A stretch of 64,000 nt of DNA from Sutterella wadsworthensis 2_1_59BFAA. Its GTDB lineage: Bacteria; Pseudomonadota; Gammaproteobacteria; Burkholderiales; Burkholderiaceae_F. This document shows positions 1-64,000 of this stretch, in pieces. The translations under genes and the position numbers were made by a program. The stretch is taken from NCBI RefSeq assembly GCF_000297775.1, contig NZ_JH815514.1, positions 265,455-329,454 on the forward strand, given 5' to 3'. The stretch's first letter is position 1; every line of letters starts with the position of its first letter. The notes under the pieces were generated by a model. It saw nothing but the letters and a program-made list of their open reading frames with translations. It made no database searches and was not told where the DNA came from.

Positions 1-411
1 CTCGGCCAGATCACACGCGTGGCCGCCACCCAGTCCGAGATCACCCTCATCACCGACCACCGTCAGCGCATTGCCGTCATGAACGAGCGCACGGGCGAAC
101 GCTACATTCTTGCGGGCACCGGCGAAGAGCTGATGGACCTGCTCTTCGTGCAGCCCTCCGCGGACATCAAGGGCGGCGACCGACTCGTCACGTCCGGCCT
201 CGACAAGATCTTCCCAAGGCAGATCATGGTGGGCACCGTGAACGAAACCCTTCACAAACCTGGCGAAACCTACATGGCCGTCTCGGTGATTCCGAGCGTC
301 GAGCTTGAGGACATCCAGTTCGCCACGGTCATTCTGACGAACCCCAACGTCACGTCCGTCTTCGACAAGAAGGACAAGGACAGCACGATCAGGCGCAGAG
401 CCGGACGATGA
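1..411 (+). CDS. mreC: rod shape-determining protein MreC, C-terminal part
   Basis: The reading frame is open from the first base, so the gene starts before the window; 136 residues are visible. MreC is a periplasmic scaffold, anchored by an N-terminal helix, that links MreB filaments to the elongation peptidoglycan synthases. The visible part is the beta-barrel core (GDRLVTSGLDKIFP is a typical conserved stretch) followed by a short charged tail rich in Lys and Arg. The stop overlaps the mreD start by 4 bases (ATGA), indicating translational coupling. The identity rests on this core and on the mreD-PBP2-rodA genes that follow. Confidence 0.93.
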   Translation, partial: LGQITRVAATQSEITLITDHRQRIAVMNERTGERYILAGTGEELMDLLFVQPSADIKGGDRLVTSGLDKIFPRQIMVGTVNETLHKPGETYMAVSVIPSVELEDIQFATVILTNPNVTSVFDKKDKDSTIRRRAGR

Positions 412-947
412 AGCAGTACAAGACCCTTGACATGAATGACGGACGCGGCGGCGAGCACATCCAGACCCACGCGCGCCCGCTCTGGATCATCAGCACGTTT
501 CTGATCAGCTACCTGCTCAATCTGGCAAGCTCGACGGCGAACGTCCTCTGGCTTCCCGATCCGCTCGCGCTCACGCTCATCTACTGGACGATCCACCATC
601 CGCGTCACGTGGGCATGACGATCGCCTTCATCTGCGGCCTTCTGATGGACGTGCAGAACGGCAGCGTCCTCGGCCAGCAGGCGCTCGCCTACGTCATCCT
701 GTCCTATTCGGCCTACTCCCTGCACCGCAGGTTGCCCTGGTTCGGACTGGCGGGCCAGGCGCTGCACATCCTGCCGCTGCTGCTCGTGTCCCAGCTCGTC
801 GTCCTGATGATCCGCCTGTGGTTCGACGGCCTCTGGCCCGGCTTCCCGTGGTTCCTCCAGAGCTTCACGGGCGCCCTTCTGTGGCCGGCCGCCTCCCTCA
901 TCCTCTCCCTTCCGGAGAGGCGCTCGCTCGGTCGCGAGTCCGTTTAA
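408..947 (+). CDS. mreD: rod shape-determining protein MreD
   Basis: A 179-residue inner-membrane protein of the elongasome that binds MreC. It has about five hydrophobic segments, with a soluble charged N-terminus of about 25 residues and a short basic tail. Length and topology match the family. The start ATG overlaps the mreC stop. The next gene, PBP2, follows after 15 bases with a GGGGGAG ribosome-binding site at 950. MreD sequences diverge strongly between species, so the call leans on operon position as well as hydrophobicity. Confidence 0.9.
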   Translation: MKQYKTLDMNDGRGGEHIQTHARPLWIISTFLISYLLNLASSTANVLWLPDPLALTLIYWTIHHPRHVGMTIAFICGLLMDVQNGSVLGQQALAYVILSYSAYSLHRRLPWFGLAGQALHILPLLLVSQLVVLMIRLWFDGLWPGFPWFLQSFTGALLWPAASLILSLPERRSLGRESV

Positions 948-962
948 GGGGGAGTCGGCAAG

Positions 963-2858
963 GTGGCGCTTGACTTCAAGCAGGTGGACGCGGATCTGGT
1001 TCCCTTCAGAAGGCGTCTGCTCTTCGTCTTCTTTCTGGTGATCGTGCTCTTCTGCGTTCTGATCGGACGCTTCGCGTGGCTGCAGATCATCAACAAGAAC
1101 GCCTACACGGAGCGTGCGGAAAAGAACCGCACGGTCACGGTTGTCTCGCAGGCCGCCCGCGGCCTCATCTACGACCGCAACGGCGAGCTGCTCGCGAAGA
1201 ACACGCTCGCCTACTCTCTGGAAATCACGCCAGACAAGGTGTCCGACCTCGAGAAGACCATCGACGCGCTCTCGGAGATCATTCCCATCACGACGGCGGA
1301 CCGCCGCCGCTTCGTGCGCCTGCGCGAAGACCTCAACCGCTATGACTCGATCCCCATCCGTCAGGAGCTCACCGACGAGGAGGTCGCCGTCTTCACGGGC
1401 CAGCAGTGGCGCTTTCCCGGCGTCGAGATCAACCAACGCGAATACCGCGTCTATCCCGAAGGGAGCGTCGGCAGCCACATCCTCGGCTACATCGGCTCCC
1501 TGTCCCAGTCCGACAAGAAGCGCCTGACCAGCGAGGGCCTCATCGACGACTACGAGGGTGAGCGCGTCATCGGCAAGGTCGGCATCGAGCGCAGCTACGA
1601 GAGCCTCCTTCACGGCACTCCGGGACACGAGACCCTGGAGATCACCGCAGGCGGCCATGCCGTGCGCTCTCTCGCCTTCGAGCCGCCCAAGGCAGGCAAG
1701 AACCTGCACCTGACGATCGACATGAACCTTCAGCGCGTCGCTGAAAACGCCATGAAGGGAAAGGTGGGCGCCGTCATCGCCATCCAGCCCAAGACGGGTG
1801 AGATCCTCTCCTTCGTCTCCATGCCGACCTACGATCCGAATCTCTTCCCAGGCGGCATCGATCCGAAGTCCTGGTCCCAGCTCAACACGGCCGAGACGAA
1901 GCCACTTCTCAACCGCGCCATGCGCGGCCTCTATCCGATCGGCTCCACGTACAAGCCGTTCGTTGCGCTCGCAGGCCTGGAGACGGGAGCGACGACTGCG
2001 GACTTCGTCCTTGACGACACGGGCGTCTTCACGCTCGGCAAGCACAGGTTCCGCGACATGAGCGGCGTGCCCAAGGGCAGGCTCGACCTTCGCAAGTCGA
2101 TCGCCGTCTCGTCTGACGTCTACTACTACTGGCTCGCCACCCGCTTGGGCGTCGACACGATCCATGACTTCATGGTGCCCTGGGGCTTCGGCCAGAAGAC
2201 AGGCATCGACCTCGTGGGCGAGCAGACGGGCGTTCTGCCCAGCAGGGAGTGGAAGGAGGCGCGCGTGAAGCAGCCGTGGATGGTGGGCGACACACCGTCG
2301 ATCGGCATCGGCCAGGGCTACAACGCATTCACGCTGCTGCAGCTCGCGCACGCCACGTCCACGCTGGCCAACAGGGGCATCGTAATGACGCCCCATCTCG
2401 TCAAGAGGATCACGGATCCGTCGACCAACAAGGCCGAGGACGTTCCCGTCGAACCCGCCGCCGTCATTCCGCTCAAGTCCAGAAACGTGGAGACCGTGAT
2501 CGCCGGCATGACCGACGTCTCGACCAAAGGCACGGCCCGCTTCGTCTTCAAGGGCGTGCCCTACACGGTCGCCTGCAAGACGGGCACCGCCCAGGTCGTC
2601 ACCATCGCCCAGGACGACAAGTACGACGCCAAGAAGCTCGCGAAGAAGCACCACGACCACGCGCTCTTCATCGCGTTCGCGCCTGCACGCAATCCGCGCA
2701 TCGCGCTTGCCGTTCTTGTTGAAAACGGCGGCTTTGGCGCCCAGGCGGCCGCTCCCGTTGCCCGACAGCTCATCGACTACTGGCTCACGGGCGCGAATTC
2801 GCTCGAGCTTCCGCCTCCGAAGGGCGTTCCCCTCATCACCCAGCGACGCAACCGCTGA
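963..2858 (+). CDS. mrdA: peptidoglycan D,D-transpeptidase MrdA (PBP2)
   Basis: Class B penicillin-binding protein of 631 residues that crosslinks lateral-wall peptidoglycan in the periplasm together with RodA. There is one membrane anchor near residues 19-40, a dimerisation domain, and a transpeptidase domain with the three active-site motifs visible: STYK at 328-331 (nucleophile Ser328), SSD at 383-385 and KTG at 539-541. The start is GTG at 963 behind a GGGGGAG Shine-Dalgarno. It sits between mreD and rodA, as in most proteobacteria. The length is normal and no defect is seen. Confidence 0.97.
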   Translation: MALDFKQVDADLVPFRRRLLFVFFLVIVLFCVLIGRFAWLQIINKNAYTERAEKNRTVTVVSQAARGLIYDRNGELLAKNTLAYSLEITPDKVSDLEKTIDALSEIIPITTADRRRFVRLREDLNRYDSIPIRQELTDEEVAVFTGQQWRFPGVEINQREYRVYPEGSVGSHILGYIGSLSQSDKKRLTSEGLIDDYEGERVIGKVGIERSYESLLHGTPGHETLEITAGGHAVRSLAFEPPKAGKNLHLTIDMNLQRVAENAMKGKVGAVIAIQPKTGEILSFVSMPTYDPNLFPGGIDPKSWSQLNTAETKPLLNRAMRGLYPIGSTYKPFVALAGLETGATTADFVLDDTGVFTLGKHRFRDMSGVPKGRLDLRKSIAVSSDVYYYWLATRLGVDTIHDFMVPWGFGQKTGIDLVGEQTGVLPSREWKEARVKQPWMVGDTPSIGIGQGYNAFTLLQLAHATSTLANRGIVMTPHLVKRITDPSTNKAEDVPVEPAAVIPLKSRNVETVIAGMTDVSTKGTARFVFKGVPYTVACKTGTAQVVTIAQDDKYDAKKLAKKHHDHALFIAFAPARNPRIALAVLVENGGFGAQAAAPVARQLIDYWLTGANSLELPPPKGVPLITQRRNR

Positions 2859-2872
2859 GGAGCGATTTTGAA

Positions 2873-3985
2873 ATGATTGAAACCATTTCCAGAACCGGCT
2901 ACGCGTTCCTGAGGTACCTTGCAACGCGTCTGCTGCGCATCGACCTGATGCTGCTCGCCCTCGTCGTCACGCTGACGACGATCGGCTTCATCGCGCTCTT
3001 CTCCGCCGGCTACAGCTTCCCGTGGCGCATCGAGGGACAGATTCGCAACATCGCCGTCGCAGGCGTCGTCATGCTCGTCGTGTCCTGCATTCCCGTGAAG
3101 GCCTTCCAGAAGGCGACCGTTCCGATCTTCATCGTCGGCTGTGTGCTGCTGCTTCTGACGCATTTCTTCGGCGTGACCGTCAAGGGCGCCACCCGCTGGC
3201 TCAACGTCGGCGTGCGCATCCAGCCCTCGGAGCTCATGAAGCTTGCGGTCCCCATGATGCTCGCCTGGTACTACAACGTCAGAGGGGAGAACGTCTGCAA
3301 CTGGGACCATCTGACGGCCTTCATCATCATGGCCGTCCCCGTCGGCCTCATCGTGAAGCAGCCCGACCTCGGCACCTCGATCCTCGTGCTCATCGCGGGC
3401 GCATCCGTCATCTTCTTCGCAGGCCTGAGCAAGCGCATCCTTGTTTCCCTCACGGGCATCCTTATCCTGTCGATGCCCGTCATCTGGAGCCTGATGCACG
3501 ACTACCAGCGTCAGCGCGTGCTGACGCTTCTCGATCCGTCCGCGGACCCGCTCGGCAAGGGCTTCCACATTCTGCAGGCCCTCATCGCCATCGGCTCGGG
3601 CGGCTTCTCGGGCAAGGGCTGGATGGAAGGCACGCAGGCCCATCTCGACTTCATTCCCGAACGCACGAGCGACTTCCTCTTCGCCGTTTTCAGCGAGGAA
3701 TTCGGCTTTGTCGGCAACCTCGTCCTGCTTGCGCTCTACACTGCGCTCATCGGCCGCAGCTTCTACATTGCGGCCTTCGCCGAAACGCGCTTCTCCCGCC
3801 TCCTTGCGGGCGCCATCGGCTGCATCTTCTTCACGTACACCTTCGTCAACATGGGCATGGTCAGTGGTATCCTGCCCGTGGTGGGCGTGCCGCTGCCCTT
3901 CATGAGCTACGGCGGCACGGCCCTTCTCATTCTCGGCGTCTGCACGGGCATTCTGCTCTCCGTTTCCGCCGAGTCCAAGCATTGA
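2873..3985 (+). CDS. rodA: peptidoglycan glycosyltransferase RodA
   Basis: SEDS-family polytopic membrane protein (370 residues, about ten helices) that polymerises lipid II glycan strands and pairs with the PBP2 encoded 14 bases upstream. Conserved SEDS stretches are present: KQPDLGTS in the middle loop, the GKGWMEGTQ segment, the DFLFAVFSEEFGF stretch, and the C-terminal PLPFMSYGG motif. The ATG lies behind GAGGAGCG. Its stop is 29 bases before the rlpA start, so it belongs to the same mre-mrd operon. Confidence 0.96.
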   Translation: MIETISRTGYAFLRYLATRLLRIDLMLLALVVTLTTIGFIALFSAGYSFPWRIEGQIRNIAVAGVVMLVVSCIPVKAFQKATVPIFIVGCVLLLLTHFFGVTVKGATRWLNVGVRIQPSELMKLAVPMMLAWYYNVRGENVCNWDHLTAFIIMAVPVGLIVKQPDLGTSILVLIAGASVIFFAGLSKRILVSLTGILILSMPVIWSLMHDYQRQRVLTLLDPSADPLGKGFHILQALIAIGSGGFSGKGWMEGTQAHLDFIPERTSDFLFAVFSEEFGFVGNLVLLALYTALIGRSFYIAAFAETRFSRLLAGAIGCIFFTYTFVNMGMVSGILPVVGVPLPFMSYGGTALLILGVCTGILLSVSAESKH

Positions 3986-4014
3986 CACGCCGCATCAGAA
4001 AAGAGCTTCGCGCA

Positions 4015-4893
4015 ATGAACAAAATCTGCCTCGCCGCCGCCACGGCCGCCGCCGCGTTTCTGTTGAGCGCCTGTTCCACAGGTTCCAAGTACTATCAGCA
4101 CGACGGTCCTCCGTCCTCGTCGGCCGAGCTTGACACGTCGAGCGCGACGCCGCGCGTCGAGCACTTCTACCCGGCCTCCCTGCGTCCCTACACGGTCATG
4201 GGGCAGCGCTACGTGCCCGTCACGAGCGACGTCAAGATGGACCAGACGGGCATCGCCTCCTGGTACGGCAAGCAGTTCCACGGCAACAAGACGGCCATAG
4301 GCGAAACGTACAACATGCACGCCATGTCGGCCGCCCATCCCACGATGCCGCTACCGAGCTACGCCCGCATCACCAACCTTGAAAACGGGCGCTCCGTCAT
4401 CGTGCGCGTCAACGACCGCGGTCCCTTCCTCTACAACCGCGTCATGGATCTTTCCTACGCGGCCGCCACGGCGCTTGACTACGCCAACAAGGGCACCGCG
4501 CGCGTGCGCGTCGAGCGCCTGACCAATCAGGAAATCGCCGCAGGCACGTGGCAGTCGGGCAACGGCCTCACTGATCCCGTCACGAACTCCACGCAGGTTC
4601 AGGCGCCCGTGCAGTCCGCCACGCCGTCCGCCGACGCCGTCGTGACCGCGCCTGCCGCAGGCTGGAGCGTGCAGATCGGCTTCTTCACGGAGCGCGACAA
4701 CGCGCTTGCCTACGCCGCCCACGCCGAGGCCGTGCTGGCCTCCACGTCGTCCGCCCGAAGCGCCCGCCTTGTCCGCGACAACGGCGGATACCGCGTCGTG
4801 CTCGGCAACGGCATGTCGCTCAACGAAGCGCGCGCAGCCGCCCTGAACGTCAAGGACATCATCGGCAGCGGCGCCTTTGCCGTTCAGAAATAA
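4015..4893 (+). CDS. rlpA: RlpA family septal ring lytic transglycosylase lipoprotein
   Basis: A 292-residue outer-membrane lipoprotein. The start was set at ATG 4015 because it begins a clean signal peptide with lipobox LSAC (Cys20); the frame is open much further upstream but only as overlap with rodA. The double-psi beta-barrel follows (GIASWYGKQFHG, TAIGETYNMHAMSAAH, and the catalytic VNDRGPF segment). A proline/serine-rich linker and a C-terminal SPOR domain, which binds denuded septal glycans, complete it. RlpA cleaves naked glycan strands. It is the last gene of the elongation operon. Confidence 0.93.
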   Translation: MNKICLAAATAAAAFLLSACSTGSKYYQHDGPPSSSAELDTSSATPRVEHFYPASLRPYTVMGQRYVPVTSDVKMDQTGIASWYGKQFHGNKTAIGETYNMHAMSAAHPTMPLPSYARITNLENGRSVIVRVNDRGPFLYNRVMDLSYAAATALDYANKGTARVRVERLTNQEIAAGTWQSGNGLTDPVTNSTQVQAPVQSATPSADAVVTAPAAGWSVQIGFFTERDNALAYAAHAEAVLASTSSARSARLVRDNGGYRVVLGNGMSLNEARAAALNVKDIIGSGAFAVQK

Positions 4894-4929
4894 CCGCTCA
4901 AGTTTTCGAAAATTCGTCGAGGAAATTTC

Positions 4930-6342
4930 ATGTCTCTCCCGTCCAATGTCTACGAATCCATCCACCGTGCGTGGATGGGCGACACGCTTGAAGGCCTGAA
5001 GGACTTCATCCGCATTCCCGCCAAGTCCCGCGCCTTCAATCCCAACTGGGAGTCCGACGGCATTCTGAAGCGTACGCTTGAGGATTCGGCCGAATGGGGC
5101 CGCCGCCTCCTGCCCTGCGCCGAATTCGAAATCATTGAAAAGCCGGGGATTCCGCCCGCGCTCTTCATCCGCATTCCCACCGCAGGCGGCCACAAGGGCA
5201 AGCCTGCATTCTTCTACGGCCATCTCGACAAGCAGCCTGAAACCGAAGGCTGGAGCGAAGGCCTCGGCCCCTGGACGCCCGTCGTGCGCGACGGCCGCCT
5301 CTACGGCCGCGGAGGCGTTGACGACGGCTACAACTACTATCTGACGCTCACCGCCGTGAAGGCTCTGGAAGAAGCCGGCGCAGCCCATCCCGAAATCTTC
5401 TGCCTCTTCGAGACGGACGAGGAATCCGGCTCCCGTGATCTGGCCCGGTACATTCAGGAACTTGCGCCGCGCATCGGCGACCCCGCCTTCATCGCCATCG
5501 CCGACCTCGGCTGCAACGACATGAAGCGCGTCTGGCTCACCCAGTCGTTGCGAGGCACCGTCTCGCTCACGGTCGACGTGCGCGTGCTCAACACGCCGTC
5601 TCATTCGGGTCTGGCCAGCGGCGTCGTGCCCAGCTCCTTCCGCATCATGCGCGCCCTGCTCGACCGCATCGAGGATGCCGCCACGGGCGAGCTTCTGCTC
5701 CCCGAGCTCAACTGCGAAGTGCCACCCGACATTCTCGAATGCCTTCGCTCGCTTGCTCAGGAAGGCGACGTTCGCGAGTGCTTCGACTGGGCGGGCGACA
5801 CGCACGCTCAGGCCGAGACCGCCTTTGAGGCCCTGCTGACGAATACTTGGAAGCCCTCCATGTGCGTCGTGGGCGCCGACGGTCTCCCGCCCTGCGACAA
5901 CGCGGGCAACGTGCTCCGATCCAACACCTCGCTTCGCCTGTCCTTCAGGACCCCGCCTCTCGTTGACGCGAAGGCCGCACTCGAAGCCGTCATCCGCACC
6001 CTGACCGAAAACGTGCCCTGCGGCGCACAGGTGACCGTGAGCCGCGCAGAAGCCGCCTCCGGCTTCGTTTCGCCGCTGCCTTCCGGCTGGCTGCGCGAGA
6101 CGCTCGAGGACGCAGGCGCCTCGATCTTCGGCAACAGCACGGGCTACCTCTTCTGCGGCGCCTCCATCGGCACGCTGCCCGCCTTCAAGGCCGCCTTCCC
6201 GACGAGCCCCTTCGTCAACACGGGCGCACTCGGCCCCACGTGCAACGCACACGCTCCCAACGAATGGCTGGACCTTGCCTACGCTGAAAAGCTCACCTGC
6301 GTCTTCGCCGAGCTCATCGCCGGCATTCCGTCGGAGAACTGA
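4930..6342 (+). CDS. M20 family metallopeptidase (dipeptidase-like)
   Basis: A 470-residue cytoplasmic zinc peptidase of the M20 clan. Expected metal and catalytic positions are visible: GHLD (His98), GRGGVDDG (Asp131, bridging metal), DEE (Glu164-Glu165), an Asp in the ADLGC stretch, and the C-terminal CNAHAPNEW histidine segment. A lid/dimerisation domain sits between. This matches the M20 subgroup that cleaves dipeptides or short acyl-peptides; the substrate cannot be read from sequence. ATG 4930 follows a GAGGAAA ribosome-binding site. It lies 37 bases after rlpA, so it may be cotranscribed, and is followed directly by a small gene. Confidence 0.88.
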   Translation: MSLPSNVYESIHRAWMGDTLEGLKDFIRIPAKSRAFNPNWESDGILKRTLEDSAEWGRRLLPCAEFEIIEKPGIPPALFIRIPTAGGHKGKPAFFYGHLDKQPETEGWSEGLGPWTPVVRDGRLYGRGGVDDGYNYYLTLTAVKALEEAGAAHPEIFCLFETDEESGSRDLARYIQELAPRIGDPAFIAIADLGCNDMKRVWLTQSLRGTVSLTVDVRVLNTPSHSGLASGVVPSSFRIMRALLDRIEDAATGELLLPELNCEVPPDILECLRSLAQEGDVRECFDWAGDTHAQAETAFEALLTNTWKPSMCVVGADGLPPCDNAGNVLRSNTSLRLSFRTPPLVDAKAALEAVIRTLTENVPCGAQVTVSRAEAASGFVSPLPSGWLRETLEDAGASIFGNSTGYLFCGASIGTLPAFKAAFPTSPFVNTGALGPTCNAHAPNEWLDLAYAEKLTCVFAELIAGIPSEN

Positions 6343-6344
6343 TC

Positions 6345-6560
6345 ATGAGAAGAGACTGCGTCACCCAGATCATCGTCGACTGGGGCAACGGCGAATGGGA
6401 GAACTTCGCCACCCCGTTTGAGGCCGAGCAGTACATCAACGCCATGCTCGACGAGCTCGACGTCCCCAAAGCCGCCTGGCGCGAGGACATGCAGGGCAAC
6501 AAGAAATGGGATTACGAAATCGTCGAGGACGACAACGGCCTCATCAGGCTCGTGGACTGA
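6345..6560 (+). CDS. small hypothetical protein
   Basis: A 71-residue acidic protein (many Asp/Glu, seven Trp/Tyr) with no membrane segment or signal. I do not recognise the family. Its ATG begins 2 bases after the M20 peptidase stop and its stop is 11 bases before the HIT gene, so it is very likely translated as part of one transcript. The composition, with alternating acidic and aromatic residues and a central helix (FEAEQYINAMLDEL), suggests a small folded cytoplasmic protein. Nothing in it points to a toxin or antitoxin. Confidence 0.6.
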   Translation: MRRDCVTQIIVDWGNGEWENFATPFEAEQYINAMLDELDVPKAAWREDMQGNKKWDYEIVEDDNGLIRLVD

Positions 6561-6571
6561 AGGAGAACAAC

Positions 6572-7003
6572 ATGACCTGCCCGCTTTGCACCGACCGCGC
6601 CAAGTCCGAAATCTGGCGCAACGGAAACTTCTACCTCATCGATGCGGAGGATCCCGCCTTCCCCTGCTTCCTGAGGGTTGTCTCATGTCGACATGTACCC
6701 GAAATGTCCTCGCTCACGTCCGAGGAAAGAACGGAGCTCTGGGGCATTCTCAACGTGGTTGAGGAGGAGATCATCAAGGCGCTCCGCCCGCACAAGGTGA
6801 ATCTCGCCCAGTTCGGCAACATGGTGCCGCACCTGCACTGGCACGTCATCGCGCGCTGGCAGGACGACAGCCACTTCCCCGAATGCCCCTGGGGGCCGGT
6901 GCAGCGCGACGTTCCCGCAGACGTTCAGGCCGAGCGCCGCCGCATGACGGAGGCGCTCAAGCCCGTGCTGCGCGAAGCGCTCGAAAAGCGCTTCGGCTGC
7001 TGA
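6572..7003 (+). CDS. HIT family nucleotide-binding protein
   Basis: A 143-residue histidine-triad protein; the triad His87-x-His89-x-His91 is followed by hydrophobic residues (VIA), as in the family signature. HIT proteins hydrolyse or transfer nucleotides from phosphoramidates or dinucleotides, with the central histidine as nucleophile. A CPLC pair at residues 3-6 resembles the zinc site seen in some members. The start at 6572 follows AAGGAGA by 7 bases; the frame is open upstream but only as overlap with the small gene. It converges with the SPOR gene, the two stops being adjacent. Confidence 0.87.
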   Translation: MTCPLCTDRAKSEIWRNGNFYLIDAEDPAFPCFLRVVSCRHVPEMSSLTSEERTELWGILNVVEEEIIKALRPHKVNLAQFGNMVPHLHWHVIARWQDDSHFPECPWGPVQRDVPADVQAERRRMTEALKPVLREALEKRFGC

Positions 7004-7741
7004 TCACAATCCCTTCGGACAGACGCTCAGGCCGATTCCCTCGGCCTTCGAGCGCTTGAGCAGCGCCTTGACCTGCTGGTCCGCAATCCCGTTGAAGACA
7101 AGCACGACGCGGCTGCCCGCAACGTGGTTGTAGCGGGTCACCCTGACATTCGTCAGACCGTTGTCAAGGGCGAACTTCTTCGACCAGAGCTCCGCCGCCT
7201 TCTCATCGGAGAAGGTCTTCAGCACGACGGCATGGCCGCCCGCCTTGAGTTCCATGATCGAGCAGCTCTCAAGATCGTCCCCGCAAAGCGCCTTGCGGTT
7301 CTTCCGGGCCTTCTGCTGCGTGAAGGGCCCCGCATAGACGGCGTAGCGCGTATCGCTGTACGGAACGATGTTCATCTTTCTGATCAAGTCGACTTTTTCA
7401 AAGAACCTGCGGTGCTTGGGAAGGCGCTTTTCCTGCAAGGGACCGAAAACGACACACGTCAGCCCCTCGAGCTTCGCCTCGTCAACGGGCTCCAGAACGG
7501 GCGCGGCCTCCTCGACCGCCGCCTCCGCCGCCTGAACGGCCTCGTCACGCACGGCAGGCGCCTCGACCTTCAGATTTTCGGGCTTCACAAGCTCGGGAGA
7601 GGCATAGGCGAAGTTGTCCACCCGAACGGTCTTGACCTCGCCCGACGGAATGACCTCGGGGGTCTGGTGAAGGCCGGTCCAGGCCAGATAGCCCGCAGCA
7701 CCCATCGCTGCCAGCAGAAGCGTGACGGCAAAATATCTCAT
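7004..7741 (-). CDS. SPOR domain-containing membrane protein
   Basis: A 245-residue protein with one N-terminal membrane helix (residues 2-20), an alanine/glutamate-rich linker, and a C-terminal region of about 75 residues resembling a SPOR fold (repeated aromatic-Gly-x-Phe pattern, for example YAVYAGPFTQQKARKN, then a KTFSDEKAA stretch). SPOR domains bind denuded peptidoglycan at the septum. The ATG overlaps the coaX stop by 4 bases, giving a birA-coaX-SPOR operon, which is common in betaproteobacteria. Its exact partner is unknown. Confidence 0.75.
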   Translation of the reverse strand: MRYFAVTLLLAAMGAAGYLAWTGLHQTPEVIPSGEVKTVRVDNFAYASPELVKPENLKVEAPAVRDEAVQAAEAAVEEAAPVLEPVDEAKLEGLTCVVFGPLQEKRLPKHRRFFEKVDLIRKMNIVPYSDTRYAVYAGPFTQQKARKNRKALCGDDLESCSIMELKAGGHAVVLKTFSDEKAAELWSKKFALDNGLTNVRVTRYNHVAGSRVVLVFNGIADQQVKALLKRSKAEGIGLSVCPKGL

Positions 7742-8532
7742 GCGTCCTCCCTCCCGAGTCCTTCAGCCTGCTGTCCCGCAAGAGCGGAAAGTCCCCTCAG
7801 CACCAGATTGTGCTTGACGATGAGATCAGGCACCTCCTCCTGCAGATAGGGTGCGATGAACTTGGCGGACCCGCCGGCAAGCAGCACCTTGGGATCGAAG
7901 CCCTGTCTCCTCATGACGCTGCGCGCACGCAGGATGAGCCCCACCTGCGCATCGATGATGCCCGTCATGACGGCGTCGCGCGTGGAGCGCGGCAGCGCGT
8001 CGTAGGCGCCGTCGAGATCGGTGAGCGAGGGGATGCCCTTCGTGAGGAAGGTCTTCATCAGCGTGGGACCGAGCGTGATGCGCCCGCCCATGAAGTCGTA
8101 GACGCCGCTCTCGCGGTAAAGGATGGAATCGACGGTCGTGGCCGTGCCTGTGTGCACGACAAGAAGCGAGCGCCTTTCCTCAAGCATGGCGTCGGCCGCG
8201 CCAACGGCGGCATACCAGCGGTCTGCGCCGAGCTGTCCCGGGTTTTCATAGCAGTTGTTGAGCGTCATGCGACCGTGAAAGGACGGCTGCGTACGCACCC
8301 AGTTCCATCGAATGCCGTGGTCATTGAAGAACTTGGTGAGCGAAAAGGCGACGACGGGCGCCGCGACCGTGCAGCCGATGATGCGCTTGGGGCGCATGTT
8401 GAGCCACAGGTCGTAGAGCTCTTCCTTGAAATGCGTGCTGCCCTTGTGGATGATGGTATGCGGGTTGTCGGGCTCCTCAATGGGCGTCCATTTCAGAGCG
8501 GTGTTCCCGAGGTCAATAAGCAGCGTCGTCAT
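7738..8532 (-). CDS. coaX: type III pantothenate kinase
   Basis: A 264-residue ASKHA-fold kinase catalysing ATP-dependent phosphorylation of pantothenate, the first step of coenzyme A synthesis. Type III signatures are visible: DLGNT at residues 7-11 (phosphate loop), GADRW at 102-106 containing the catalytic Asp104, and TGTATTVD at 128-135. It overlaps birA upstream by 20 bases and the SPOR gene downstream by 4. Type III enzymes are feedback-insensitive and typically need a monovalent cation. Confidence 0.95.
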   Translation of the reverse strand: MTTLLIDLGNTALKWTPIEEPDNPHTIIHKGSTHFKEELYDLWLNMRPKRIIGCTVAAPVVAFSLTKFFNDHGIRWNWVRTQPSFHGRMTLNNCYENPGQLGADRWYAAVGAADAMLEERRSLLVVHTGTATTVDSILYRESGVYDFMGGRITLGPTLMKTFLTKGIPSLTDLDGAYDALPRSTRDAVMTGIIDAQVGLILRARSVMRRQGFDPKVLLAGGSAKFIAPYLQEEVPDLIVKHNLVLRGLSALAGQQAEGLGREDA

Positions 8533-9274
8533 TGAAAAAAGTTCCAGAAAAAAAGGCCTTCACGCCCTCATTCGTCTTCAGCTGCAGACGGCCGAGACTG
8601 TCAATGCCCATATTAAGTCCTTTCCACGCCCCACCGTCGTCCTCGAGACGGATCGTTCTTCCGGCAAAGGCGTCGTAGAAGGGCCAGGCGGCCGCCACAT
8701 CCGCCCTGTCGCGGGTCAGAATGCCGAGGATTCCCGTCACAAGAGGCCCGAGCATGGGATTGGGCGCAGCGTGATCGGAGCACGCCAGCACGTCGCCGAG
8801 ACCGCTTATCGGCCAGCCGTTCGTCGTTCGTTCGGCGGCGCCGTCACGGTTGAGGCCCACGCCTGCGATCAGGACGCTCCTCCCGTCGGCGTCCTTCACC
8901 GACTCGCAGAGAATGCCGCCGCACTTTCCGCCCTCGAACCAGACGTCGTTGGGCCACTTGATGCAGGCGAAGCGGCCTGCGTCGCGCAGCGCGCTGCACA
9001 CGCCCATGCCGACGGCGATGGCCACTAGCGACACGGGCACCCTGATCATGGAAAAAGGCAGCAGAAGAGAAAAGGCCAGGCAGCCTTCTGGAGACTTCCA
9101 GCCGCGGCCCCTCGTACCCCGCCCCATCGTCTGATGCTTCGCCTCCAGCACGAGCGGGCGGCTCACGCGCGAGCTGCGCGCATGCGTCTTCATGTCGTCG
9201 TTGGTCGAGCCTGTCTCCTCAACCACGCGCACGTCAAAGGACTCCACGGACTTATCCTCCTTCGTCGGGAGCAT
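8513..9274 (-). CDS. birA: biotin--[acetyl-CoA-carboxylase] ligase (monofunctional BirA)
   Basis: A 253-residue ligase that makes biotinyl-5'-AMP and transfers biotin to the carboxyl carrier protein. The adenylate-binding GRGTRGRGW motif is at 51-59 and KWPND at 106-110. There is no N-terminal winged-helix domain, so unlike E. coli BirA it should not act as a repressor. It is the first gene of the birA-coaX-SPOR operon and is transcribed divergently from the unknown gene at 9392. The C-terminal SH3-like part overlaps the coaX start. Confidence 0.95.
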   Translation of the reverse strand: MLPTKEDKSVESFDVRVVEETGSTNDDMKTHARSSRVSRPLVLEAKHQTMGRGTRGRGWKSPEGCLAFSLLLPFSMIRVPVSLVAIAVGMGVCSALRDAGRFACIKWPNDVWFEGGKCGGILCESVKDADGRSVLIAGVGLNRDGAAERTTNGWPISGLGDVLACSDHAAPNPMLGPLVTGILGILTRDRADVAAAWPFYDAFAGRTIRLEDDGGAWKGLNMGIDSLGRLQLKTNEGVKAFFSGTFFNDDAAY

Positions 9275-9324
9275 TTCTAAAGTCCGTCAATCATAGTTGA
9301 ATTCCCGAAGGCTTTGAGAAAGCT

Positions 9325-9355
9325 TTGACAGGCATCCTCAGGCGTTGATTACAAT
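9325..9355 (+). promoter_or_regulatory. candidate sigma-70 promoter
   Basis: TTGACA at 9325-9330 and TACAAT at 9350-9355 with a 19-base spacer, in the 117-base gap between divergent birA and the secreted unknown protein. Transcription would start near 9362. That is downstream of the TTG codon at 9359 and supports the ATG at 9392 as the true start. Confidence 0.5.
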
Positions 9356-9391
9356 GAGTTGGCAACGCGTTCCCAATCATCCTCTCTCCCA

Positions 9392-10243
9392 ATGCGCTTC
9401 TCAACATCCCCGCTTCTGTCCGCCGTCATGCTCTGCGCCGCGTCGCAGTCTGCCGTCGGCGCCATGGCCCTGATGGATCTGGACAGCAGACAGATTCTTC
9501 AGCTGGAAGGCAACCTGCTCTTCATCACCGAGCCTCTGGCGGAACAGCTCAATGGCTTTCCGGGAATGGCGGACAAGCCCGTCAAGGCTGGTGAAACCGC
9601 AACGGAAGCCTTTGTTGCGCGTCTGGCCGCGATCTCCGACGAGCAGTGGAAGGCCTTTCTTTCGAAAACCGCTGCCGACGACGAGCAGGAGGCGGCCAGA
9701 CGGCTTGCTCCCGTCGCCGCGGCCTGCACGGACATCGGCTGCGACGGCATCTACGTGTCCGTCAATCCGCTCGGCAACGGGGAGACACACCGTCTCCTTG
9801 CCGTCGTCTTCGGATCCGACACCCGTGAGACCCTCGACAGGGCGGCAGGCGTCTTTCTTCGTGAGGGCCACCTGCGCTACAAGACCGCAACGGTCATCCG
9901 CAACGGAGAGGCCGTGGGACGCACCCCCGTCTTCAAGGGAGAGGCTCAGGACGTGACGCTCGTCACGCACGAGAACGTCGTCGTCACGATTGCCAAGACC
10001 ATGACGCTGAGCAAGGACTCGGAAGCATTTAAAATGCACCTCACCCGTCAGCAGCCCGTCATCGCCCCTGTGGACGCCGAAACGCCGCTGGGCACGCTGA
10101 GCATCTGGCTCAACGGCAAGTGCCTGCGGTCCGTGCCGGTCTACGCGAAGGAGCCCGTCAAGGAAGGCTCCCTGTGGCAAAGGGTCCGGGACACGATCAT
10201 ACTGACAACGACAGACATCAACGAAGCGGAGAAATCCCGATGA
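9392..10243 (+). CDS. secreted hypothetical protein
   Basis: A 283-residue protein whose family I do not recognise. ATG 9392 was preferred over an in-frame TTG at 9359 because it starts directly with a signal peptide (basic residue, hydrophobic core, AVGA cleavage site near residue 24), and a promoter-like pair lies just upstream. The mature part has mixed alpha/beta character, one CTDIGC cysteine pair, a region with conserved-looking IYVSVNPLGNG, and no repeats or membrane segments. It probably sits in the periplasm. Its stop overlaps the next start (ATGA), coupling it to a DUF493 gene. Confidence 0.7.
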   Translation: MRFSTSPLLSAVMLCAASQSAVGAMALMDLDSRQILQLEGNLLFITEPLAEQLNGFPGMADKPVKAGETATEAFVARLAAISDEQWKAFLSKTAADDEQEAARRLAPVAAACTDIGCDGIYVSVNPLGNGETHRLLAVVFGSDTRETLDRAAGVFLREGHLRYKTATVIRNGEAVGRTPVFKGEAQDVTLVTHENVVVTIAKTMTLSKDSEAFKMHLTRQQPVIAPVDAETPLGTLSIWLNGKCLRSVPVYAKEPVKEGSLWQRVRDTIILTTTDINEAEKSR

Positions 10244-10533
10244 ACGACAATTCCAAGCCCCAGCCCGACGACCTGACTCCGGTCATGGTCTTTCCCATGC
10301 TGAACTTCCCGATCAAGATCATGGGCCTCAACCAGCCTGAGTTTCCTGTCGCGATCAGCGAACTCGCCTCCGGACACTTCGCCGACTTCGACAAGGGCAC
10401 GATGACGACGGCCCTCTCCAAGACCGGCAAGTATCTTGCGCTCAGCATCATGGTGAACGCGCAGTCTCAGGAACAGCTCGACAACTTCTACCGAGCCCTG
10501 ACCGCGCACCCGATGGTCAAGGTGGCGCTCTGA
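10240..10533 (+). CDS. DUF493 (YbeD-like) family protein
   Basis: A 97-residue cytoplasmic protein matching the DUF493/YbeD fold: the FPxxFPIKIMG segment near residues 18-28 followed by a ferredoxin-like beta-alpha-beta with LSIMVNAQSQEQLDNFYRAL and a terminal MVKVAL strand. YbeD resembles the regulatory ACT-like domain of phosphoglycerate dehydrogenase, but its function is not firmly known. In many proteobacteria it lies next to lipB or dacA; here it sits between a secreted unknown and a MenA-like gene. Its start overlaps the upstream stop (ATGA) and its stop overlaps the next start (TGATG). Confidence 0.82.
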   Translation: MNDNSKPQPDDLTPVMVFPMLNFPIKIMGLNQPEFPVAISELASGHFADFDKGTMTTALSKTGKYLALSIMVNAQSQEQLDNFYRALTAHPMVKVAL

Positions 10534-11444
10534 TGACGGGCGTCGAGGACGTCAAGCCCGGCAGCCTGAAGGCCTGGATGGCCTTCACGCGCCCGAAGAC
10601 ATGGGGCGTGGCCGTGGCTCCCGTCATTGCCGCGCTAAGCCTCGCCCTGTTCGAAACGGGCAGATTTGATGCCCTGACCGCGTTCTTCACGATGACGATC
10701 GCTCTGCTCATGCAGATCATCAGCAACATGAAGAACGATCTGGGCTATACGGAGAAGAAGGCGGAAACAGGCAACCGCAGGGGGCTTCCCCGTGCAACCA
10801 CCCAGGGCTGGATCTCCATTTCTGCCGCCCGAAGGGCCATTCTCACGCTCATCGTGCTGGCACTGCTCAACACCGCCGTGCTCATCTGGCTCGGCGGCTG
10901 GGTCTTCGCGCTGATCGGCATCTCCTCGGTCATTGCCGCCTATTCGTACATGGGCGGTCCGAAGCCCATTGCCTACACGCCGTTCGGAGAGGCGACGGTG
11001 CTCGTATTCTTCGGTCTCACGGCCGTCTGCGGCTCCTACTACCTGCAGACCTTCACGGTGTCGGCAAACGCCGTCCTCCTGAGCATCTCGCTCGGCTCGA
11101 TCGCGGCCGCCGTGCTCGCCGTCAACAACTGGAGGGACAGAGTGCACGACAAGAGCATCGGCCGCCAAACGCTTGCGGTCGTGCTCGGCGACAAGACCTT
11201 CACGGCAGTCTTCAGAATCATGACGGCGCTGCCGCTTGCCCTCGGCCTCGTCATGGCCGCCGCGCCCGGATTCTGGCCCTGCCTGCTTGTACTGCTCTGC
11301 CTGCCGCTGTGCCTTCCGCTGTGGAAGCAGTTCGGCACGCTGCAGCACGAGGCGCTCAACGCCACGATGTTCGGATGCGTCAAGTACGAACTCGCCTATT
11401 CGGTGCTTTTTTCTCTGGGCGCACTGCTTGCCTGCCTTCTCTGA
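10533..11444 (+). CDS. menA: UbiA-family prenyltransferase, MenA-like (1,4-dihydroxy-2-naphthoate polyprenyltransferase)
   Basis: A 303-residue polytopic membrane enzyme with eight or nine hydrophobic segments. Both Asp-rich prenyl-diphosphate motifs are visible: NMKND at 65-69 (usually NxxxD) and NNWRDRVHDKSIGRQT in the middle, the latter closely matching MenA rather than UbiA. It would attach the polyprenyl tail in menaquinone synthesis. UbiE at 44.0 kb can do the following C-methylation, and the bd oxidase at 60-63 kb could use the quinol. It is the last gene of a three-gene coupled operon ending in a terminator. Confidence 0.85.
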   Translation: MTGVEDVKPGSLKAWMAFTRPKTWGVAVAPVIAALSLALFETGRFDALTAFFTMTIALLMQIISNMKNDLGYTEKKAETGNRRGLPRATTQGWISISAARRAILTLIVLALLNTAVLIWLGGWVFALIGISSVIAAYSYMGGPKPIAYTPFGEATVLVFFGLTAVCGSYYLQTFTVSANAVLLSISLGSIAAAVLAVNNWRDRVHDKSIGRQTLAVVLGDKTFTAVFRIMTALPLALGLVMAAAPGFWPCLLVLLCLPLCLPLWKQFGTLQHEALNATMFGCVKYELAYSVLFSLGALLACLL

Positions 11445-11461
11445 GGCGCCGAATCATCAAC

Positions 11462-11501
11462 AAAAAACTCTCCCCCGCTGCAGGCGGGCGGAGAGTTTTT
11501 T
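11462..11501. terminator. bidirectional Rho-independent terminator
   Basis: An inverted repeat AAAAAACTCTCC...GGAGAGTTTTTT with an inner GC-rich part (CCCGC/GCGGG) around a short loop. A-tract and T-tract on either side allow termination of menA on the plus strand and of the BON lipoprotein gene on the minus strand. Confidence 0.85.
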
Positions 11502-11520
11502 ATCCTTCAGGGCACGGGGC

Positions 11521-12165
11521 TTACGGTTCGGCGCTCTTCGAGCTGTTGTTCGACTCGAGATTCTTGAGACGCTCCTTGATGGCTGCTTCGCTTTCGATCG
11601 TAAAGCAGGTCACGACCTGCTGAACGCCGGAAACTCCGGCGGCCACCTTGGTGGCGGTCCTTGCCTCATCGATCGTCACGATGCCCATCAGATAGACGAT
11701 GCCGCGCTGGACGTCGACCTTCATCTGGTTGAGCGAAATCTTCTTGGTGCCGATGATCGAACTGCGGACCTTGGTCGCGAGCATCGAGTCGGAAAGGACG
11801 GCACCCACGGTGGCGGGCGTCATCACGGCGAGTTCGTTGATCACGGAATGCACGCCCACGCTCTTGACGGCCGTGTCCTGGGCCTTCTGCCTGTCGGCGG
11901 CCGTGAGCACTTCGCCCGTCAGAAGCACCTTGCCCTCGTAGCTCGTCACGACCACGTGGTGCTTTTCATGTCCGATGACCTCGCCGATTTCATAGCGAAC
12001 GCGCTTCTCGAGCACTTCGTCGTCGACAATGCTGCCGGTCGTTCGACGGTCCGTAATGACGGTTGCCGACGTGACGGCCGCGCCGCCGATCAGAATCGGC
12101 GCACATCCGCTCAAGCCGACCGTCGCGACGGCGGCAGCCAGAACGAACACCTTAGAAACTGTCAT
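11521..12165 (-). CDS. BON domain lipoprotein (DolP/YraP-like)
   Basis: A 214-residue lipoprotein: signal peptide with lipobox LSGC (Cys20), then two BON domains (about residues 50-115 and 125-195) and a low-complexity Ser/Asn tail. DolP-type proteins sit in the outer membrane, bind anionic phospholipid and support envelope integrity. The second BON domain contains the typical VYLMGIVTIDEA turn and the VSGVQQVVTCF strand. The gene start overlaps the upstream Crp-like gene by 14 bases, so the two are one transcript. In other betaproteobacteria this gene often lies near the yraN/gmhA group, which is not the case here. Confidence 0.87.
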   Translation of the reverse strand: MTVSKVFVLAAAVATVGLSGCAPILIGGAAVTSATVITDRRTTGSIVDDEVLEKRVRYEIGEVIGHEKHHVVVTSYEGKVLLTGEVLTAADRQKAQDTAVKSVGVHSVINELAVMTPATVGAVLSDSMLATKVRSSIIGTKKISLNQMKVDVQRGIVYLMGIVTIDEARTATKVAAGVSGVQQVVTCFTIESEAAIKERLKNLESNNSSKSAEP

Positions 12166-12949
12166 ATTCTTCCCTCCTCCGGGCCTGTCTCAAGGCCTCC
12201 GCCGCACGCTCCTCGGCGCGGCTCTGCTGCATGAACGGCATGAGCCATTCCCAATACTTCAAAAACGTCCGGCGCCTCAGCCAGATCCTCCGGCTTCGCC
12301 TGCGGATGTCATCATGCGAGCCCCACTGCCTGACCACGTCGCTGACGGTCTCGAACTTGCAGCCGAGCAGCCTTGCAATCGTCCCCTTGTCGGGATAGAA
12401 GGGCAGCTCCACCCATTCCACGCCTTTGGAGAAAAGATTCGCCATGGCCGCCGGCTCCTCGCAGTGAAGCATCAACAATAATAATGCGCCGAGGCGCTCC
12501 TCGACCGTGCCGGAATAATTGAGAAACATACCCATCCTGTCGCAGATCGACGAGACGGAGGAGTATCCCGACAGCTCGTGCTGCCACTCGGGATTCTGGT
12601 CGGCGATCTTCAGAAGCAGCTCCTGGTTCACCACCAGCACCTCGGTCGACGTCAGACACCAGTGACGTCTGGGCATGCGGTCCCTCACGTACAGATTCTC
12701 ATAATTGCCGCACAGCGCGCCGGGCCCCGCCATCGACAGAAGCAGGGGCTCGTCCCTCACTGGATCCAGCAGAGCCTTCACCACAAATCCTGAACGCACG
12801 TACATCAGATTGCCGAACAGACCGGGAGAGGTGTAGATCACGTCGCCGCGACGGAATTTCATGGGATGCCCGATGCCTGCCAGCACAAAGCTCATCGACT
12901 GCGAAAGGCAGGGGGACATCCAGGGAATGACTTCGGGGGTCATAAACAA
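12152..12949 (-). CDS. Crp/Fnr-like transcriptional regulator
   Basis: A 265-residue protein with an N-terminal cyclic-nucleotide-binding-like beta roll (about residues 25-130, with GDVIY, GNLMYVRSGFV and LLSMAGPGALCG turns), a long dimerisation helix and a winged helix-turn-helix near 185-215 (KGTIARLLGCKFETVSDVV). The arginine-rich stretch after it and a tail of about 40 residues are unusual. No Fnr-type N-terminal cysteine cluster is present, so the signal is not evident. It overlaps the BON lipoprotein gene by 14 bases and starts right at the edge of the DnaA-box region. Confidence 0.72.
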   Translation of the reverse strand: MFMTPEVIPWMSPCLSQSMSFVLAGIGHPMKFRRGDVIYTSPGLFGNLMYVRSGFVVKALLDPVRDEPLLLSMAGPGALCGNYENLYVRDRMPRRHWCLTSTEVLVVNQELLLKIADQNPEWQHELSGYSSVSSICDRMGMFLNYSGTVEERLGALLLLMLHCEEPAAMANLFSKGVEWVELPFYPDKGTIARLLGCKFETVSDVVRQWGSHDDIRRRSRRIWLRRRTFLKYWEWLMPFMQQSRAEERAAEALRQARRREEYDSF

Positions 12950-12963
12950 AAATGTTTAAAAAT

Positions 12964-13390
12964 CTGTGGTCAACTTTGTGGATAACTTCTGATGAAGATT
13001 CTCGATTTTGTGGATAACTTTTTTGTGCACCTTCCGGAGCCCAAAGTTGTCCCCTGCTTTTCCCGTCTTTCCCACAGGAGATCCAGAGGCTTGTCCACAC
13101 GCTTTTCACAGGTGCATCTTATTGTTTTTTAGGTACAAAAGTCTATTATCCACAAAAACCGTCCTCACCTACTACTTACCACTACTAACATAAAGAATTT
13201 AAGAAGAAATATATAGAGTAGAACTTTGCGAGGATCCTTCAACTTTACACAAAAAACGGAAAATGTAGAAACGCAAGAACCGGGGAGAAGGCGACTGGAG
13301 ATCAAAAGAGGGCTTTAAAATGCGCCCATTTCCGATCGCCAACCTGTGGATAACTTGTGGGTTATTCTGTGTATTCCCTGTGGATTGGGT
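12964..13390. other. oriC: candidate replication origin (oriC)
   Basis: The gap of 487 bases between the Crp-like gene and the flavin oxidoreductase contains no gene. It has four perfect DnaA boxes (TTATCCACA or reverse complement) at 12977-12985, 13009-13017, 13146-13154 and 13345-13353. A one-mismatch box lies at 13091-13099, with two-mismatch boxes near 12964, 13356 and 13379. Between 13121 and 13270 the DNA is AT-rich. CTACTA elements follow the 13146 box. Sampled lines of the plus strand change from C-rich (left) to G-rich (right) across this gap while genes on both sides are minus-strand, as expected at an origin. The call is inference from these signs. Confidence 0.72.
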
Positions 13391-13436
13391 GCATTTATTA
13401 CTGTGCTCCAAAAGTTTTTATTTTGGAGGCGAAAAC

Positions 13437-15467
13437 TCAGAGACTGCGCTTTTCGAGTGCCTGAAGGACGTAAATGCCGTCCAGAGCAGCCTCTCCCGCC
13501 GTTCCGAAGGGGGCCTTGAACTTCATGCTGCCCGCCGCTTCAAAGGGAATGCCGAGCTCGGTGAGCTCGTTCTGGAGTTCTGCATTCGCCTCGCGGTCTC
13601 CGACCACGACGATGTGGTCGACGCGAAGGATGGTGGAGCCTTCTTCGCCCTCGCAACTCACTCGCACCGAGTGGCTGTCGATCTGTTCGACGTTGGCCTC
13701 GTCGAAGATGTTCACGCCGTGCATGCGCAGCCACTGGACTTCGTAGAGCCTGCGCTCGTGTGCAAAGAGCTCCTCGGTGGTCTCATTCGTTTCATTGATG
13801 AGGTAGACCTTGCGCGGAGCGGGGTTGAGATGGGGGATGACGCCGAGCGTGCCGCCGATGTGTTCGGCGGGGTCGCCGATGCCCCAGGCGCAGCACCATT
13901 CATCGTGCGCCTTCAGGTCGTGGGTGCAGAGATGGCGCGTGACGTCCACGGCGACGTTTCCGCTGCCGATGACGGCGACACGGTGGCCGACGGGCACGCG
14001 GCCCTGCAGCAGGTCCTCAAGCGAAAGGACGTTGGGCGTGTCGATGCCGGGAATGTCGGGCATGCAGGATTCCTTGCCCGTGGCGAGCAGGATCCTGCTT
14101 CCGCTGTAGTTGTCCTCAATCCACTGCGCGGTGGCGCGAGTGTTGCGGATGATTTCGACGCCGAGCTCGACGAGCTCGCGCTCCTGCACCTTGAGAAGCT
14201 CCGCGATTGAGCTTCGGCCCTGAATCTTTGCGCAGAGCCTGTAAAGGCCGCCAAGTTCGGGACCTTCGTCAACGAGGGTGATCTTGTGGCCTCTCAGAGC
14301 GCCCTCACGGGCCGCAGCCATGCCGGCAGGGCCTCCCCCTACGACGAGTATGTCGAGGCCGCCAGGATGCTTGTGAGAGCGTCTGAGGACGTATGGGTCT
14401 GCAATGCAGGCCAGCATTTCCCTGCCCTCGCGCCTGTCGGGGCGCGTGCAGCCGTGCGGACAGAGTGTGCATGGCCTGACGGGCTTGCCCGTGTGCACGT
14501 GCTCCACCCAGCGTGCGTCCGCAATGAGCGGACGACCGATCTCGACGAGACTCGTGATGTTGTTCTGCAGGATGTCGTCAAGCCTGTCGGGCCCCGGCAT
14601 GCGGTGGCCGAAGATGACGGGAACCTTGATCTCCCGGGAGAACTTCTCCATGAACGGCACCCAGACGCCTGCGGGTGTCAGGTCGCTGTTGACGGGAACG
14701 CTGTTGGGCGTAAAGCCGATGTCGAAACTGAAGAGATTGACGCCTTCGTAATGAAGGGCCTGGGCAAAGGCAAGGAGGTCGTGCCATTCGCTGCCGCCCG
14801 CGTGCAGGTCAAGAAGCGAAAGGCGGTATGAGATGATCGGCGCCGGTCCGACGAAGCTTCGGATGCGGCGGACGAGCTCGACCGCAAAGAGCGTGCGGGC
14901 CTGCAGGCCCCACTTGTCGTGGCGGCGGTTGAAGAGGCGACTCGAAAAGACGTTCGGCAGGGAAAGGCGGCCGCCGTAGATCTCCACGCCGTCGAATTCT
15001 CCGTGCAGGATGGCGTGGTAGGCAAAGAGGGAGTACTGGCTGATCAAGTGGCTCACCAGGAGCCCCGGAGCCCTGTGCAGCGTGCGCCCCGTGTCCCTGT
15101 TGCGAAAGCGCGAGGCGGAGACGGCAAACATGTGGTCTGCCCCGGCGCCGTGGTGCTGAAGCTGAAGAAGGACCTTGGAGCCCGACTCATGGATGACGGA
15201 TGTTAGGCGAACCGCATTGTTGAGCAGGCCGGCCGTCAGGACGGGGTCCTTGAGATTCCGCAGACCAGTTTCGTGCACGACGCCGTTGCCGAGGATGAAG
15301 AGCCCCGGCCCGTCGCCACGCGCGCGTTCCTCGTAGAACTCCACGACGCGCGGGTCGAAGTAGTCCTGCTTTTCGAGGCCTGTCTCAACGGGGGCCATGA
15401 CGATCCTGTTCTTCAGGAAGTGCGATCCCACCTTGAGAGGCAGAAACAGATGCGGATAGGCGGCCAT
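13437..15467 (-). CDS. NADH:flavin oxidoreductase, OYE/FadH-like architecture
   Basis: A 676-residue enzyme with an N-terminal FMN TIM barrel (1-325), a [4Fe-4S] site (Cys333, Cys336, Cys340, Cys354) and a C-terminal FAD/NAD(P) module (VVGGGPAG at about 375-382; second Rossmann VIGSGNVAVDV). This is the layout of 2,4-dienoyl-CoA reductase and trimethylamine dehydrogenase. The barrel is divergent: the segment holding the FadH catalytic Tyr reads GGRLSL, and the segment for the catalytic His lacks His. So the substrate is unknown. It is the end of the gyrB-side minus-strand block and stops next to the DnaA-box gap. Confidence 0.87.
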   Translation of the reverse strand: MAAYPHLFLPLKVGSHFLKNRIVMAPVETGLEKQDYFDPRVVEFYEERARGDGPGLFILGNGVVHETGLRNLKDPVLTAGLLNNAVRLTSVIHESGSKVLLQLQHHGAGADHMFAVSASRFRNRDTGRTLHRAPGLLVSHLISQYSLFAYHAILHGEFDGVEIYGGRLSLPNVFSSRLFNRRHDKWGLQARTLFAVELVRRIRSFVGPAPIISYRLSLLDLHAGGSEWHDLLAFAQALHYEGVNLFSFDIGFTPNSVPVNSDLTPAGVWVPFMEKFSREIKVPVIFGHRMPGPDRLDDILQNNITSLVEIGRPLIADARWVEHVHTGKPVRPCTLCPHGCTRPDRREGREMLACIADPYVLRRSHKHPGGLDILVVGGGPAGMAAAREGALRGHKITLVDEGPELGGLYRLCAKIQGRSSIAELLKVQERELVELGVEIIRNTRATAQWIEDNYSGSRILLATGKESCMPDIPGIDTPNVLSLEDLLQGRVPVGHRVAVIGSGNVAVDVTRHLCTHDLKAHDEWCCAWGIGDPAEHIGGTLGVIPHLNPAPRKVYLINETNETTEELFAHERRLYEVQWLRMHGVNIFDEANVEQIDSHSVRVSCEGEEGSTILRVDHIVVVGDREANAELQNELTELGIPFEAAGSMKFKAPFGTAGEAALDGIYVLQALEKRSL

Positions 15468-15471
15468 GATG

Positions 15472-16413
15472 CTAGGGAAGCTTCTCCAGATGATGGATGC
15501 CGAAGGGCACCAGCACGGACGGCACGATGTTGAGGCTCGGCTTCAGGTTGTTCGCCTGGTCGTCGAAGAAGATGTGCGGCCTGATGGCCTTGAGAAACGG
15601 CTGCTTGTCGAGACCGTCGAGCAGAAAGAGCTCCGCGGCGCTCATGCCGAAGCTTTTCAGTGTGGTGATCAGGCGCTCCTCGCTGGGCGCGCCTCGAGCC
15701 GTCACGATGGAGATGCGGACGGCGGGCTCGAAGTACGGGTCTGCGGCGCCCCTGTGGTTGTAATCGAAGCGCTGAAAGGCCGACAGCTGCTCGAAGAGCC
15801 TGCGCAGGGGCCCCGGCGAATGGGGCGTGGAGGCCTTTTCCTGCTCGAGTCGATGAAAGCCCGAGAGCCCCTCCTTCTGGTACTCGCGCTCGCTTTCGTC
15901 GTCGGCGATCACGCCGTCGAAGTCGAAGGCGATGCGCAGCGTCGGACTGGCGTCGTCATCCTCGTCCCCGACGGGAGACGGCATCACGAGGCCCGCAGGC
16001 TGGCCTGCGGCGATGGCATTGCGGACATTCTCGGGGTTGGCGCTCAGAAAGAGAGAGGCGTTGAAGGCGGCCAGATACGGATAGGTCGAGTGGCCCGACG
16101 TAAAGCCGCCCGCCGAAATGGGCAGCCTGTAGTGGCGGCACGAATGGAAGAAGCGCTGGGCCGTCTCAGGAGAGTTGCGCGAGAGCGCAATGACCCTGAA
16201 GGGCGCCAGATCGCCGTAGAGCTCGTTGAGGGCGAGCAGGCGGCGCACGAAGGGAAAGGCCACGCCCGGACGCAGGGGCGTGTTCTGGTAGCGGACCTGA
16301 TGGTCCCTGAATGCCTTGTAGCCCTTTTCCTCGAAAAGCGCGTGCTCCTCCTCAAGATCGAACAGCGCCCTTGAGGAAACGGCGATGACCACTTTTTCCT
16401 TGAGATTATCCAC
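15472..16413 (-). CDS. 5'-nucleotidase family protein
   Basis: 313 residues, matching the cytosolic 5'-nucleotidase family common in proteobacteria (VIAVSSRALFDLEEEH at the start, FDFDGVIADDESE as the haloacid dehalogenase nucleophile segment, IVTARGAP and FFDDQ as later motifs). It should hydrolyse nucleoside monophosphates. GTG 16413 was chosen because GGAGG lies 7 bases before it and the conserved core begins at once; an ATG at 16470 with GAGG upstream would add 19 unconserved residues. It is 4 bases from the flavin oxidoreductase start. Confidence 0.83.
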   Translation of the reverse strand: MDNLKEKVVIAVSSRALFDLEEEHALFEEKGYKAFRDHQVRYQNTPLRPGVAFPFVRRLLALNELYGDLAPFRVIALSRNSPETAQRFFHSCRHYRLPISAGGFTSGHSTYPYLAAFNASLFLSANPENVRNAIAAGQPAGLVMPSPVGDEDDDASPTLRIAFDFDGVIADDESEREYQKEGLSGFHRLEQEKASTPHSPGPLRRLFEQLSAFQRFDYNHRGAADPYFEPAVRISIVTARGAPSEERLITTLKSFGMSAAELFLLDGLDKQPFLKAIRPHIFFDDQANNLKPSLNIVPSVLVPFGIHHLEKLP

Positions 16414-16487
16414 GCGGCGTCCTCCAATGGTTTGAGGCGGTGAAAGCGGAAGGCCAGCGGCGCCGGCCATCCTGTTTCCCTCGGCGA

Positions 16488-19100
<2,613 letters not shown>

Positions 19101-19132
19101 CTAGTTCGGTTTCCTCTCGTGCGCTCGGAGCG

Positions 19133-20245
19133 TCAGATGCGCATCGGCATCACGACGTAGCGGAAGCGCTCCTGCGATTCGGGCATCGTGATCAGCACGC
19201 TGCCGGAGGCGGTGGAGAAGTTGAAGCGGACGGTCTTGTTCTTGAGGATGCCGAGCACTTCAAGGAGATAGGTGATGTTGAAGCCCATGTCGAGCTCGTC
19301 GTGCGTCCAGGGCACGTCGAAGCGTTCGAGAGCCTCTTCGTGGTCGGAGTTCGTGCTCTGGATTTGCAGGCCCTCGCCGTTGAGGATCCAGCGGATGCCG
19401 TGGAACTTCTCGTTCGTCATGATGCCGACGCGGCGAAGCGCGTTGGAGATCGCCTCGCGCTCAAGTTCAAGGGCGTTCGGGTTCGTGTCCTGAGAGGGAA
19501 GCACGCGCTTGTAGTCGGGGAAGCGGCCTTCGATGAGCTTGCTCATGAAGGTGATGTTGCCGAAGGAGAAGCACACCTGAAGGTCCGTGAACTGGACGCG
19601 GACGGGCGTGTCGTCCTCGGGGAGCAGGCGAATGAGCTCGCGCACGGTCTTGCGCGGGATGATGGCCTGCATCGGGGTGTTTTCGTCATCAACGTCGACT
19701 TCGCAGCAGGCGAGACGATGGGTGTCGGTGGCGACGGTGCGAAGCTTCTTGCCCTCGACGACGAAGAGTACGCCGTTGAGGTAGTAGCGGACGTCCTGAC
19801 TGGCCATAGCGAAGGCCGTCATCGTGAGCAGGTAGCGCAGCGTGCGGGACGGGATGAAGAGCGTCGTCTCCCACTGGCTTTCCTTGAGGACGGGGTATTC
19901 GTCGGCGGAGAGCGTCTGAAGCTGGAACTTGCCGTTGTTGCTGCTGATCGTGAGGCCGCGGTCGCCGAGATCGAACTGGACCTCGTTGGTGGCGGGAAGA
20001 GCCGTCAGGATGCTGGCGAGCTTGGAGGCGCCGACCGTGAAGCGGGTGTCGACGCCTGCGACGCCGACGGGAGCCTCGGTGCTGATCTGGATATCGAGGT
20101 CAGTGGCGGAGAACTTGACGTTCTCGCCGTTCTGCTCGATCAGGATGTTGCTCAGAATCGGCAGCGTCTGGCGCTTTTCAACAATGCCTTCGACGATTTT
20201 GACGGGTTTGAGCAGGTTTTCGCAGACGCTCTGGATGTTCTTCAT
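19133..20245 (-). CDS. dnaN: DNA polymerase III subunit beta (sliding clamp)
   Basis: 370 residues, the usual clamp length, built of three repeats of the clamp fold. Typical features are the start IVEKRQTLPILSNILIE, the middle YLNGVLF-VEGKKLRTVATDTHRLA segment, and the C-terminal YVVMPMRI tail that forms the hydrophobic partner-binding pocket. The dimer encircles DNA and tethers polymerase. It follows dnaA after 52 bases in the conserved dnaA-dnaN order and precedes gyrB (recF is absent between them). Confidence 0.98.
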   Translation of the reverse strand: MKNIQSVCENLLKPVKIVEGIVEKRQTLPILSNILIEQNGENVKFSATDLDIQISTEAPVGVAGVDTRFTVGASKLASILTALPATNEVQFDLGDRGLTISSNNGKFQLQTLSADEYPVLKESQWETTLFIPSRTLRYLLTMTAFAMASQDVRYYLNGVLFVVEGKKLRTVATDTHRLACCEVDVDDENTPMQAIIPRKTVRELIRLLPEDDTPVRVQFTDLQVCFSFGNITFMSKLIEGRFPDYKRVLPSQDTNPNALELEREAISNALRRVGIMTNEKFHGIRWILNGEGLQIQSTNSDHEEALERFDVPWTHDELDMGFNITYLLEVLGILKNKTVRFNFSTASGSVLITMPESQERFRYVVMPMRI

Positions 20246-20297
20246 AACAAATACCTGTTGAAAAATTCAAAAAATCGGGTTCCGTCGGGTGCTTCTG

Positions 20298-21659
20298 TCA
20301 GCCCTTGATCATCTGCTCGAGCACGTGGATCTCGTGATTGAGCTCGGCGTTGCCCTGGCGTTCCTGAGTGATCTTTCGCACGGCGTGCATGACGGTCGTG
20401 TGGTCTCGGCCGCCGAAGTTGGCGCCGATTTCGGGGAGGCTGTGCTGGGTCAGCTCCTTGGTGAGGTACATGGCAATCTGGCGCGGCCTGGCGATGTTGG
20501 CGGGGCGGCGCTTCGAATGCATTTCCGCGACCTTGATGTTGTAGTAGTCGGCGACGGTCTTCTGGATGCTCTCGATCGTGATCAGGTTGTTGTTGACCGA
20601 GAACTGGTCGCGAAGGACGTGCTTGGCGATGTCGATTGTGATTTCCTTGGCGGCCGACGGTTGGAACTGCTGGTAGGCGATGACCTGCTGAAGGGCGCCC
20701 TCAAGCTCGCGGACGTTGGACTTGAGGCGCTTGGCGATGAACATCGCCACTTCTTCGGGCAGCGCGGCGCCGAGCGCCTTGGCCTTGTTGAGCAGAATGG
20801 CGATGCGCATTTCAAGCTCGGGCGGCTCGATGGCGACGGACAGGCCCTGGGAGAAGCGCGAGATTAGGCGCTGCTCGATGTCCTTGAGGTTGCGGGTGTA
20901 CGTGTCGGCCGTGAGCACGACCTGCTTGTTGTGCGGCACGAGCGCTTCGAAGGCACGGTAGAACTGCGCCTGGGAACCCTTGGCGCCCGAGAAGGACTGG
21001 ACGTCGTCGATGAGAAGCAGGTCGAGGTTGCGGTAGCGCTCGTCGAATATCTGAAGCGCCTTGCGGGAGCTCGAGGAGTCGCGCGTGGCGGTCGTGTACT
21101 CGCTGATGAAGTCCTGGGCGGAGATGCAGCGGACGCGTGCCTTCGGATGAAGGTCGAGATAGCGGTGGCCGATGGCCTGCATCAGATGGGTCTTGCCCAG
21201 ACCGACGCCGCCATAGATGTAGAGCGGGTTGTACTGCATGCCCATCGTAGTGGCGACGTGTTCCGCGGCCGCGACGGCGAGCTGGTTGGCGTTGCCGTTG
21301 ACGTAGTTTTCAAAGGTGAGGCCGGGAAGGAGGCCGGTCTCTTCGCGTCTCCTCTCAATGTCCTCGAGGGACGGTCCCTTGGGCTGAGCAGGAGTCTGCA
21401 CGTCGCCTGCGAGTGCGCCGACGGCCTGCAGGGTGACCTTCACCTGGCCGCCGTAGAGGTGCACGGCCACGTCCTGAATGGTCTTCAGATACGTCGCGCG
21501 GATCGTCTGCACCTTGCTGGCGGGCGCTTCAAGGACCATGTCGCTGCGTTCGCTGTCCCACCGCACCAGCTCAATCGGTTCGAACCAATTGGTGATGATC
21601 ATCGGAGGAAGCTTCATCGCTTTGATCTGCGCGAGACAGTCTTGCCAGAAGTTGTTCAT
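20298..21659 (-). CDS. dnaA: chromosomal replication initiator protein DnaA
   Basis: 453 residues. The start was set at ATG 21659 (MNNFWQDCL), the conserved domain I beginning; the frame is open further upstream through the promoter region but that part is not DnaA-like. Domain II is short (about 82-112). The AAA+ domain has Walker [10 protein letters not shown] at 150-158 and the [11 protein letters not shown] Walker B. Domain IV ends with the [11 protein letters not shown] signature that reads DnaA boxes. Its own promoter overlaps DnaA boxes. The gene is minus-strand, so head-on to a rightward fork from the 13-kb gap. Confidence 0.97.
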
Positions 21660-21732
21660 GACGGGCCTAGATGTAGATTGAAGGCTTGCCTGGGCGGCCT
21701 GCCGGGCAGGGCGGGGCAAGGAAGACGAATAT

Positions 21733-21802
21733 ATTATTTTAGCCGATTTGTCCGTGGATAACTTTGCTTGAGGATAACTTATCCACAATTCGGTGTGGAT
21801 AA
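21733..21802 (-). promoter_or_regulatory. dnaA promoter region with DnaA boxes
   Basis: Perfect DnaA boxes at 21779-21787 and 21794-21802 and a one-mismatch box at 21753-21761. Reading the minus strand, TTATCC within the last box and AATAAT at 21738-21733 are spaced 17 bases and could be -35 and -10 elements, so DnaA binding would cover the promoter. This is the arrangement expected for DnaA autoregulation; it may also be a second, weaker origin element. The start of dnaA is about 75 bases downstream. Confidence 0.6.
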
Positions 21803-21977
21803 GATTTCCCTTGCCTCTCAACAACTTGGGCTTTCCTGAAAAAGCGTGGAGAAAAGATTTACACAACCCAATGTGGTTTGTCGGCTCCCGACCCCCAGAT
21901 GTTGTGTTTTTCGAGCCTTCGCCTGAGGGGAAGCCTACCGAACTTCATGACAGGACAAGATTTTTTGTGGTTTTCGT

Positions 21978-22226
21978 TTGACAAATCCCCCCTCATTGAG
22001 TTCTAATATCTAACTTTTCGTAACTCGGCAATCTCGATGATTGCGGGGTCGCCGGCGGCACCGCGGGCGGCACCGTACAGAACAAAAGCGCCGGCTTGCG
22101 GAGACTCATTTGGCTAGCCCGTTTCCAGAACGATTGACATGGGACTGTGTGGCTGGCATACCCCTGTTGTTTTTTCCTCGTGCTGCACCGACGTGCGCCG
22201 AGGTTCATGCCTATTGAGGATTAATC
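21978..22226 (+). promoter_or_regulatory. rpmH promoter and long leader
   Basis: TTGACA at 21978-21983 and TCTAAT at 22002-22007 are spaced 18 bases and face rpmH. A second TTGACA at 22134-22139 with weak CATACC after 17 bases could be another promoter. The leader from the first would be about 210 bases and contains GC-rich short repeats near 22045-22075 (GCCGGCGGCACC and GGGCGGCACC). No gene is seen in 21803-22226. GAGGA at 22216 serves as the rpmH ribosome-binding site. Confidence 0.5.
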
Positions 22227-22367
22227 ATGGCTACCAAACGTACCTATCAGCCTTCCAAGGTCAAGCGTGCTCGTACGCACGGCTTCCTGGTTCGCAGCCG
22301 CACGAAGGGCGGTCGTCGCGTTCTCGCTCGCCGTCGCGCTAAGGGCCGTCACACCCTGGCTCTCTAA
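22227..22367 (+). CDS. rpmH: 50S ribosomal protein L34
   Basis: A 46-residue, very basic protein, too short for most ORF filters but unmistakable: TKRTYQPS start, [12 protein letters not shown] middle, [12 protein letters not shown] end. Part of the large ribosomal subunit. It begins the conserved rpmH-rnpA-yidD-yidC-mnmE series, with rnpA 30 bases downstream. Confidence 0.98.
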
Positions 22368-22397
22368 TCGGCTCGTTCACGGCCGGTAACGATCGCC

Positions 22398-22862
22398 GTG
22401 TCCAGCTACACAGCGGCACCCCTTAAGTTTCCCCGTAGTTTGCGCATCATCAAGAGCGCGGACTATGGGGTGCTTGTGCATACGCGGAACGAAAATACCT
22501 TCCGACTCACGTCGAAGTACTTTTCGATCAACGCAATGAAATTCCCTGAGGAGCCGGGCAGGCTTCGCTTCGGCATCACCGTCGGAAAGCGCAACGCCCA
22601 TCGCTCCGTGGACCGTGCACTGGTCAAGAGAACCTTGAGGGAGGCTGCAAGAAAGCAAGCCCCAAATCTTGCGGCGCTTCTCGGCGAGCAAGGCGTGGGG
22701 CTTGACGTTTCTTTAAGGCTCAGGGTTCCCCTGAAGGAGATCCCCGGCATCGATCAGGGCGTCAACGCCCTGAAGCTGTCCCTGAGGACTGATGCGCGGT
22801 CGCTCATGGAGGCGCTCCTGAAGCGTCTTCCGAAGCAGCTTACACAGACCCGGGGCGAGTGA
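22398..22862 (+). CDS. rnpA: ribonuclease P protein component
   Basis: 154 residues, GTG start, basic. RnpA helps the RNase P RNA bind pre-tRNA leaders. The N-terminal FPRSLRIIKSADYGVLV and FGITVGKRNAHRSV stretches match the family. The usual RNR signature (R-N-x-x-K-R) reads R-A-L-V-K-R here, so the conserved Asn is Ala. The stop overlaps the yidD start by 4 bases (GTGA). The identity is secure by position and by the remaining motif. Confidence 0.93.
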   Translation: MSSYTAAPLKFPRSLRIIKSADYGVLVHTRNENTFRLTSKYFSINAMKFPEEPGRLRFGITVGKRNAHRSVDRALVKRTLREAARKQAPNLAALLGEQGVGLDVSLRLRVPLKEIPGIDQGVNALKLSLRTDARSLMEALLKRLPKQLTQTRGE

Positions 22863-23170
22863 CGGTGGTGGCGAAGTTTCTGCGGATGCTGGTCAGGCTC
22901 TATCAGCTGACCCTGTCTCCGTGGGTGGGAAGGAGTTGCCGATTCGTTCCCACGTGTTCAAACTATGCCATTGAGGCACTCGAAAAGTACGGTGCCGTCA
23001 AGGGAACCTATCTGACCATCTACCGTCTGCTGCGCTGTCATCCTCTTGGAGGGCGCGGGCTGGATCCGGTGCCGGCGAAGTTCCGCTGGCGCTGCTGGTG
23101 CAGAGAGTGCAGGCCGGAAGAACAAGAAGACAAGGGATCTACGGATCTTTTCAACATCCAAAAGAAGTAG
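22859..23170 (+). CDS. yidD: membrane protein insertion efficiency factor YidD
   Basis: 103 residues. Family signature present: LVRLYQLTLSP, then CRFVPTCSNYAIEAL, and the CHPLGGRGLDPVP segment. It is a small membrane-associated protein that assists insertion with YidC, encoded 9 bases downstream. GTG at 22859 overlaps rnpA; further GTG codons at 22865 and 22868 are possible starts. The C-terminus has a CWCREC cysteine cluster followed by an acidic tail, a variable part of the family. Confidence 0.93.
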   Translation: MTVVAKFLRMLVRLYQLTLSPWVGRSCRFVPTCSNYAIEALEKYGAVKGTYLTIYRLLRCHPLGGRGLDPVPAKFRWRCWCRECRPEEQEDKGSTDLFNIQKK

Positions 23171-23179
23171 TGGATAAAA

Positions 23180-24865
23180 ATGGGAAAGGACATGCAACGC
23201 GCTCTTTTGTGGGCGATTCTTTTTACCTCCTGCTTCCTGCTGTGGGACAACTATCAGGTCTACAAGGGCGAGAAGTCCTTTTTCCATACGGAGGCCGTTG
23301 AACAGCAGGCCGTTGCCGACGCAGCCTCTAGCGTCCCGACTGGCAAGGACATTGACGCCACGGTTCCGTCCGCTGTCGCCGTCAAGGATCCTGTCGTCGT
23401 TGAAACCGATCGCATGAAGGTCACCTTCGACCGCGAGGGCGCCGTCATCGTCGGCACCGAAATGACGCTGATCCCGCGTCAGGCCGACTGGACCGAAGTG
23501 GGCCTCGCCGGTCTCATCCTCGACCGCAAGCCAGCCGAGAACCTCGGCAACGTCGATCTTCTTGAGATCACGAAGAACCGCACCTACGTCGCCCAGAGCG
23601 GCCTTGTCGGCGGCAACTTCCCGAATCACAAGGATCAGTACAAGCTCGTCAGCCAAAAGCTCAGCATGGGCGACGCCGACAAGCTTGACGTGATCTTTGA
23701 AGCCACCAAGGGCGGCGTGACGGTCAAGAAGACCTACACGTTCAACCGCGGCCACTACGGCATCGACGTTTCGACCGAAGTCGTCAACAACAGCGGCGCC
23801 GCCATTCAGCCGTCCGCCTACTATCAGCTCACCCGCGACGGCGGCAAGCCTGAAGGCGAAAGCTCCATGTACTCCACGTACACGGGTCCCGCCTTCTACT
23901 CCGACGAAGAGAAGTTCCAGAAGCTTGAGTTCGGCGACATCGCCGACAACAGCGCCTCCTTCGAGAAGTTCACCAACAACGGCTGGCTCGCCATGGTCCA
24001 GCACCACTTCGTGAGCGCTTGGGTTCCCGCCAACGGTGAGGAGCGCGAGAACTATGCCCGTGAGGTCTCCAAGAACCTCTACTCCGTCGGCACGCTCGTG
24101 AAGCTCGGCACCATCGAGTCCGGCAAGTCCGTGACCGACAAGGCCGTGCTCTACTCCGGCCCGCAGGATCAGGACCGCCTTGAACAGATCGCTCCGGGCC
24201 TTGAGCTCGTGGTCGACTACGGCTGGCTCACGTTCCTTGCCAAGCCGATCTACTGGCTCCTGTCCTTCCTCTACGGCATCGTCGGCAACTGGGGCTGGGC
24301 CATCGTGCTTCTGACCTGCATCGTGAAGGCGATTCTCTATCCGGTTTCGGCCGCCGGCTATCGTTCGATGGCCCGCATGAAGGAAGTCACGCCGCGTATG
24401 AAGCAGCTGCAGGATCGCTACAAGGACGACAAGCAGCGCCTCAACCAGGCCATGATGGAGCTCTACCGCACGGAAAAGATCAATCCGGTCGGCGGCTGCC
24501 TCCCGATCATGCTGCAGATTCCCGTGTTCCTCGCGCTCTACTGGGTGCTTCAGGGTTCCGTTGAGCTTCGCGGTGCTCCGTGGGTCCTCTGGGTCCATGA
24601 CCTTGCGATGCCTGACCCTTGGTTCGTGCTTCCTGCGATCATGGCCGTGACCATGTTCCTGCAGATCCTGCTCAACCCGAAGCCCACTGATCCGACGCAG
24701 GCCCGCATGATGTACATCATGCCGATCGTCTTCTCGGTGATGTTCTTCGTGTTCGCCTCCGGTCTCGTGCTCTACTGGCTTACGAACAACGTTCTGTCGA
24801 TTCTCCAGCAGTGGTGGATCAACAAGACCATCGCAGCCGAGCGCGCCAAGCGTCTGCAGAGCTAA
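23180..24865 (+). CDS. yidC: membrane protein insertase YidC
   Basis: A 561-residue Oxa1-family insertase with the long gammaproteobacterial/betaproteobacterial form: N-terminal membrane helix (about residues 6-22), large periplasmic domain of about 320 residues, then five core helices beginning near residue 350. Typical core stretches are GNWGWAIVLLT, RMKEVTPRMKQLQDRYKDDKQ and the GCLPIMLQIPVF helix; the tail ends in a lysine/arginine stretch. It inserts and folds inner-membrane proteins, including F0 subunits encoded at 32 kb. A terminator follows. Confidence 0.97.
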   Translation: MGKDMQRALLWAILFTSCFLLWDNYQVYKGEKSFFHTEAVEQQAVADAASSVPTGKDIDATVPSAVAVKDPVVVETDRMKVTFDREGAVIVGTEMTLIPRQADWTEVGLAGLILDRKPAENLGNVDLLEITKNRTYVAQSGLVGGNFPNHKDQYKLVSQKLSMGDADKLDVIFEATKGGVTVKKTYTFNRGHYGIDVSTEVVNNSGAAIQPSAYYQLTRDGGKPEGESSMYSTYTGPAFYSDEEKFQKLEFGDIADNSASFEKFTNNGWLAMVQHHFVSAWVPANGEERENYAREVSKNLYSVGTLVKLGTIESGKSVTDKAVLYSGPQDQDRLEQIAPGLELVVDYGWLTFLAKPIYWLLSFLYGIVGNWGWAIVLLTCIVKAILYPVSAAGYRSMARMKEVTPRMKQLQDRYKDDKQRLNQAMMELYRTEKINPVGGCLPIMLQIPVFLALYWVLQGSVELRGAPWVLWVHDLAMPDPWFVLPAIMAVTMFLQILLNPKPTDPTQARMMYIMPIVFSVMFFVFASGLVLYWLTNNVLSILQQWWINKTIAAERAKRLQS

Positions 24866-24887
24866 AGCACTAGTGCTTCTTTGAAGA

Positions 24888-24931
24888 CAAACAAAAAAGG
24901 GGTGCCCTTAGAAGGCATCCCTTTTTGTTTG
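24888..24931. terminator. bidirectional Rho-independent terminator
   Basis: An inverted repeat CAAACAAAAAAGGGGTGCC...GGCATCCCTTTTTGTTTG around CTTAGAA. It ends yidC on the plus strand and the small membrane protein gene on the minus strand. Confidence 0.88.
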
Positions 24932-24940
24932 AGCGCAGGT

Positions 24941-25252
24941 TCAGCTGCGCTTCCTGAAGAGTCCCGGCAGCAGCAGAAGAGGCCAGAGCCAGAGAGAGGC
25001 GCACCAGAGCAGGCATCTCGCAGGCGAGATCTTCTGGTTTTCCGACTGCCACGTCTTCATGAAGAGCACGACGGCGCCGACGATGCACCAGAGAAGAAAG
25101 CCGCAGTAGATGAGGGCCCGCGTGTTGTAGTCGTCCCCGAGCGCGGCGGCGGTGTAGGCCGCGAGGGGAATGCACAGAATCATGCCGGTGCAGGCGCCGA
25201 TCAGCGTCGGTCCGAAAAAGGGCTTGCGGTTGGGAGGACGTGGCAGGGACAT
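24941..25252 (-). CDS. small hypothetical membrane protein
   Basis: 103 residues with three hydrophobic stretches (about 18-40, 48-66, 81-98) and basic ends (RPPNRKP start, GLFRKRS end). I do not recognise a family. ATG 25252 was chosen because it yields a short basic N-terminus before the first helix; an upstream ATG at 25288 is possible. It lies between convergent yidC and divergent mnmE. A promoter shared with mnmE would lie in 25253-25370. Confidence 0.55.
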   Translation of the reverse strand: MSLPRPPNRKPFFGPTLIGACTGMILCIPLAAYTAAALGDDYNTRALIYCGFLLWCIVGAVVLFMKTWQSENQKISPARCLLWCASLWLWPLLLLPGLFRKRS

Positions 25253-25370
25253 GGGTTCAAAGGGACCTGAATACACAAACCCATCCATCGTATACCAAAG
25301 AGATCGGGGCGGGCATTACAATCTCCACAATCTGCCGATCCTGACGTCGGCAACCCTCGGAAAGAGCTTT

Positions 25371-26741
25371 ATGCACCACAGCGACAAAGATCCCATCATC
25401 GCCGTTGCGACGGCCGCGGGCCGCGGCGGCATCGGCATTCTGCGCCTGTCCTTCGGCAAGGCGCTCGAAGCCCAGATCGTCGGGCGCCTGTTCGGGGAGA
25501 ACTGCACCCTGAAGGCGCGCTACGCCCATCTCCTGCCCTTTCTCGGAACGGACGGCGGGGTGCTTGACCGCGCAATCGTGCTGCTCTTTCCCGCTCCCCA
25601 CAGCTACACGGGCGAGTCCGTCCTCGAAATTCAGGCGCACGGCGGTCCCGTGCTTCTGAGCCTCATCATGCGCACCTGCCTTGAGAAGTGCCGTGATCTC
25701 GGGCTTCGCATGGCCGAGCCCGGCGAATTCACCCGCCGCGCATTCATGAACGGCCGAATGGACCTGACTCAGGCGGAGGCTGTGGCCGATCTGATTGATG
25801 CCGTGAGCGAATCCGCCGTTCAGGCGGCGGGACGCTCTTTGAGCGGCGAGTTCTCCAATGCCGTCCGCGACGTCGACGGCAACATCACGGAGCTTCGCGC
25901 CTTCATCGAGGCCACGCTCGACTTCCCAGAAGAGGACATCGACGTCATCGGTTCGGAAAAGGTCCGCACGCGCCTTGTTCAGGCCGAAACGGGCATCCGC
26001 GCCATTCTGGAGAACGCTCGTCAGGGGCAGGTGCTGCGTGAAGGCGTGACCGTGGCCATCGTGGGCAGTCCCAATGTCGGCAAGTCGAGCCTGCTCAATG
26101 CGCTTGCCCAAGAGGAGGTGGCCATCGTCACCGACATCCCCGGCACGACCCGCGACCGCATCGAGCACTGGGTTTCGCTCAATGGCGTGCCCGTCAAGAT
26201 GGTGGACACGGCAGGCATTCGCACGACGGACGATGTCGTCGAAAGCAAGGGCATCGAACGCACGTTGGTCGAGATCCGCAAGGCGGACGTCGTGTTGCAT
26301 CTCAAGGACGCCTCCGGCCTCATCAGGGACGACACGGAGGTTTTGGACAAGGTTCTGAAGGAGGTCCGCCACGGCGTGCCCCTCATCACCGTGAACAACA
26401 AGGTCGATCTTTGCGAGTCGGCTGCCTCCGGCGGCGAGATCGCCATTTCCGCCAAACAGGGAGTCGGCCTGTCCGAACTCAAGGCCCGTCTTCTCGAGGT
26501 GGTCGGCATGGCGGCGACGACGGACGGCGTCTTCATGGCGCGCGAACGCCATCTGCAGTGCCTGAAGACGGCGGCGGAGCATGTCTCCCGCGCCCTCCTT
26601 CTCATCGACTGCGATCCCATGCCCGAACTGGTGGCGGAAGAGCTTCGCCTCGCGAGCCGCGCGCTTGGAGAGATCCTCGGCGAAACGACGACCGAAGACA
26701 TCCTCGGCATGATTTTTAGTAAGTTCTGTATTGGAAAATAA
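25371..26741 (+). CDS. mnmE: tRNA uridine-5-carboxymethylaminomethyl(34) synthesis GTPase MnmE
   Basis: 456 residues. With MnmG it modifies the wobble uridine of several tRNAs. It has an N-terminal tetrahydrofolate-binding domain starting DPIIAVATA, a helical domain, and an inserted G domain: GSPNVGKSSLLN (P-loop), DIPGTTRD (switch I), DTAGIR (G3), NNKVD (G4). It ends in the family's C-terminal CIGK, whose Cys is essential. The start is ATG 25371 (MHHSDKDP); the frame is open upstream without resemblance. mnmG follows at once. Confidence 0.97.
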   Translation: MHHSDKDPIIAVATAAGRGGIGILRLSFGKALEAQIVGRLFGENCTLKARYAHLLPFLGTDGGVLDRAIVLLFPAPHSYTGESVLEIQAHGGPVLLSLIMRTCLEKCRDLGLRMAEPGEFTRRAFMNGRMDLTQAEAVADLIDAVSESAVQAAGRSLSGEFSNAVRDVDGNITELRAFIEATLDFPEEDIDVIGSEKVRTRLVQAETGIRAILENARQGQVLREGVTVAIVGSPNVGKSSLLNALAQEEVAIVTDIPGTTRDRIEHWVSLNGVPVKMVDTAGIRTTDDVVESKGIERTLVEIRKADVVLHLKDASGLIRDDTEVLDKVLKEVRHGVPLITVNNKVDLCESAASGGEIAISAKQGVGLSELKARLLEVVGMAATTDGVFMARERHLQCLKTAAEHVSRALLLIDCDPMPELVAEELRLASRALGEILGETTTEDILGMIFSKFCIGK

Positions 26742-28682
26742 ATGCTGTACCCCGAAAAATTTGAGGTCATCGTGGTCGGCTGCGGCCATGCAGGCGCGGA
26801 AGCCGCGCTTGCCGCCGCGCGCATGGGCCGCCGCACGCTGCTCGTGACGCACAACGTTGAAACGATCGGCCAACTCTCCTGCAATCCGTCCATCGGCGGC
26901 ATCGGCAAGGGTCATCTCGTCAAGGAACTTGACGCCATGGGCGGCGCCATGGGCGTCGTGACTGACGAGGCCGGCATTCAGTTCCGCATTCTCAACGGCT
27001 CCAAGGGTGCCGCCGTTCAGGCCACCCGCGCCCAGATCGACCGTCAGCTTTACCGCCGCGCCATGCGCGAGCGCATTGAAGGCCAGGAGAACCTCAGCGT
27101 CTTCCAGCAGGCCGTTGATGACCTGATCGTCGAAAACGGCCGCGTTGCGGGCATCGTGACCCAGACGGGCTTCTGTTTCAGCGCGCAGGCTGTCGTGCTT
27201 TGCGCGGGCACCTTCCTCAACGGCATGGTGCACATCGGCCTTGAGCACTATCAGGCGGGCCGCGTCGGCGATCCCGCGAGCGTCCGTCTGGCGGAGCGCC
27301 TCAAGGAGCTCGGAATGCCTCAGGGCCGTCTCAAGACGGGCACGCCCGCCCGAATCGACGGCCGTACGATCGACTTCAGCAAGTGCGAGGAGCAGTGGGG
27401 TGACCTTGATCCCGTGCCGCAGTTTTCGCTGCTCAAGCCCGCTCCGGAACATCCGAGGCAGGTGCCCTGCTGGATCACGCGCACGAACCAGAAAGTTCAT
27501 GACATCATTCTGGCCAACCTCGACCGCTCGCCCATGTACACGGGCGTCATCCACGGCATCGGCCCGCGCTACTGTCCGTCCATCGAGGACAAGGTGAAGC
27601 GCTTCGCCGACAAGGACAGCCATCAGGTGTTCCTTGAGCCCGAAGGTCTGCATGTCAACGAGTGGTATCCGAACGGCATCTCAACGAGCCTGCCCTTCGA
27701 CGTCCAGCTCGACATCGTCCACAACATGCCCGGCCTTGAGCACGCGCATCTGCTGCGTCCGGGCTATGCGATTGAATACGACTTCTACGATCCGCGCGGC
27801 CTCAAGACCAGCATGGAGACGAAGGCCATGCCCGGCCTCTTCTTTGCCGGTCAGATCAACGGCACGACGGGTTACGAAGAGGCCGCCGCACAGGGGCTTC
27901 TCGCCGGTCTCAATGCCGCGCTCTACGCGCGCGGCGAAGGCTCCTGGACGGCCCGCCGCGATCAGGCCTATCTCGGCGTGATGGTCGACGATCTGACGAC
28001 TCGCGGCGTGACGGAGCCCTACCGCATGTTTACTAGCCGCGCCGAATACCGTCTGAGCCTGCGTGAGGACAACGCCGACGTGCGCCTGACGGAGGAAGGG
28101 CGACGTCTCGGCCTCGTCGATGACGAACGCTGGGCCTACTTCTGCCGCAAGCAGGAGAACGTCGCCCGCCTGATGCAGAGCCTGAAGGACACGTGGGTCA
28201 ATCCGAAGCTCTTCACTTCCGAGGAGATGAACCGCGTGCTCGGCACCGACATGGAGCGCGAATACTCGCTTCACGCTCTGGCCACCCGCCCCGGCGTCAC
28301 TCTCAAGGCCGTTGCGGGCATGACGAAGACGGACGGTGCTCCCGTCCTGCCTCTGGAGGACTTCTCGGATGACGAGCTGTTCCAGGCCGAAACGGAAGTA
28401 AAGTATTCAGGCTACATCTCTCGTCAGAAGGCGGAGATCGAGCGCACGCTGGCCAACGAGACGCTGAAGATTCCCGCCGAGCTCGACTACGACAGCGTGC
28501 CGGGGCTCAGCTTCGAGGTTCGACAGAAGCTCAAGTCGATCAGTCCCGAGACGATCGGGCAGGCCTCCCGCATCTCCGGCGTGACGCCGGCTGCGGTCTC
28601 GCTGCTGCTGGTGCATTTGAAGCGCCGCTACTACTATGTGAAGGACAAGGGCACTCAAGCCAAGGAAAAAGGCAATGTTTGA
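26742..28682 (+). CDS. mnmG: tRNA uridine-5-carboxymethylaminomethyl(34) synthesis enzyme MnmG
   Basis: A 646-residue FAD protein, partner of MnmE. N-terminal [11 protein letters not shown] dinucleotide fold, then the [15 protein letters not shown] family signature, the GLKTSMETK and [19 protein letters not shown] stretches, and a C-terminal helical domain that contacts MnmE and tRNA. Its start follows the mnmE stop directly and its stop overlaps rsmG by 8 bases, so the three genes form one coupled unit. Confidence 0.97.
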
Positions 28683-29313
28683 TTTTCAGCCACGCCTGGA
28701 GGAAGGCCTCGCGACGCTTGGTCTTGAGGCCTCCGTCGATCAGGTGGACCAACTCATGCGCTTTGCGGGCCTGCTCCAGAAGTGGAACAAGGTCTACAAC
28801 CTGACCGCCATTCGCCGCGATGACGAGATCCTGACGCATCATCTTCTGGACTCGGCGGCGCTCGTGCCGTTCGTGAAGCGTCTCGGCCCTGATGCGGTGA
28901 ACGTGCTCGACGTCGGCAGCGGAGGCGGCCTACCGTCGATCCCGCTTGCCATTCTCAGGCCTGATCTTCGCGTGACGGCGGTTGATGCCGTCAGCAAGAA
29001 GACGGCCTTTCTCACTCAGGCCGCCATCGAGCTGGGACTCAGGAACTATTCGACCCGCCATGCGCGAATCGAACGTCTTTCGGGCCAGTACGACCTGATC
29101 ACGTCCAGGGCCTTTGCGAATCTTCAGGACTTTGTGGACCTGACGCGCCACCTCATCAAGCCGGACGGTCTCTGGCTGGCCATGAAGGGCGCCGTGCCCG
29201 AGGATGAAATCAGTTGTCTGCCTGCCGACGCATCCGTCGCAGAGGTGCTTCCCATGGAGGTTCCCGGGCTTGGAGAGGCTCGCCATCTGGTGGTGATGAA
29301 GCCCGTCAACTAG
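28675..29313 (+). CDS. rsmG: 16S rRNA (guanine(527)-N7)-methyltransferase RsmG
   Basis: 212 residues, SAM-dependent Rossmann methyltransferase. Motifs visible: [12 protein letters not shown] before the SAM fold, [17 protein letters not shown] (motif I), [13 protein letters not shown] (motif IV). It methylates G527 in the 530 loop of 16S rRNA. It overlaps mnmG by 8 bases. The classic mnmG-rsmG-parA-parB order is broken here only by a MarC-family gene. Confidence 0.96.
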
Positions 29314-29330
29314 AGATTTAGGAGACTGTC

Positions 29331-30005
29331 ATGACCAGCGCTTTCGTCAGTGCCTTCGTACTCGCATTCTCGACATTCCTGCCCGTCATCAATCCGTTCA
29401 GCGGAGCAATGTTCTTCTGTACGCTGACAACCAGCCTGTCGGACAGGGATCGTGCGTTCGTTGCCAACAGGATCGCCCTGTACTGCCTGATCATTCTGCT
29501 GGTGTGCCTGACGTGCGGACACCTGATTCTCAGCTTCTTCGGCATTTCCGTCGGCGTGCTTCGAATGGCGGGCGGCTGCGTGCTTTTCGCCGCAGGCTGG
29601 ACTGCCCTGAATGCGCCGACGCAGGAGGAGACGACGGAGGAGCGCCCCGCGCTGTCCCGCGCGAAGCTCAAGTCCATGGCCTTCTACCCCTTTACGCTGC
29701 CGCTCACGACGGGACCCGGTGCGATTGCCGTGTCCGTGGCCGTGAGCACCAGTCTGCCGCGAGACCTCGGGCACATCGCCGGCACGTTTGTGGCGACGGT
29801 TGCAACGGTGGCGGTCATCTGGGTCTGCTATCGTTACAGCGACCGTCTGAACAAGGCGGTCGGCGTGGCGGGCGCAGACGCGCTGGCGCGAATCTTCGCC
29901 TTCATCCTGATCTGTCTGGGCGTCGCCATTTTCTGGCAGGGTTTCTCCGAACTCTGGTTGGAGCTCAGCGCGCAGGCGACAGCCGCCGCAGCTGCGGTCA
30001 AGTGA
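29331..30005 (+). CDS. MarC family inner-membrane protein
   Basis: 224 residues with six predicted membrane helices. The NPF (in VINPFSGAMFF) and the PLTTGPGAIAV segments are the conserved MarC/NAAT half motifs. The family's role is uncertain; some members are annotated as NAAT amino acid transporters, and the marC name does not imply antibiotic resistance. It is placed between rsmG (17 bases upstream) and parA (90 bases downstream). A second family member lies at 50.9 kb. Confidence 0.87.
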   Translation: MTSAFVSAFVLAFSTFLPVINPFSGAMFFCTLTTSLSDRDRAFVANRIALYCLIILLVCLTCGHLILSFFGISVGVLRMAGGCVLFAAGWTALNAPTQEETTEERPALSRAKLKSMAFYPFTLPLTTGPGAIAVSVAVSTSLPRDLGHIAGTFVATVATVAVIWVCYRYSDRLNKAVGVAGADALARIFAFILICLGVAIFWQGFSELWLELSAQATAAAAAVK

Positions 30006-30095
30006 GCATTCTTGCGGATGACGGCCGCGCATTACTATTAGACATTTGAGACAACCGAAGGTCAGCGGACCGCACGACGTTTGGACGACGAACTT

Positions 30096-30872
30096 ATGGC
30101 GCAAATCTTTTGTATCGCTAATCAGAAAGGAGGGGTCGGCAAGACGACGACCGCCGTCAATCTTGCAGGCGCCCTCGCCTTGAAGGGACGCAGGGTGCTC
30201 TTCATCGACCTTGACCCCCAGGGCAACGGCACGATGGGCTGCGGCATCGAAAAGCGCGACCTGAAGGGTTCGATCTACGAGGTGCTGCTCGGCATCGCGA
30301 GCTTCGAGCAGGCTGTCTGCCATTCGGCTGAGGGCGGCTTTGACGTTCTGCCTGCCAATCGCGAGCTGGCGGGTGCCGAGGTGGAGCTCGTGGGGCTTGA
30401 TCATCGAGACGTGCGCCTCAAGAAGGCGCTCGAGCCCGAGCTCGACAAGTACGACTATGTGCTCATCGACTGTCCGCCGAGCCTGTCGATGCTGACGCTC
30501 AACGCGCTGTGCGCGGCTGACGGCGTCATCATTCCGATGCAGTGCGAATACTATGCGCTCGAGGGGCTTACCGACCTCGTGGGCAGCGTCAAGCGCGTTC
30601 GTGCCGAGAAGAACAAGAACCTGCGCATCGTGGCGCTTCTGCGCGTGATGTTCGACACGCGCATCACGCTCCAGCAGCAGGTGAGCACGCAGCTTGAGGA
30701 GCATTTCGGCGACAAGGTCTTCAAGACCATCATTCCGCGCAACGTGAGGCTTGCCGAGGCGCCGAGCTACGGCCTGCCCGGCGTCGTCTACGACCGCTCG
30801 AGCAAGGGTGCCAAGGCCTACATGGCCTGTGCGGAAGAACTCATCGAGCGCATGGAAAAGAAGCACAAGTAA
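30096..30872 (+). CDS. parA: chromosome partitioning ATPase ParA (Soj)
   Basis: 258 residues. Deviant Walker A KGGVGKTT at residues 11-18, with DLDPQGNGT and the DYVLIDCPPSLSMLT Walker B region, as in chromosomal Soj/ParA. ATG 30096 begins the family start MAQIFCIANQ; an upstream TTG at 30081 is unlikely. ParA forms a DNA-bound gradient that moves ParB-parS complexes to the poles. parB follows 16 bases later. It sits about 17 kb from the candidate origin, the usual range for parABS. Confidence 0.97.
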   Translation: MAQIFCIANQKGGVGKTTTAVNLAGALALKGRRVLFIDLDPQGNGTMGCGIEKRDLKGSIYEVLLGIASFEQAVCHSAEGGFDVLPANRELAGAEVELVGLDHRDVRLKKALEPELDKYDYVLIDCPPSLSMLTLNALCAADGVIIPMQCEYYALEGLTDLVGSVKRVRAEKNKNLRIVALLRVMFDTRITLQQQVSTQLEEHFGDKVFKTIIPRNVRLAEAPSYGLPGVVYDRSSKGAKAYMACAEELIERMEKKHK

Positions 30873-30888
30873 TTCAACGGGAGAAAAC

Positions 30889-31767
30889 GTGACGGCAAAG
30901 AAACTTGGAGGCCTCGGCCGCGGTCTGGGCGCCATTTATGACGACTTCGACGTGAGCGGCCTCTCCGAAGAGGACGGTGATGACAAGCGCCTTGAAACGG
31001 TGAAGCTTGACGAGCTGCGCCCTGGCAGCACTCAGCCGCGCAGCACCATGACGGAAGAGGGGCTTCAGGAGCTGGCTGACTCCATTCGCCAGCAGGGCAT
31101 CATCAGCCCGATCATCGTCCGTCCTGCGGACGAGGGCTACGAAATCATCGCCGGCGAGCGCCGCTTCCGCGCCGCCCGCATGGCGGGCCTCGAAGAGGTT
31201 CCCGTCATCATCCGCACGGTGGATCAGACCCAGGCACTCGCCATGGCGCTCATCGAGAACATGCAGCGTGAGGACCTGAATCCTCTCGAGGAGGCGGCAG
31301 GCATCCAGCGCCTCATTGACGAGTGCGACTACACGCATGAACAGGCGGCCGAAGCCGTCGGCCGTTCGCGCACCGCAACGACGAACCTTCTTCGCCTTCT
31401 GACGCTGACGCCTGAAGTGAAGGCCATGCTGAAGGAGCGCAAGCTCGAGATGGGACATGCGCGTGCGCTTCTCGCGCTTGATGCCGCCGAACAGGTGCTG
31501 GCCGCGAAAGAAGTGGTTGCCAAAGCGCTGTCGGTGCGTCAAACTGAAGACTTGATCCGTCGGATGAAGGAAAAGCAACCCGTTCGTCAGAAGTTCGTGG
31601 TCAAGACCCGCGACGACATTCGACTCGAGGAGTCGCTCGCCGAAACGCTCGGTGCCGTCGTGAAGCTCTCCGCCAACTCGAAGGGCAAGGGCAGGATCGT
31701 GATTGAATTTACCAATCTCGACCAGCTCGAGGGCATCGTACACCGGATCCAACAGCAGGGCCATTAA
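30889..31767 (+). CDS. parB: chromosome partitioning protein ParB (Spo0J)
   Basis: 292 residues; GTG 30889 was chosen for its GGGAG ribosome-binding site and the conserved GLGRGLGAI start that contacts ParA. The CTPase domain follows with ELRPGSTQPR, the GERRFRAA loop and ENMQREDLNPLEEA, then a helix-turn-helix (YTHEQAAEAVGRSRTATTNLLRLL) and a C-terminal dimer domain. I did not find a clear parS 16-mer (TGTTTCACGTGAAACA-like) by eye in the window. Confidence 0.96.
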   Translation: MTAKKLGGLGRGLGAIYDDFDVSGLSEEDGDDKRLETVKLDELRPGSTQPRSTMTEEGLQELADSIRQQGIISPIIVRPADEGYEIIAGERRFRAARMAGLEEVPVIIRTVDQTQALAMALIENMQREDLNPLEEAAGIQRLIDECDYTHEQAAEAVGRSRTATTNLLRLLTLTPEVKAMLKERKLEMGHARALLALDAAEQVLAAKEVVAKALSVRQTEDLIRRMKEKQPVRQKFVVKTRDDIRLEESLAETLGAVVKLSANSKGKGRIVIEFTNLDQLEGIVHRIQQQGH

Positions 31768-31920
31768 GTCGAAGGGCTTAGGCGACTTCGTGCTTAATAG
31801 ATAAATTCTATAGAGCATACCCATAACGAGGTAGGAGTGTTCCCCGTTTGGTGAGTTGTATGTATTTAAGACAAAACTTAGAATTCGATCCGACTGAAAA
31901 CCCAACGAACAACCGCAAGT

Positions 31921-32283
31921 ATGTACGCCATTTCTGATATGATGCGCATTTCCCTTGCGCAGTATGTCATCGTATTTCTTGTAACTGTTGTTTCTGCTTT
32001 TTTCGTAGGGCAGGATGCAGCCTACACGGCACTGATGGCGGGGCTCGCTTACGCGGTCCCGACGACGCTCCTCGCGTTGTTTTTGGTGCTGCCGAAATTT
32101 TTGACGGCGTACAGCCCAAGTGCTGTCGCAGTGCTCGGAGGGGAGTTTGTCAAGATCCTGGTTGTCGTGCTTCTTTTGGGGCTGATGGTCGGGTACTACG
32201 AAAACCTTCATTGGCCCGCCTTTATCTTCACGATAATTGCGGTGGCGAACAGTTACTTCATCGTGCTGTTCAAGAGACATTAA
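31921..32283 (+). CDS. atpI: ATP synthase subunit I
   Basis: 120 residues, four hydrophobic segments, basic C-terminal end FKRH. AtpI is a small membrane protein that aids c-ring assembly and is the usual first gene of the atp operon. The 153-base gap after parB holds an inverted repeat AAGTCG/CGACTT and AT-rich DNA, probably the atp promoter area. ATG 31921 has no strong Shine-Dalgarno; ATGs at 31939 and 31942 are alternatives. Confidence 0.85.
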   Translation: MYAISDMMRISLAQYVIVFLVTVVSAFFVGQDAAYTALMAGLAYAVPTTLLALFLVLPKFLTAYSPSAVAVLGGEFVKILVVVLLLGLMVGYYENLHWPAFIFTIIAVANSYFIVLFKRH

Positions 32284-32295
32284 GGATCGGTATCC

Positions 32296-33126
32296 ATGGC
32301 AGCAGAAGCCCTTACCGCTACTGAGTATATTAAACATCACATGGCCCACCTGGCTTCCGCGCATCAGGGGTCCGTTGTTGATTTTTCTATCGTGAACTAC
32401 GACACCATCTTCTTCTCCGTGTTGATGCTGGCTGTCATGTTCTTCCTTCTGCGAGCCGGTGCTAAGAAGGCTACTTCCGGTGTCCCCGGAAAGATGCAGT
32501 GTGCAGTCGAAATGCTGGTGGAAATGGTCAACAACCAGGCCAAGAACATCGTGCACGGCGACCGCACCTTCGTGGCTCCGCTGGCTTTAACCGTGTTCTG
32601 CTGGGTCGCGTTGATGAACTCCATCGACTTGATTCCGGTTGACCTGTTCCCCGCGATTGCTGGTCTGATCGGCCTCGATCATCTCCGTCCGTTGCCGACT
32701 GCTGACCTCAACGGCCCGCTCGGCATGTCGTTGGGCGTGCTCCTCCTTCTCTTCTACTACGGCGTGAAGGTCAAGGGCCTCGGCGGCTTCGTGCATGAAC
32801 TGTTTACTGCGCCTTTCGGCAGTCATCCCGCTCTCTGGCCGTTCAACTTCCTGTTGAACATCATTGAGTACCTCGCCAAGTTCGTCTCGCTCGGCATGCG
32901 ACTCTTCGGCAACATGTATGCTGGTGAATTGCTGTTCTTCCTGCTGGCGCTTCTCGGCGGTTTCGCTCTCGAACTCAGTTCCATTGGGACTGTTAGTGCT
33001 GGTATTGGTCAAGTCTTCGCAGGTTTGGTCTGGTGGCTTTTCCATGTCCTGATTGTTCTGCTTCAGGCCTTCATCTTCATGATGTTGACGCTCGTCTACA
33101 TCGGTCAGGCCCACAGCAGCCACTAA
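32296..33126 (+). CDS. atpB: F0F1 ATP synthase subunit a
   Basis: 276 residues. The proton half-channel subunit. Conserved helices include the [13 protein letters not shown] region, [17 protein letters not shown] with the essential stator Arg (in GMRLFGNM), and the C-terminal [17 protein letters not shown]. Second gene of a complete atpIBEFHAGDC operon, with GGATCGG before the ATG. Base composition shifts to more T-ending codons in this operon, typical of highly expressed genes here. Confidence 0.97.
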
Positions 33127-33156
33127 TCTCTTTTTTCCTTTACTCCCTCTTTTTAA

Positions 33157-33417
<261 letters not shown>

Positions 33418-33459
33418 TTTGGTGCCGCGAAAATAAAACGTCTTTTCTTTTAATGACGC

Positions 33460-33507
33460 CGTTGACTGCCCTGCTTGAACGCTAGAAGGGCGAGAGGGCG
33501 GTCAACG
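33460..33507 (+). promoter_or_regulatory. intercistronic hairpin between atpE and atpF
   Basis: An inverted repeat CGTTGACTGCCCT (33460-33472) and AGGGCGGTCAACG (33495-33507): a 13-bp stem with one G-T pair and a 22-base loop, and no T-tract. It lies in the 105-base gap after the most abundantly needed subunit gene. It could stabilise the atpE mRNA 3' end or mark a processing site. Confidence 0.5.
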
Positions 33508-33522
33508 TAACGGGGTTCAATA

Positions 33523-33993
33523 ATGAACATTAATGCCTCTCTGTTTTTACAGATGGTCGTGTTCTTCCTTGGTGCCTGGATCACCATGAAGTACATCTGG
33601 CCGCCGCTGATCCACGCGATTGAAGAGCGTCAGAAGAAGATCGCCGATGGTCTCTCTGCCGCTAACAAGGGTGAGAAGGCTCTGGCTATCGCGACCGAGC
33701 AGGGCAAGGCCATCGAAGCCGACGCCCGCGCCCGTGCCACCACCATTGTTTCTGACGGTGAAAAGCGTGCTCAGAGTATCGTCGATGAAGCCAAAGCTCA
33801 GGCTCAGGTCGAAGCCGACCGCATCATCGAGAATGCTCGTGCTGAAGCTGCTCAGGAAATGCAGCGTGCTCGTGAAGCGCTTCGTAACGAAGTGGCTGCT
33901 CTTGCCGTTGCCGGTGCTGAGCAGATCCTGGCCCGTGAGGTCGACAAGACCGTTCACGCCGCCATGCTTGAACAATTGAAGGCGAAGCTCTAA
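33523..33993 (+). CDS. atpF: F0F1 ATP synthase subunit b
   Basis: 156 residues: one N-terminal membrane helix ([19 protein letters not shown]) and a long charged helix rich in Ala, Glu, Lys and Arg forming the peripheral stalk dimer. It connects subunit a to the F1 delta subunit. Usual length. Its stop is 2 bases before atpH. Confidence 0.96.
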
Positions 33994-33995
33994 CT

Positions 33996-34547
33996 ATGGC
34001 TGAACTTTCGACGATTGCGCGCCCCTACGCACAAGGCCTGATGAAGGCTTTGAAAGACCGTAATGCCGGCGCTGAAGATGTGGCCCAGGATCTTGAAGTC
34101 ATCGAAGCTCTCGCTTCCCTGACTAAGAATCCTGAAGTCGCCACGCTGGTTGGCGATCCGAAGCTGACTGACGATCAACTCTGCGACCTGATTGCGGAAC
34201 TTTGCGGCAACAACCTCCCGAAGGAAGTCGCGAACATGCTGCGCGTGGTCATCGAAAACGGTCGTCTGGAAGCTTTCCCGGAGATCGCCCGTCAGTTTCG
34301 TGAGCTGAAGAATTCTTCCGAAGGCATTGCCGATGCCTACATCGAGTCGGCCTTTGAGCTTAGCGCCGCTGAGCTCGACAGCCTGCTTGAGTCGCTTGCC
34401 AAGAAGTTCCCCGGCCTCAAACTCCACCCGATCGTTTCCATCAATCCCGAACTGATCGGCGGCGTTTGCATTCGTATCGGCGACAAACTTCTTGACGGTT
34501 CGATTCGCGCTCGTCTCGCTCAGATGAAGACGACGCTCACCGCTTAA
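33996..34547 (+). CDS. atpH: F0F1 ATP synthase subunit delta
   Basis: 183 residues. Starts [14 protein letters not shown], the standard N-terminal helical domain, and ends with [23 protein letters not shown], the family's C-terminal signature. It sits atop F1 and binds the b-subunit stalk. Directly follows atpF and precedes atpA by 19 bases. Confidence 0.96.
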
Positions 34548-34566
34548 AAACATTCGGAGCTGTAAG

Positions 34567-36108
34567 ATGCAACTCAATCCCAGTGAAATCAGCGATCTGC
34601 TGAAGAAGCGTATCGAAGGCCTCGGCGTTTCCGCAGATCTTCGTACCCAGGGCACCGTCGTGTCGGTGACCGACGGTATCTGCCGTGTTCACGGTCTTAG
34701 CGACGTGATGCAGGGCGAAATGCTGGAATTCCCCGGCAATACGTATGGCCTCGCCCTCAACCTCGAACGTGACTCCGTCGGTGCCGTTATTCTCGGTTCC
34801 TACGAACACATTTCCGAAGGCGACCTGGTCAAGACGACCGGCAAGATTCTTTCCGTTCCCGTTGGTCCGGAACTTATCGGCCGCGTTGTGAACGCTCTCG
34901 GTCAGCCGATCGACGGCAAGGGTCCGATCAACACGGAACTCTTCGACGTCGTCGAAAAGGTTGCTCCCGGCGTTATCGACCGCCAGTCCGTTTCCCAGCC
35001 GGTTCAGACGGGCTTGAAGTCCGTTGACTCCATGATCCCGATCGGCCGCGGCCAGCGCGAACTCATCATTGGCGACCGCCAGTGTGGTAAGACCGCCGTC
35101 GCCATCGACACGATCATCAACCAGAAGGGCAAGAACCTTACCTGCGTGTACGTTGCCATCGGCCAGAAGGCCTCCACGATCGCCAACGTCGTTCGCAAGC
35201 TCGAAGAAAGCGGCGCCATGGAATACACCATCGTCGTTGCCGCCACGGCTTCCGAATCCGCCGCCATGCAGTACATCGCTCCGTACGCCGGCGCCACGAT
35301 GGGTGAATACTTCCGCGACCGCGGTGAAGACTCCCTGATTGTCTATGACGACTTGACGAAGCAGGCTTGGGCCTACCGTCAGATTTCCCTGCTGCTCCGC
35401 CGTCCGCCGGGACGCGAAGCCTACCCTGGCGACGTCTTCTACCTGCACAGCCGTCTGCTCGAACGTGCCGCTCGCGTGAACCCGGTTTACGTCGAACGCT
35501 TCACGGAAGGCAAGGTTACGGGCAAGACCGGTTCCATGACGGCTCTGCCGATCATTGAAACGCAGGCTGGCGACGTTACCGCCTTCGTTCCGACCAACGT
35601 GATTTCCATTACCGACGGTCAGATCTTCCTTGAAACCGACCTCTTCAACGCCGGTATCCGTCCCGCCATCAACCCGGGTATTTCCGTGTCCCGAGTCGGT
35701 GGTGCCGCTCAGACGAAGATCATCAAGAAGCTCGGCGGTGGTGTCCGTCTTGCCCTGGCTCAGTACCGTGAACTCGCTGCCTTTGCTCAGTTCGCCTCTG
35801 ACCTCGACGATGTTACCCGCAAGCAGCTCGAACGCGGTCGTGTCGTTACCGAACTCATGAAGCAGCCGCAGTACCAGCCGCTTCAGGTTTGGGAAGAAGC
35901 TCTCGTGCTTTACGCCGTGAACATGGGTGCCTACGACGACGTGGCTGTTGCTGACGCGCTTCGTGTCGAACGCGGCATGCGTGAATACCTCAAGACGCAC
36001 CATGCTGACCTGATCGAAACGATCGAAGCCAAGAAGGAACTCTCCAAGGACGTCGATGCCCAGCTCAAGGCTGCTATCGAGTCGTTCAAGAAGAGCGGTG
36101 CTTACTAA
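34567..36108 (+). CDS. atpA: F0F1 ATP synthase subunit alpha
   Basis: 513 residues. Non-catalytic nucleotide-binding subunit: starts [18 protein letters not shown]-loop GDRQCGKTA, and the [17 protein letters not shown] signature (with the arginine finger, as SVSRVG). Length normal. It forms the F1 hexamer with AtpD. Confidence 0.98.
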
Positions 36109-36139
36109 GCGTTAACAAATCCAAGAGGACCCATATCCC

Positions 36140-37015
36140 ATGCCCAGTACAAAGGAAATTCGCGGAAAGATCAAGAGCGTGCAAAACACGCGCAAGATCA
36201 CCAAGGCGATGGAGATGGTTGCGGCCTCGAAGATGCGCAAGGCGCAGGACCGGATGTTTGCGGCCCGTCCGTACGGTGACAAGATTCGAGTGATCTGCTC
36301 GCATCTTGCCCGTGCGAACAGCGAATACAAGCATCCGTTCCTCGTTAAGCATGAAGGCACCAAGAAGATTGGTCTCATTCTCGTGACGACCGACAAGGGG
36401 CTTGCCGGCCCCCTGAATACCAACATTCAGCGCCTTGTTCTGCACAAGATCAAGGACTGGAGCGCGGAAGGCTACTCCATTGAAGCCACCGCTCTCGGTA
36501 ACAAGGGGTTAGGCTTCCTCCAGCGCCTTCAGGCCAATGTGGTTAGCCAGGCCGTCCAGCTTGGCGACCGCCCGAACCTCGACCGTCTGATCGGTGCCAT
36601 CCGCATCCAGATTCAGGCTTACGTCGAAGGCAAGGTGGATTCTGTGCATCTGGCCTATTCCCGTTTTGTTAACGCCATGAAGCAGGTGCCCGTGGTCGAG
36701 CAGATTCTGCCGCTTACGGACAGCCATCTTGATGCGGCTGACAAGCGTGATCACTCGTGGGACTATCTCTACGAGCCCGACGCCGAAACCGTTCTCGACG
36801 CGCTTCTGAAGCGTTACGTCGAAGCTTTGATTTACCAAGCAGTTGCAGAAAATATGGCTTCTGAACAGAGCGCCCGCATGGTGGCCATGAAGGCCGCTTC
36901 GGACAACGCCAAGAAGCTCATCGAAGAGCTGCAGCTCGTTTATAACAAGACCCGTCAGGCCGGCATTACGAAGGAAATCACCGAAATCGTCGGTGGTGCC
37001 GCCGCCGTGTCTTAA
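36140..37015 (+). CDS. atpG: F0F1 ATP synthase subunit gamma
   Basis: 291 residues. Central rotor shaft: N-terminal helix [24 protein letters not shown] and the C-terminal helix ending with [21 protein letters not shown] are both diagnostic. AGAGGA precedes the ATG. The next gene atpD starts 23 bases later. Confidence 0.97.
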
Positions 37016-37029
37016 GTATCGATAACTGA

Positions 37030-38442
<1,413 letters not shown>

Positions 38443-38504
38443 TGCTTGCCTGAGGCCGGTCGCAAGATCGGCCCTGTCAAGCGCCCGACAACGGAGCAAC
38501 TAAC

Positions 38505-38924
38505 ATGGCTACTATCAAAGTCGACGTCGTTAGCGCGGAAGAGTCCATCTTCTCCGGTGACGCCGAGCTCGTTTCGCTGCCCGGTAAGTCTGGCGAATTG
38601 GGTATTCTGCCTGGGCACGTGCCCCTCATCACGCTGATCCGCCCCGGTTTTGTCCGCATTCATCTGCCGGGCAAGAAGGAAGTGGAACAGGTGTTTGTGG
38701 CTGGTGGCGTGCTTGAAGTTCAGCCCGATCTGGTGACTGTGCTGGCTGATACGGCCGTCCGCAGCAATGACCTCGACGAGGCCAAGGCTGCCAAGGCTCT
38801 TGAAGATGCCCGCGCACAGCGTCAGAATGCAACGGGCGAAATCGAGATTGCCCGCCTCGAAGCCGAGATGGCCGCTCTGGCCGCTCAGATCGTGGCAATC
38901 AAGAAGATTCGTCAGCAGCGTTAA
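38505..38924 (+). CDS. atpC: F0F1 ATP synthase subunit epsilon
   Basis: 139 residues: beta-sandwich start [20 protein letters not shown], family motif [14 protein letters not shown], and a C-terminal helical hairpin that inhibits ATP hydrolysis. Last gene of the operon; a terminator follows 18 bases after the stop. Confidence 0.96.
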
Positions 38925-38941
38925 GCGAACGTTGTTTCTGC

Positions 38942-38979
38942 CAAAAAGGGTGGTATTGTTCAAATACCGCCCTTTTTTT
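38942..38979 (+). terminator. Rho-independent terminator of the atp operon
   Basis: Stem AAAAAGGGTGGTATT paired with AATACCGCCCTTTTT (one G-T pair) around a short loop, followed by seven T. It ends the atpIBEFHAGDC transcript. Confidence 0.9.
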
Positions 38980-39100
38980 ATGTTCAAAATCAAGAAAGCG
39001 CAGGGATGCAGGTCAGTCGGCTGCTGGATGCAGGTACGATTATCTGATGCGTAACCAAGCGCTTGAGAACAAAGGTATTTGATTCAATCAGGAGGTCAGC

Positions 39101-39505
39101 ATGGCTGGCGTTAAGGTACTGGTAACTACAGACGGGTCTAATTTGAGTGACAAGGCGATTGATACGGCCATCGATCTGACGAAGCAGCTCGGCGGCGAAC
39201 TCATCGGCATGACTTCGGTCGTCGGCGAGGCCCCGACCGGTGGTTTTGAGGCCGAGGATGCCGCCGTCCGCGACCGGCTGGCCGCCATCAGCCGCAAGGC
39301 TGCCGAAAAGGGCGTCCCGTGCGAAGTGGTTGCCGAGCATGCAGACGCCATCTGGAAGGGCGTGCTGGCCTGCGCCGTCCGCCACGACGTGTCCTTCATC
39401 GTGATGGCCAGCCGCGGTCTCGGCTCCATCGGCTCGTTCCTGCTGGGCAGCGAAACCCAGAAGGTCCTGCATCAGGTCGACCGCCCGGTCCTCATCGTCC
39501 GCTAA
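39101..39505 (+). CDS. universal stress protein (UspA family)
   Basis: 134 residues. Rossmann-like Usp fold: strand VKVLVTTDGS, and near the C-terminus the ATP-binding type GSFLLGSETQKVLHQ followed by PVLIV. The residues match the G-2x-G-9x-G(S/T) ATP-binding pattern in part (GLGSIGSFLLGS). A strong AGGAGG lies 5 bases before the ATG. Its stop overlaps the stop of the convergent DUF167 gene. Role: stress survival, exact ligand unknown. Confidence 0.9.
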   Translation: MAGVKVLVTTDGSNLSDKAIDTAIDLTKQLGGELIGMTSVVGEAPTGGFEAEDAAVRDRLAAISRKAAEKGVPCEVVAEHADAIWKGVLACAVRHDVSFIVMASRGLGSIGSFLLGSETQKVLHQVDRPVLIVR

Positions 39506-39840
39506 CCGTCGGACAAGAGCTTCTTCAAGGCTTCCAGAAGGTCGTCGGTCGAAAGGCCGACGACTTCTATTCGTTTTTCACGGCTCGTGTCGCCGCTCAG
39601 CAGACGCACGGAGCTCTTGGAGACGCCCAGCCCCTTGGAGAGGTACTTGATCAGCGTCGCGTTGGCCTTGCCGTCCACAGGAGGAGAGGCCAGGGCGATC
39701 TTGAGCCTGTCGCCGTGAACGCCGACGACGGCAGTCCGCTTGGCGCCCGGTTGCGCGTGCACTGCGATGACGGGGGCGTTGTTCTTGCCGGTCGTCAGCC
39801 AGCTGGTGTTCGTGAAAGGGGACTCTGGGTTGGCGGGCAT
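39502..39840 (-). CDS. DUF167 (YggU) family protein
   Basis: 112 residues. Central stretch VHAQPGAKRTAVVGVHGDRLKIALA and PPVDGKANATLIKYLSKGL is the family signature. YggU-like proteins are small cytoplasmic proteins of unknown function; the fold is known for E. coli YggU. It is convergent with the stress protein gene (stops overlap) and divergent from hemE, sharing a 41-base gap. Confidence 0.88.
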   Translation of the reverse strand: MPANPESPFTNTSWLTTGKNNAPVIAVHAQPGAKRTAVVGVHGDRLKIALASPPVDGKANATLIKYLSKGLGVSKSSVRLLSGDTSREKRIEVVGLSTDDLLEALKKLLSDG

Positions 39841-39881
39841 GTCTAGCTCTTTTGTATTTCTTCCGTTTCTAAGTGGGAACC

Positions 39882-40946
39882 ATGAAACCGATCAACGATT
39901 GCTTTTTGCGTGCGCTCAAGCGTGAAAAAACCGATTTTACCCCCGTGTGGCTGATGCGTCAGGCCGGCCGCTATCTGCCGGAGTATTGCGAAACCCGTGC
40001 GCGCGCGGGCAGTTTCATGGGCCTCGCCATGAACCCCGATTACGCTACGGAAGTGACGCTGCAGCCGATCGACCGTTACGGTCTCGACGCGGCCATCCTT
40101 TTTTCCGACATTCTGACGGTTCCCGATGCCATGGGCCTCGGCCTGCACTTCGTGGCCGGCGAGGGTCCCGTGTTCGACCATCCCGTTCAGAGCGAGGAGG
40201 CCGTTGCCAAGCTCTACGTGCCTGAATCCGACAAGGAGCTCCGCTACGTCATGGACGCCGTGACGTCGATCCGCAAGGCCCTCAACAACCGAGTCCCCCT
40301 GATCGGCTTCTCCGGCTCTCCCTTCACGCTTGCCTGCTACATGATCGAAGGCCGCGGCAGCCGCGACTTCCGTACGGTCAAGACCATGATGTACCAGCGC
40401 CCCGACCTGCTCGAGCGCGTGCTTGACGTCAACGCCAAGGCCGTTGCCACGTATCTGAACGCCCAGATCGCCGCAGGCGCTCAGGCCGTTCAGATTTTCG
40501 ACACCTGGGGCGGCATGCTCGCCGACGGCGACTTCCAGCGCTTCTCTCTGCGCTACACCCGCCAGGTGCTCGACAGCCTCGTTCGCGAAAACGAGGGCGA
40601 GGTTGTTCCGTCCATCGTCTTCACGAAGGGCGGCGGCGAATGGCTCTCCGAAATCGCGGCCTCCGGCTGCAATGCGGTCGGCCTCGACTGGACGGTCAAC
40701 ATGACCCGTGCACGTCGCGTCGTTGAGGACAAGGTCGCCCTTCAGGGCAACATGGACCCGCTCGCCCTCTTCGGCCCCGAGGAGACAATCCGCGCCGAGG
40801 CACGCAAGGTCATGGACGGCTTCGGTATGATTGGCAATGGCGGCCATGTCTTCAATCTCGGACACGGCATCAACCAGTTCACGCCGATTGAAAACGTTCA
40901 GATCCTGGTCGACGAAGTTCACGAATATAGCCGACGCTATCACTGA
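39882..40946 (+). CDS. hemE: uroporphyrinogen decarboxylase
   Basis: 354 residues. Converts uroporphyrinogen III to coproporphyrinogen III in haem synthesis. Signatures: [15 protein letters not shown] near residue 25 (Arg residues bind substrate carboxylates) and [20 protein letters not shown] 39882 was preferred to an in-frame GTG at 39873 because the conserved start is [12 protein letters not shown]. Haem from this route would serve the bd oxidase and globin at 59-63 kb. Confidence 0.97.
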
Positions 40947-40993
40947 TTCTCGATAGGGTTATGCACAGCTTTTTTCAACTGTGCGAGTCGTTG

Positions 40994-41037
40994 CAAAGGC
41001 GCTCAAGACGAAAGATGTCTTGGCGCCTTTGTCTTTT
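40994..41037 (+). terminator. Rho-independent terminator of hemE
   Basis: Stem CAAAGGCGC(T)CAAGAC paired with GTCTTGGCGCCTTTG around GAAAGAT, followed by a TCTTTT tract. Confidence 0.88.
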
Positions 41038-41134
41038 AATGGACTGCAGGACAGTCCCGTTAGGGGATGCCTATTGAACAGATAGTGGCGCGAACAATGG
41101 ATTTGGACAGGTTTTTAGGAAAAAGCTCGGAAAA

Positions 41135-41155
41135 TTGTCCACAAGATTATCCACA
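41135..41155. promoter_or_regulatory. two DnaA boxes before priA
   Basis: TTGTCCACA at 41135-41143 (one mismatch) and a perfect TTATCCACA at 41147-41155, same orientation, 12 bases apart, 27 bases before the priA start codon. Placed where DnaA binding could block or modulate priA transcription. Confidence 0.55.
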
Positions 41156-41181
41156 TTTCTTCAAGGGGCGGGCCAGAGGCG

Positions 41182-43197
41182 ATGACAAAGGAAGCGGGCG
41201 ATCTTTATGCAAAGGTGATGGTGGACACGCCGGGGCTCGGGCTGCTTGACTATGCCGTGCCGGCGGACATGCTCGTTGCAGTGGGGGACCGCGTCGTCGT
41301 GGGCCTGCGCACGCGGAACGTCGTGGGCATCGTGGCGGGGCTTCGGGCGGCCGCCGATTTCGCGGAGAACAGGGTCAGGCAGATCAAGGCCGTCCTGCGC
41401 GACTCCGCGCCCATGACCGAGGAGTGGTTGGCGCTGACCCGCTTTGCCGCGGGCTACTACATCCGCTCATGGGGCGAGGCGGCCGTGCCGACGCTTCCCG
41501 TCTTCTTCCGCCGCATTCCCGGCGTGAGGCATCAGAACCAGCTCGAAAAGCTGAAGAAGCTGCCGGAGCCCGCAGGCGAGGCAGGGCCGAAGCCCGCGCT
41601 CAACGACGAACAGAGTGCGGCGGTGGAGGCCGTCTCGACGGCTTCCGGCTACAGCCCCTTCCTTCTGTTCGGCGTGACGGGGTCGGGCAAGACCGAAGTC
41701 TATCTTCACATCATGGAGCGGGTTCTTGCCCGTGATCCCGAGGCTCAGGTCCTCCTGCTCGTACCGGAAATCAATCTGACGCCCCAACTCGAGGGCCGCG
41801 TGCGATCACGCTTTCCCGGCGAGAGCGTCGTGACGCTCAACTCAGATCTGGCGGACATGGAGCGCGCGCGCTCCTGGCTTGCCGTACACGAGGGGCGCGC
41901 CCGCGTGCTCGTTGGCACGCGCATGTCGGTCTTCTCCAGCTTCCGCAAGCTTTCCCTCGTCATCGTCGACGAGGAGCATGACCAGTCGTTCAAGGCGGGG
42001 GACGGACTTCGATACTCGGCCCGAGACCTTGCCGTCTGGCGAGCCCACAGGAACGGGATTCCCGTCGTGCTAGGCTCTGCCACGCCTTCGATTGAAAGCT
42101 GGGTCAAGGCACAGTCTGGCGGCTACAGGCTTCTTGAGCTTCATCAGCGCGCCGTGCAGAATGCCCTGCTGCCTGCCATCGAGCTCATCGAGCCGCCGAG
42201 GCGTGGCTCGGGCGAGGCGCTCTCCGATGAGGCGTGCGCAGCCATGAGCCGTTGTCTGGAAGCCGGCCGTCAGGTGCTTGTGTTTCTCAACAGGCGAGGT
42301 TACTCGCCCGTGCTGTCATGCCCCGCCTGCGGCTGGGTGAGCACGTGCAGGCGCTGCTCCACCTTCTCCGTCTTCCACAAGTCTTCCAGATCGCTGGTCT
42401 GCCACCACTGCGGCTGGCAGACGGAGGTGCCTGAAGCCTGTCCCTCTTGCGGCAATGTCGACATTCTGCCGCGAGGCATCGGCACGGAGCGTCTTGAGGA
42501 GGAGATCGGCCGGAGGTTCCCCGAGCGCAAGGTGCTTCGCATAGACCGAGACAGTGTCTCCCGCAAGCATGAGGCTGAAAAGGCCTTCGCCAAGGTACAC
42601 CGCGGAGAGGTGGACATTCTGGTCGGCACCCAGATGATCGCGAAGGGGCACGACTTCTACAATGTCGGTCTGGTCGTCATTCTCAATTCCGACGCCCAGA
42701 TCCTGAGTCCTGATGCGCGCGCCAAGGAGCGGCTCTTCGCCACGCTGATGCAGGTGGCGGGCCGTGCCGGCCGCCACGGCGATCAGGGGCGCGTCGTCAT
42801 TCAGACGCGGCTTCCCGAGGACCCCCTTTTCGGCGCTCTGGAAAAGCAGGACTACAGGGGCTTTGCGGAGTCTCTCGTCGAGGAACGCAAGGAAAACTGG
42901 TGCGTTCCCTTTGTCCATCAGGCACTGGTCACGGCGCAGGCGAAGACGCTCGCCGAGGCACTCTACTTCCTCAACGCCTGCGCAAAGTCAGGCTTCAGCA
43001 TGGCTCCCGAGGATGTCAGGGTCTTCGATCCCGTGCCCATGCCCCTCGTGCGCCTGATGGATGTCGAACGCGCCCAGTTGCTCGTCGAGGCCGACGGCAG
43101 GGCATCCCTGAACCGTTTTCTCTGGCAGTGGCAGGCAACCTTCAATGCGCCCTCGGGCATCGACTGGACCATCGAGGTCGACCCGGCATCCATCTAG
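41182..43197 (+). CDS. priA: primosomal protein N' (replication restart helicase PriA)
   Basis: 671 residues. 3'-to-5' helicase that recognises abandoned forks and reloads the replisome. N-terminal DNA-binding domain (AKVMVDTPGLGLLDYAVP), Walker A GVTGSGKTE at 164-172, DEEH at 263-266, and two zinc sites: CPACGWVSTCRRC and CHHCGW...CPSCG. ATG 41182 starts the conserved part; GGGGCGGGCC precedes it without a strong Shine-Dalgarno. The length is normal. Two DnaA boxes lie just upstream. Confidence 0.96.
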   Translation: MTKEAGDLYAKVMVDTPGLGLLDYAVPADMLVAVGDRVVVGLRTRNVVGIVAGLRAAADFAENRVRQIKAVLRDSAPMTEEWLALTRFAAGYYIRSWGEAAVPTLPVFFRRIPGVRHQNQLEKLKKLPEPAGEAGPKPALNDEQSAAVEAVSTASGYSPFLLFGVTGSGKTEVYLHIMERVLARDPEAQVLLLVPEINLTPQLEGRVRSRFPGESVVTLNSDLADMERARSWLAVHEGRARVLVGTRMSVFSSFRKLSLVIVDEEHDQSFKAGDGLRYSARDLAVWRAHRNGIPVVLGSATPSIESWVKAQSGGYRLLELHQRAVQNALLPAIELIEPPRRGSGEALSDEACAAMSRCLEAGRQVLVFLNRRGYSPVLSCPACGWVSTCRRCSTFSVFHKSSRSLVCHHCGWQTEVPEACPSCGNVDILPRGIGTERLEEEIGRRFPERKVLRIDRDSVSRKHEAEKAFAKVHRGEVDILVGTQMIAKGHDFYNVGLVVILNSDAQILSPDARAKERLFATLMQVAGRAGRHGDQGRVVIQTRLPEDPLFGALEKQDYRGFAESLVEERKENWCVPFVHQALVTAQAKTLAEALYFLNACAKSGFSMAPEDVRVFDPVPMPLVRLMDVERAQLLVEADGRASLNRFLWQWQATFNAPSGIDWTIEVDPASI

Positions 43198-43219
43198 TCG
43201 GGCACCTTCCGGACGTTTT

Positions 43220-43245
43220 TTGAACGGAGGGAATTCCGTTATAAT
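43220..43245 (+). promoter_or_regulatory. tRNA-Arg promoter
   Basis: A perfect -10 TATAAT at 43240-43245, ten bases before the tRNA. The best -35-like hexamer TTGAAC at 43220-43225 gives only a 14-base spacer, so a weaker hexamer one to three bases upstream may be used. Confidence 0.6.
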
Positions 43246-43254
43246 GACCTTCTT

Positions 43255-43329
43255 CTCCGCGTGGTGAAATGGATATCATGCAGCCCTCCGAAGGCTGCGG
43301 TACAGGTTCGATTCCTGTCGCGGGGACCA
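43255..43329 (+). tRNA. tRNA-Arg (anticodon CCG)
   Basis: A 75-base cloverleaf. Acceptor CTCCGCG (43255-43261) pairs with CGCGGGG (43319-43325) with one T-G pair. The D stem is GTGA/TCAT. The anticodon stem is CAGCC/GGCTG with loop CTCCGAA, anticodon CCG at 43288-43290 reading codon CGG. The T arm has the TTCGATT loop with stem ACAGG/CCTGT. Discriminator A and an encoded CCA at 43327-43329. Confidence 0.96.
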
Positions 43330-43335
43330 TTTTCG

Positions 43336-43370
43336 GATCCCGTCTCGATCTTCGAGGCGGGATTTTCTTT
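43336..43370 (+). terminator. Rho-independent terminator after tRNA-Arg
   Basis: Stem ATCCCGTCTCG/CGAGGCGGGAT (one G-T pair) followed by TTTTCTTT. Confidence 0.85.
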
Positions 43371-43569
43371 GCCCGAAGATTACGGAAGGCGGGCGTCGTT
43401 AAGGCTGACGGCAGGGCGGATGGTGTGTAATGAGGTGCGGGCGCCGCTGTGGTGGCCGTCTGAAGCGGTTATCATTACAGGACTTCAAAAACGGCTGCTC
43501 AAACGGTCTTCGGACCGCGCCGAAACGACAGATACGGCCCGTCAAGAGGACGGGCGGAGATGATGGAAG

Positions 43570-43992
43570 ATGAAAATACCCGTTGATATTGCTCTTCACA
43601 AGAAGAGCCGCGAACTCGAACTCGTTTACGAAGACGGCCCCGTCCGTCTGAGCTTCGAATACCTGCGCGTGCTGTCTCCGTCCGCCGAAGTGCAGGGCCA
43701 TTCGCCTGATGAAGCCGTGCTTCAGGTTGGCAAGCGCCTCGTCGACATTACGGGCGTGCAGGTGGTCGGCAACTATGCGATCCAGTTCACGTTCTCCGAC
43801 GGCCACGACTCCGGCATCTACAGCTGGGACTATCTTGAAAAGCTCGTCAACGAGAGGGACGTGCTCTGGCAGCAGTATCTCGACGATCTTGCCAAGAACG
43901 GCGCCTCCCGCGAACCGAACGATCCGGCCAACAAGCCCTTTGAGGAAAAGGCCGCCAAGCTGAAGCCCGCACACCACTGCTCCCATTCCTGA
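43570..43992 (+). CDS. DUF971 (gamma-butyrobetaine hydroxylase-like N-terminal domain) protein
   Basis: 140 residues. Central core LVYEDGPVRLSFEYLRV, then GNYAIQFTFSDGHDSGIYSWDYL: the family's single domain, with a proline-rich, histidine-ended tail (HHCSHS). The domain is found in iron-sulfur cluster assembly contexts in some genomes, but the role is not established. It lies directly before ubiE (16 bases), as in many betaproteobacteria. Two small hairpins (CGGTC-TTCG-GACCG at 43504-43517, and GCCCGTC/GGACGGGC just before the start) precede it. Confidence 0.86.
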   Translation: MKIPVDIALHKKSRELELVYEDGPVRLSFEYLRVLSPSAEVQGHSPDEAVLQVGKRLVDITGVQVVGNYAIQFTFSDGHDSGIYSWDYLEKLVNERDVLWQQYLDDLAKNGASREPNDPANKPFEEKAAKLKPAHHCSHS

Positions 43993-44007
43993 CAACAACC
44001 GCAAAAA

Positions 44008-44784
44008 ATGCAGAACAACAACAAGGACGAGGCCTCCAGACAGGAGGCTCACCATCAGATCGATTTCGGCTACCAGATGGTCGATGAGGACAAGAAGGCC
44101 GATCAGGTTCGAGAGGTCTTCGACAGCGTTGCGCCCAAGTACGACCTTCTCAACGACGTGCTCAGCCTCGGGCTTCATCGCGTCTGGAAGAGCCGCTGCA
44201 TCAATGCGACCGAAACGAAGCAGGGCCAGAAGGTGCTCGACATTGCCAGCGGCACCTGCGACCTTGCGATCGCGCTTGCCCGCCGTGCCGGCGCTGGCAA
44301 CGTCGTGGCCACCGACATCAATCACGAGATGCTTGCGATCGGCGCCCAGCGCCTTCTTCAGGCGGGCTTCCCGTGCCCTGTCGTCGAGGCCGATGCTGAA
44401 ATGCTCCCCTTTGCCGACAACACGTTTGATGTCGTGACCGTGTCCTTCGGCATCCGCAACATGACGCACAAGGACCGCGCCCTGCGCGAGATGCTGCGCG
44501 TGCTGCGTCCGGGCGGCAGGCTCCTCGTGCTGGAGTTCTCCAAGTGCCAGCCCTGGTTCAAGCCGATCTACGACTTCTATTCCTTCCGCTTCATGCCCTG
44601 GGCGGGCGGCGTCATCGCCGGCGACCGCGAGTCCTACCGCTATCTTGCGGAGTCCATTCGCATGCACCCCGACCAGCCGACTTTTGCAGGCATGATGACG
44701 GATGCGGGCTTTGAACGCGTGTCCTGGAAGAACATGACCTTCGGCATCTGCGCCATGCACATCGGCTTCAAGCCCGGCGCCTGA
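44008..44784 (+). CDS. ubiE: bifunctional demethylmenaquinone/ubiquinone C-methyltransferase UbiE
   Basis: 258 residues. SAM-dependent methyltransferase. Motif I reads VLDIASGTCDLAIAL (usually DLAGGTGDL, so Ala-Ser and Cys replace Gly positions), motif II VVATDINHEML, and the family signature VSFGIRNMTHKDRALREML. The KPxYDFYSFRFMPWAGG stretch is also diagnostic. With MenA at 10.5 kb it suggests menaquinone is made; ubiquinone may be as well. Confidence 0.95.
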   Translation: MQNNNKDEASRQEAHHQIDFGYQMVDEDKKADQVREVFDSVAPKYDLLNDVLSLGLHRVWKSRCINATETKQGQKVLDIASGTCDLAIALARRAGAGNVVATDINHEMLAIGAQRLLQAGFPCPVVEADAEMLPFADNTFDVVTVSFGIRNMTHKDRALREMLRVLRPGGRLLVLEFSKCQPWFKPIYDFYSFRFMPWAGGVIAGDRESYRYLAESIRMHPDQPTFAGMMTDAGFERVSWKNMTFGICAMHIGFKPGA

Positions 44785-44813
44785 TTTTTTCCACCACCAA
44801 GTGACCAACGACC

Positions 44814-45767
44814 ATGAAGAAATTTCTCGTTGCTTTTTTGATCTGCTTCAGCATGGTGACGACCAGCATGGATGCTGACGCCGCCAAGCGCTTCGGCGGC
44901 GGAAGCTCCTTTGGCCGTCCCGCACCGACTTTCAGCCAGAAGGCTCCGGCGCCGTCCGCCGCGCCCAAGGCGCCCCAACAGCAGAATGCTGCCGGCCAGC
45001 AGCGCCAGCAGCCCAACGCCGCTCCCGCGCAGCAGGCCCAGCGTCCGTCCATGATGCGTAGCGTCCTGACGGGCCTTGCCGCCGCACTCGGCATTTCCGC
45101 GCTTCTATCGCTGCTCGGCATTGAGGGCGCAGGCCTGGTGAGCCTCATCACAGGCATTCTCGCTGCCGTGGCGATCTTCTTCGTGCTGCGCATGGTGCTC
45201 GGCATGATGATGCGCAAGCGTGTCCAGACCTCTTCCGGCTATGCCGAGCCGATTCAGTACAGCGACGTGCCCAAGGATGAGCCGCAGCAGGCCGCCCGTA
45301 CGTACGAAGCGCCCGCGGCTGCTTCCGGCGCCCGCACCGGTAGCGTGATGGACCAGTTCGCAGGCGGTGCCGCTCAGGATGACGGCGTGCGCGACATCAC
45401 GCCCGACGACTTTGACCGCAAGGCCTTCCTCGAGACGGCGCTCGAACAGTACCGCAAGCTGCAGAAGGCCTGGGATACGGGCAACGTGATCGAGATCTCC
45501 GACTTCACGACCACCGAGGTCTTCACTGCCATCACGCACCAGCTGCGCGAACGCGGCGCTCAGGCCTACAAGTCCGACATCAAGGAGCTCAAGAACGAGC
45601 TGCTCGGCATCACCGAGTCCGACGGCGTCTACCTCGCCAACATCCGCTTTACGGGCAGGATCGAAATCGATGGTGAAGTCGAGGAGTTCGATGAGACCTG
45701 GATCCTCGAAAAGCCCGTCGAAGGCGACGAGGGCTGGCTCCTCGGAGGCATTCAGCAGAACGCTTGA
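44814..45767 (+). CDS. Tim44-like domain membrane protein
   Basis: 317 residues. Signal peptide (about residues 1-23) then a Gln/Ala/Pro-rich linker of about 60 residues, two membrane helices (about 85-125), and a C-terminal Tim44-like domain (about 185-315). The latter is the lipid-binding fold of mitochondrial Tim44. Members adjacent to ubiE are common in betaproteobacteria; function is unknown. A long terminator follows. Confidence 0.85.
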   Translation: MKKFLVAFLICFSMVTTSMDADAAKRFGGGSSFGRPAPTFSQKAPAPSAAPKAPQQQNAAGQQRQQPNAAPAQQAQRPSMMRSVLTGLAAALGISALLSLLGIEGAGLVSLITGILAAVAIFFVLRMVLGMMMRKRVQTSSGYAEPIQYSDVPKDEPQQAARTYEAPAAASGARTGSVMDQFAGGAAQDDGVRDITPDDFDRKAFLETALEQYRKLQKAWDTGNVIEISDFTTTEVFTAITHQLRERGAQAYKSDIKELKNELLGITESDGVYLANIRFTGRIEIDGEVEEFDETWILEKPVEGDEGWLLGGIQQNA

Positions 45768-45802
45768 CGGGCCGTCGATTTCTGTCATCGTTTTGTCATA
45801 TA

Positions 45803-45850
45803 AAAAACGTGTCCTTTCCCTCTGGCTGAGGGAAAGGACACGTTTTTTTT
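45803..45850 (+). terminator. Rho-independent terminator, long perfect stem
   Basis: A 21-bp perfect inverted repeat (AAAAAACGTGTCCTTTCCCT end to its complement) around TGGCT, followed by eight T. It ends the DUF971-ubiE-Tim44 transcript and is symmetrical enough to work both ways. Confidence 0.93.
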
Positions 45851-45996
45851 GATCTCGATGAAACAATGGTCGATTGGTGTCCCCGAGGTCGGATTTTTTA
45901 CATTCTGCAGGGTACGGTGGGAGGCAATACGCCCTACAATTCGCGCGAATAAACAAGGTTTTCCCTTCAACGTCGTTTTATGAGGAAATATGTGAG

Positions 45997-47502
45997 ATGG
46001 CGCTGATTGGTTTTGTAATGCTCTACATGCTGGCGACGATCGCCATCGGCCTCTATGCCGCAACGCGTGTGAGCAGTACGAGTGATTTTGCCCTTGCAGG
46101 GCGCAGTCTTCCGCTGCCTATGGTCATCACGGCAACGTTTGCCACCTGGTTTGGTTCCGAAACCATTCTGGGTCTTCCCGGCCGCTTCATCGAGAGCGGC
46201 ATTGTAGGTGTGATCGAAGAGCCGTTCGGCTCCGGCATGGCTCTGATTCTTGTGGGCATGTTCTTCGCACAGAAGCTCTACAAGCTCAACATCCTGACGA
46301 TCGGCGACTACTACCGCGAGCGCTACGGCCGCGGCGTCGAGGTTCTCTGCACGCTTTTCATCGTCCTCTCCTACCTCGGGTGGGTGGGGGCTCAGGTCGC
46401 TGCGCTCGGTCTCGTGATCAACCTGATCACCGAGGGCTACATCTCCGTGTCTGGCGGCATGGTGATCGGCACCGTCGTTGTGCTTGCCTACACGATGTAC
46501 GGCGGCATGTGGTCCGTCGCAGTCACCGACTTCGTGCAGATGATCATCATCGTGCTCGGCCTCGTTGCGATCCTCTTTTTTGCGTCGGATCTCGCGGGCG
46601 GTTTCGGCAAGGTGATCGACTACGCTCATGAGCGCGATCTCTTCAATGCGCTTCCTGAGCCGACGGCGACCGGGTGGCTCTTTTGGATATCCTCCGCCAT
46701 CACGATGATGATCGGCTCGATTCCGCAGCAGGACGTCTTCCAGCGCGTCATGTCCGCCAGAAACGTGCAGACGGCCGTGGCCGGCCCCGTCATCGGCGGC
46801 TGCGTCTACATCCTCTTTGCGTTTGTGCCGATGTTCATCGTCATCGCCGCCATTCTGGTAATGCCCGGCAGCGCGCAGGACATGCTCGCCACCGATCCGC
46901 AGCGCCTGTTGCCGACGCTCGTTCGTGACCACATGCCGCTCTGGCTCCGCGTGCTTTTCTTTGGCGCCGTGCTCTCGGCCGTGATGTCGACTGCGTCCGC
47001 CACGATGCTCGCTCCGTCGACTGCCTTTGTGAGCAACATCCTCACGCACTTCGTCCGCCTCAACGACCGGAACATGCTCCGTGCGATGCGCTGGACGGTG
47101 TTCGGCTTTGCGATCATGGTGCTGTCGTACTCGCTCTTTGTCGAAGGCACCGCCATCTACGACATGGTGGCCATGGCCTACCAGTTCCCCGTGATCGGCG
47201 CCTTCTGGCCGCTCGTCTGCGGGCTCTACTGGAAGCGCACGACCCGTCAGGGCGTCTGGTGGTCGATGCTTCTCGGCGCCGGCGTCTGGACGGTGCTGAC
47301 GACGACGGCGTTCGGCGACGTGTTCCCGAACGTCCTCGGCGGCTTCCTGGCTGCAGGCTTCGGCATGGTGGCGGGCTCGCTCGCCCCGACGCGTGGCAAC
47401 CGCGAGTATCTGGCCTGGTGGCACGAAAAGAATCGTGACAATGTCGTCAACGAGCCTCTGATGCCCAAGCCGGCCGTTGTTCCGATCAGCTCGCCGGCCT
47501 GA
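45997..47502 (+). CDS. sodium:solute symporter family protein
   Basis: 501 residues with about 13 hydrophobic helices. SSF-family hallmarks: FALAGRSLPLPMVITATFATWFG near the N-terminus, NILTIGDYYRERYG, and the GGMWSVAVTDFVQM stretch, with SAVMSTASATMLAPST in the later Na+-site helix. ATG 45997 with GTGAG was chosen since it starts at the first helix; the upstream open frame overlaps the terminator region. The substrate is unknown: could be an organic acid, amino acid or sugar. It is transcribed alone, with its own terminator. Confidence 0.87.
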   Translation: MALIGFVMLYMLATIAIGLYAATRVSSTSDFALAGRSLPLPMVITATFATWFGSETILGLPGRFIESGIVGVIEEPFGSGMALILVGMFFAQKLYKLNILTIGDYYRERYGRGVEVLCTLFIVLSYLGWVGAQVAALGLVINLITEGYISVSGGMVIGTVVVLAYTMYGGMWSVAVTDFVQMIIIVLGLVAILFFASDLAGGFGKVIDYAHERDLFNALPEPTATGWLFWISSAITMMIGSIPQQDVFQRVMSARNVQTAVAGPVIGGCVYILFAFVPMFIVIAAILVMPGSAQDMLATDPQRLLPTLVRDHMPLWLRVLFFGAVLSAVMSTASATMLAPSTAFVSNILTHFVRLNDRNMLRAMRWTVFGFAIMVLSYSLFVEGTAIYDMVAMAYQFPVIGAFWPLVCGLYWKRTTRQGVWWSMLLGAGVWTVLTTTAFGDVFPNVLGGFLAAGFGMVAGSLAPTRGNREYLAWWHEKNRDNVVNEPLMPKPAVVPISSPA

Positions 47503-47525
47503 TAAAATTCATCTACCAGTCACAG

Positions 47526-47560
47526 GCGGGAGCCCTCGATGAGGGCTCCCGCTTCTTGTT
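47526..47560 (+). terminator. Rho-independent terminator of the symporter gene
   Basis: Stem GCGGGAGCCCTC/GAGGGCTCCCGC with GAT loop, followed by TTCTTGTTT. Confidence 0.88.
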
Positions 47561-47593
47561 TCAGAGTCACGCATTCCAGGACCACGCATATCC

Positions 47594-48955
47594 ATGAACA
47601 TCGTCATTCTTGCCGCCGGCATGGGCAAGCGCATGCATTCCAAACTGCCCAAGGTTCTCCAGCCTCTCGCAGGCCGACCGATGCTCGATCACGTGCTTGA
47701 TGCCGTGGAGGGCTTTGCCGCCGTCAAGACGGTTGTCGTCGGTCATTGCGCGGAGGAGGTGCAGAAGCACTACGAAGGCAGGACCGACCTGCAGTTCGCG
47801 CTTCAGATGCCGCAGCAAGGAACGGGGCATGCACTGATGCAGGCCTGGCCCGTGCTCGACCGAAACGAACCCCAGACGCTTGTCTGCCTCGGAGACGTGC
47901 CGCTTCTGTCCGCTGAAACGGCCCGCCGCATGCTCGAGGAGGCGGAGAAGAGCGAGTTCGTTCTCCTCACCATTGAAATGGACAATCCGAAGGGCTACGG
48001 CCGCATCGTGCGAAACGCCGAGGGCGTCGTAACGGCCATCGTCGAGGAAAAGGATGCGACCGACGAGCAGCGCCTGATCAGGGAGGTCAACACCGGCATC
48101 ATGGTGCTCCCGACGGCCCGTCTTGACGCCTGGCTCGACGCCCTGAAGAACGACAACGCCCAGAAGGAGTACTACCTCACGGATCTCGTGGGCTTCGCGG
48201 CCGCCGACGGCGTGCGCATCTCCGCCGTTCATCCTGACCATGCCTATGAAGTCGAGGGCGTCAACTCCAAGGTGCAGCTCGCCGCCCTTGAGCGTACCTG
48301 GCAGCGCGTGCAGGCCGACCGCCTGCTTGAAGCCGGCGTGACGCTCATTGATCCCGACCGCATCGACATTCGCGGCGAGCTTGTCTGCGGACAGGACGTC
48401 GAGATCGACGTCGGCTGCGTGTTCGAGGGCCGCGTCGTGCTCGGCAACGGCGTTCGCGTGGGCGCCTACAGCGTGATTCGCAATACGACGGTCGAGGATG
48501 ACGTCGAAATCCTTCCCTTCTGTCACTTTGAAGGCGCCGCGGTCGGCAGGGACTCTTGCATCGGCCCGTACTCGAGGCTTCGTCCGGGCGCCGAACTCAC
48601 GGGCAACAACCACATCGGCAACTTCGTCGAGGTGAAGAAGTCCGTCATCGGTCAGGATTCGAAGGTCAACCATCTCACCTACATCGGCGACGCCGACGTG
48701 GGCGCGCGCGTCAATGTCGGCGCAGGCACGATCACCTGCAACTATGACGGCGTGAACAAGTTCCGCACGGTCATTGGCGACGATGCGTTCATCGGGTCCG
48801 ACACCCAGCTCATCGCGCCCGTCGAGGTCGGTGCAGGCGCCACGATTGGTGCGGGCACGACGCTTACGAGGAACGCGCCCGCGGGCAAGCTCACGCTTTC
48901 CCGCGCCCGTCAGATGACGATCGAGGGCTGGACGCGTCCGGTCAAGAAGCAGTAA
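47594..48955 (+). CDS. glmU: bifunctional N-acetylglucosamine-1-phosphate uridyltransferase/glucosamine-1-phosphate acetyltransferase
   Basis: 453 residues. N-terminal pyrophosphorylase with [17 protein letters not shown] (nucleotide-binding) and QGTGHA; C-terminal left-handed beta helix of hexapeptide repeats (from about residue 250). It makes UDP-GlcNAc for peptidoglycan and lipopolysaccharide. It pairs with glmS 57 bases downstream. Confidence 0.97.
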
Positions 48956-49012
48956 GACAGAAAGAAACCGGGCGGCCGCAGGGCCGCCCGAAGAACGTTT
49001 GGAGAGAAAGAA

Positions 49013-50845
<1,833 letters not shown>

Positions 50846-50874
50846 GACCGCGCCCTGCAGACGAAGCAAGAAGC

Positions 50875-50909
50875 AAAGGCCGCAACCCATCAGGGGCTGC
50901 GGCCTTTTC
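50875..50909 (+). terminator. Rho-independent terminator of glmS
   Basis: Stem AAAGGCCGCA/TGCGGCCTTTT around a loop containing ACCCATCAGGGGC, followed by four T. It also lies before the stop of the minus-strand MarC gene. Confidence 0.85.
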
Positions 50910-50930
50910 AATTCGGAGGTGTGAAACGGA

Positions 50931-51599
50931 CTAGCCGCCCGCCATGAACGTGCGGATGCCCGAGCCGATGAACTGCACGCCGATGCAGATGAGCAGGAAG
51001 CCCATGAGCTTGCCCAGCACGAGCGTGCCGGAGGGGCCGAGCCTGCGGGTCAGGATGTCGGAGTAGCGCATGACGGCCCAGGAGGCCATGGCCGTGAAGA
51101 TGATCGCAAGGACCGTCCAGCCGAAGGCGATGGCGATGTCCGCATAGTTGGAAAGCTCGGCGATCTCGGTGGAGAAGCCGATCACGACGGCGATCGTACC
51201 GGGGCCGGCGATGCCCGGCATGGCAATCGGGAAGAAGGCGTAGTCGTCCTTGTCGCGTCGCACGATGGGCGCCTTGTTCGGCGAGCTTCCGCCGAACAGC
51301 ATCTGATAGCCGATGGCTGCGACGACGAGGCCGCCGGAGATTCGCATGGCGCCGTAGGAGATGCCGAAGAACGCGAGCAGCATGTTGCCGCCCACGAGGC
51401 TTACGGCCATGATGATGCCGGCATAGATGCCGGCCCAGTTCGCCTGCTGGCGGCGGCGCTCCTCGGACATGCCCTGCGTCAGGCTGACGAAGAGCGGGAG
51501 CTTCGAGAGCGGATTGGTGATCACGAGCAGCGACACCAGACCGCCGAGAAAATACTGAAAATGGATGGCTTCCAACATGATTGAGCTGAGGACCGGCAC
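50931..51599 (-). CDS. MarC family inner-membrane protein
   Basis: 222 residues, six hydrophobic helices. Family stretches: LLVITNPLSKLPLF (NP motif) and AMPGIAGPGTIAVVIGF. It is a paralogue of the protein at 29.3 kb but closer to the classical MarC/NAAT form. It is transcribed alone, convergent with glmS. ATG 51599 begins MPVLSSIMLE; MLEAIHF seven codons later is another possible start. Confidence 0.85.
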   Translation of the reverse strand: MPVLSSIMLEAIHFQYFLGGLVSLLVITNPLSKLPLFVSLTQGMSEERRRQQANWAGIYAGIIMAVSLVGGNMLLAFFGISYGAMRISGGLVVAAIGYQMLFGGSSPNKAPIVRRDKDDYAFFPIAMPGIAGPGTIAVVIGFSTEIAELSNYADIAIAFGWTVLAIIFTAMASWAVMRYSDILTRRLGPSGTLVLGKLMGFLLICIGVQFIGSGIRTFMAGG

Positions 51600-51928
51600 C
51601 TAGTCGGAAAGGGGGGCCGAAAAAGGGATGCGTCACATTAAGACATTGCGCGGTGTTTTGCAAGACATGGGCGGTTTGTCGTATGCAGACGAGCGTTTTT
51701 GTACGTCGGATTAGGTGAACGCCCTAAGGATTTCGCGGTACATAAGGAATAACCATTAAGAAAATCCGCTATGGATGCAAGAAGTGCCTTATTATTGGGA
51801 GTCCTTCAAAACGTCCTTTTCGGGGGGCGTTTCTGATGACGATCGCTGCCTCCTTCCCGGAGGCTCCATCCAGAAAAAAATTACACGGCAGACGGATTCG
51901 TCCGTCGGCCAACCCGGAGACCTCATAA
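51600..51928. other. intergenic region between divergent MarC and DctA genes
   Basis: 329 bases without a gene. It must hold the promoters of both flanking genes. I see a small hairpin (AAACGTCCTTTTCGGGGGGCGTTT at about 51808-51832, in part complementary) and GGAGACC before the DctA start, but no clear operator or promoter pair. Confidence 0.5.
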
Positions 51929-53233
51929 ATGTCCGCGGCTTCTGCAAACCATAAAACTCCGATCTACAAGGTGCTGTACTTTCAGGTCATCTGCGCCATT
52001 GTCATCGGCATTCTCCTGGGCTTTCTTGCACCCGAGATCGGTGCTCAGATGAAGCCCTTCGGCGACGGCTTCATCCGCCTCATCAAAATGATCATCGCGC
52101 CCGTGATCTTCTGCACGGTCGTGACAGGCATTGCGGGCATGGAGGACATGAAGAAGGTCGGCAAGACCGGCGGTCTTGCGCTTCTCTACTTTGAGGTCGT
52201 CTCGACCATCGCGCTCATCATCGGCCTCATCATCGTCAACACGGTCCAGCCCGGCGTCGGCATGCACGTCGATCCGAACACGCTCGACCAGGCTGCGGTT
52301 TCCGCCTATACGGGTCCCGGCAAGATGCAGACGACGACGGAATTCCTGATGAACGTCATCCCGAATACCGTCGTGGGCGCCTTTGCCAACGGCGACATCC
52401 TGCAGGTGCTCTTCTTCTCCATCCTCTTCGGCTTCGCGCTGCACAAGTTCGGCGGTCGCGGCACGCTGATCTTCGATGTGATCGAGAAGTCCGCACACGT
52501 TCTCTTCCAGATCGTCGGCATGATCATGCGCGTGGCCCCCGTCGGCGCCTTCGGTGCCATGGCCTTCACGATCGGCAAGTACGGCATCGCTTCGCTGCTG
52601 CCGCTGGCGAAGCTGATGGGCACGTTCTATCTGACCTGCCTTCTCTTCATCTTCGGCGTGCTCGGCACCATCTGCCGCATCCACGGCTTCTCGATCATGC
52701 GCTACATCTCCTACATCAAGGAGGAGCTCCTGATCGTGCTCGGCACGTCCTCGTCCGAGTCCGTGCTGCCGCGCATGATGACGAAGATGGAGCTCGCCGG
52801 CGTGTCCCGCTCCGTCGTGGGCCTCGTCATTCCGACGGGCTACTCCTTCAACCTTGACGGCACCGCCATCTACCTGACGATGGCTGCGGTCTTCATCGCC
52901 CAGGCCTGCGACGTCTCCATGACGCTCACTCAGCAGCTCACGCTGCTTGCCGTGCTGCTCCTCACCTCGAAGGGCGCCGCCGGCGTGACGGGTTCGGGCT
53001 TCATTGTGCTTGCCGCCACGCTCTCCGCCGTCGGCCATGTGCCTGTCGCCGGTCTTGCACTCATTCTCGGCATCGACCGCTTCATGTCCGAGGCCCGCGC
53101 CCTCACCAACATGATCGGCAACGGCATCGCCTGTGTCGTGGTCGGCCACTGGTGCAGGGAGGTCGATAACGACAAGCTCAAAGTCATGATGCACAGCAAG
53201 AAGAAGTATCACGAGAACGAGGACGCGTCCTGA
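51929..53233 (+). CDS. dctA: C4-dicarboxylate:cation symporter (DctA/GltP family)
   Basis: 434 residues, eight helices and two re-entrant loops of the DAACS fold. Signatures: [18 protein letters not shown] near residue 55, [11 protein letters not shown] in re-entrant loop 1, [14 protein letters not shown] and [14 protein letters not shown] in the substrate/Na+ site. It closely resembles DctA, which imports succinate, fumarate and malate. The C-terminus is Lys-rich. Ends at a terminator, next to which a group II intron remnant is inserted. Confidence 0.92.
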
Positions 53234-53260
53234 AGGGACGGTTCCTGAATACCGGTAATG

Positions 53261-53290
53261 AAAAAGGCTGCCCGAAGGGGCAGCCTTTTT
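53261..53290 (+). terminator. Rho-independent terminator of dctA
   Basis: Perfect 13-bp stem AAAAAGGCTGCCC/GGGCAGCCTTTTT with a GAAG tetraloop and T-tract. The group II intron remnant starts 6 bases after it. Confidence 0.95.
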
Positions 53291-53296
53291 GCTTCG

Positions 53297-54051
53297 GTGT
53301 GCTCGGCATGGGCACGTTCTAACGGGTGAAAGTCCCGAGAGGGGCCGGCAGTGGCAACCTCATAGCCAAAAGCAAGGTGTGCGTCGCGAGGCGTAGGCTG
53401 AAAGAAGCTGGAGGCAAGCCCTTGAGCTGATGAACAAGAACCTCATCAGGCATATGACGGTGGATAAGTCTGCAAGGCAAGACGAAGTCCAATAACTGCA
53501 CGGAACCGTCGGTGTAAATGAGGCAGCTATATGAGGGGAAAGAGCGTGTTCTACCCGAGGAGATCTCACGGACACCGCCCCAACAGGGCGATGGAGTAAA
53601 GCTTGCCGTGAGAAGTCAGCAGAAGCCTTGAAGAGTACAGAAAGGAGCATGAAGGCTTTCGTCCGTGGCTGGGTCAACTATTTCGCGGCGTCGACGATGG
53701 CGAAATTCGTCAGACGCACCGATGAATGGTTGCGCAGACGCATCCGTCAGATCTACTGGAAACAGTGGAAGAAGGTTCGGACTAAGTTTGCGGCGCTCAG
53801 GAAACTGGGCGCAGACGACAGGGTGGCTTGGGAGTGGGCCAATACCCGCAAATCGTACTGGCATACGGCAAACAGTTGGATACTCTCGACCTCGCTGACA
53901 AATGACCGACTCCGAAACTTGGGATGGACGTGCCTAGGGGACGTTTACAAGTAGGATGTTCTCTGAGGTTATTGATAATCGCCCACTGCGGATCCGCACG
54001 GTGGGTGGTGTGGAAGGGGCTGAGGACCGAAAGTCCTCACCCCTATCCGAT
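53297..54051 (+). mobile_element. degenerate group II intron (internal deletion)
   Basis: About 755 bases. The 5' end reads GTGTG and is followed by CTAACGGGTGAAAGTCCC, the typical start of domain I. The 3' end carries a domain V-like hairpin (CCCAC-TGCGG-ATC-CGCA-GTGGG pattern at about 53983-54006), then GGTGGTGTGG, and a domain VI-like stem (GGGGCTGAGGAC/GTCCTCACCCC) ending CTATCCGAT. A normal element is about 2 kb and encodes a 420-residue protein; here most of the protein gene is gone, leaving a 3' piece (next entry). It lies between the dctA terminator and another hairpin, so it is unable to move alone. Confidence 0.82.
53628..53954 (+). pseudogene. group II intron maturase, C-terminal remnant
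   Basis: A 108-residue open frame matching only the C-terminal group II maturase-specific region of LtrA-type proteins: FVRGWVNYFAASTMAKFV, RRIRQIYWKQWKK and WANTRKSYW...NRDRL-like end (here NDRLRNLGWTCLGD). The reverse transcriptase domain, and the bases that would encode it, are missing upstream of about 53630. With only the X/thumb part it would not splice or move the intron. The start codon is uncertain. Confidence 0.85.
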
Positions 54052-54086
54052 TGGCTCCCTGAGGGAGCCCCTGTTTGTGACGGATC

Positions 54087-55511
54087 TTATTTCTTGGCCT
54101 GAAGCTTGACGGGGATGAAGATGCGTCCGCCGTTGCGCTGCACGAGAAGGAGAACCTTGTTGTCCTTGCACTGCTCGAGCAGGTCGTCTCGGCTCTTGAG
54201 GAGCTTGCCGTCGGCGCTCACGAGGATGTCGCCCGCACGGATGCCTGCCTTGGCGGCGGAACCGGAAGCCTGGGTGACGAGAAGACCGGTGGTTTCAGCC
54301 TTCTTCTCCTCCTCCTTCGTAAGCGGGCGGGTCGTCACGCCGAGGCGGGTTTCATTGGCTGCCGTGGCCTGCTTCTCCTCGGTCGCCTTGTTGGAGCCGA
54401 CCGTCACCTTGATTTCCTGCTCCTTGCCGTCGCGGAAGACCGTCATCGTGACTTCGGTGCCCGGACGGATGGTGCTCACGAGAGAGGGCAGTGTGACGGA
54501 GGAGGTGACCTTCTTGCCGTTGAGCGCAAGAATGACGTCGCGCTCACGCAGGCCTGCCTTTTCGGCGGGGCTGTCCTTTTCGGTCTTCGTCACGAGGGCG
54601 CCCTCAGGCGTCTTGAGGCCGAGGCTGTCGGCGAGCTCCTGATTGATTTCCTGGATGAAGACGCCGACATAGCCGCGGGTGACCCTGCCGTCCTTGACGA
54701 GCTGGTCCTTGATCTGCATGGCCAGATCGATCGGGATGGCGAAGGAGAGGCCCATGAAGCCGCCCGACGTCGAGAAGATCTGGGAGTTGATGCCGACCAC
54801 TTCCCCCTGCATGTTGAAGAGCGGACCGCCGGAGTTGCCGGGGTTGACGGCCACGTCGGTCTGGATGAACGGCACATACTGGTCGCTCGGGAGGTTGCGC
54901 GAGAGCGCGGAGACGATGCCGGCCGTCACGGTGTTGTCGAGGCCGAACGGGCTGCCGATGGCGGCCACCCATTCACCGACCTTGAGCTTGCTGGAGTCGC
55001 CTATCTTGAGTACGGGCAGGTCCTTCGCTTCGATCTTGATGACGGCGATGTCGGTCTGCTTGTCGGAGCCGAGCACCTTGCCCTTGAATTCACGCTTGTC
55101 GGTGAGGCGGACGATGAGTTCATCGGCGCCCTCGACCACGTGGGCGTTCGTCATGATGATGCCGTCGGAGGAGACGATGAAGCCGGAGCCCGTGCCGCGC
55201 TGCTCGGGAATTTCCTGCGGACCGAAGTCGAAGGGAATGCCGAAGCGGCGGAAGATCTCTGCGCCGCGCGGATCAAGGCCCGGAATGCCGGCGTTTTCAA
55301 CTGTGCGGGCGTTGCGGATCATCTGGATGTTCACGACGCCGGGGCCGTTGTCCTCGACGAGCTTCACGAAGTCGGGGAGTTGCACCTGCTGCTTGTCTTC
55401 AGAGCCGCCGAAGATGGTGACGCCGGCAGTGGCCGGAACGGCGATGGAGCTGATGACGGCCGCGACCGCCAGAGAGAGCGTCGCGGAGCGGGCGATTTTC
55501 GATGCAAACAT
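54087..55511 (-). CDS. degQ: Do family serine endoprotease (DegP/DegQ type)
   Basis: 474 residues. Periplasmic protease and chaperone. ATG 55511 was chosen for AGGA 7 bases upstream and the following signal peptide (cleavage near PATAG, about residue 30). Catalytic triad His124 (TNAHVVEG), Asp154 (QTDIAVIKI) and Ser227 (NPGNSGGPL). Two PDZ domains (about 265-350 and 380-470) complete it. No long Q-linker like E. coli DegP, so DegQ-like. It lies 158 bases downstream of a QseBC-like system, which could regulate it. Confidence 0.93.
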   Translation of the reverse strand: MFASKIARSATLSLAVAAVISSIAVPATAGVTIFGGSEDKQQVQLPDFVKLVEDNGPGVVNIQMIRNARTVENAGIPGLDPRGAEIFRRFGIPFDFGPQEIPEQRGTGSGFIVSSDGIIMTNAHVVEGADELIVRLTDKREFKGKVLGSDKQTDIAVIKIEAKDLPVLKIGDSSKLKVGEWVAAIGSPFGLDNTVTAGIVSALSRNLPSDQYVPFIQTDVAVNPGNSGGPLFNMQGEVVGINSQIFSTSGGFMGLSFAIPIDLAMQIKDQLVKDGRVTRGYVGVFIQEINQELADSLGLKTPEGALVTKTEKDSPAEKAGLRERDVILALNGKKVTSSVTLPSLVSTIRPGTEVTMTVFRDGKEQEIKVTVGSNKATEEKQATAANETRLGVTTRPLTKEEEKKAETTGLLVTQASGSAAKAGIRAGDILVSADGKLLKSRDDLLEQCKDNKVLLLVQRNGGRIFIPVKLQAKK

Positions 55512-55669
55512 GCTTTTTTCCTGAGTGTGAGTCCCGGAAACGATGCGGCTGGGCCGCATTGTTTCCCAATTGATCCAACAACTTTATCGCAAAACGGATG
55601 GACGGGGTATCAGCTACAGGTAATGGTTGTGCAACAGGGGTTAAATTTGTAACAGAAGGGAAGTCCCTG

Positions 55670-57016
55670 TCAGACAGCCGCAGCGGCTGCGCCGAGCTTC
55701 GGAAGGCGGATGCGGAAGGTCGTGCCGCGCCCGTCAAGGCCGTCGTCGATTGCGATCGTACCATGATGGATGTCGACGATGCGCTTGACGATGGCGAGCC
55801 CGAGGCCTGTGCCCGAGGTCTTGGTGCCGAGCGCGCGGTAGAAGCGGTCGAAGACGCGTTCGCGCTCCTCGGGGGCGATGCCCGGACCGTTGTCGCAGAT
55901 TTCGATGACTGCGCCGTCGGTGTCCGCATCGGTTCGGGTGCGGATTTCGATGCGCCCGCCCTCAGGCGTGTAGCGCACGGCGTTGTCCGTGAGGTTCGTC
56001 ATCATCAGCCGCACGGCGTCCTCGAGCCCTTCCGTTGAGGCGGGTTTCGTGACGGCCGTGACCGTGATGCTCTTCTGGGAGGCAATGGGCGTCATGTCCT
56101 CGCACACGCTGTGGGCGAGGCTGTCGAGCTTGATCGTGCTTGCGGGATGCTTCGTCGAATCGGGATCGAGACGCGCAAGCGTGAGGAGCTGCTGCACGAG
56201 GCGGGTGGCTCTGTTGATGCCCTCGTTGAGGCGCATGAGGCTCTTCTCGCGCGCCTCGTCGGTCTTGGCGCGCTGTGCGAGCTGAACCTGAAGCTTGAGG
56301 GCCGTCAGCGGCGTGCGGAGTTCGTGAGCGGCGTCGGAGGCGAAGCGCTGCTGTGCGGAGAGGCTTTCGCGCAGTCGGTCCAGCAGTTGGTTGATGGCGC
56401 TGACGAGGCCTGCGAGCTCAAGCGGAAGCCCCTTCGTCGAGATGGGTTCGAGAGACGTGGGCGATCGGCGTGCGACGGAGCGTGCCGTCTTCTCGAGTGG
56501 TGCGAGGCCGCTGCCCACCACGATCCAGACGGCGATCGCGATGAAGGGCAGAAGCAGGCAGAGAGGCTGCAGGACGCGGAAGGCGGACGAGGCGGCGAGT
56601 TCGGTTCGCACGGCCGTGTCCTGGCCCACCGTGATGATGAGCGGGCCAGCCGGCGTAGAGTAGGTGCGCCAGTTGACACCGTTGAGCTTGGCTCTGGCAA
56701 AGCCCGGCGCGTCGGGAAGCGGCAGGTATGGCTGATCCTCGCGCTGCCAGACGGTGTTGTTCGCGGAGTCGTAGACCTGGACCACGATGTGGTAGGACTG
56801 CGCGTCGCCGATGATGGTCAGGTGATCGGGATCGGCAAGCGGGAAGGAGTGCGTGACGGACTGCGCAAGCGATTCCGCCGTTTCCTTCAAATGCGTGTCG
56901 AGAAACTTGTTGAACTCCGTCTGGGCGGAGAAGAACGTTGCCGCGGCCGTCGTGAAGCCGGCCGCGAGCAGCGCGCCGATCAGTGTAATCAGGAGCTTCC
57001 TGCGGATGGAGTGCAT
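55670..57016 (-). CDS. sensor histidine kinase, QseC-like
   Basis: 448 residues. Two membrane helices (about 7-30 and 149-171) flank a periplasmic domain of about 118 residues. A HAMP-like linker follows, then the DHp domain with His231 in DAAHELRTPLTALK and the HATPase domain (NLTDNAVRYTPEGG N box, DNGPGIAPEE G1, GTGLGLAIV G2). This resembles QseC/PmrB-type kinases. The start is 3 bases after the response regulator stop. The signal is unknown. Confidence 0.9.
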   Translation of the reverse strand: MHSIRRKLLITLIGALLAAGFTTAAATFFSAQTEFNKFLDTHLKETAESLAQSVTHSFPLADPDHLTIIGDAQSYHIVVQVYDSANNTVWQREDQPYLPLPDAPGFARAKLNGVNWRTYSTPAGPLIITVGQDTAVRTELAASSAFRVLQPLCLLLPFIAIAVWIVVGSGLAPLEKTARSVARRSPTSLEPISTKGLPLELAGLVSAINQLLDRLRESLSAQQRFASDAAHELRTPLTALKLQVQLAQRAKTDEAREKSLMRLNEGINRATRLVQQLLTLARLDPDSTKHPASTIKLDSLAHSVCEDMTPIASQKSITVTAVTKPASTEGLEDAVRLMMTNLTDNAVRYTPEGGRIEIRTRTDADTDGAVIEICDNGPGIAPEERERVFDRFYRALGTKTSGTGLGLAIVKRIVDIHHGTIAIDDGLDGRGTTFRIRLPKLGAAAAAV

Positions 57017-57019
57017 GGA

Positions 57020-57676
57020 CTAGGTTTCGAGAAGGTAGCCGACGCCGCGCACGGTCTTGATGGCGTTGTCGGAGAGCTTCTTTCTCAGATGGTGGATGTG
57101 AACCTCGATGGCGTTCGAGCCCACGGTATTGTCCCAGTTGTAGAGCTTCTCCTCGAGCTGGGAGCGGCTCCAGACGACGCCCTGGCGTTCGGCGAGGGCT
57201 GCGAGCAGAGCGTACTCCTTGGAGGAGAGGATGACGGGCTCACCGTTGAAGGTGACTTCGCGCGTGGCGGGGGAGATCCTCAGGGCGCCGCGTTCGATGA
57301 TCGGGTCCGCACGGCCTGCGGAGCGGCGCAGCAGGGCGCGCACGCGGGCCGAGAGCTCATCGAGCTCATAGGGCTTGACCAGATAGTCGTCGGCGCCGCT
57401 GTCGAGACCCTTGACGCGGTCGTCGACGGTGTCGCGGGCGGTCGTCACGAGAACGGGCGTCGGGTCGCGTCGGGCGCGGACCTCCTTGAGAACCTGAAGG
57501 CCGTCCTTGCCGGGCAGGCCCAGATCGAGGATGACGAGGGAAAACGGCGTGGTCTTCATGGCGAGCAGCGCGGACTGTCCGTCACGGACCCAGTCGACTG
57601 CGTAGTCCTCGCTTTCAAGGAAGGCAACGAGGCTTTCACCGATCATGTCATCGTCTTCAGCGACAAGAATTCTCAT
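57020..57676 (-). CDS. OmpR family response regulator, QseB-like
   Basis: 218 residues. Receiver domain with acidic pocket EDDD at 7-10, phosphoacceptor Asp51, Thr79 switch and Lys101; C-terminal winged helix with WSRSQLEEKLY and EVHIHHLRKKL typical of QseB/PmrA. It precedes the kinase by 3 bases and overlaps a membrane-protein gene by 20 bases upstream. Confidence 0.93.
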   Translation of the reverse strand: MRILVAEDDDMIGESLVAFLESEDYAVDWVRDGQSALLAMKTTPFSLVILDLGLPGKDGLQVLKEVRARRDPTPVLVTTARDTVDDRVKGLDSGADDYLVKPYELDELSARVRALLRRSAGRADPIIERGALRISPATREVTFNGEPVILSSKEYALLAALAERQGVVWSRSQLEEKLYNWDNTVGSNAIEVHIHHLRKKLSDNAIKTVRGVGYLLET

Positions 57677-58241
57677 GTTTTTTCTCTTGATATCGTTGAT
57701 GCAGGCGGCAGAGCGCGGTCCTCAGCACGACGGCCGCCGTGAAGGCGAGCAGCATCAGGCCGGGCAGCGTCATCCTTACGTGCGTGAGCGTGGTCGTCGC
57801 AGCCATGAGCCGCTCGGCCGCAGGCATGAGGACAAGAATCCAGAAGAGGACCCAGAGCACGGTGAAGAGGACGGCATAGAGGCAGACGGCGGGCCTGCCG
57901 CCGCTTTGCGAGGCAAGCGCGACGGTGCCGTTGAAGCGCCATCCGACTGCGGGCACGACTCTTGCGGCCGCGCCTGCCGGACCGTGTTTCCGGAGCCACT
58001 GCCCTATTGTATAGTCGCAGGCAGAAGGCGGCGGAACCTCCTCTCTCTTTTTGTGCCGCAGGCCGATCCGCCACAGCAGGAGCGTGAGGCACGCCGAGCC
58101 GAGCGCGACGGCGCCGGCCGCTTCAGCGGGTCCCGTGATGCGGGCGGTCGCAAACAGCACCGCCATCAGGATGGCGGCGGTTCGGTCCGCAGATGCGAGA
58201 AGAAAAAGGATGGGGAGCGCCCAGTCGCTGATAAAATTCAT
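57657..58241 (-). CDS. hypothetical membrane protein
   Basis: 194 residues with about five hydrophobic stretches (about 4-18, 22-60, 117-138, 154-178), a basic middle loop, and an arginine/lysine-rich end (RYQEKKHENSCR). I do not recognise a family. Its end overlaps the response regulator start by 20 bases, so it is the first gene of a membrane protein-regulator-kinase operon. It might be a signal input or a target. It is divergent from the DUF4870-like gene. Confidence 0.6.
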   Translation of the reverse strand: MNFISDWALPILFLLASADRTAAILMAVLFATARITGPAEAAGAVALGSACLTLLLWRIGLRHKKREEVPPPSACDYTIGQWLRKHGPAGAAARVVPAVGWRFNGTVALASQSGGRPAVCLYAVLFTVLWVLFWILVLMPAAERLMAATTTLTHVRMTLPGLMLLAFTAAVVLRTALCRLHQRYQEKKHENSCR

Positions 58242-58292
58242 GGCGATGCGTTGGCGGAAAGGTCAAGGCATGAACATTTTAGAGGAAGAACC

Positions 58293-58697
58293 ATGGAACC
58301 CCGGGTATACGAACCGTCCGACGGCACGCGCATCGTCGCGCACGTCGTTTATGGCCTGCACACCGTCTCGATCCTGCTCGGACTGATGACGGGCGCTTCC
58401 ATTGCAGGCGCCTTCATCTTTTCGTGGCCTTCCATTCTGGCAGTGATCCTGAACTACATCTTCCGCGGCGACGCGGAGGGGACGTACCTTGAAAGCCATT
58501 TCGCATGGCAGATCCGCACCTTCTGGCTGGCGGCGCTCTGGCTCGTCGTAACGGGGCTCTTCGGCTGGGCCCTGCTTTTCTTCGGGATCGGATTCTTCAT
58601 CTTGATCATCGGCTTTCTCGTTCTCGGCGTCTGGATTGCGTACCGCATCGGCTACGGCTGGCTCAGGCTCGGACGTCACGAGGCGCTGCCGCTTTGA
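58293..58697 (+). CDS. DUF4870-like membrane protein
   Basis: 134 residues. Three or four hydrophobic segments; the stretch LESHFAWQIRTFW between helices 2 and 3 is the conserved feature of this small-membrane-protein family found in many betaproteobacteria. Function unknown. ATG 58293 follows AGAGGAAGAA; the frame is open far upstream opposite other genes, without support. yaeQ follows after 36 bases. Confidence 0.75.
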   Translation: MEPRVYEPSDGTRIVAHVVYGLHTVSILLGLMTGASIAGAFIFSWPSILAVILNYIFRGDAEGTYLESHFAWQIRTFWLAALWLVVTGLFGWALLFFGIGFFILIIGFLVLGVWIAYRIGYGWLRLGRHEALPL

Positions 58698-58733
58698 TGG
58701 CGGCACGGGAAGGACGCAAAGGAACAAAACGAA

Positions 58734-59297
58734 ATGGCTTTGGGAGCAACCGTCTACAAGGCGACGATCGACGTCTCGGACCTGGACCGCGACAGTTACG
58801 GCAACTACGTGCTCACGATCGCACGTCATCCTTCCGAAACGGAGGAGCGCCTGATGCTCCGCGTGCTGGCGTTCTGCCGGCTGGCGGGCGAACGTCTGGA
58901 GTTCGGCCGCGGACTTTCAACGGAAGGCGAACCCGCGCTCTGGGAGATTGACGACACGGGGGCGATCGTCCAGTGGATCGAGGTGGGATGTCCCGACGTC
59001 AAGCAGGTGAGAAAGGCTGCGGGCCGCAGCGAACACGTGCAGATCGTCGCCTACGGCGAGGATCGCGTCGAACCCTGGTGGGAGGGAAACAAGGGAGACT
59101 TCGCCAAGATCGGCAAGCTCACGGTCGTGAGCGTGCCCGACGATCAGGTGACGGCGCTTGCCTCGATGGCGTCGCGCAACATGAAGCTTGCGGTCACGAT
59201 CCAGGACGGCATCCTCTGGATCAGCGACGATCGTGATTCGCTTCAGATCGAGGTGACGGTCCTGCAGACCGAGCACGAGCGGTACTCGGACTTCTGA
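58734..59297 (+). CDS. YaeQ family protein
   Basis: 187 residues. Family start MALGATVYKATIDVSDLDRDSY and the central IQWIEVG-PDVKQVRKAAGRSEHVQIVAYG stretch (here IVQWIEVGCPDVK). YaeQ has a nuclease-like fold (PD-(D/E)XK superfamily) and a possible role in transcription, but its biochemical function is unproven. A stem-loop terminator follows. Confidence 0.9.
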   Translation: MALGATVYKATIDVSDLDRDSYGNYVLTIARHPSETEERLMLRVLAFCRLAGERLEFGRGLSTEGEPALWEIDDTGAIVQWIEVGCPDVKQVRKAAGRSEHVQIVAYGEDRVEPWWEGNKGDFAKIGKLTVVSVPDDQVTALASMASRNMKLAVTIQDGILWISDDRDSLQIEVTVLQTEHERYSDF

Positions 59298-59310
59298 TCC
59301 GCACCGCGCC

Positions 59311-59349
59311 AAATGAGAGAAGCCGCCTGATGGGCGGCTTCTCTCATTT
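59311..59349. terminator. stem-loop between convergent genes
   Basis: A perfect 17-bp stem AAATGAGAGAAGCCGCC/GGCGGCTTCTCTCATTT around TGATG. It ends yaeQ and overlaps the last codon of the globin gene. The T-tract is short (TTT), so it may be a stability or blocking element. Confidence 0.65.
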
Positions 59350-59727
59350 GGTGCGGAGGCTGTCCGCCATGCGCCAGAAGGCGCCCTCGAGGTAGAGGCG
59401 GAGCTCCTCGTCGGAGACCGTCTCGCGAAGGGCCGTTCGCATGCAGAGCATCCATTCATCGCGCGCCTCGCCGTCAATGGCGAAGCTTCGATGGCTCTCC
59501 CTCAGCATGGGCATGCCGTGGCGCTCCTGATAGAGCGCGGGACCGCCTAGCCAGGTGCTGAGGAATTCGGTCATGCGCAGCTCGTACTTGGAGAGGTCCT
59601 CCGGGTAGAGGCTGCGAAGCCTCTGGGCCCCGGGAAGCGTCTTCAGAGCCTCGATGTAGGCCTTGACCAGCCGAATGACACCCTCCTCGCCGCCCAGGCG
59701 TGCGTAGAGAGAATTGAGATTCGACAT
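59344..59727 (-). CDS. truncated haemoglobin, group II
   Basis: 127 residues. Starts LYARLGGEEGVIRLVKAYIEAL and has the group II stretch LREsHRSFAID with His79 as proximal haem ligand, and Trp92 in RDEWMLCMRTAL (the conserved G8 Trp). Group II globins bind O2 and may detoxify NO or peroxide. ATG 59727 was chosen as the family start. It lies 14 bases after ybgE, at the end of the cytochrome bd operon, which suggests a linked role in O2 or NO handling. Confidence 0.87.
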   Translation of the reverse strand: MSNLNSLYARLGGEEGVIRLVKAYIEALKTLPGAQRLRSLYPEDLSKYELRMTEFLSTWLGGPALYQERHGMPMLRESHRSFAIDGEARDEWMLCMRTALRETVSDEELRLYLEGAFWRMADSLRTK

Positions 59728-59741
59728 GACGTCCTTTCCCC

Positions 59742-60032
59742 TTATGAAAAAACCTGCCAGGCGCCGATCAGTAGCATGGTCCAGCCGACGGGCAGAGAGA
59801 GCAGCCTGCGCAACCAGCGGTTCTCCGGCGTGAAGCCGAAGCCGCAGATCCAACAGATACTCATGCCCATCATCATGAGGACGAACCAGCCGTGCGGCAC
59901 CGACGCGCCGTCCGTGGCGACGGCGCGCGGATAGATCACGACCAGAGCCACGACGGCGGCAGCCGCGAGGATGGACAGCGTGCGGATGAATCCGTTGGCG
60001 CCGGGCGTCTTCTTGAGTTCGTCAGTGCTCAT
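59742..60032 (-). CDS. ybgE: cyd operon protein YbgE
   Basis: 96 residues with three hydrophobic segments; FVLMMMGMSICWICGFGFTP resembles the YbgE signature. It usually follows cydX in proteobacteria. Its role is unknown. It overlaps cydX by 11 bases. ATG 60032 starts MSTDELKK; a 15-codon upstream extension would lie over cydX. Confidence 0.83.
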   Translation of the reverse strand: MSTDELKKTPGANGFIRTLSILAAAAVVALVVIYPRAVATDGASVPHGWFVLMMMGMSICWICGFGFTPENRWLRRLLSLPVGWTMLLIGAWQVFS

Positions 60033-60111
60033 TCTTGGACAGGACGACTTCAACGACGGAAGCGAGAAGGATGGCAAAGGCCAGCCCCATCACCCAGTAA
60101 AAGTAAGCCAT
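60022..60111 (-). CDS. cydX: cytochrome bd-type oxidase subunit CydX
   Basis: A 29-residue protein, below the size of most gene calls. It begins MAYFYWVMG and has one membrane helix ending SVVEVVLSKNEH; E. coli CydX has 37 residues with the same start MWYFxWILG-like pattern and a conserved Glu in the helix (here EVV). It stabilises the haem b/d site of CydAB. It lies 63 bases after cydB and before ybgE, the usual place. Confidence 0.87.
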   Translation of the reverse strand: MAYFYWVMGLAFAILLASVVEVVLSKNEH

Positions 60112-60174
60112 GGTTGTTTCCTCTTTCAGTCGGGACCGGCTGGGCCGGTCCCGGTTGTCGGATGTTGCGCTCGA

Positions 60175-61314
60175 TCAGTAGAGCGAGTGCGAGTTCTTCT
60201 CGATGTATTCGCTGTTGAGCTTGCCGCTCATGACCTTGTAGGCCCAGCCGGTGTACAGGAGCACCAGCGGGAGGAAGATCAGCGTGACGAACAGCATGAT
60301 TTCAAGCGTCAGCTGCGAGCTCGTGCAGTCCCAGAGGGTGAGTCCGGCGTTGGGCATCGTCGAGGACGGCATGACGAACGGGAACATCGCGAGCAGCGGC
60401 GTCAGGATGATGCCGAGCAGCGAGGCGGCCGAGAGCACGAAGGCGAAGCCGGGCTTGTTCGCACGGACCATGACGGCGCCGCCGAGCGCGCCGATCACGC
60501 CGAGAGCGGGCACGAGCCAGAGCACGGGCACGGAGGCGAAGTTGGCGAACCAGGCGCCGGCCTGAATCTCGACGGTCTTGGCGAGCGGGTTGGCCGGGCC
60601 GGCGGGATCAAGACCGGCGACGGCGACGTAGCCGTCGATGCCGGCCCAGACCCAGAGGCCGCCGATCACGAAGAGCACGGCGGAGACGATGCCTGCGATG
60701 AAGGCGACGTTGCGGGCACGGGCCTGCAGGGCACCTTCAGTGCGAAGCGTCAGGTAGTTGCCGCCGTGGGCCACGATCATGACGAGCGAGAGCACGCCGC
60801 AGAGCAGGCCGAACGGATTCAGCAGGCCGAAGAACGAGCCCGTGTAGATCGGACGCATCGTTTCGTCGATGTGGAACGGAACGCCCTGCAGCAGGTTGCC
60901 GAAGGCGACGCCGCAGATCACCGGCGGGATGGCGGAGCCGAGGAACAGGAGCCAGTCCCACGTCGTGCGCCACTTCGTGGCGGCCACCTTGGAGCGGAAG
61001 TCGAAGGCGACGGGACGGAAGATGAGGGCCATCAGCAGGACGAGCATCGCCCAGTAGAAGCCGGAGAACGCCGTAGCGTACATCATCGGCCAAGCGGCGA
61101 ACATGGCGCCGCCGCCGGTGATGAGCCAGACCTGGTTGCCGTCCCAGTGCGGAGCGACGGAGTTGATCATCACGCGGCGCTCGTTGTCGTCCTTGCCGAG
61201 GAACGGCAGGAGCGAGCCGACGCCCATGTCGTGGCCGTCCATGACGGCGAAGCCGACGAGCAGCACGCCGATGAAAAGCCACCAGATTACTTTGAGGATT
61301 TCATAGTCGATCAT
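60175..61314 (-). CDS. cydB: cytochrome bd ubiquinol oxidase subunit II
   Basis: 379 residues, eight or nine helices. CydB stretches: GVGSLLPFLGKDDNERRVMINSVAPHWDGNQVW (given by its ends, GVGSLLPF and HWDGNQVW) and PLVLLYTGWAYKVM at the C-terminus. It binds CydA and gives the haem-free half of the oxidase. Starts 14 bases after cydA stops. Confidence 0.96.
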   Translation of the reverse strand: MIDYEILKVIWWLFIGVLLVGFAVMDGHDMGVGSLLPFLGKDDNERRVMINSVAPHWDGNQVWLITGGGAMFAAWPMMYATAFSGFYWAMLVLLMALIFRPVAFDFRSKVAATKWRTTWDWLLFLGSAIPPVICGVAFGNLLQGVPFHIDETMRPIYTGSFFGLLNPFGLLCGVLSLVMIVAHGGNYLTLRTEGALQARARNVAFIAGIVSAVLFVIGGLWVWAGIDGYVAVAGLDPAGPANPLAKTVEIQAGAWFANFASVPVLWLVPALGVIGALGGAVMVRANKPGFAFVLSAASLLGIILTPLLAMFPFVMPSSTMPNAGLTLWDCTSSQLTLEIMLFVTLIFLPLVLLYTGWAYKVMSGKLNSEYIEKNSHSLY

Positions 61315-61328
61315 GTCAGAGCCTCGGC

Positions 61329-62879
61329 TTAGTTGCGTTCAAAGTGGTAGCGGCCGGTGCCGAGAGCGCTCGGGCCGCGCCTGCTGATGCGGATCATCAG
61401 CCACATCTCCACGACCAGCAGGGCGGTGTAGAGGACGCCGAAGCCCAGAAGCGAACCGGCGACGTCACCCGCGGTGAGAGCGGAGACGGAGAGATGCGTC
61501 GGAAGGACGTTGTAGATGGTCCAGGGCTGGCGGCCGTATTCGGCGACGAACCAGCCGGCTTCGCTGGCGATCCAGGGAAGCGGCAGGGCCAGCACGGCGA
61601 GGCGCAGGTACCAGGCCTTCTCGGCGATTTCATTCCTGAAGGAATAGAAGAGGCCGAGGACGAAGACGAGGGCCATGGCCAGACCGGAGCCGACCATGAT
61701 GCGGAAGGACCAGAACATCGGGGTCACGGACGGAATCGTGTCGGCGGCAGCCTGCTTGATCATTTCGGGCGTGGCGGCGTTGACGTCGTTCGTGTAGCGC
61801 TTCAGGAGAAGACCGAAGCCGAGGTCGTCGCGCACGGCGAGGAACTGTTCGCGGAGCTGTTCGTTGGCGGGATCCTTGCGGAGCTGTTCAAGTACGCCGA
61901 TGGCCTTCTGGCCGTTGACGATGCGCTGCTCGGCCTGGGCCGTGAGCTCCTTGATGCCCGGAATCTCGGTGGAGAGGGAGCGGGTGCCCATCAGGCCGAA
62001 GAGCCAGGGCACGTCGATCTGGGCGTGATTCGTCTGGGCGGCTTCGTCGGGGATGGCGAAGAGCGTCAGCGGAGCCGGAGCCTCATGCGTTTCCCAGATG
62101 GCTTCCATGGCGGCGATCTTGGTCGGCTGGTCCTTCGTGACGAGGTAGCCGGATTCGTCGCCCATCTGGATGGTCATCAGGGTGGCGATCATGCCGAAGA
62201 CGGCGGCGAGGCGGAAGGAGGAGCGGGCGAACTGCAGGTCCTGACGGCGGAGCATGTAGTAGGCGGAGATGGCCATCACGAAGATGGCGCCCGTCATGTA
62301 GCCGCCGGCGACGGTGTGGACGAACTTGGCCTGAGCCCATTCGTTCGTGAGAACGGCCCAGAAGTCGACCATTTCCATTCGCATCGTCTGGAAGTTGAAC
62401 TCAGCGCCGACGGGATTCATCATCCAGGCGTTGGCAACGAGAATCCAGAGGGCGGAGAGGTTGGAGCCCACGGCCATGAGGATCGTAGCGGCAAGATGCT
62501 TGCCCTTGGAGAGGCGGTCCCAGCCGAAGAAGAATAGGCCGATGAAGGTGGACTCAAGGAAGAAGGCCATCAGGCCTTCGATGGCGAGCGGGGCGCCGAA
62601 GATGTCGCCCACGTAGTGGGAGTAGTAGGCCCAGTTCGTGCCGAACTGGAACTCCATGGTGATGCCGGTGGCAACGCCGAGGGCGAAGTTAATCCCGAAG
62701 AGCTTGCCCCAGAAGCGGGTCATGTCTTTGTAGATTTCCTTGCCGGTAAGGACGTACGTCACTTCCATGGCCACGAGCATGAACGAAAGTCCGAGCGTCA
62801 GGGGCACGAAGATGAAGTGGTACATCGCGGTCACCGCAAACTGAAGGCGGGACAGGTCAACAAGATCAGATGGGATCAT
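61329..62879 (-). CDS. cydA: cytochrome bd ubiquinol oxidase subunit I
   Basis: 516 residues. Carries all three haems. N-terminal RLQFAVTAMYHFIFVPLTLG includes His21, the haem d ligand; the GRQPW segment and the MEFQFGTNWAYYSHYVGDIFG stretch (given by its ends, MEFQFGTN and YVGDIFG) are conserved. High oxygen affinity makes it the main oxidase under low oxygen. It is preceded by cydP. No other terminal oxidase is in the window. Confidence 0.97.
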   Translation of the reverse strand: MIPSDLVDLSRLQFAVTAMYHFIFVPLTLGLSFMLVAMEVTYVLTGKEIYKDMTRFWGKLFGINFALGVATGITMEFQFGTNWAYYSHYVGDIFGAPLAIEGLMAFFLESTFIGLFFFGWDRLSKGKHLAATILMAVGSNLSALWILVANAWMMNPVGAEFNFQTMRMEMVDFWAVLTNEWAQAKFVHTVAGGYMTGAIFVMAISAYYMLRRQDLQFARSSFRLAAVFGMIATLMTIQMGDESGYLVTKDQPTKIAAMEAIWETHEAPAPLTLFAIPDEAAQTNHAQIDVPWLFGLMGTRSLSTEIPGIKELTAQAEQRIVNGQKAIGVLEQLRKDPANEQLREQFLAVRDDLGFGLLLKRYTNDVNAATPEMIKQAAADTIPSVTPMFWSFRIMVGSGLAMALVFVLGLFYSFRNEIAEKAWYLRLAVLALPLPWIASEAGWFVAEYGRQPWTIYNVLPTHLSVSALTAGDVAGSLLGFGVLYTALLVVEMWLMIRISRRGPSALGTGRYHFERN

Positions 62880-62894
62880 TGAGGACTCCAGATG

Positions 62895-63098
62895 TTATTT
62901 GGTTGGATTGGCTTTGGCAGGTGCGTCCGCAGCGCCCAGCACGACGTTTCCGACAACGTCGGCATTCACTTCGGGACGATGCTCGGGACTGAAGAAGAAG
63001 TACCAGAGGCCGAAGATGAAGAGAAGCTTGCACGCGATCACGACTGCGATTTCGCGGCCGAGCTTCGACTTGCCAGGGGAGACGTTGTTGGTTTTCAT
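62895..63098 (-). CDS. cydP: small subunit CydP of cytochrome oxidase operon
   Basis: 67 residues; ATG 63098 (MKTNN) chosen. One membrane helix (VVIACKLLFIFGLWYFFF), preceded by KLGREIAVVIA, matching the small CydP proteins found upstream of cydAB in betaproteobacteria. It is believed to be a putative accessory subunit. It is the first gene of the cydP-cydA-cydB-cydX-ybgE-globin operon and divergent from a PAS/AAA+ regulator. Confidence 0.78.
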   Translation of the reverse strand: MKTNNVSPGKSKLGREIAVVIACKLLFIFGLWYFFFSPEHRPEVNADVVGNVVLGAADAPAKANPTK

Positions 63099-63220
63099 TG
63101 CTGGGAAATACGACGGATGCACATCAACAGGTTCATGCTAAGGCCGTCCGAGCCGAAAAAACCGCAGGAACTTTCTAACAAAACTTGCAAATTGACTAAA
63201 ACGACATGAGTGTGTCAGTA

Positions 63221-63265
63221 TGGCAGTCAGTTTGACATGCGGAGTGGCAGATATGTCAGTCAGTT
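63221..63265. repeat. direct repeat TGKCAGTCAGTT in the cyd/regulator gap
   Basis: TGGCAGTCAGTT at 63221-63232 and TGTCAGTCAGTT at 63254-63265, 33 bases apart (three helical turns), with a further TGTCAGT at 63213. The second copy overlaps the start of the regulator gene (ATG 63253). It may be an operator for the divergent cyd operon or for autoregulation, an inference from position only. Confidence 0.4.
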
Positions 63266-64000
63266 CTGAGTTGAAGACCGTCCTCGACGCGTTTGACGAT
63301 CCGAGGCTTCTCGTGAGGGCGGACCATACGGTGGCGTATGCCAACCGCGCCTTCGTGAGGCGCTACGGGCGGCAGGATTTTGCAGGAAGGAGCTGCTATG
63401 AGCTTCTCTTCCACAAGTCGTCGTGCTGCGCCGAATGCGGCGAGCGCTGTCCGCTTGAGAGCGCGGCCGTCACGGGGGCGTCCGAGACGGTGCTGCGCAG
63501 GGAGCTCGGGCCGACGGGCGTGCGCTATCTCGAGCTCTGCAGCACGCCGCTCAAGGGGGCGGACGGAAGAGCGGTGCTCTTCATGGAGTCGATTGCGGAC
63601 CGAAACGGCACCCAGGAGCCCCTGAATCTCAGGGGTGTCGTGGCCGAGTCGCCAGCCACGAAGGCCGTCCTCGAGAAGATCTCGCTCGTCACCGCGCTCG
63701 ACGTGCCCGTGCTCTTCATCGGGCCTTCGGGGAGCGGCAAGCGGGAGTTCGCCCGCCTGCTTCATGAAAACTCCCGCCGCGCAGCACACTCCTTTCTCTG
63801 CGTCGACTGCAGGGGGCTGACGCCCGCAAAGCTCAGCAGGGAGCTCCAGCTCACCGCCCCCTTCGGTCTTTCCGGCGGCACGCTGTATCTGAAGGGCATC
63901 GAGGAGCTCTCGGCCGACATGCAGGGCGCCGTGCTCAGGATGCTCGAGACGGGCAGCTGGGTTGACACGGAGGGCGCGAGCTGCGAGCGAGCCGACATCC
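63253..64000 (+). CDS. PAS/AAA+ regulator of the sigma-54 activator family, N-terminal part
   Basis: The frame is open to the end of the window; 249 residues are visible. A PAS domain (about 8-115) contains a cysteine cluster (CYELLFHKSSCCAECGERCP) seen in some redox-sensing PAS proteins. The AAA+ part has Walker A GPSGSGKR, but GAFTGA, the sigma-54 contact loop, is missing and the Walker B reads LYLKGIEEL instead of the usual LFLDEI, so ATPase and sigma-54 activation are doubtful. It is divergent from cydP, so it is a candidate regulator of the bd oxidase. The 3' part is outside the window. Confidence 0.8.
   Translation, partial: MSVSSELKTVLDAFDDPRLLVRADHTVAYANRAFVRRYGRQDFAGRSCYELLFHKSSCCAECGERCPLESAAVTGASETVLRRELGPTGVRYLELCSTPLKGADGRAVLFMESIADRNGTQEPLNLRGVVAESPATKAVLEKISLVTALDVPVLFIGPSGSGKREFARLLHENSRRAAHSFLCVDCRGLTPAKLSRELQLTAPFGLSGGTLYLKGIEELSADMQGAVLRMLETGSWVDTEGASCERADI

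Follow-up and report, generated by a model that had tools for sequence, protein, structure and literature searches.

In Betaproteobacteria, the replication origin is usually located in the gap between rpmH and dnaA. Bipartite origins, with parts on either side of dnaA, occur in other bacteria and, to our knowledge, extend over about one gene. The oriC of Escherichia coli, a cluster of DnaA boxes with an AT-rich unwinding region, lies apart from the dnaA gene, and its neighbours are gidA/mnmG and mioC (PMC10225481). Origins of the BUS type, such as oriC of Bacillus subtilis, which adjoins dnaA, comprise a DnaA box, a spacer of no more than 16 bp and at least three DnaA-trios (PMC8287927). No description of the Sutterella origin was found in a search limited to published papers, and little was found on Burkholderiales origins away from dnaA.

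Analysis of a stretch of 64,000 nucleotides of the genome of Sutterella wadsworthensis 2_1_59BFAA (the query genome; the stretch is hereafter the window, to which coordinates refer unless another contig or genome is named) showed that the intergenic gap at 12944–13436 (~490 bp, hereafter the 13-kb gap) is very probably the chromosomal oriC, as judged by computation from its location, architecture and conservation. With BUS origins of the B. subtilis type (PMC8287927), it shares a DnaA box followed, after a spacer of 14 bp, by three trios of the CTA/CTT kind (3'-GAT-5' when read on the opposite strand) and then by AT-rich DNA, but it lies about 8 kb from dnaA, and the strict trio count is reached in only some relatives. 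Similar to E. coli oriC, it combines a DnaA-box cluster with an AT-rich unwinding region apart from dnaA; the neighbour genes, however, are different, and instead of the dense GATC sites and IHF site of the E. coli type, the gap contains four GATC and no match to the IHF consensus. The neighbourhood rnpA-rpmH, dnaA-dnaN-gyrB is shared with other Betaproteobacteria, in which the origin usually lies at rpmH-dnaA, whereas the Sutterella origin is located beyond gyrB and the gene of 5'-nucleotidase.

Organisation of the 13-kb gap

The preliminary description had placed the gap at 12950–13436; its right end was retained, while the left end was shifted, since the start of the left-hand gene is most likely ATG 12943 and the gap accordingly begins at 12944. 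The following features were annotated:

12944–13436, no strand: predicted oriC, the whole intergenic gap, with box cluster, AT-rich core, skew minimum and genus-wide position
12977–12985, minus strand: outer left DnaA box TTATCCACA, exact match
13009–13017, minus strand: DnaA box TTATCCACA, exact match, no. 1 of the conserved triplet, 82 bp before no. 2
13091–13099, plus strand: DnaA box TTGTCCACA, one mismatch, no. 2 of the conserved triplet, 55 bp before no. 3
13146–13154, plus strand: DnaA box TTATCCACA, exact match, no. 3 of the conserved triplet, adjoining the trios
13169–13188, plus strand: DnaA-trio-like element CTACTACTTACCACTACTAA, 14 bp after the box at 13146–13154, BUS-type scan score 8
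13170–13227, no strand: highest AT content among all 50-bp segments of the window, presumed duplex-unwinding element
13345–13353, minus strand: outer right DnaA box TTATCCACA, exact match, with weaker copies at 13356 and 13379

The four perfect boxes and the near-perfect box TTGTCCACA reported in the preliminary description were recovered. The number of perfect boxes expected by chance is 0.004 (mean of dinucleotide shuffles; maximum 1 in 2000), and the five boxes with no more than one mismatch compare with 0.14 expected in dinucleotide shuffles of the gap (maximum 3). The entire 2.72-Mb genome contains 16 perfect boxes, four of which are inside the 13-kb gap. An intergenic box cluster above chance, as in a DnaA-dependent oriC, is thus present. 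The AT-rich core described earlier was found as well: AT content is 60% in the gap versus 39% in the window, the gap is the most AT-rich of all 490-bp stretches of the window, and the seven most AT-rich 50-bp segments all start at 13170–13178. The segment 13170–13227 lies near a DnaA box, as does the AT-rich unwinding element of a DnaA-dependent oriC.

The trios of the CTACTACTTACCACTACTAA element read 3'-GAT-5' on the minus strand. The box-spacer-trio pattern of BUS is represented in the window by a box with 0 mismatches, a spacer of 14 and the trios CTA CTA CTT; the score of 8 compares with 3 for the best of 203 other 500-bp pieces. At the inner box, equivalent to that at 13146, the strict BUS rule holds in the genomes G000, G002, G004 and G007 and fails in several relatives, including G003 and G008. 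In the other Sutterella genomes, repeats of the CTACTA type are kept after the inner box, and either the spacer or the third trio deviates. The pattern TACTACTWAC-NACTACT, located downstream of the inner box and spacer and followed by AT-rich DNA, was found throughout Sutterella. A strict family-wide search for a box with two trio clusters, too stringent to recover the query genome itself, matched five Sutterella genomes, each at the orthologous gap.

At 12944–12960, next to where the Crp-like gene starts, lies a short palindrome-like element, AACAAAAATGTT; it is conserved in most Sutterella genomes and is possibly an operator.

Gene neighbourhood and conservation

The genes adjoining the gap in the window are as follows:

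12152–12943, minus strand: Crp-like regulator gene, left neighbour (Crp HTH match weak, below threshold)
13437–15467, minus strand: FMN/FAD oxidoreductase (NADH:flavin oxidoreductase type), right neighbour
15472–16470, minus strand: 5'-nucleotidase (PF06189), conserved neighbour
16488–21659, minus strand: gyrB, dnaN and dnaA (dnaA ATG 21659), transcribed toward the predicted origin

An orthologous gap with DnaA boxes was found in all nine Sutterella genomes read, and the gene order dnaA-dnaN-gyrB-5'-nucleotidase-(oxidoreductase)-gap-(Crp-like)-BON is kept in the nine genomes. The FMN/FAD oxidoreductase has no match in the corresponding interval of most other Sutterella genomes mapped. The spacing of the box triplet, 82 and 55 bp, is maintained across the genus within 1 bp, with two mismatches in some copies of the boxes. 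The same gap position almost certainly serves as the origin across the genus Sutterella. Gaps with clustered DnaA boxes at the same position were also detected in Dakarella, Duodenibacillus and Aphodousia, and their use as origins outside Sutterella is probable.

GC skew in the query genome and relatives

Cumulative GC skew in the window is lowest at 13189, and the minimum stays there when 354 kb of the contig are analysed; it does not fall at 21.7–22.2 kb, the position named in the preliminary description as incompatible with an origin at 13 kb. The cumulative keto-skew minimum in the window is at 13344, and intergenic GC skew changes from -0.07 to the left of the 13-kb gap to +0.09 to the right. 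The skew switches from negative to positive at the gap, as at a DnaA-dependent oriC.

The hand counts of G and C in seven sampled lines, from which this switch had originally been proposed, were exact on recount, and minus-strand genes contain every one of these lines, as stated. As to the accompanying claim that coding bias does not explain the switch, the strand-corrected step persists when nine genomes are pooled, but in the query genome the coding-strand effect (~0.32 either way) exceeds the replication step (~0.11), and therefore raw skew of this genome alone cannot fix the position of the origin. At four-fold degenerate sites, plus-strand genes have a skew of roughly -0.3 to -0.4 and minus-strand genes one of +0.2 to +0.4, and both groups move the same way across the gap. 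The strand-corrected change-point in the query genome alone is significant (300 permutations gave no fit as good) but poorly localised, with the best fit near 117 kb, a wide bootstrap and a slight edge of the 13-kb gap over the dnaA gap (183.6 versus 185.9).

In view of this poor localisation, nine Sutterella genomes were combined after removal of coding-strand bias. The pooled change-point is located no more than 500 bp from the 13-kb gap, with a sum of squares of 262.7 versus ~290–296 at the rpmH-dnaA gap. When the genomes are taken singly, G002, G004, G007 and G008 each have their best strand-corrected fit, among all gene boundaries, at the orthologous gap; G006 has no usable strand-corrected signal, and in G003 the change-point fits better 14–21 kb away from the gap.

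In the closed 2.99-Mb genome G007, analysed as 20-kb samples of which one (30–50 kb) was masked, the sign of the skew flips at the orthologous gap (1,916.6 kb): samples between 480 kb and 1,916.6 kb are negative and those from the gap onward round to 330 kb are positive, the sign remaining constant for more than 1 Mb on either side of the gap. The second flip falls in the interval 330–500 kb, within which the antipode is expected (423 kb). Samples of the closed genome G003 have the same tendency with more noise. In G019, a member of a sibling genus, the raw skew minimum is inside dnaA, although the orthologous gap holds seven boxes, and both gaps fit equally well after strand correction. Skew in the outgroup genomes G014, G017 and G020 is too weak to place the ancestral origin.

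Alternative explanations

In every Sutterella genome read, the rpmH-dnaA gap contains from one to five perfect or near-perfect boxes, and the origin could accordingly be sought there, at the usual site, with the 13-kb gap as a DnaA-binding regulatory or titration site similar to DARS or datA. This explanation is highly improbable: in the window, the AT content there is modest (GC 54% versus 41% in the 13-kb gap), a BUS-type scan found no box-plus-trio element in the rpmH-dnaA gap of any Sutterella genome examined, and both the skew change-point and the conserved box-trio core belong to the 13-kb gap. In the window, the boxes of the rpmH-dnaA gap are represented by one feature:

21779–21802, no strand: back-to-back pair of DnaA boxes upstream of dnaA, presumed dnaA autoregulation

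These boxes lie 120–140 bp upstream of the dnaA start (ATG 21659) and most likely serve autoregulation of dnaA rather than the origin. Preservation of boxes in both gaps across Sutterella would also agree with a bipartite origin, in which the two gaps cooperate through an 8-kb loop with unwinding at the 13-kb gap. Such an origin is very unlikely, as 8 kb with gyrB and dnaN lie between the gaps instead of about one gene, and the boxes near dnaA differ from species to species in number and orientation and, in the window, are placed like autoregulatory boxes.

The excess of coding-strand bias over the replication step in the query genome could mean that the switch at 13 kb reflects only a change of gene orientation or the edge of a recent inversion, the boxes being incidental. 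This reading is scarcely credible and is already largely refuted by the persistence of the strand-corrected step in the nine-genome pool and the constant sign on each side of the gap in G007. The preference of the preliminary description for an origin at 13 kb over the dnaA-rpmH gap is supported by the pooled change-point, the skew of G007 and the occurrence of the box-plus-trio element at the 13-kb gap but not at the rpmH-dnaA gap.

Other clusters of DnaA boxes

In the window, the DnaA boxes TTATGCACA (40959–40967) and TTATCCACA (41147–41155) lie between hemE and priA, immediately upstream of the latter, and control of priA by DnaA is possible. A perfect box about 26–28 kb from the predicted origin was found in all eight Sutterella genomes with a readable position, the identity of priA having been established in the window genome alone.

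Upstream of xseA, an intergenic stretch of contig C5 of the query genome (L016:7160–7710) contains several DnaA boxes, three of them perfect. This cluster was rejected as a competing origin, since its skew is not at a minimum; it is a candidate site of DnaA titration or reactivation. Close to the 3' end of a gene similar to rmlD (L004:9088–9140), two perfect boxes are separated by 44 bp, and five other Sutterella genomes also contain a pair with a separation of 44 or 45 bp. The closed genome G002 contains further clusters with four perfect boxes each (C1:2252923–2253240 and 2550027–2550283), and box count alone therefore proves nothing.

Proposed mechanism, evolution and significance

The locus is most likely an ordinary DnaA-dependent oriC opening at the trios, and its unusual traits are the location beyond gyrB and the head-on orientation of dnaA-dnaN-gyrB. 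Following the general DnaA/BUS mechanism, from which binding, unwinding, helicase loading and firing are deduced here, DnaA would bind the high-affinity boxes of the 13-kb gap and be steered to the box at 13146 by the triplet with conserved spacing (13009, 13091 and 13146). From this box, a DnaA filament would spread across the trios at 13169–13188 and open the neighbouring AT-rich DNA (~13170–13227), where the helicase would be loaded. Two forks would depart in opposite directions, and because the predicted origin lies beyond gyrB and the 5'-nucleotidase gene, the right-hand fork would meet the dnaA-dnaN-gyrB block head-on.

The ancestral origin was presumably located at rpmH-dnaA. The genes rpmH and dnaA are still divergent, which is the usual arrangement, and it therefore seems that relocation of the origin left its neighbouring genes uninverted. 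We tentatively suggest, as a possible scenario, that a single relocation, from a site next to dnaA to one beyond gyrB, took place in an ancestor of Sutterella, Dakarella, Duodenibacillus and Aphodousia, the flanking genes remaining uninverted, and that dnaA-dnaN-gyrB has been head-on since, perhaps linking fork passage to expression of the initiator.

If oriC were assumed by default to lie beside dnaA, the origin of these common gut bacteria would be placed wrongly; the record of the closed Sutterella genome G002 is numbered from dnaA. The 13-kb gap offers a short, testable origin for Sutterella, and the genus would represent a natural case in which dnaA, dnaN and gyrB are oriented head-on to replication.
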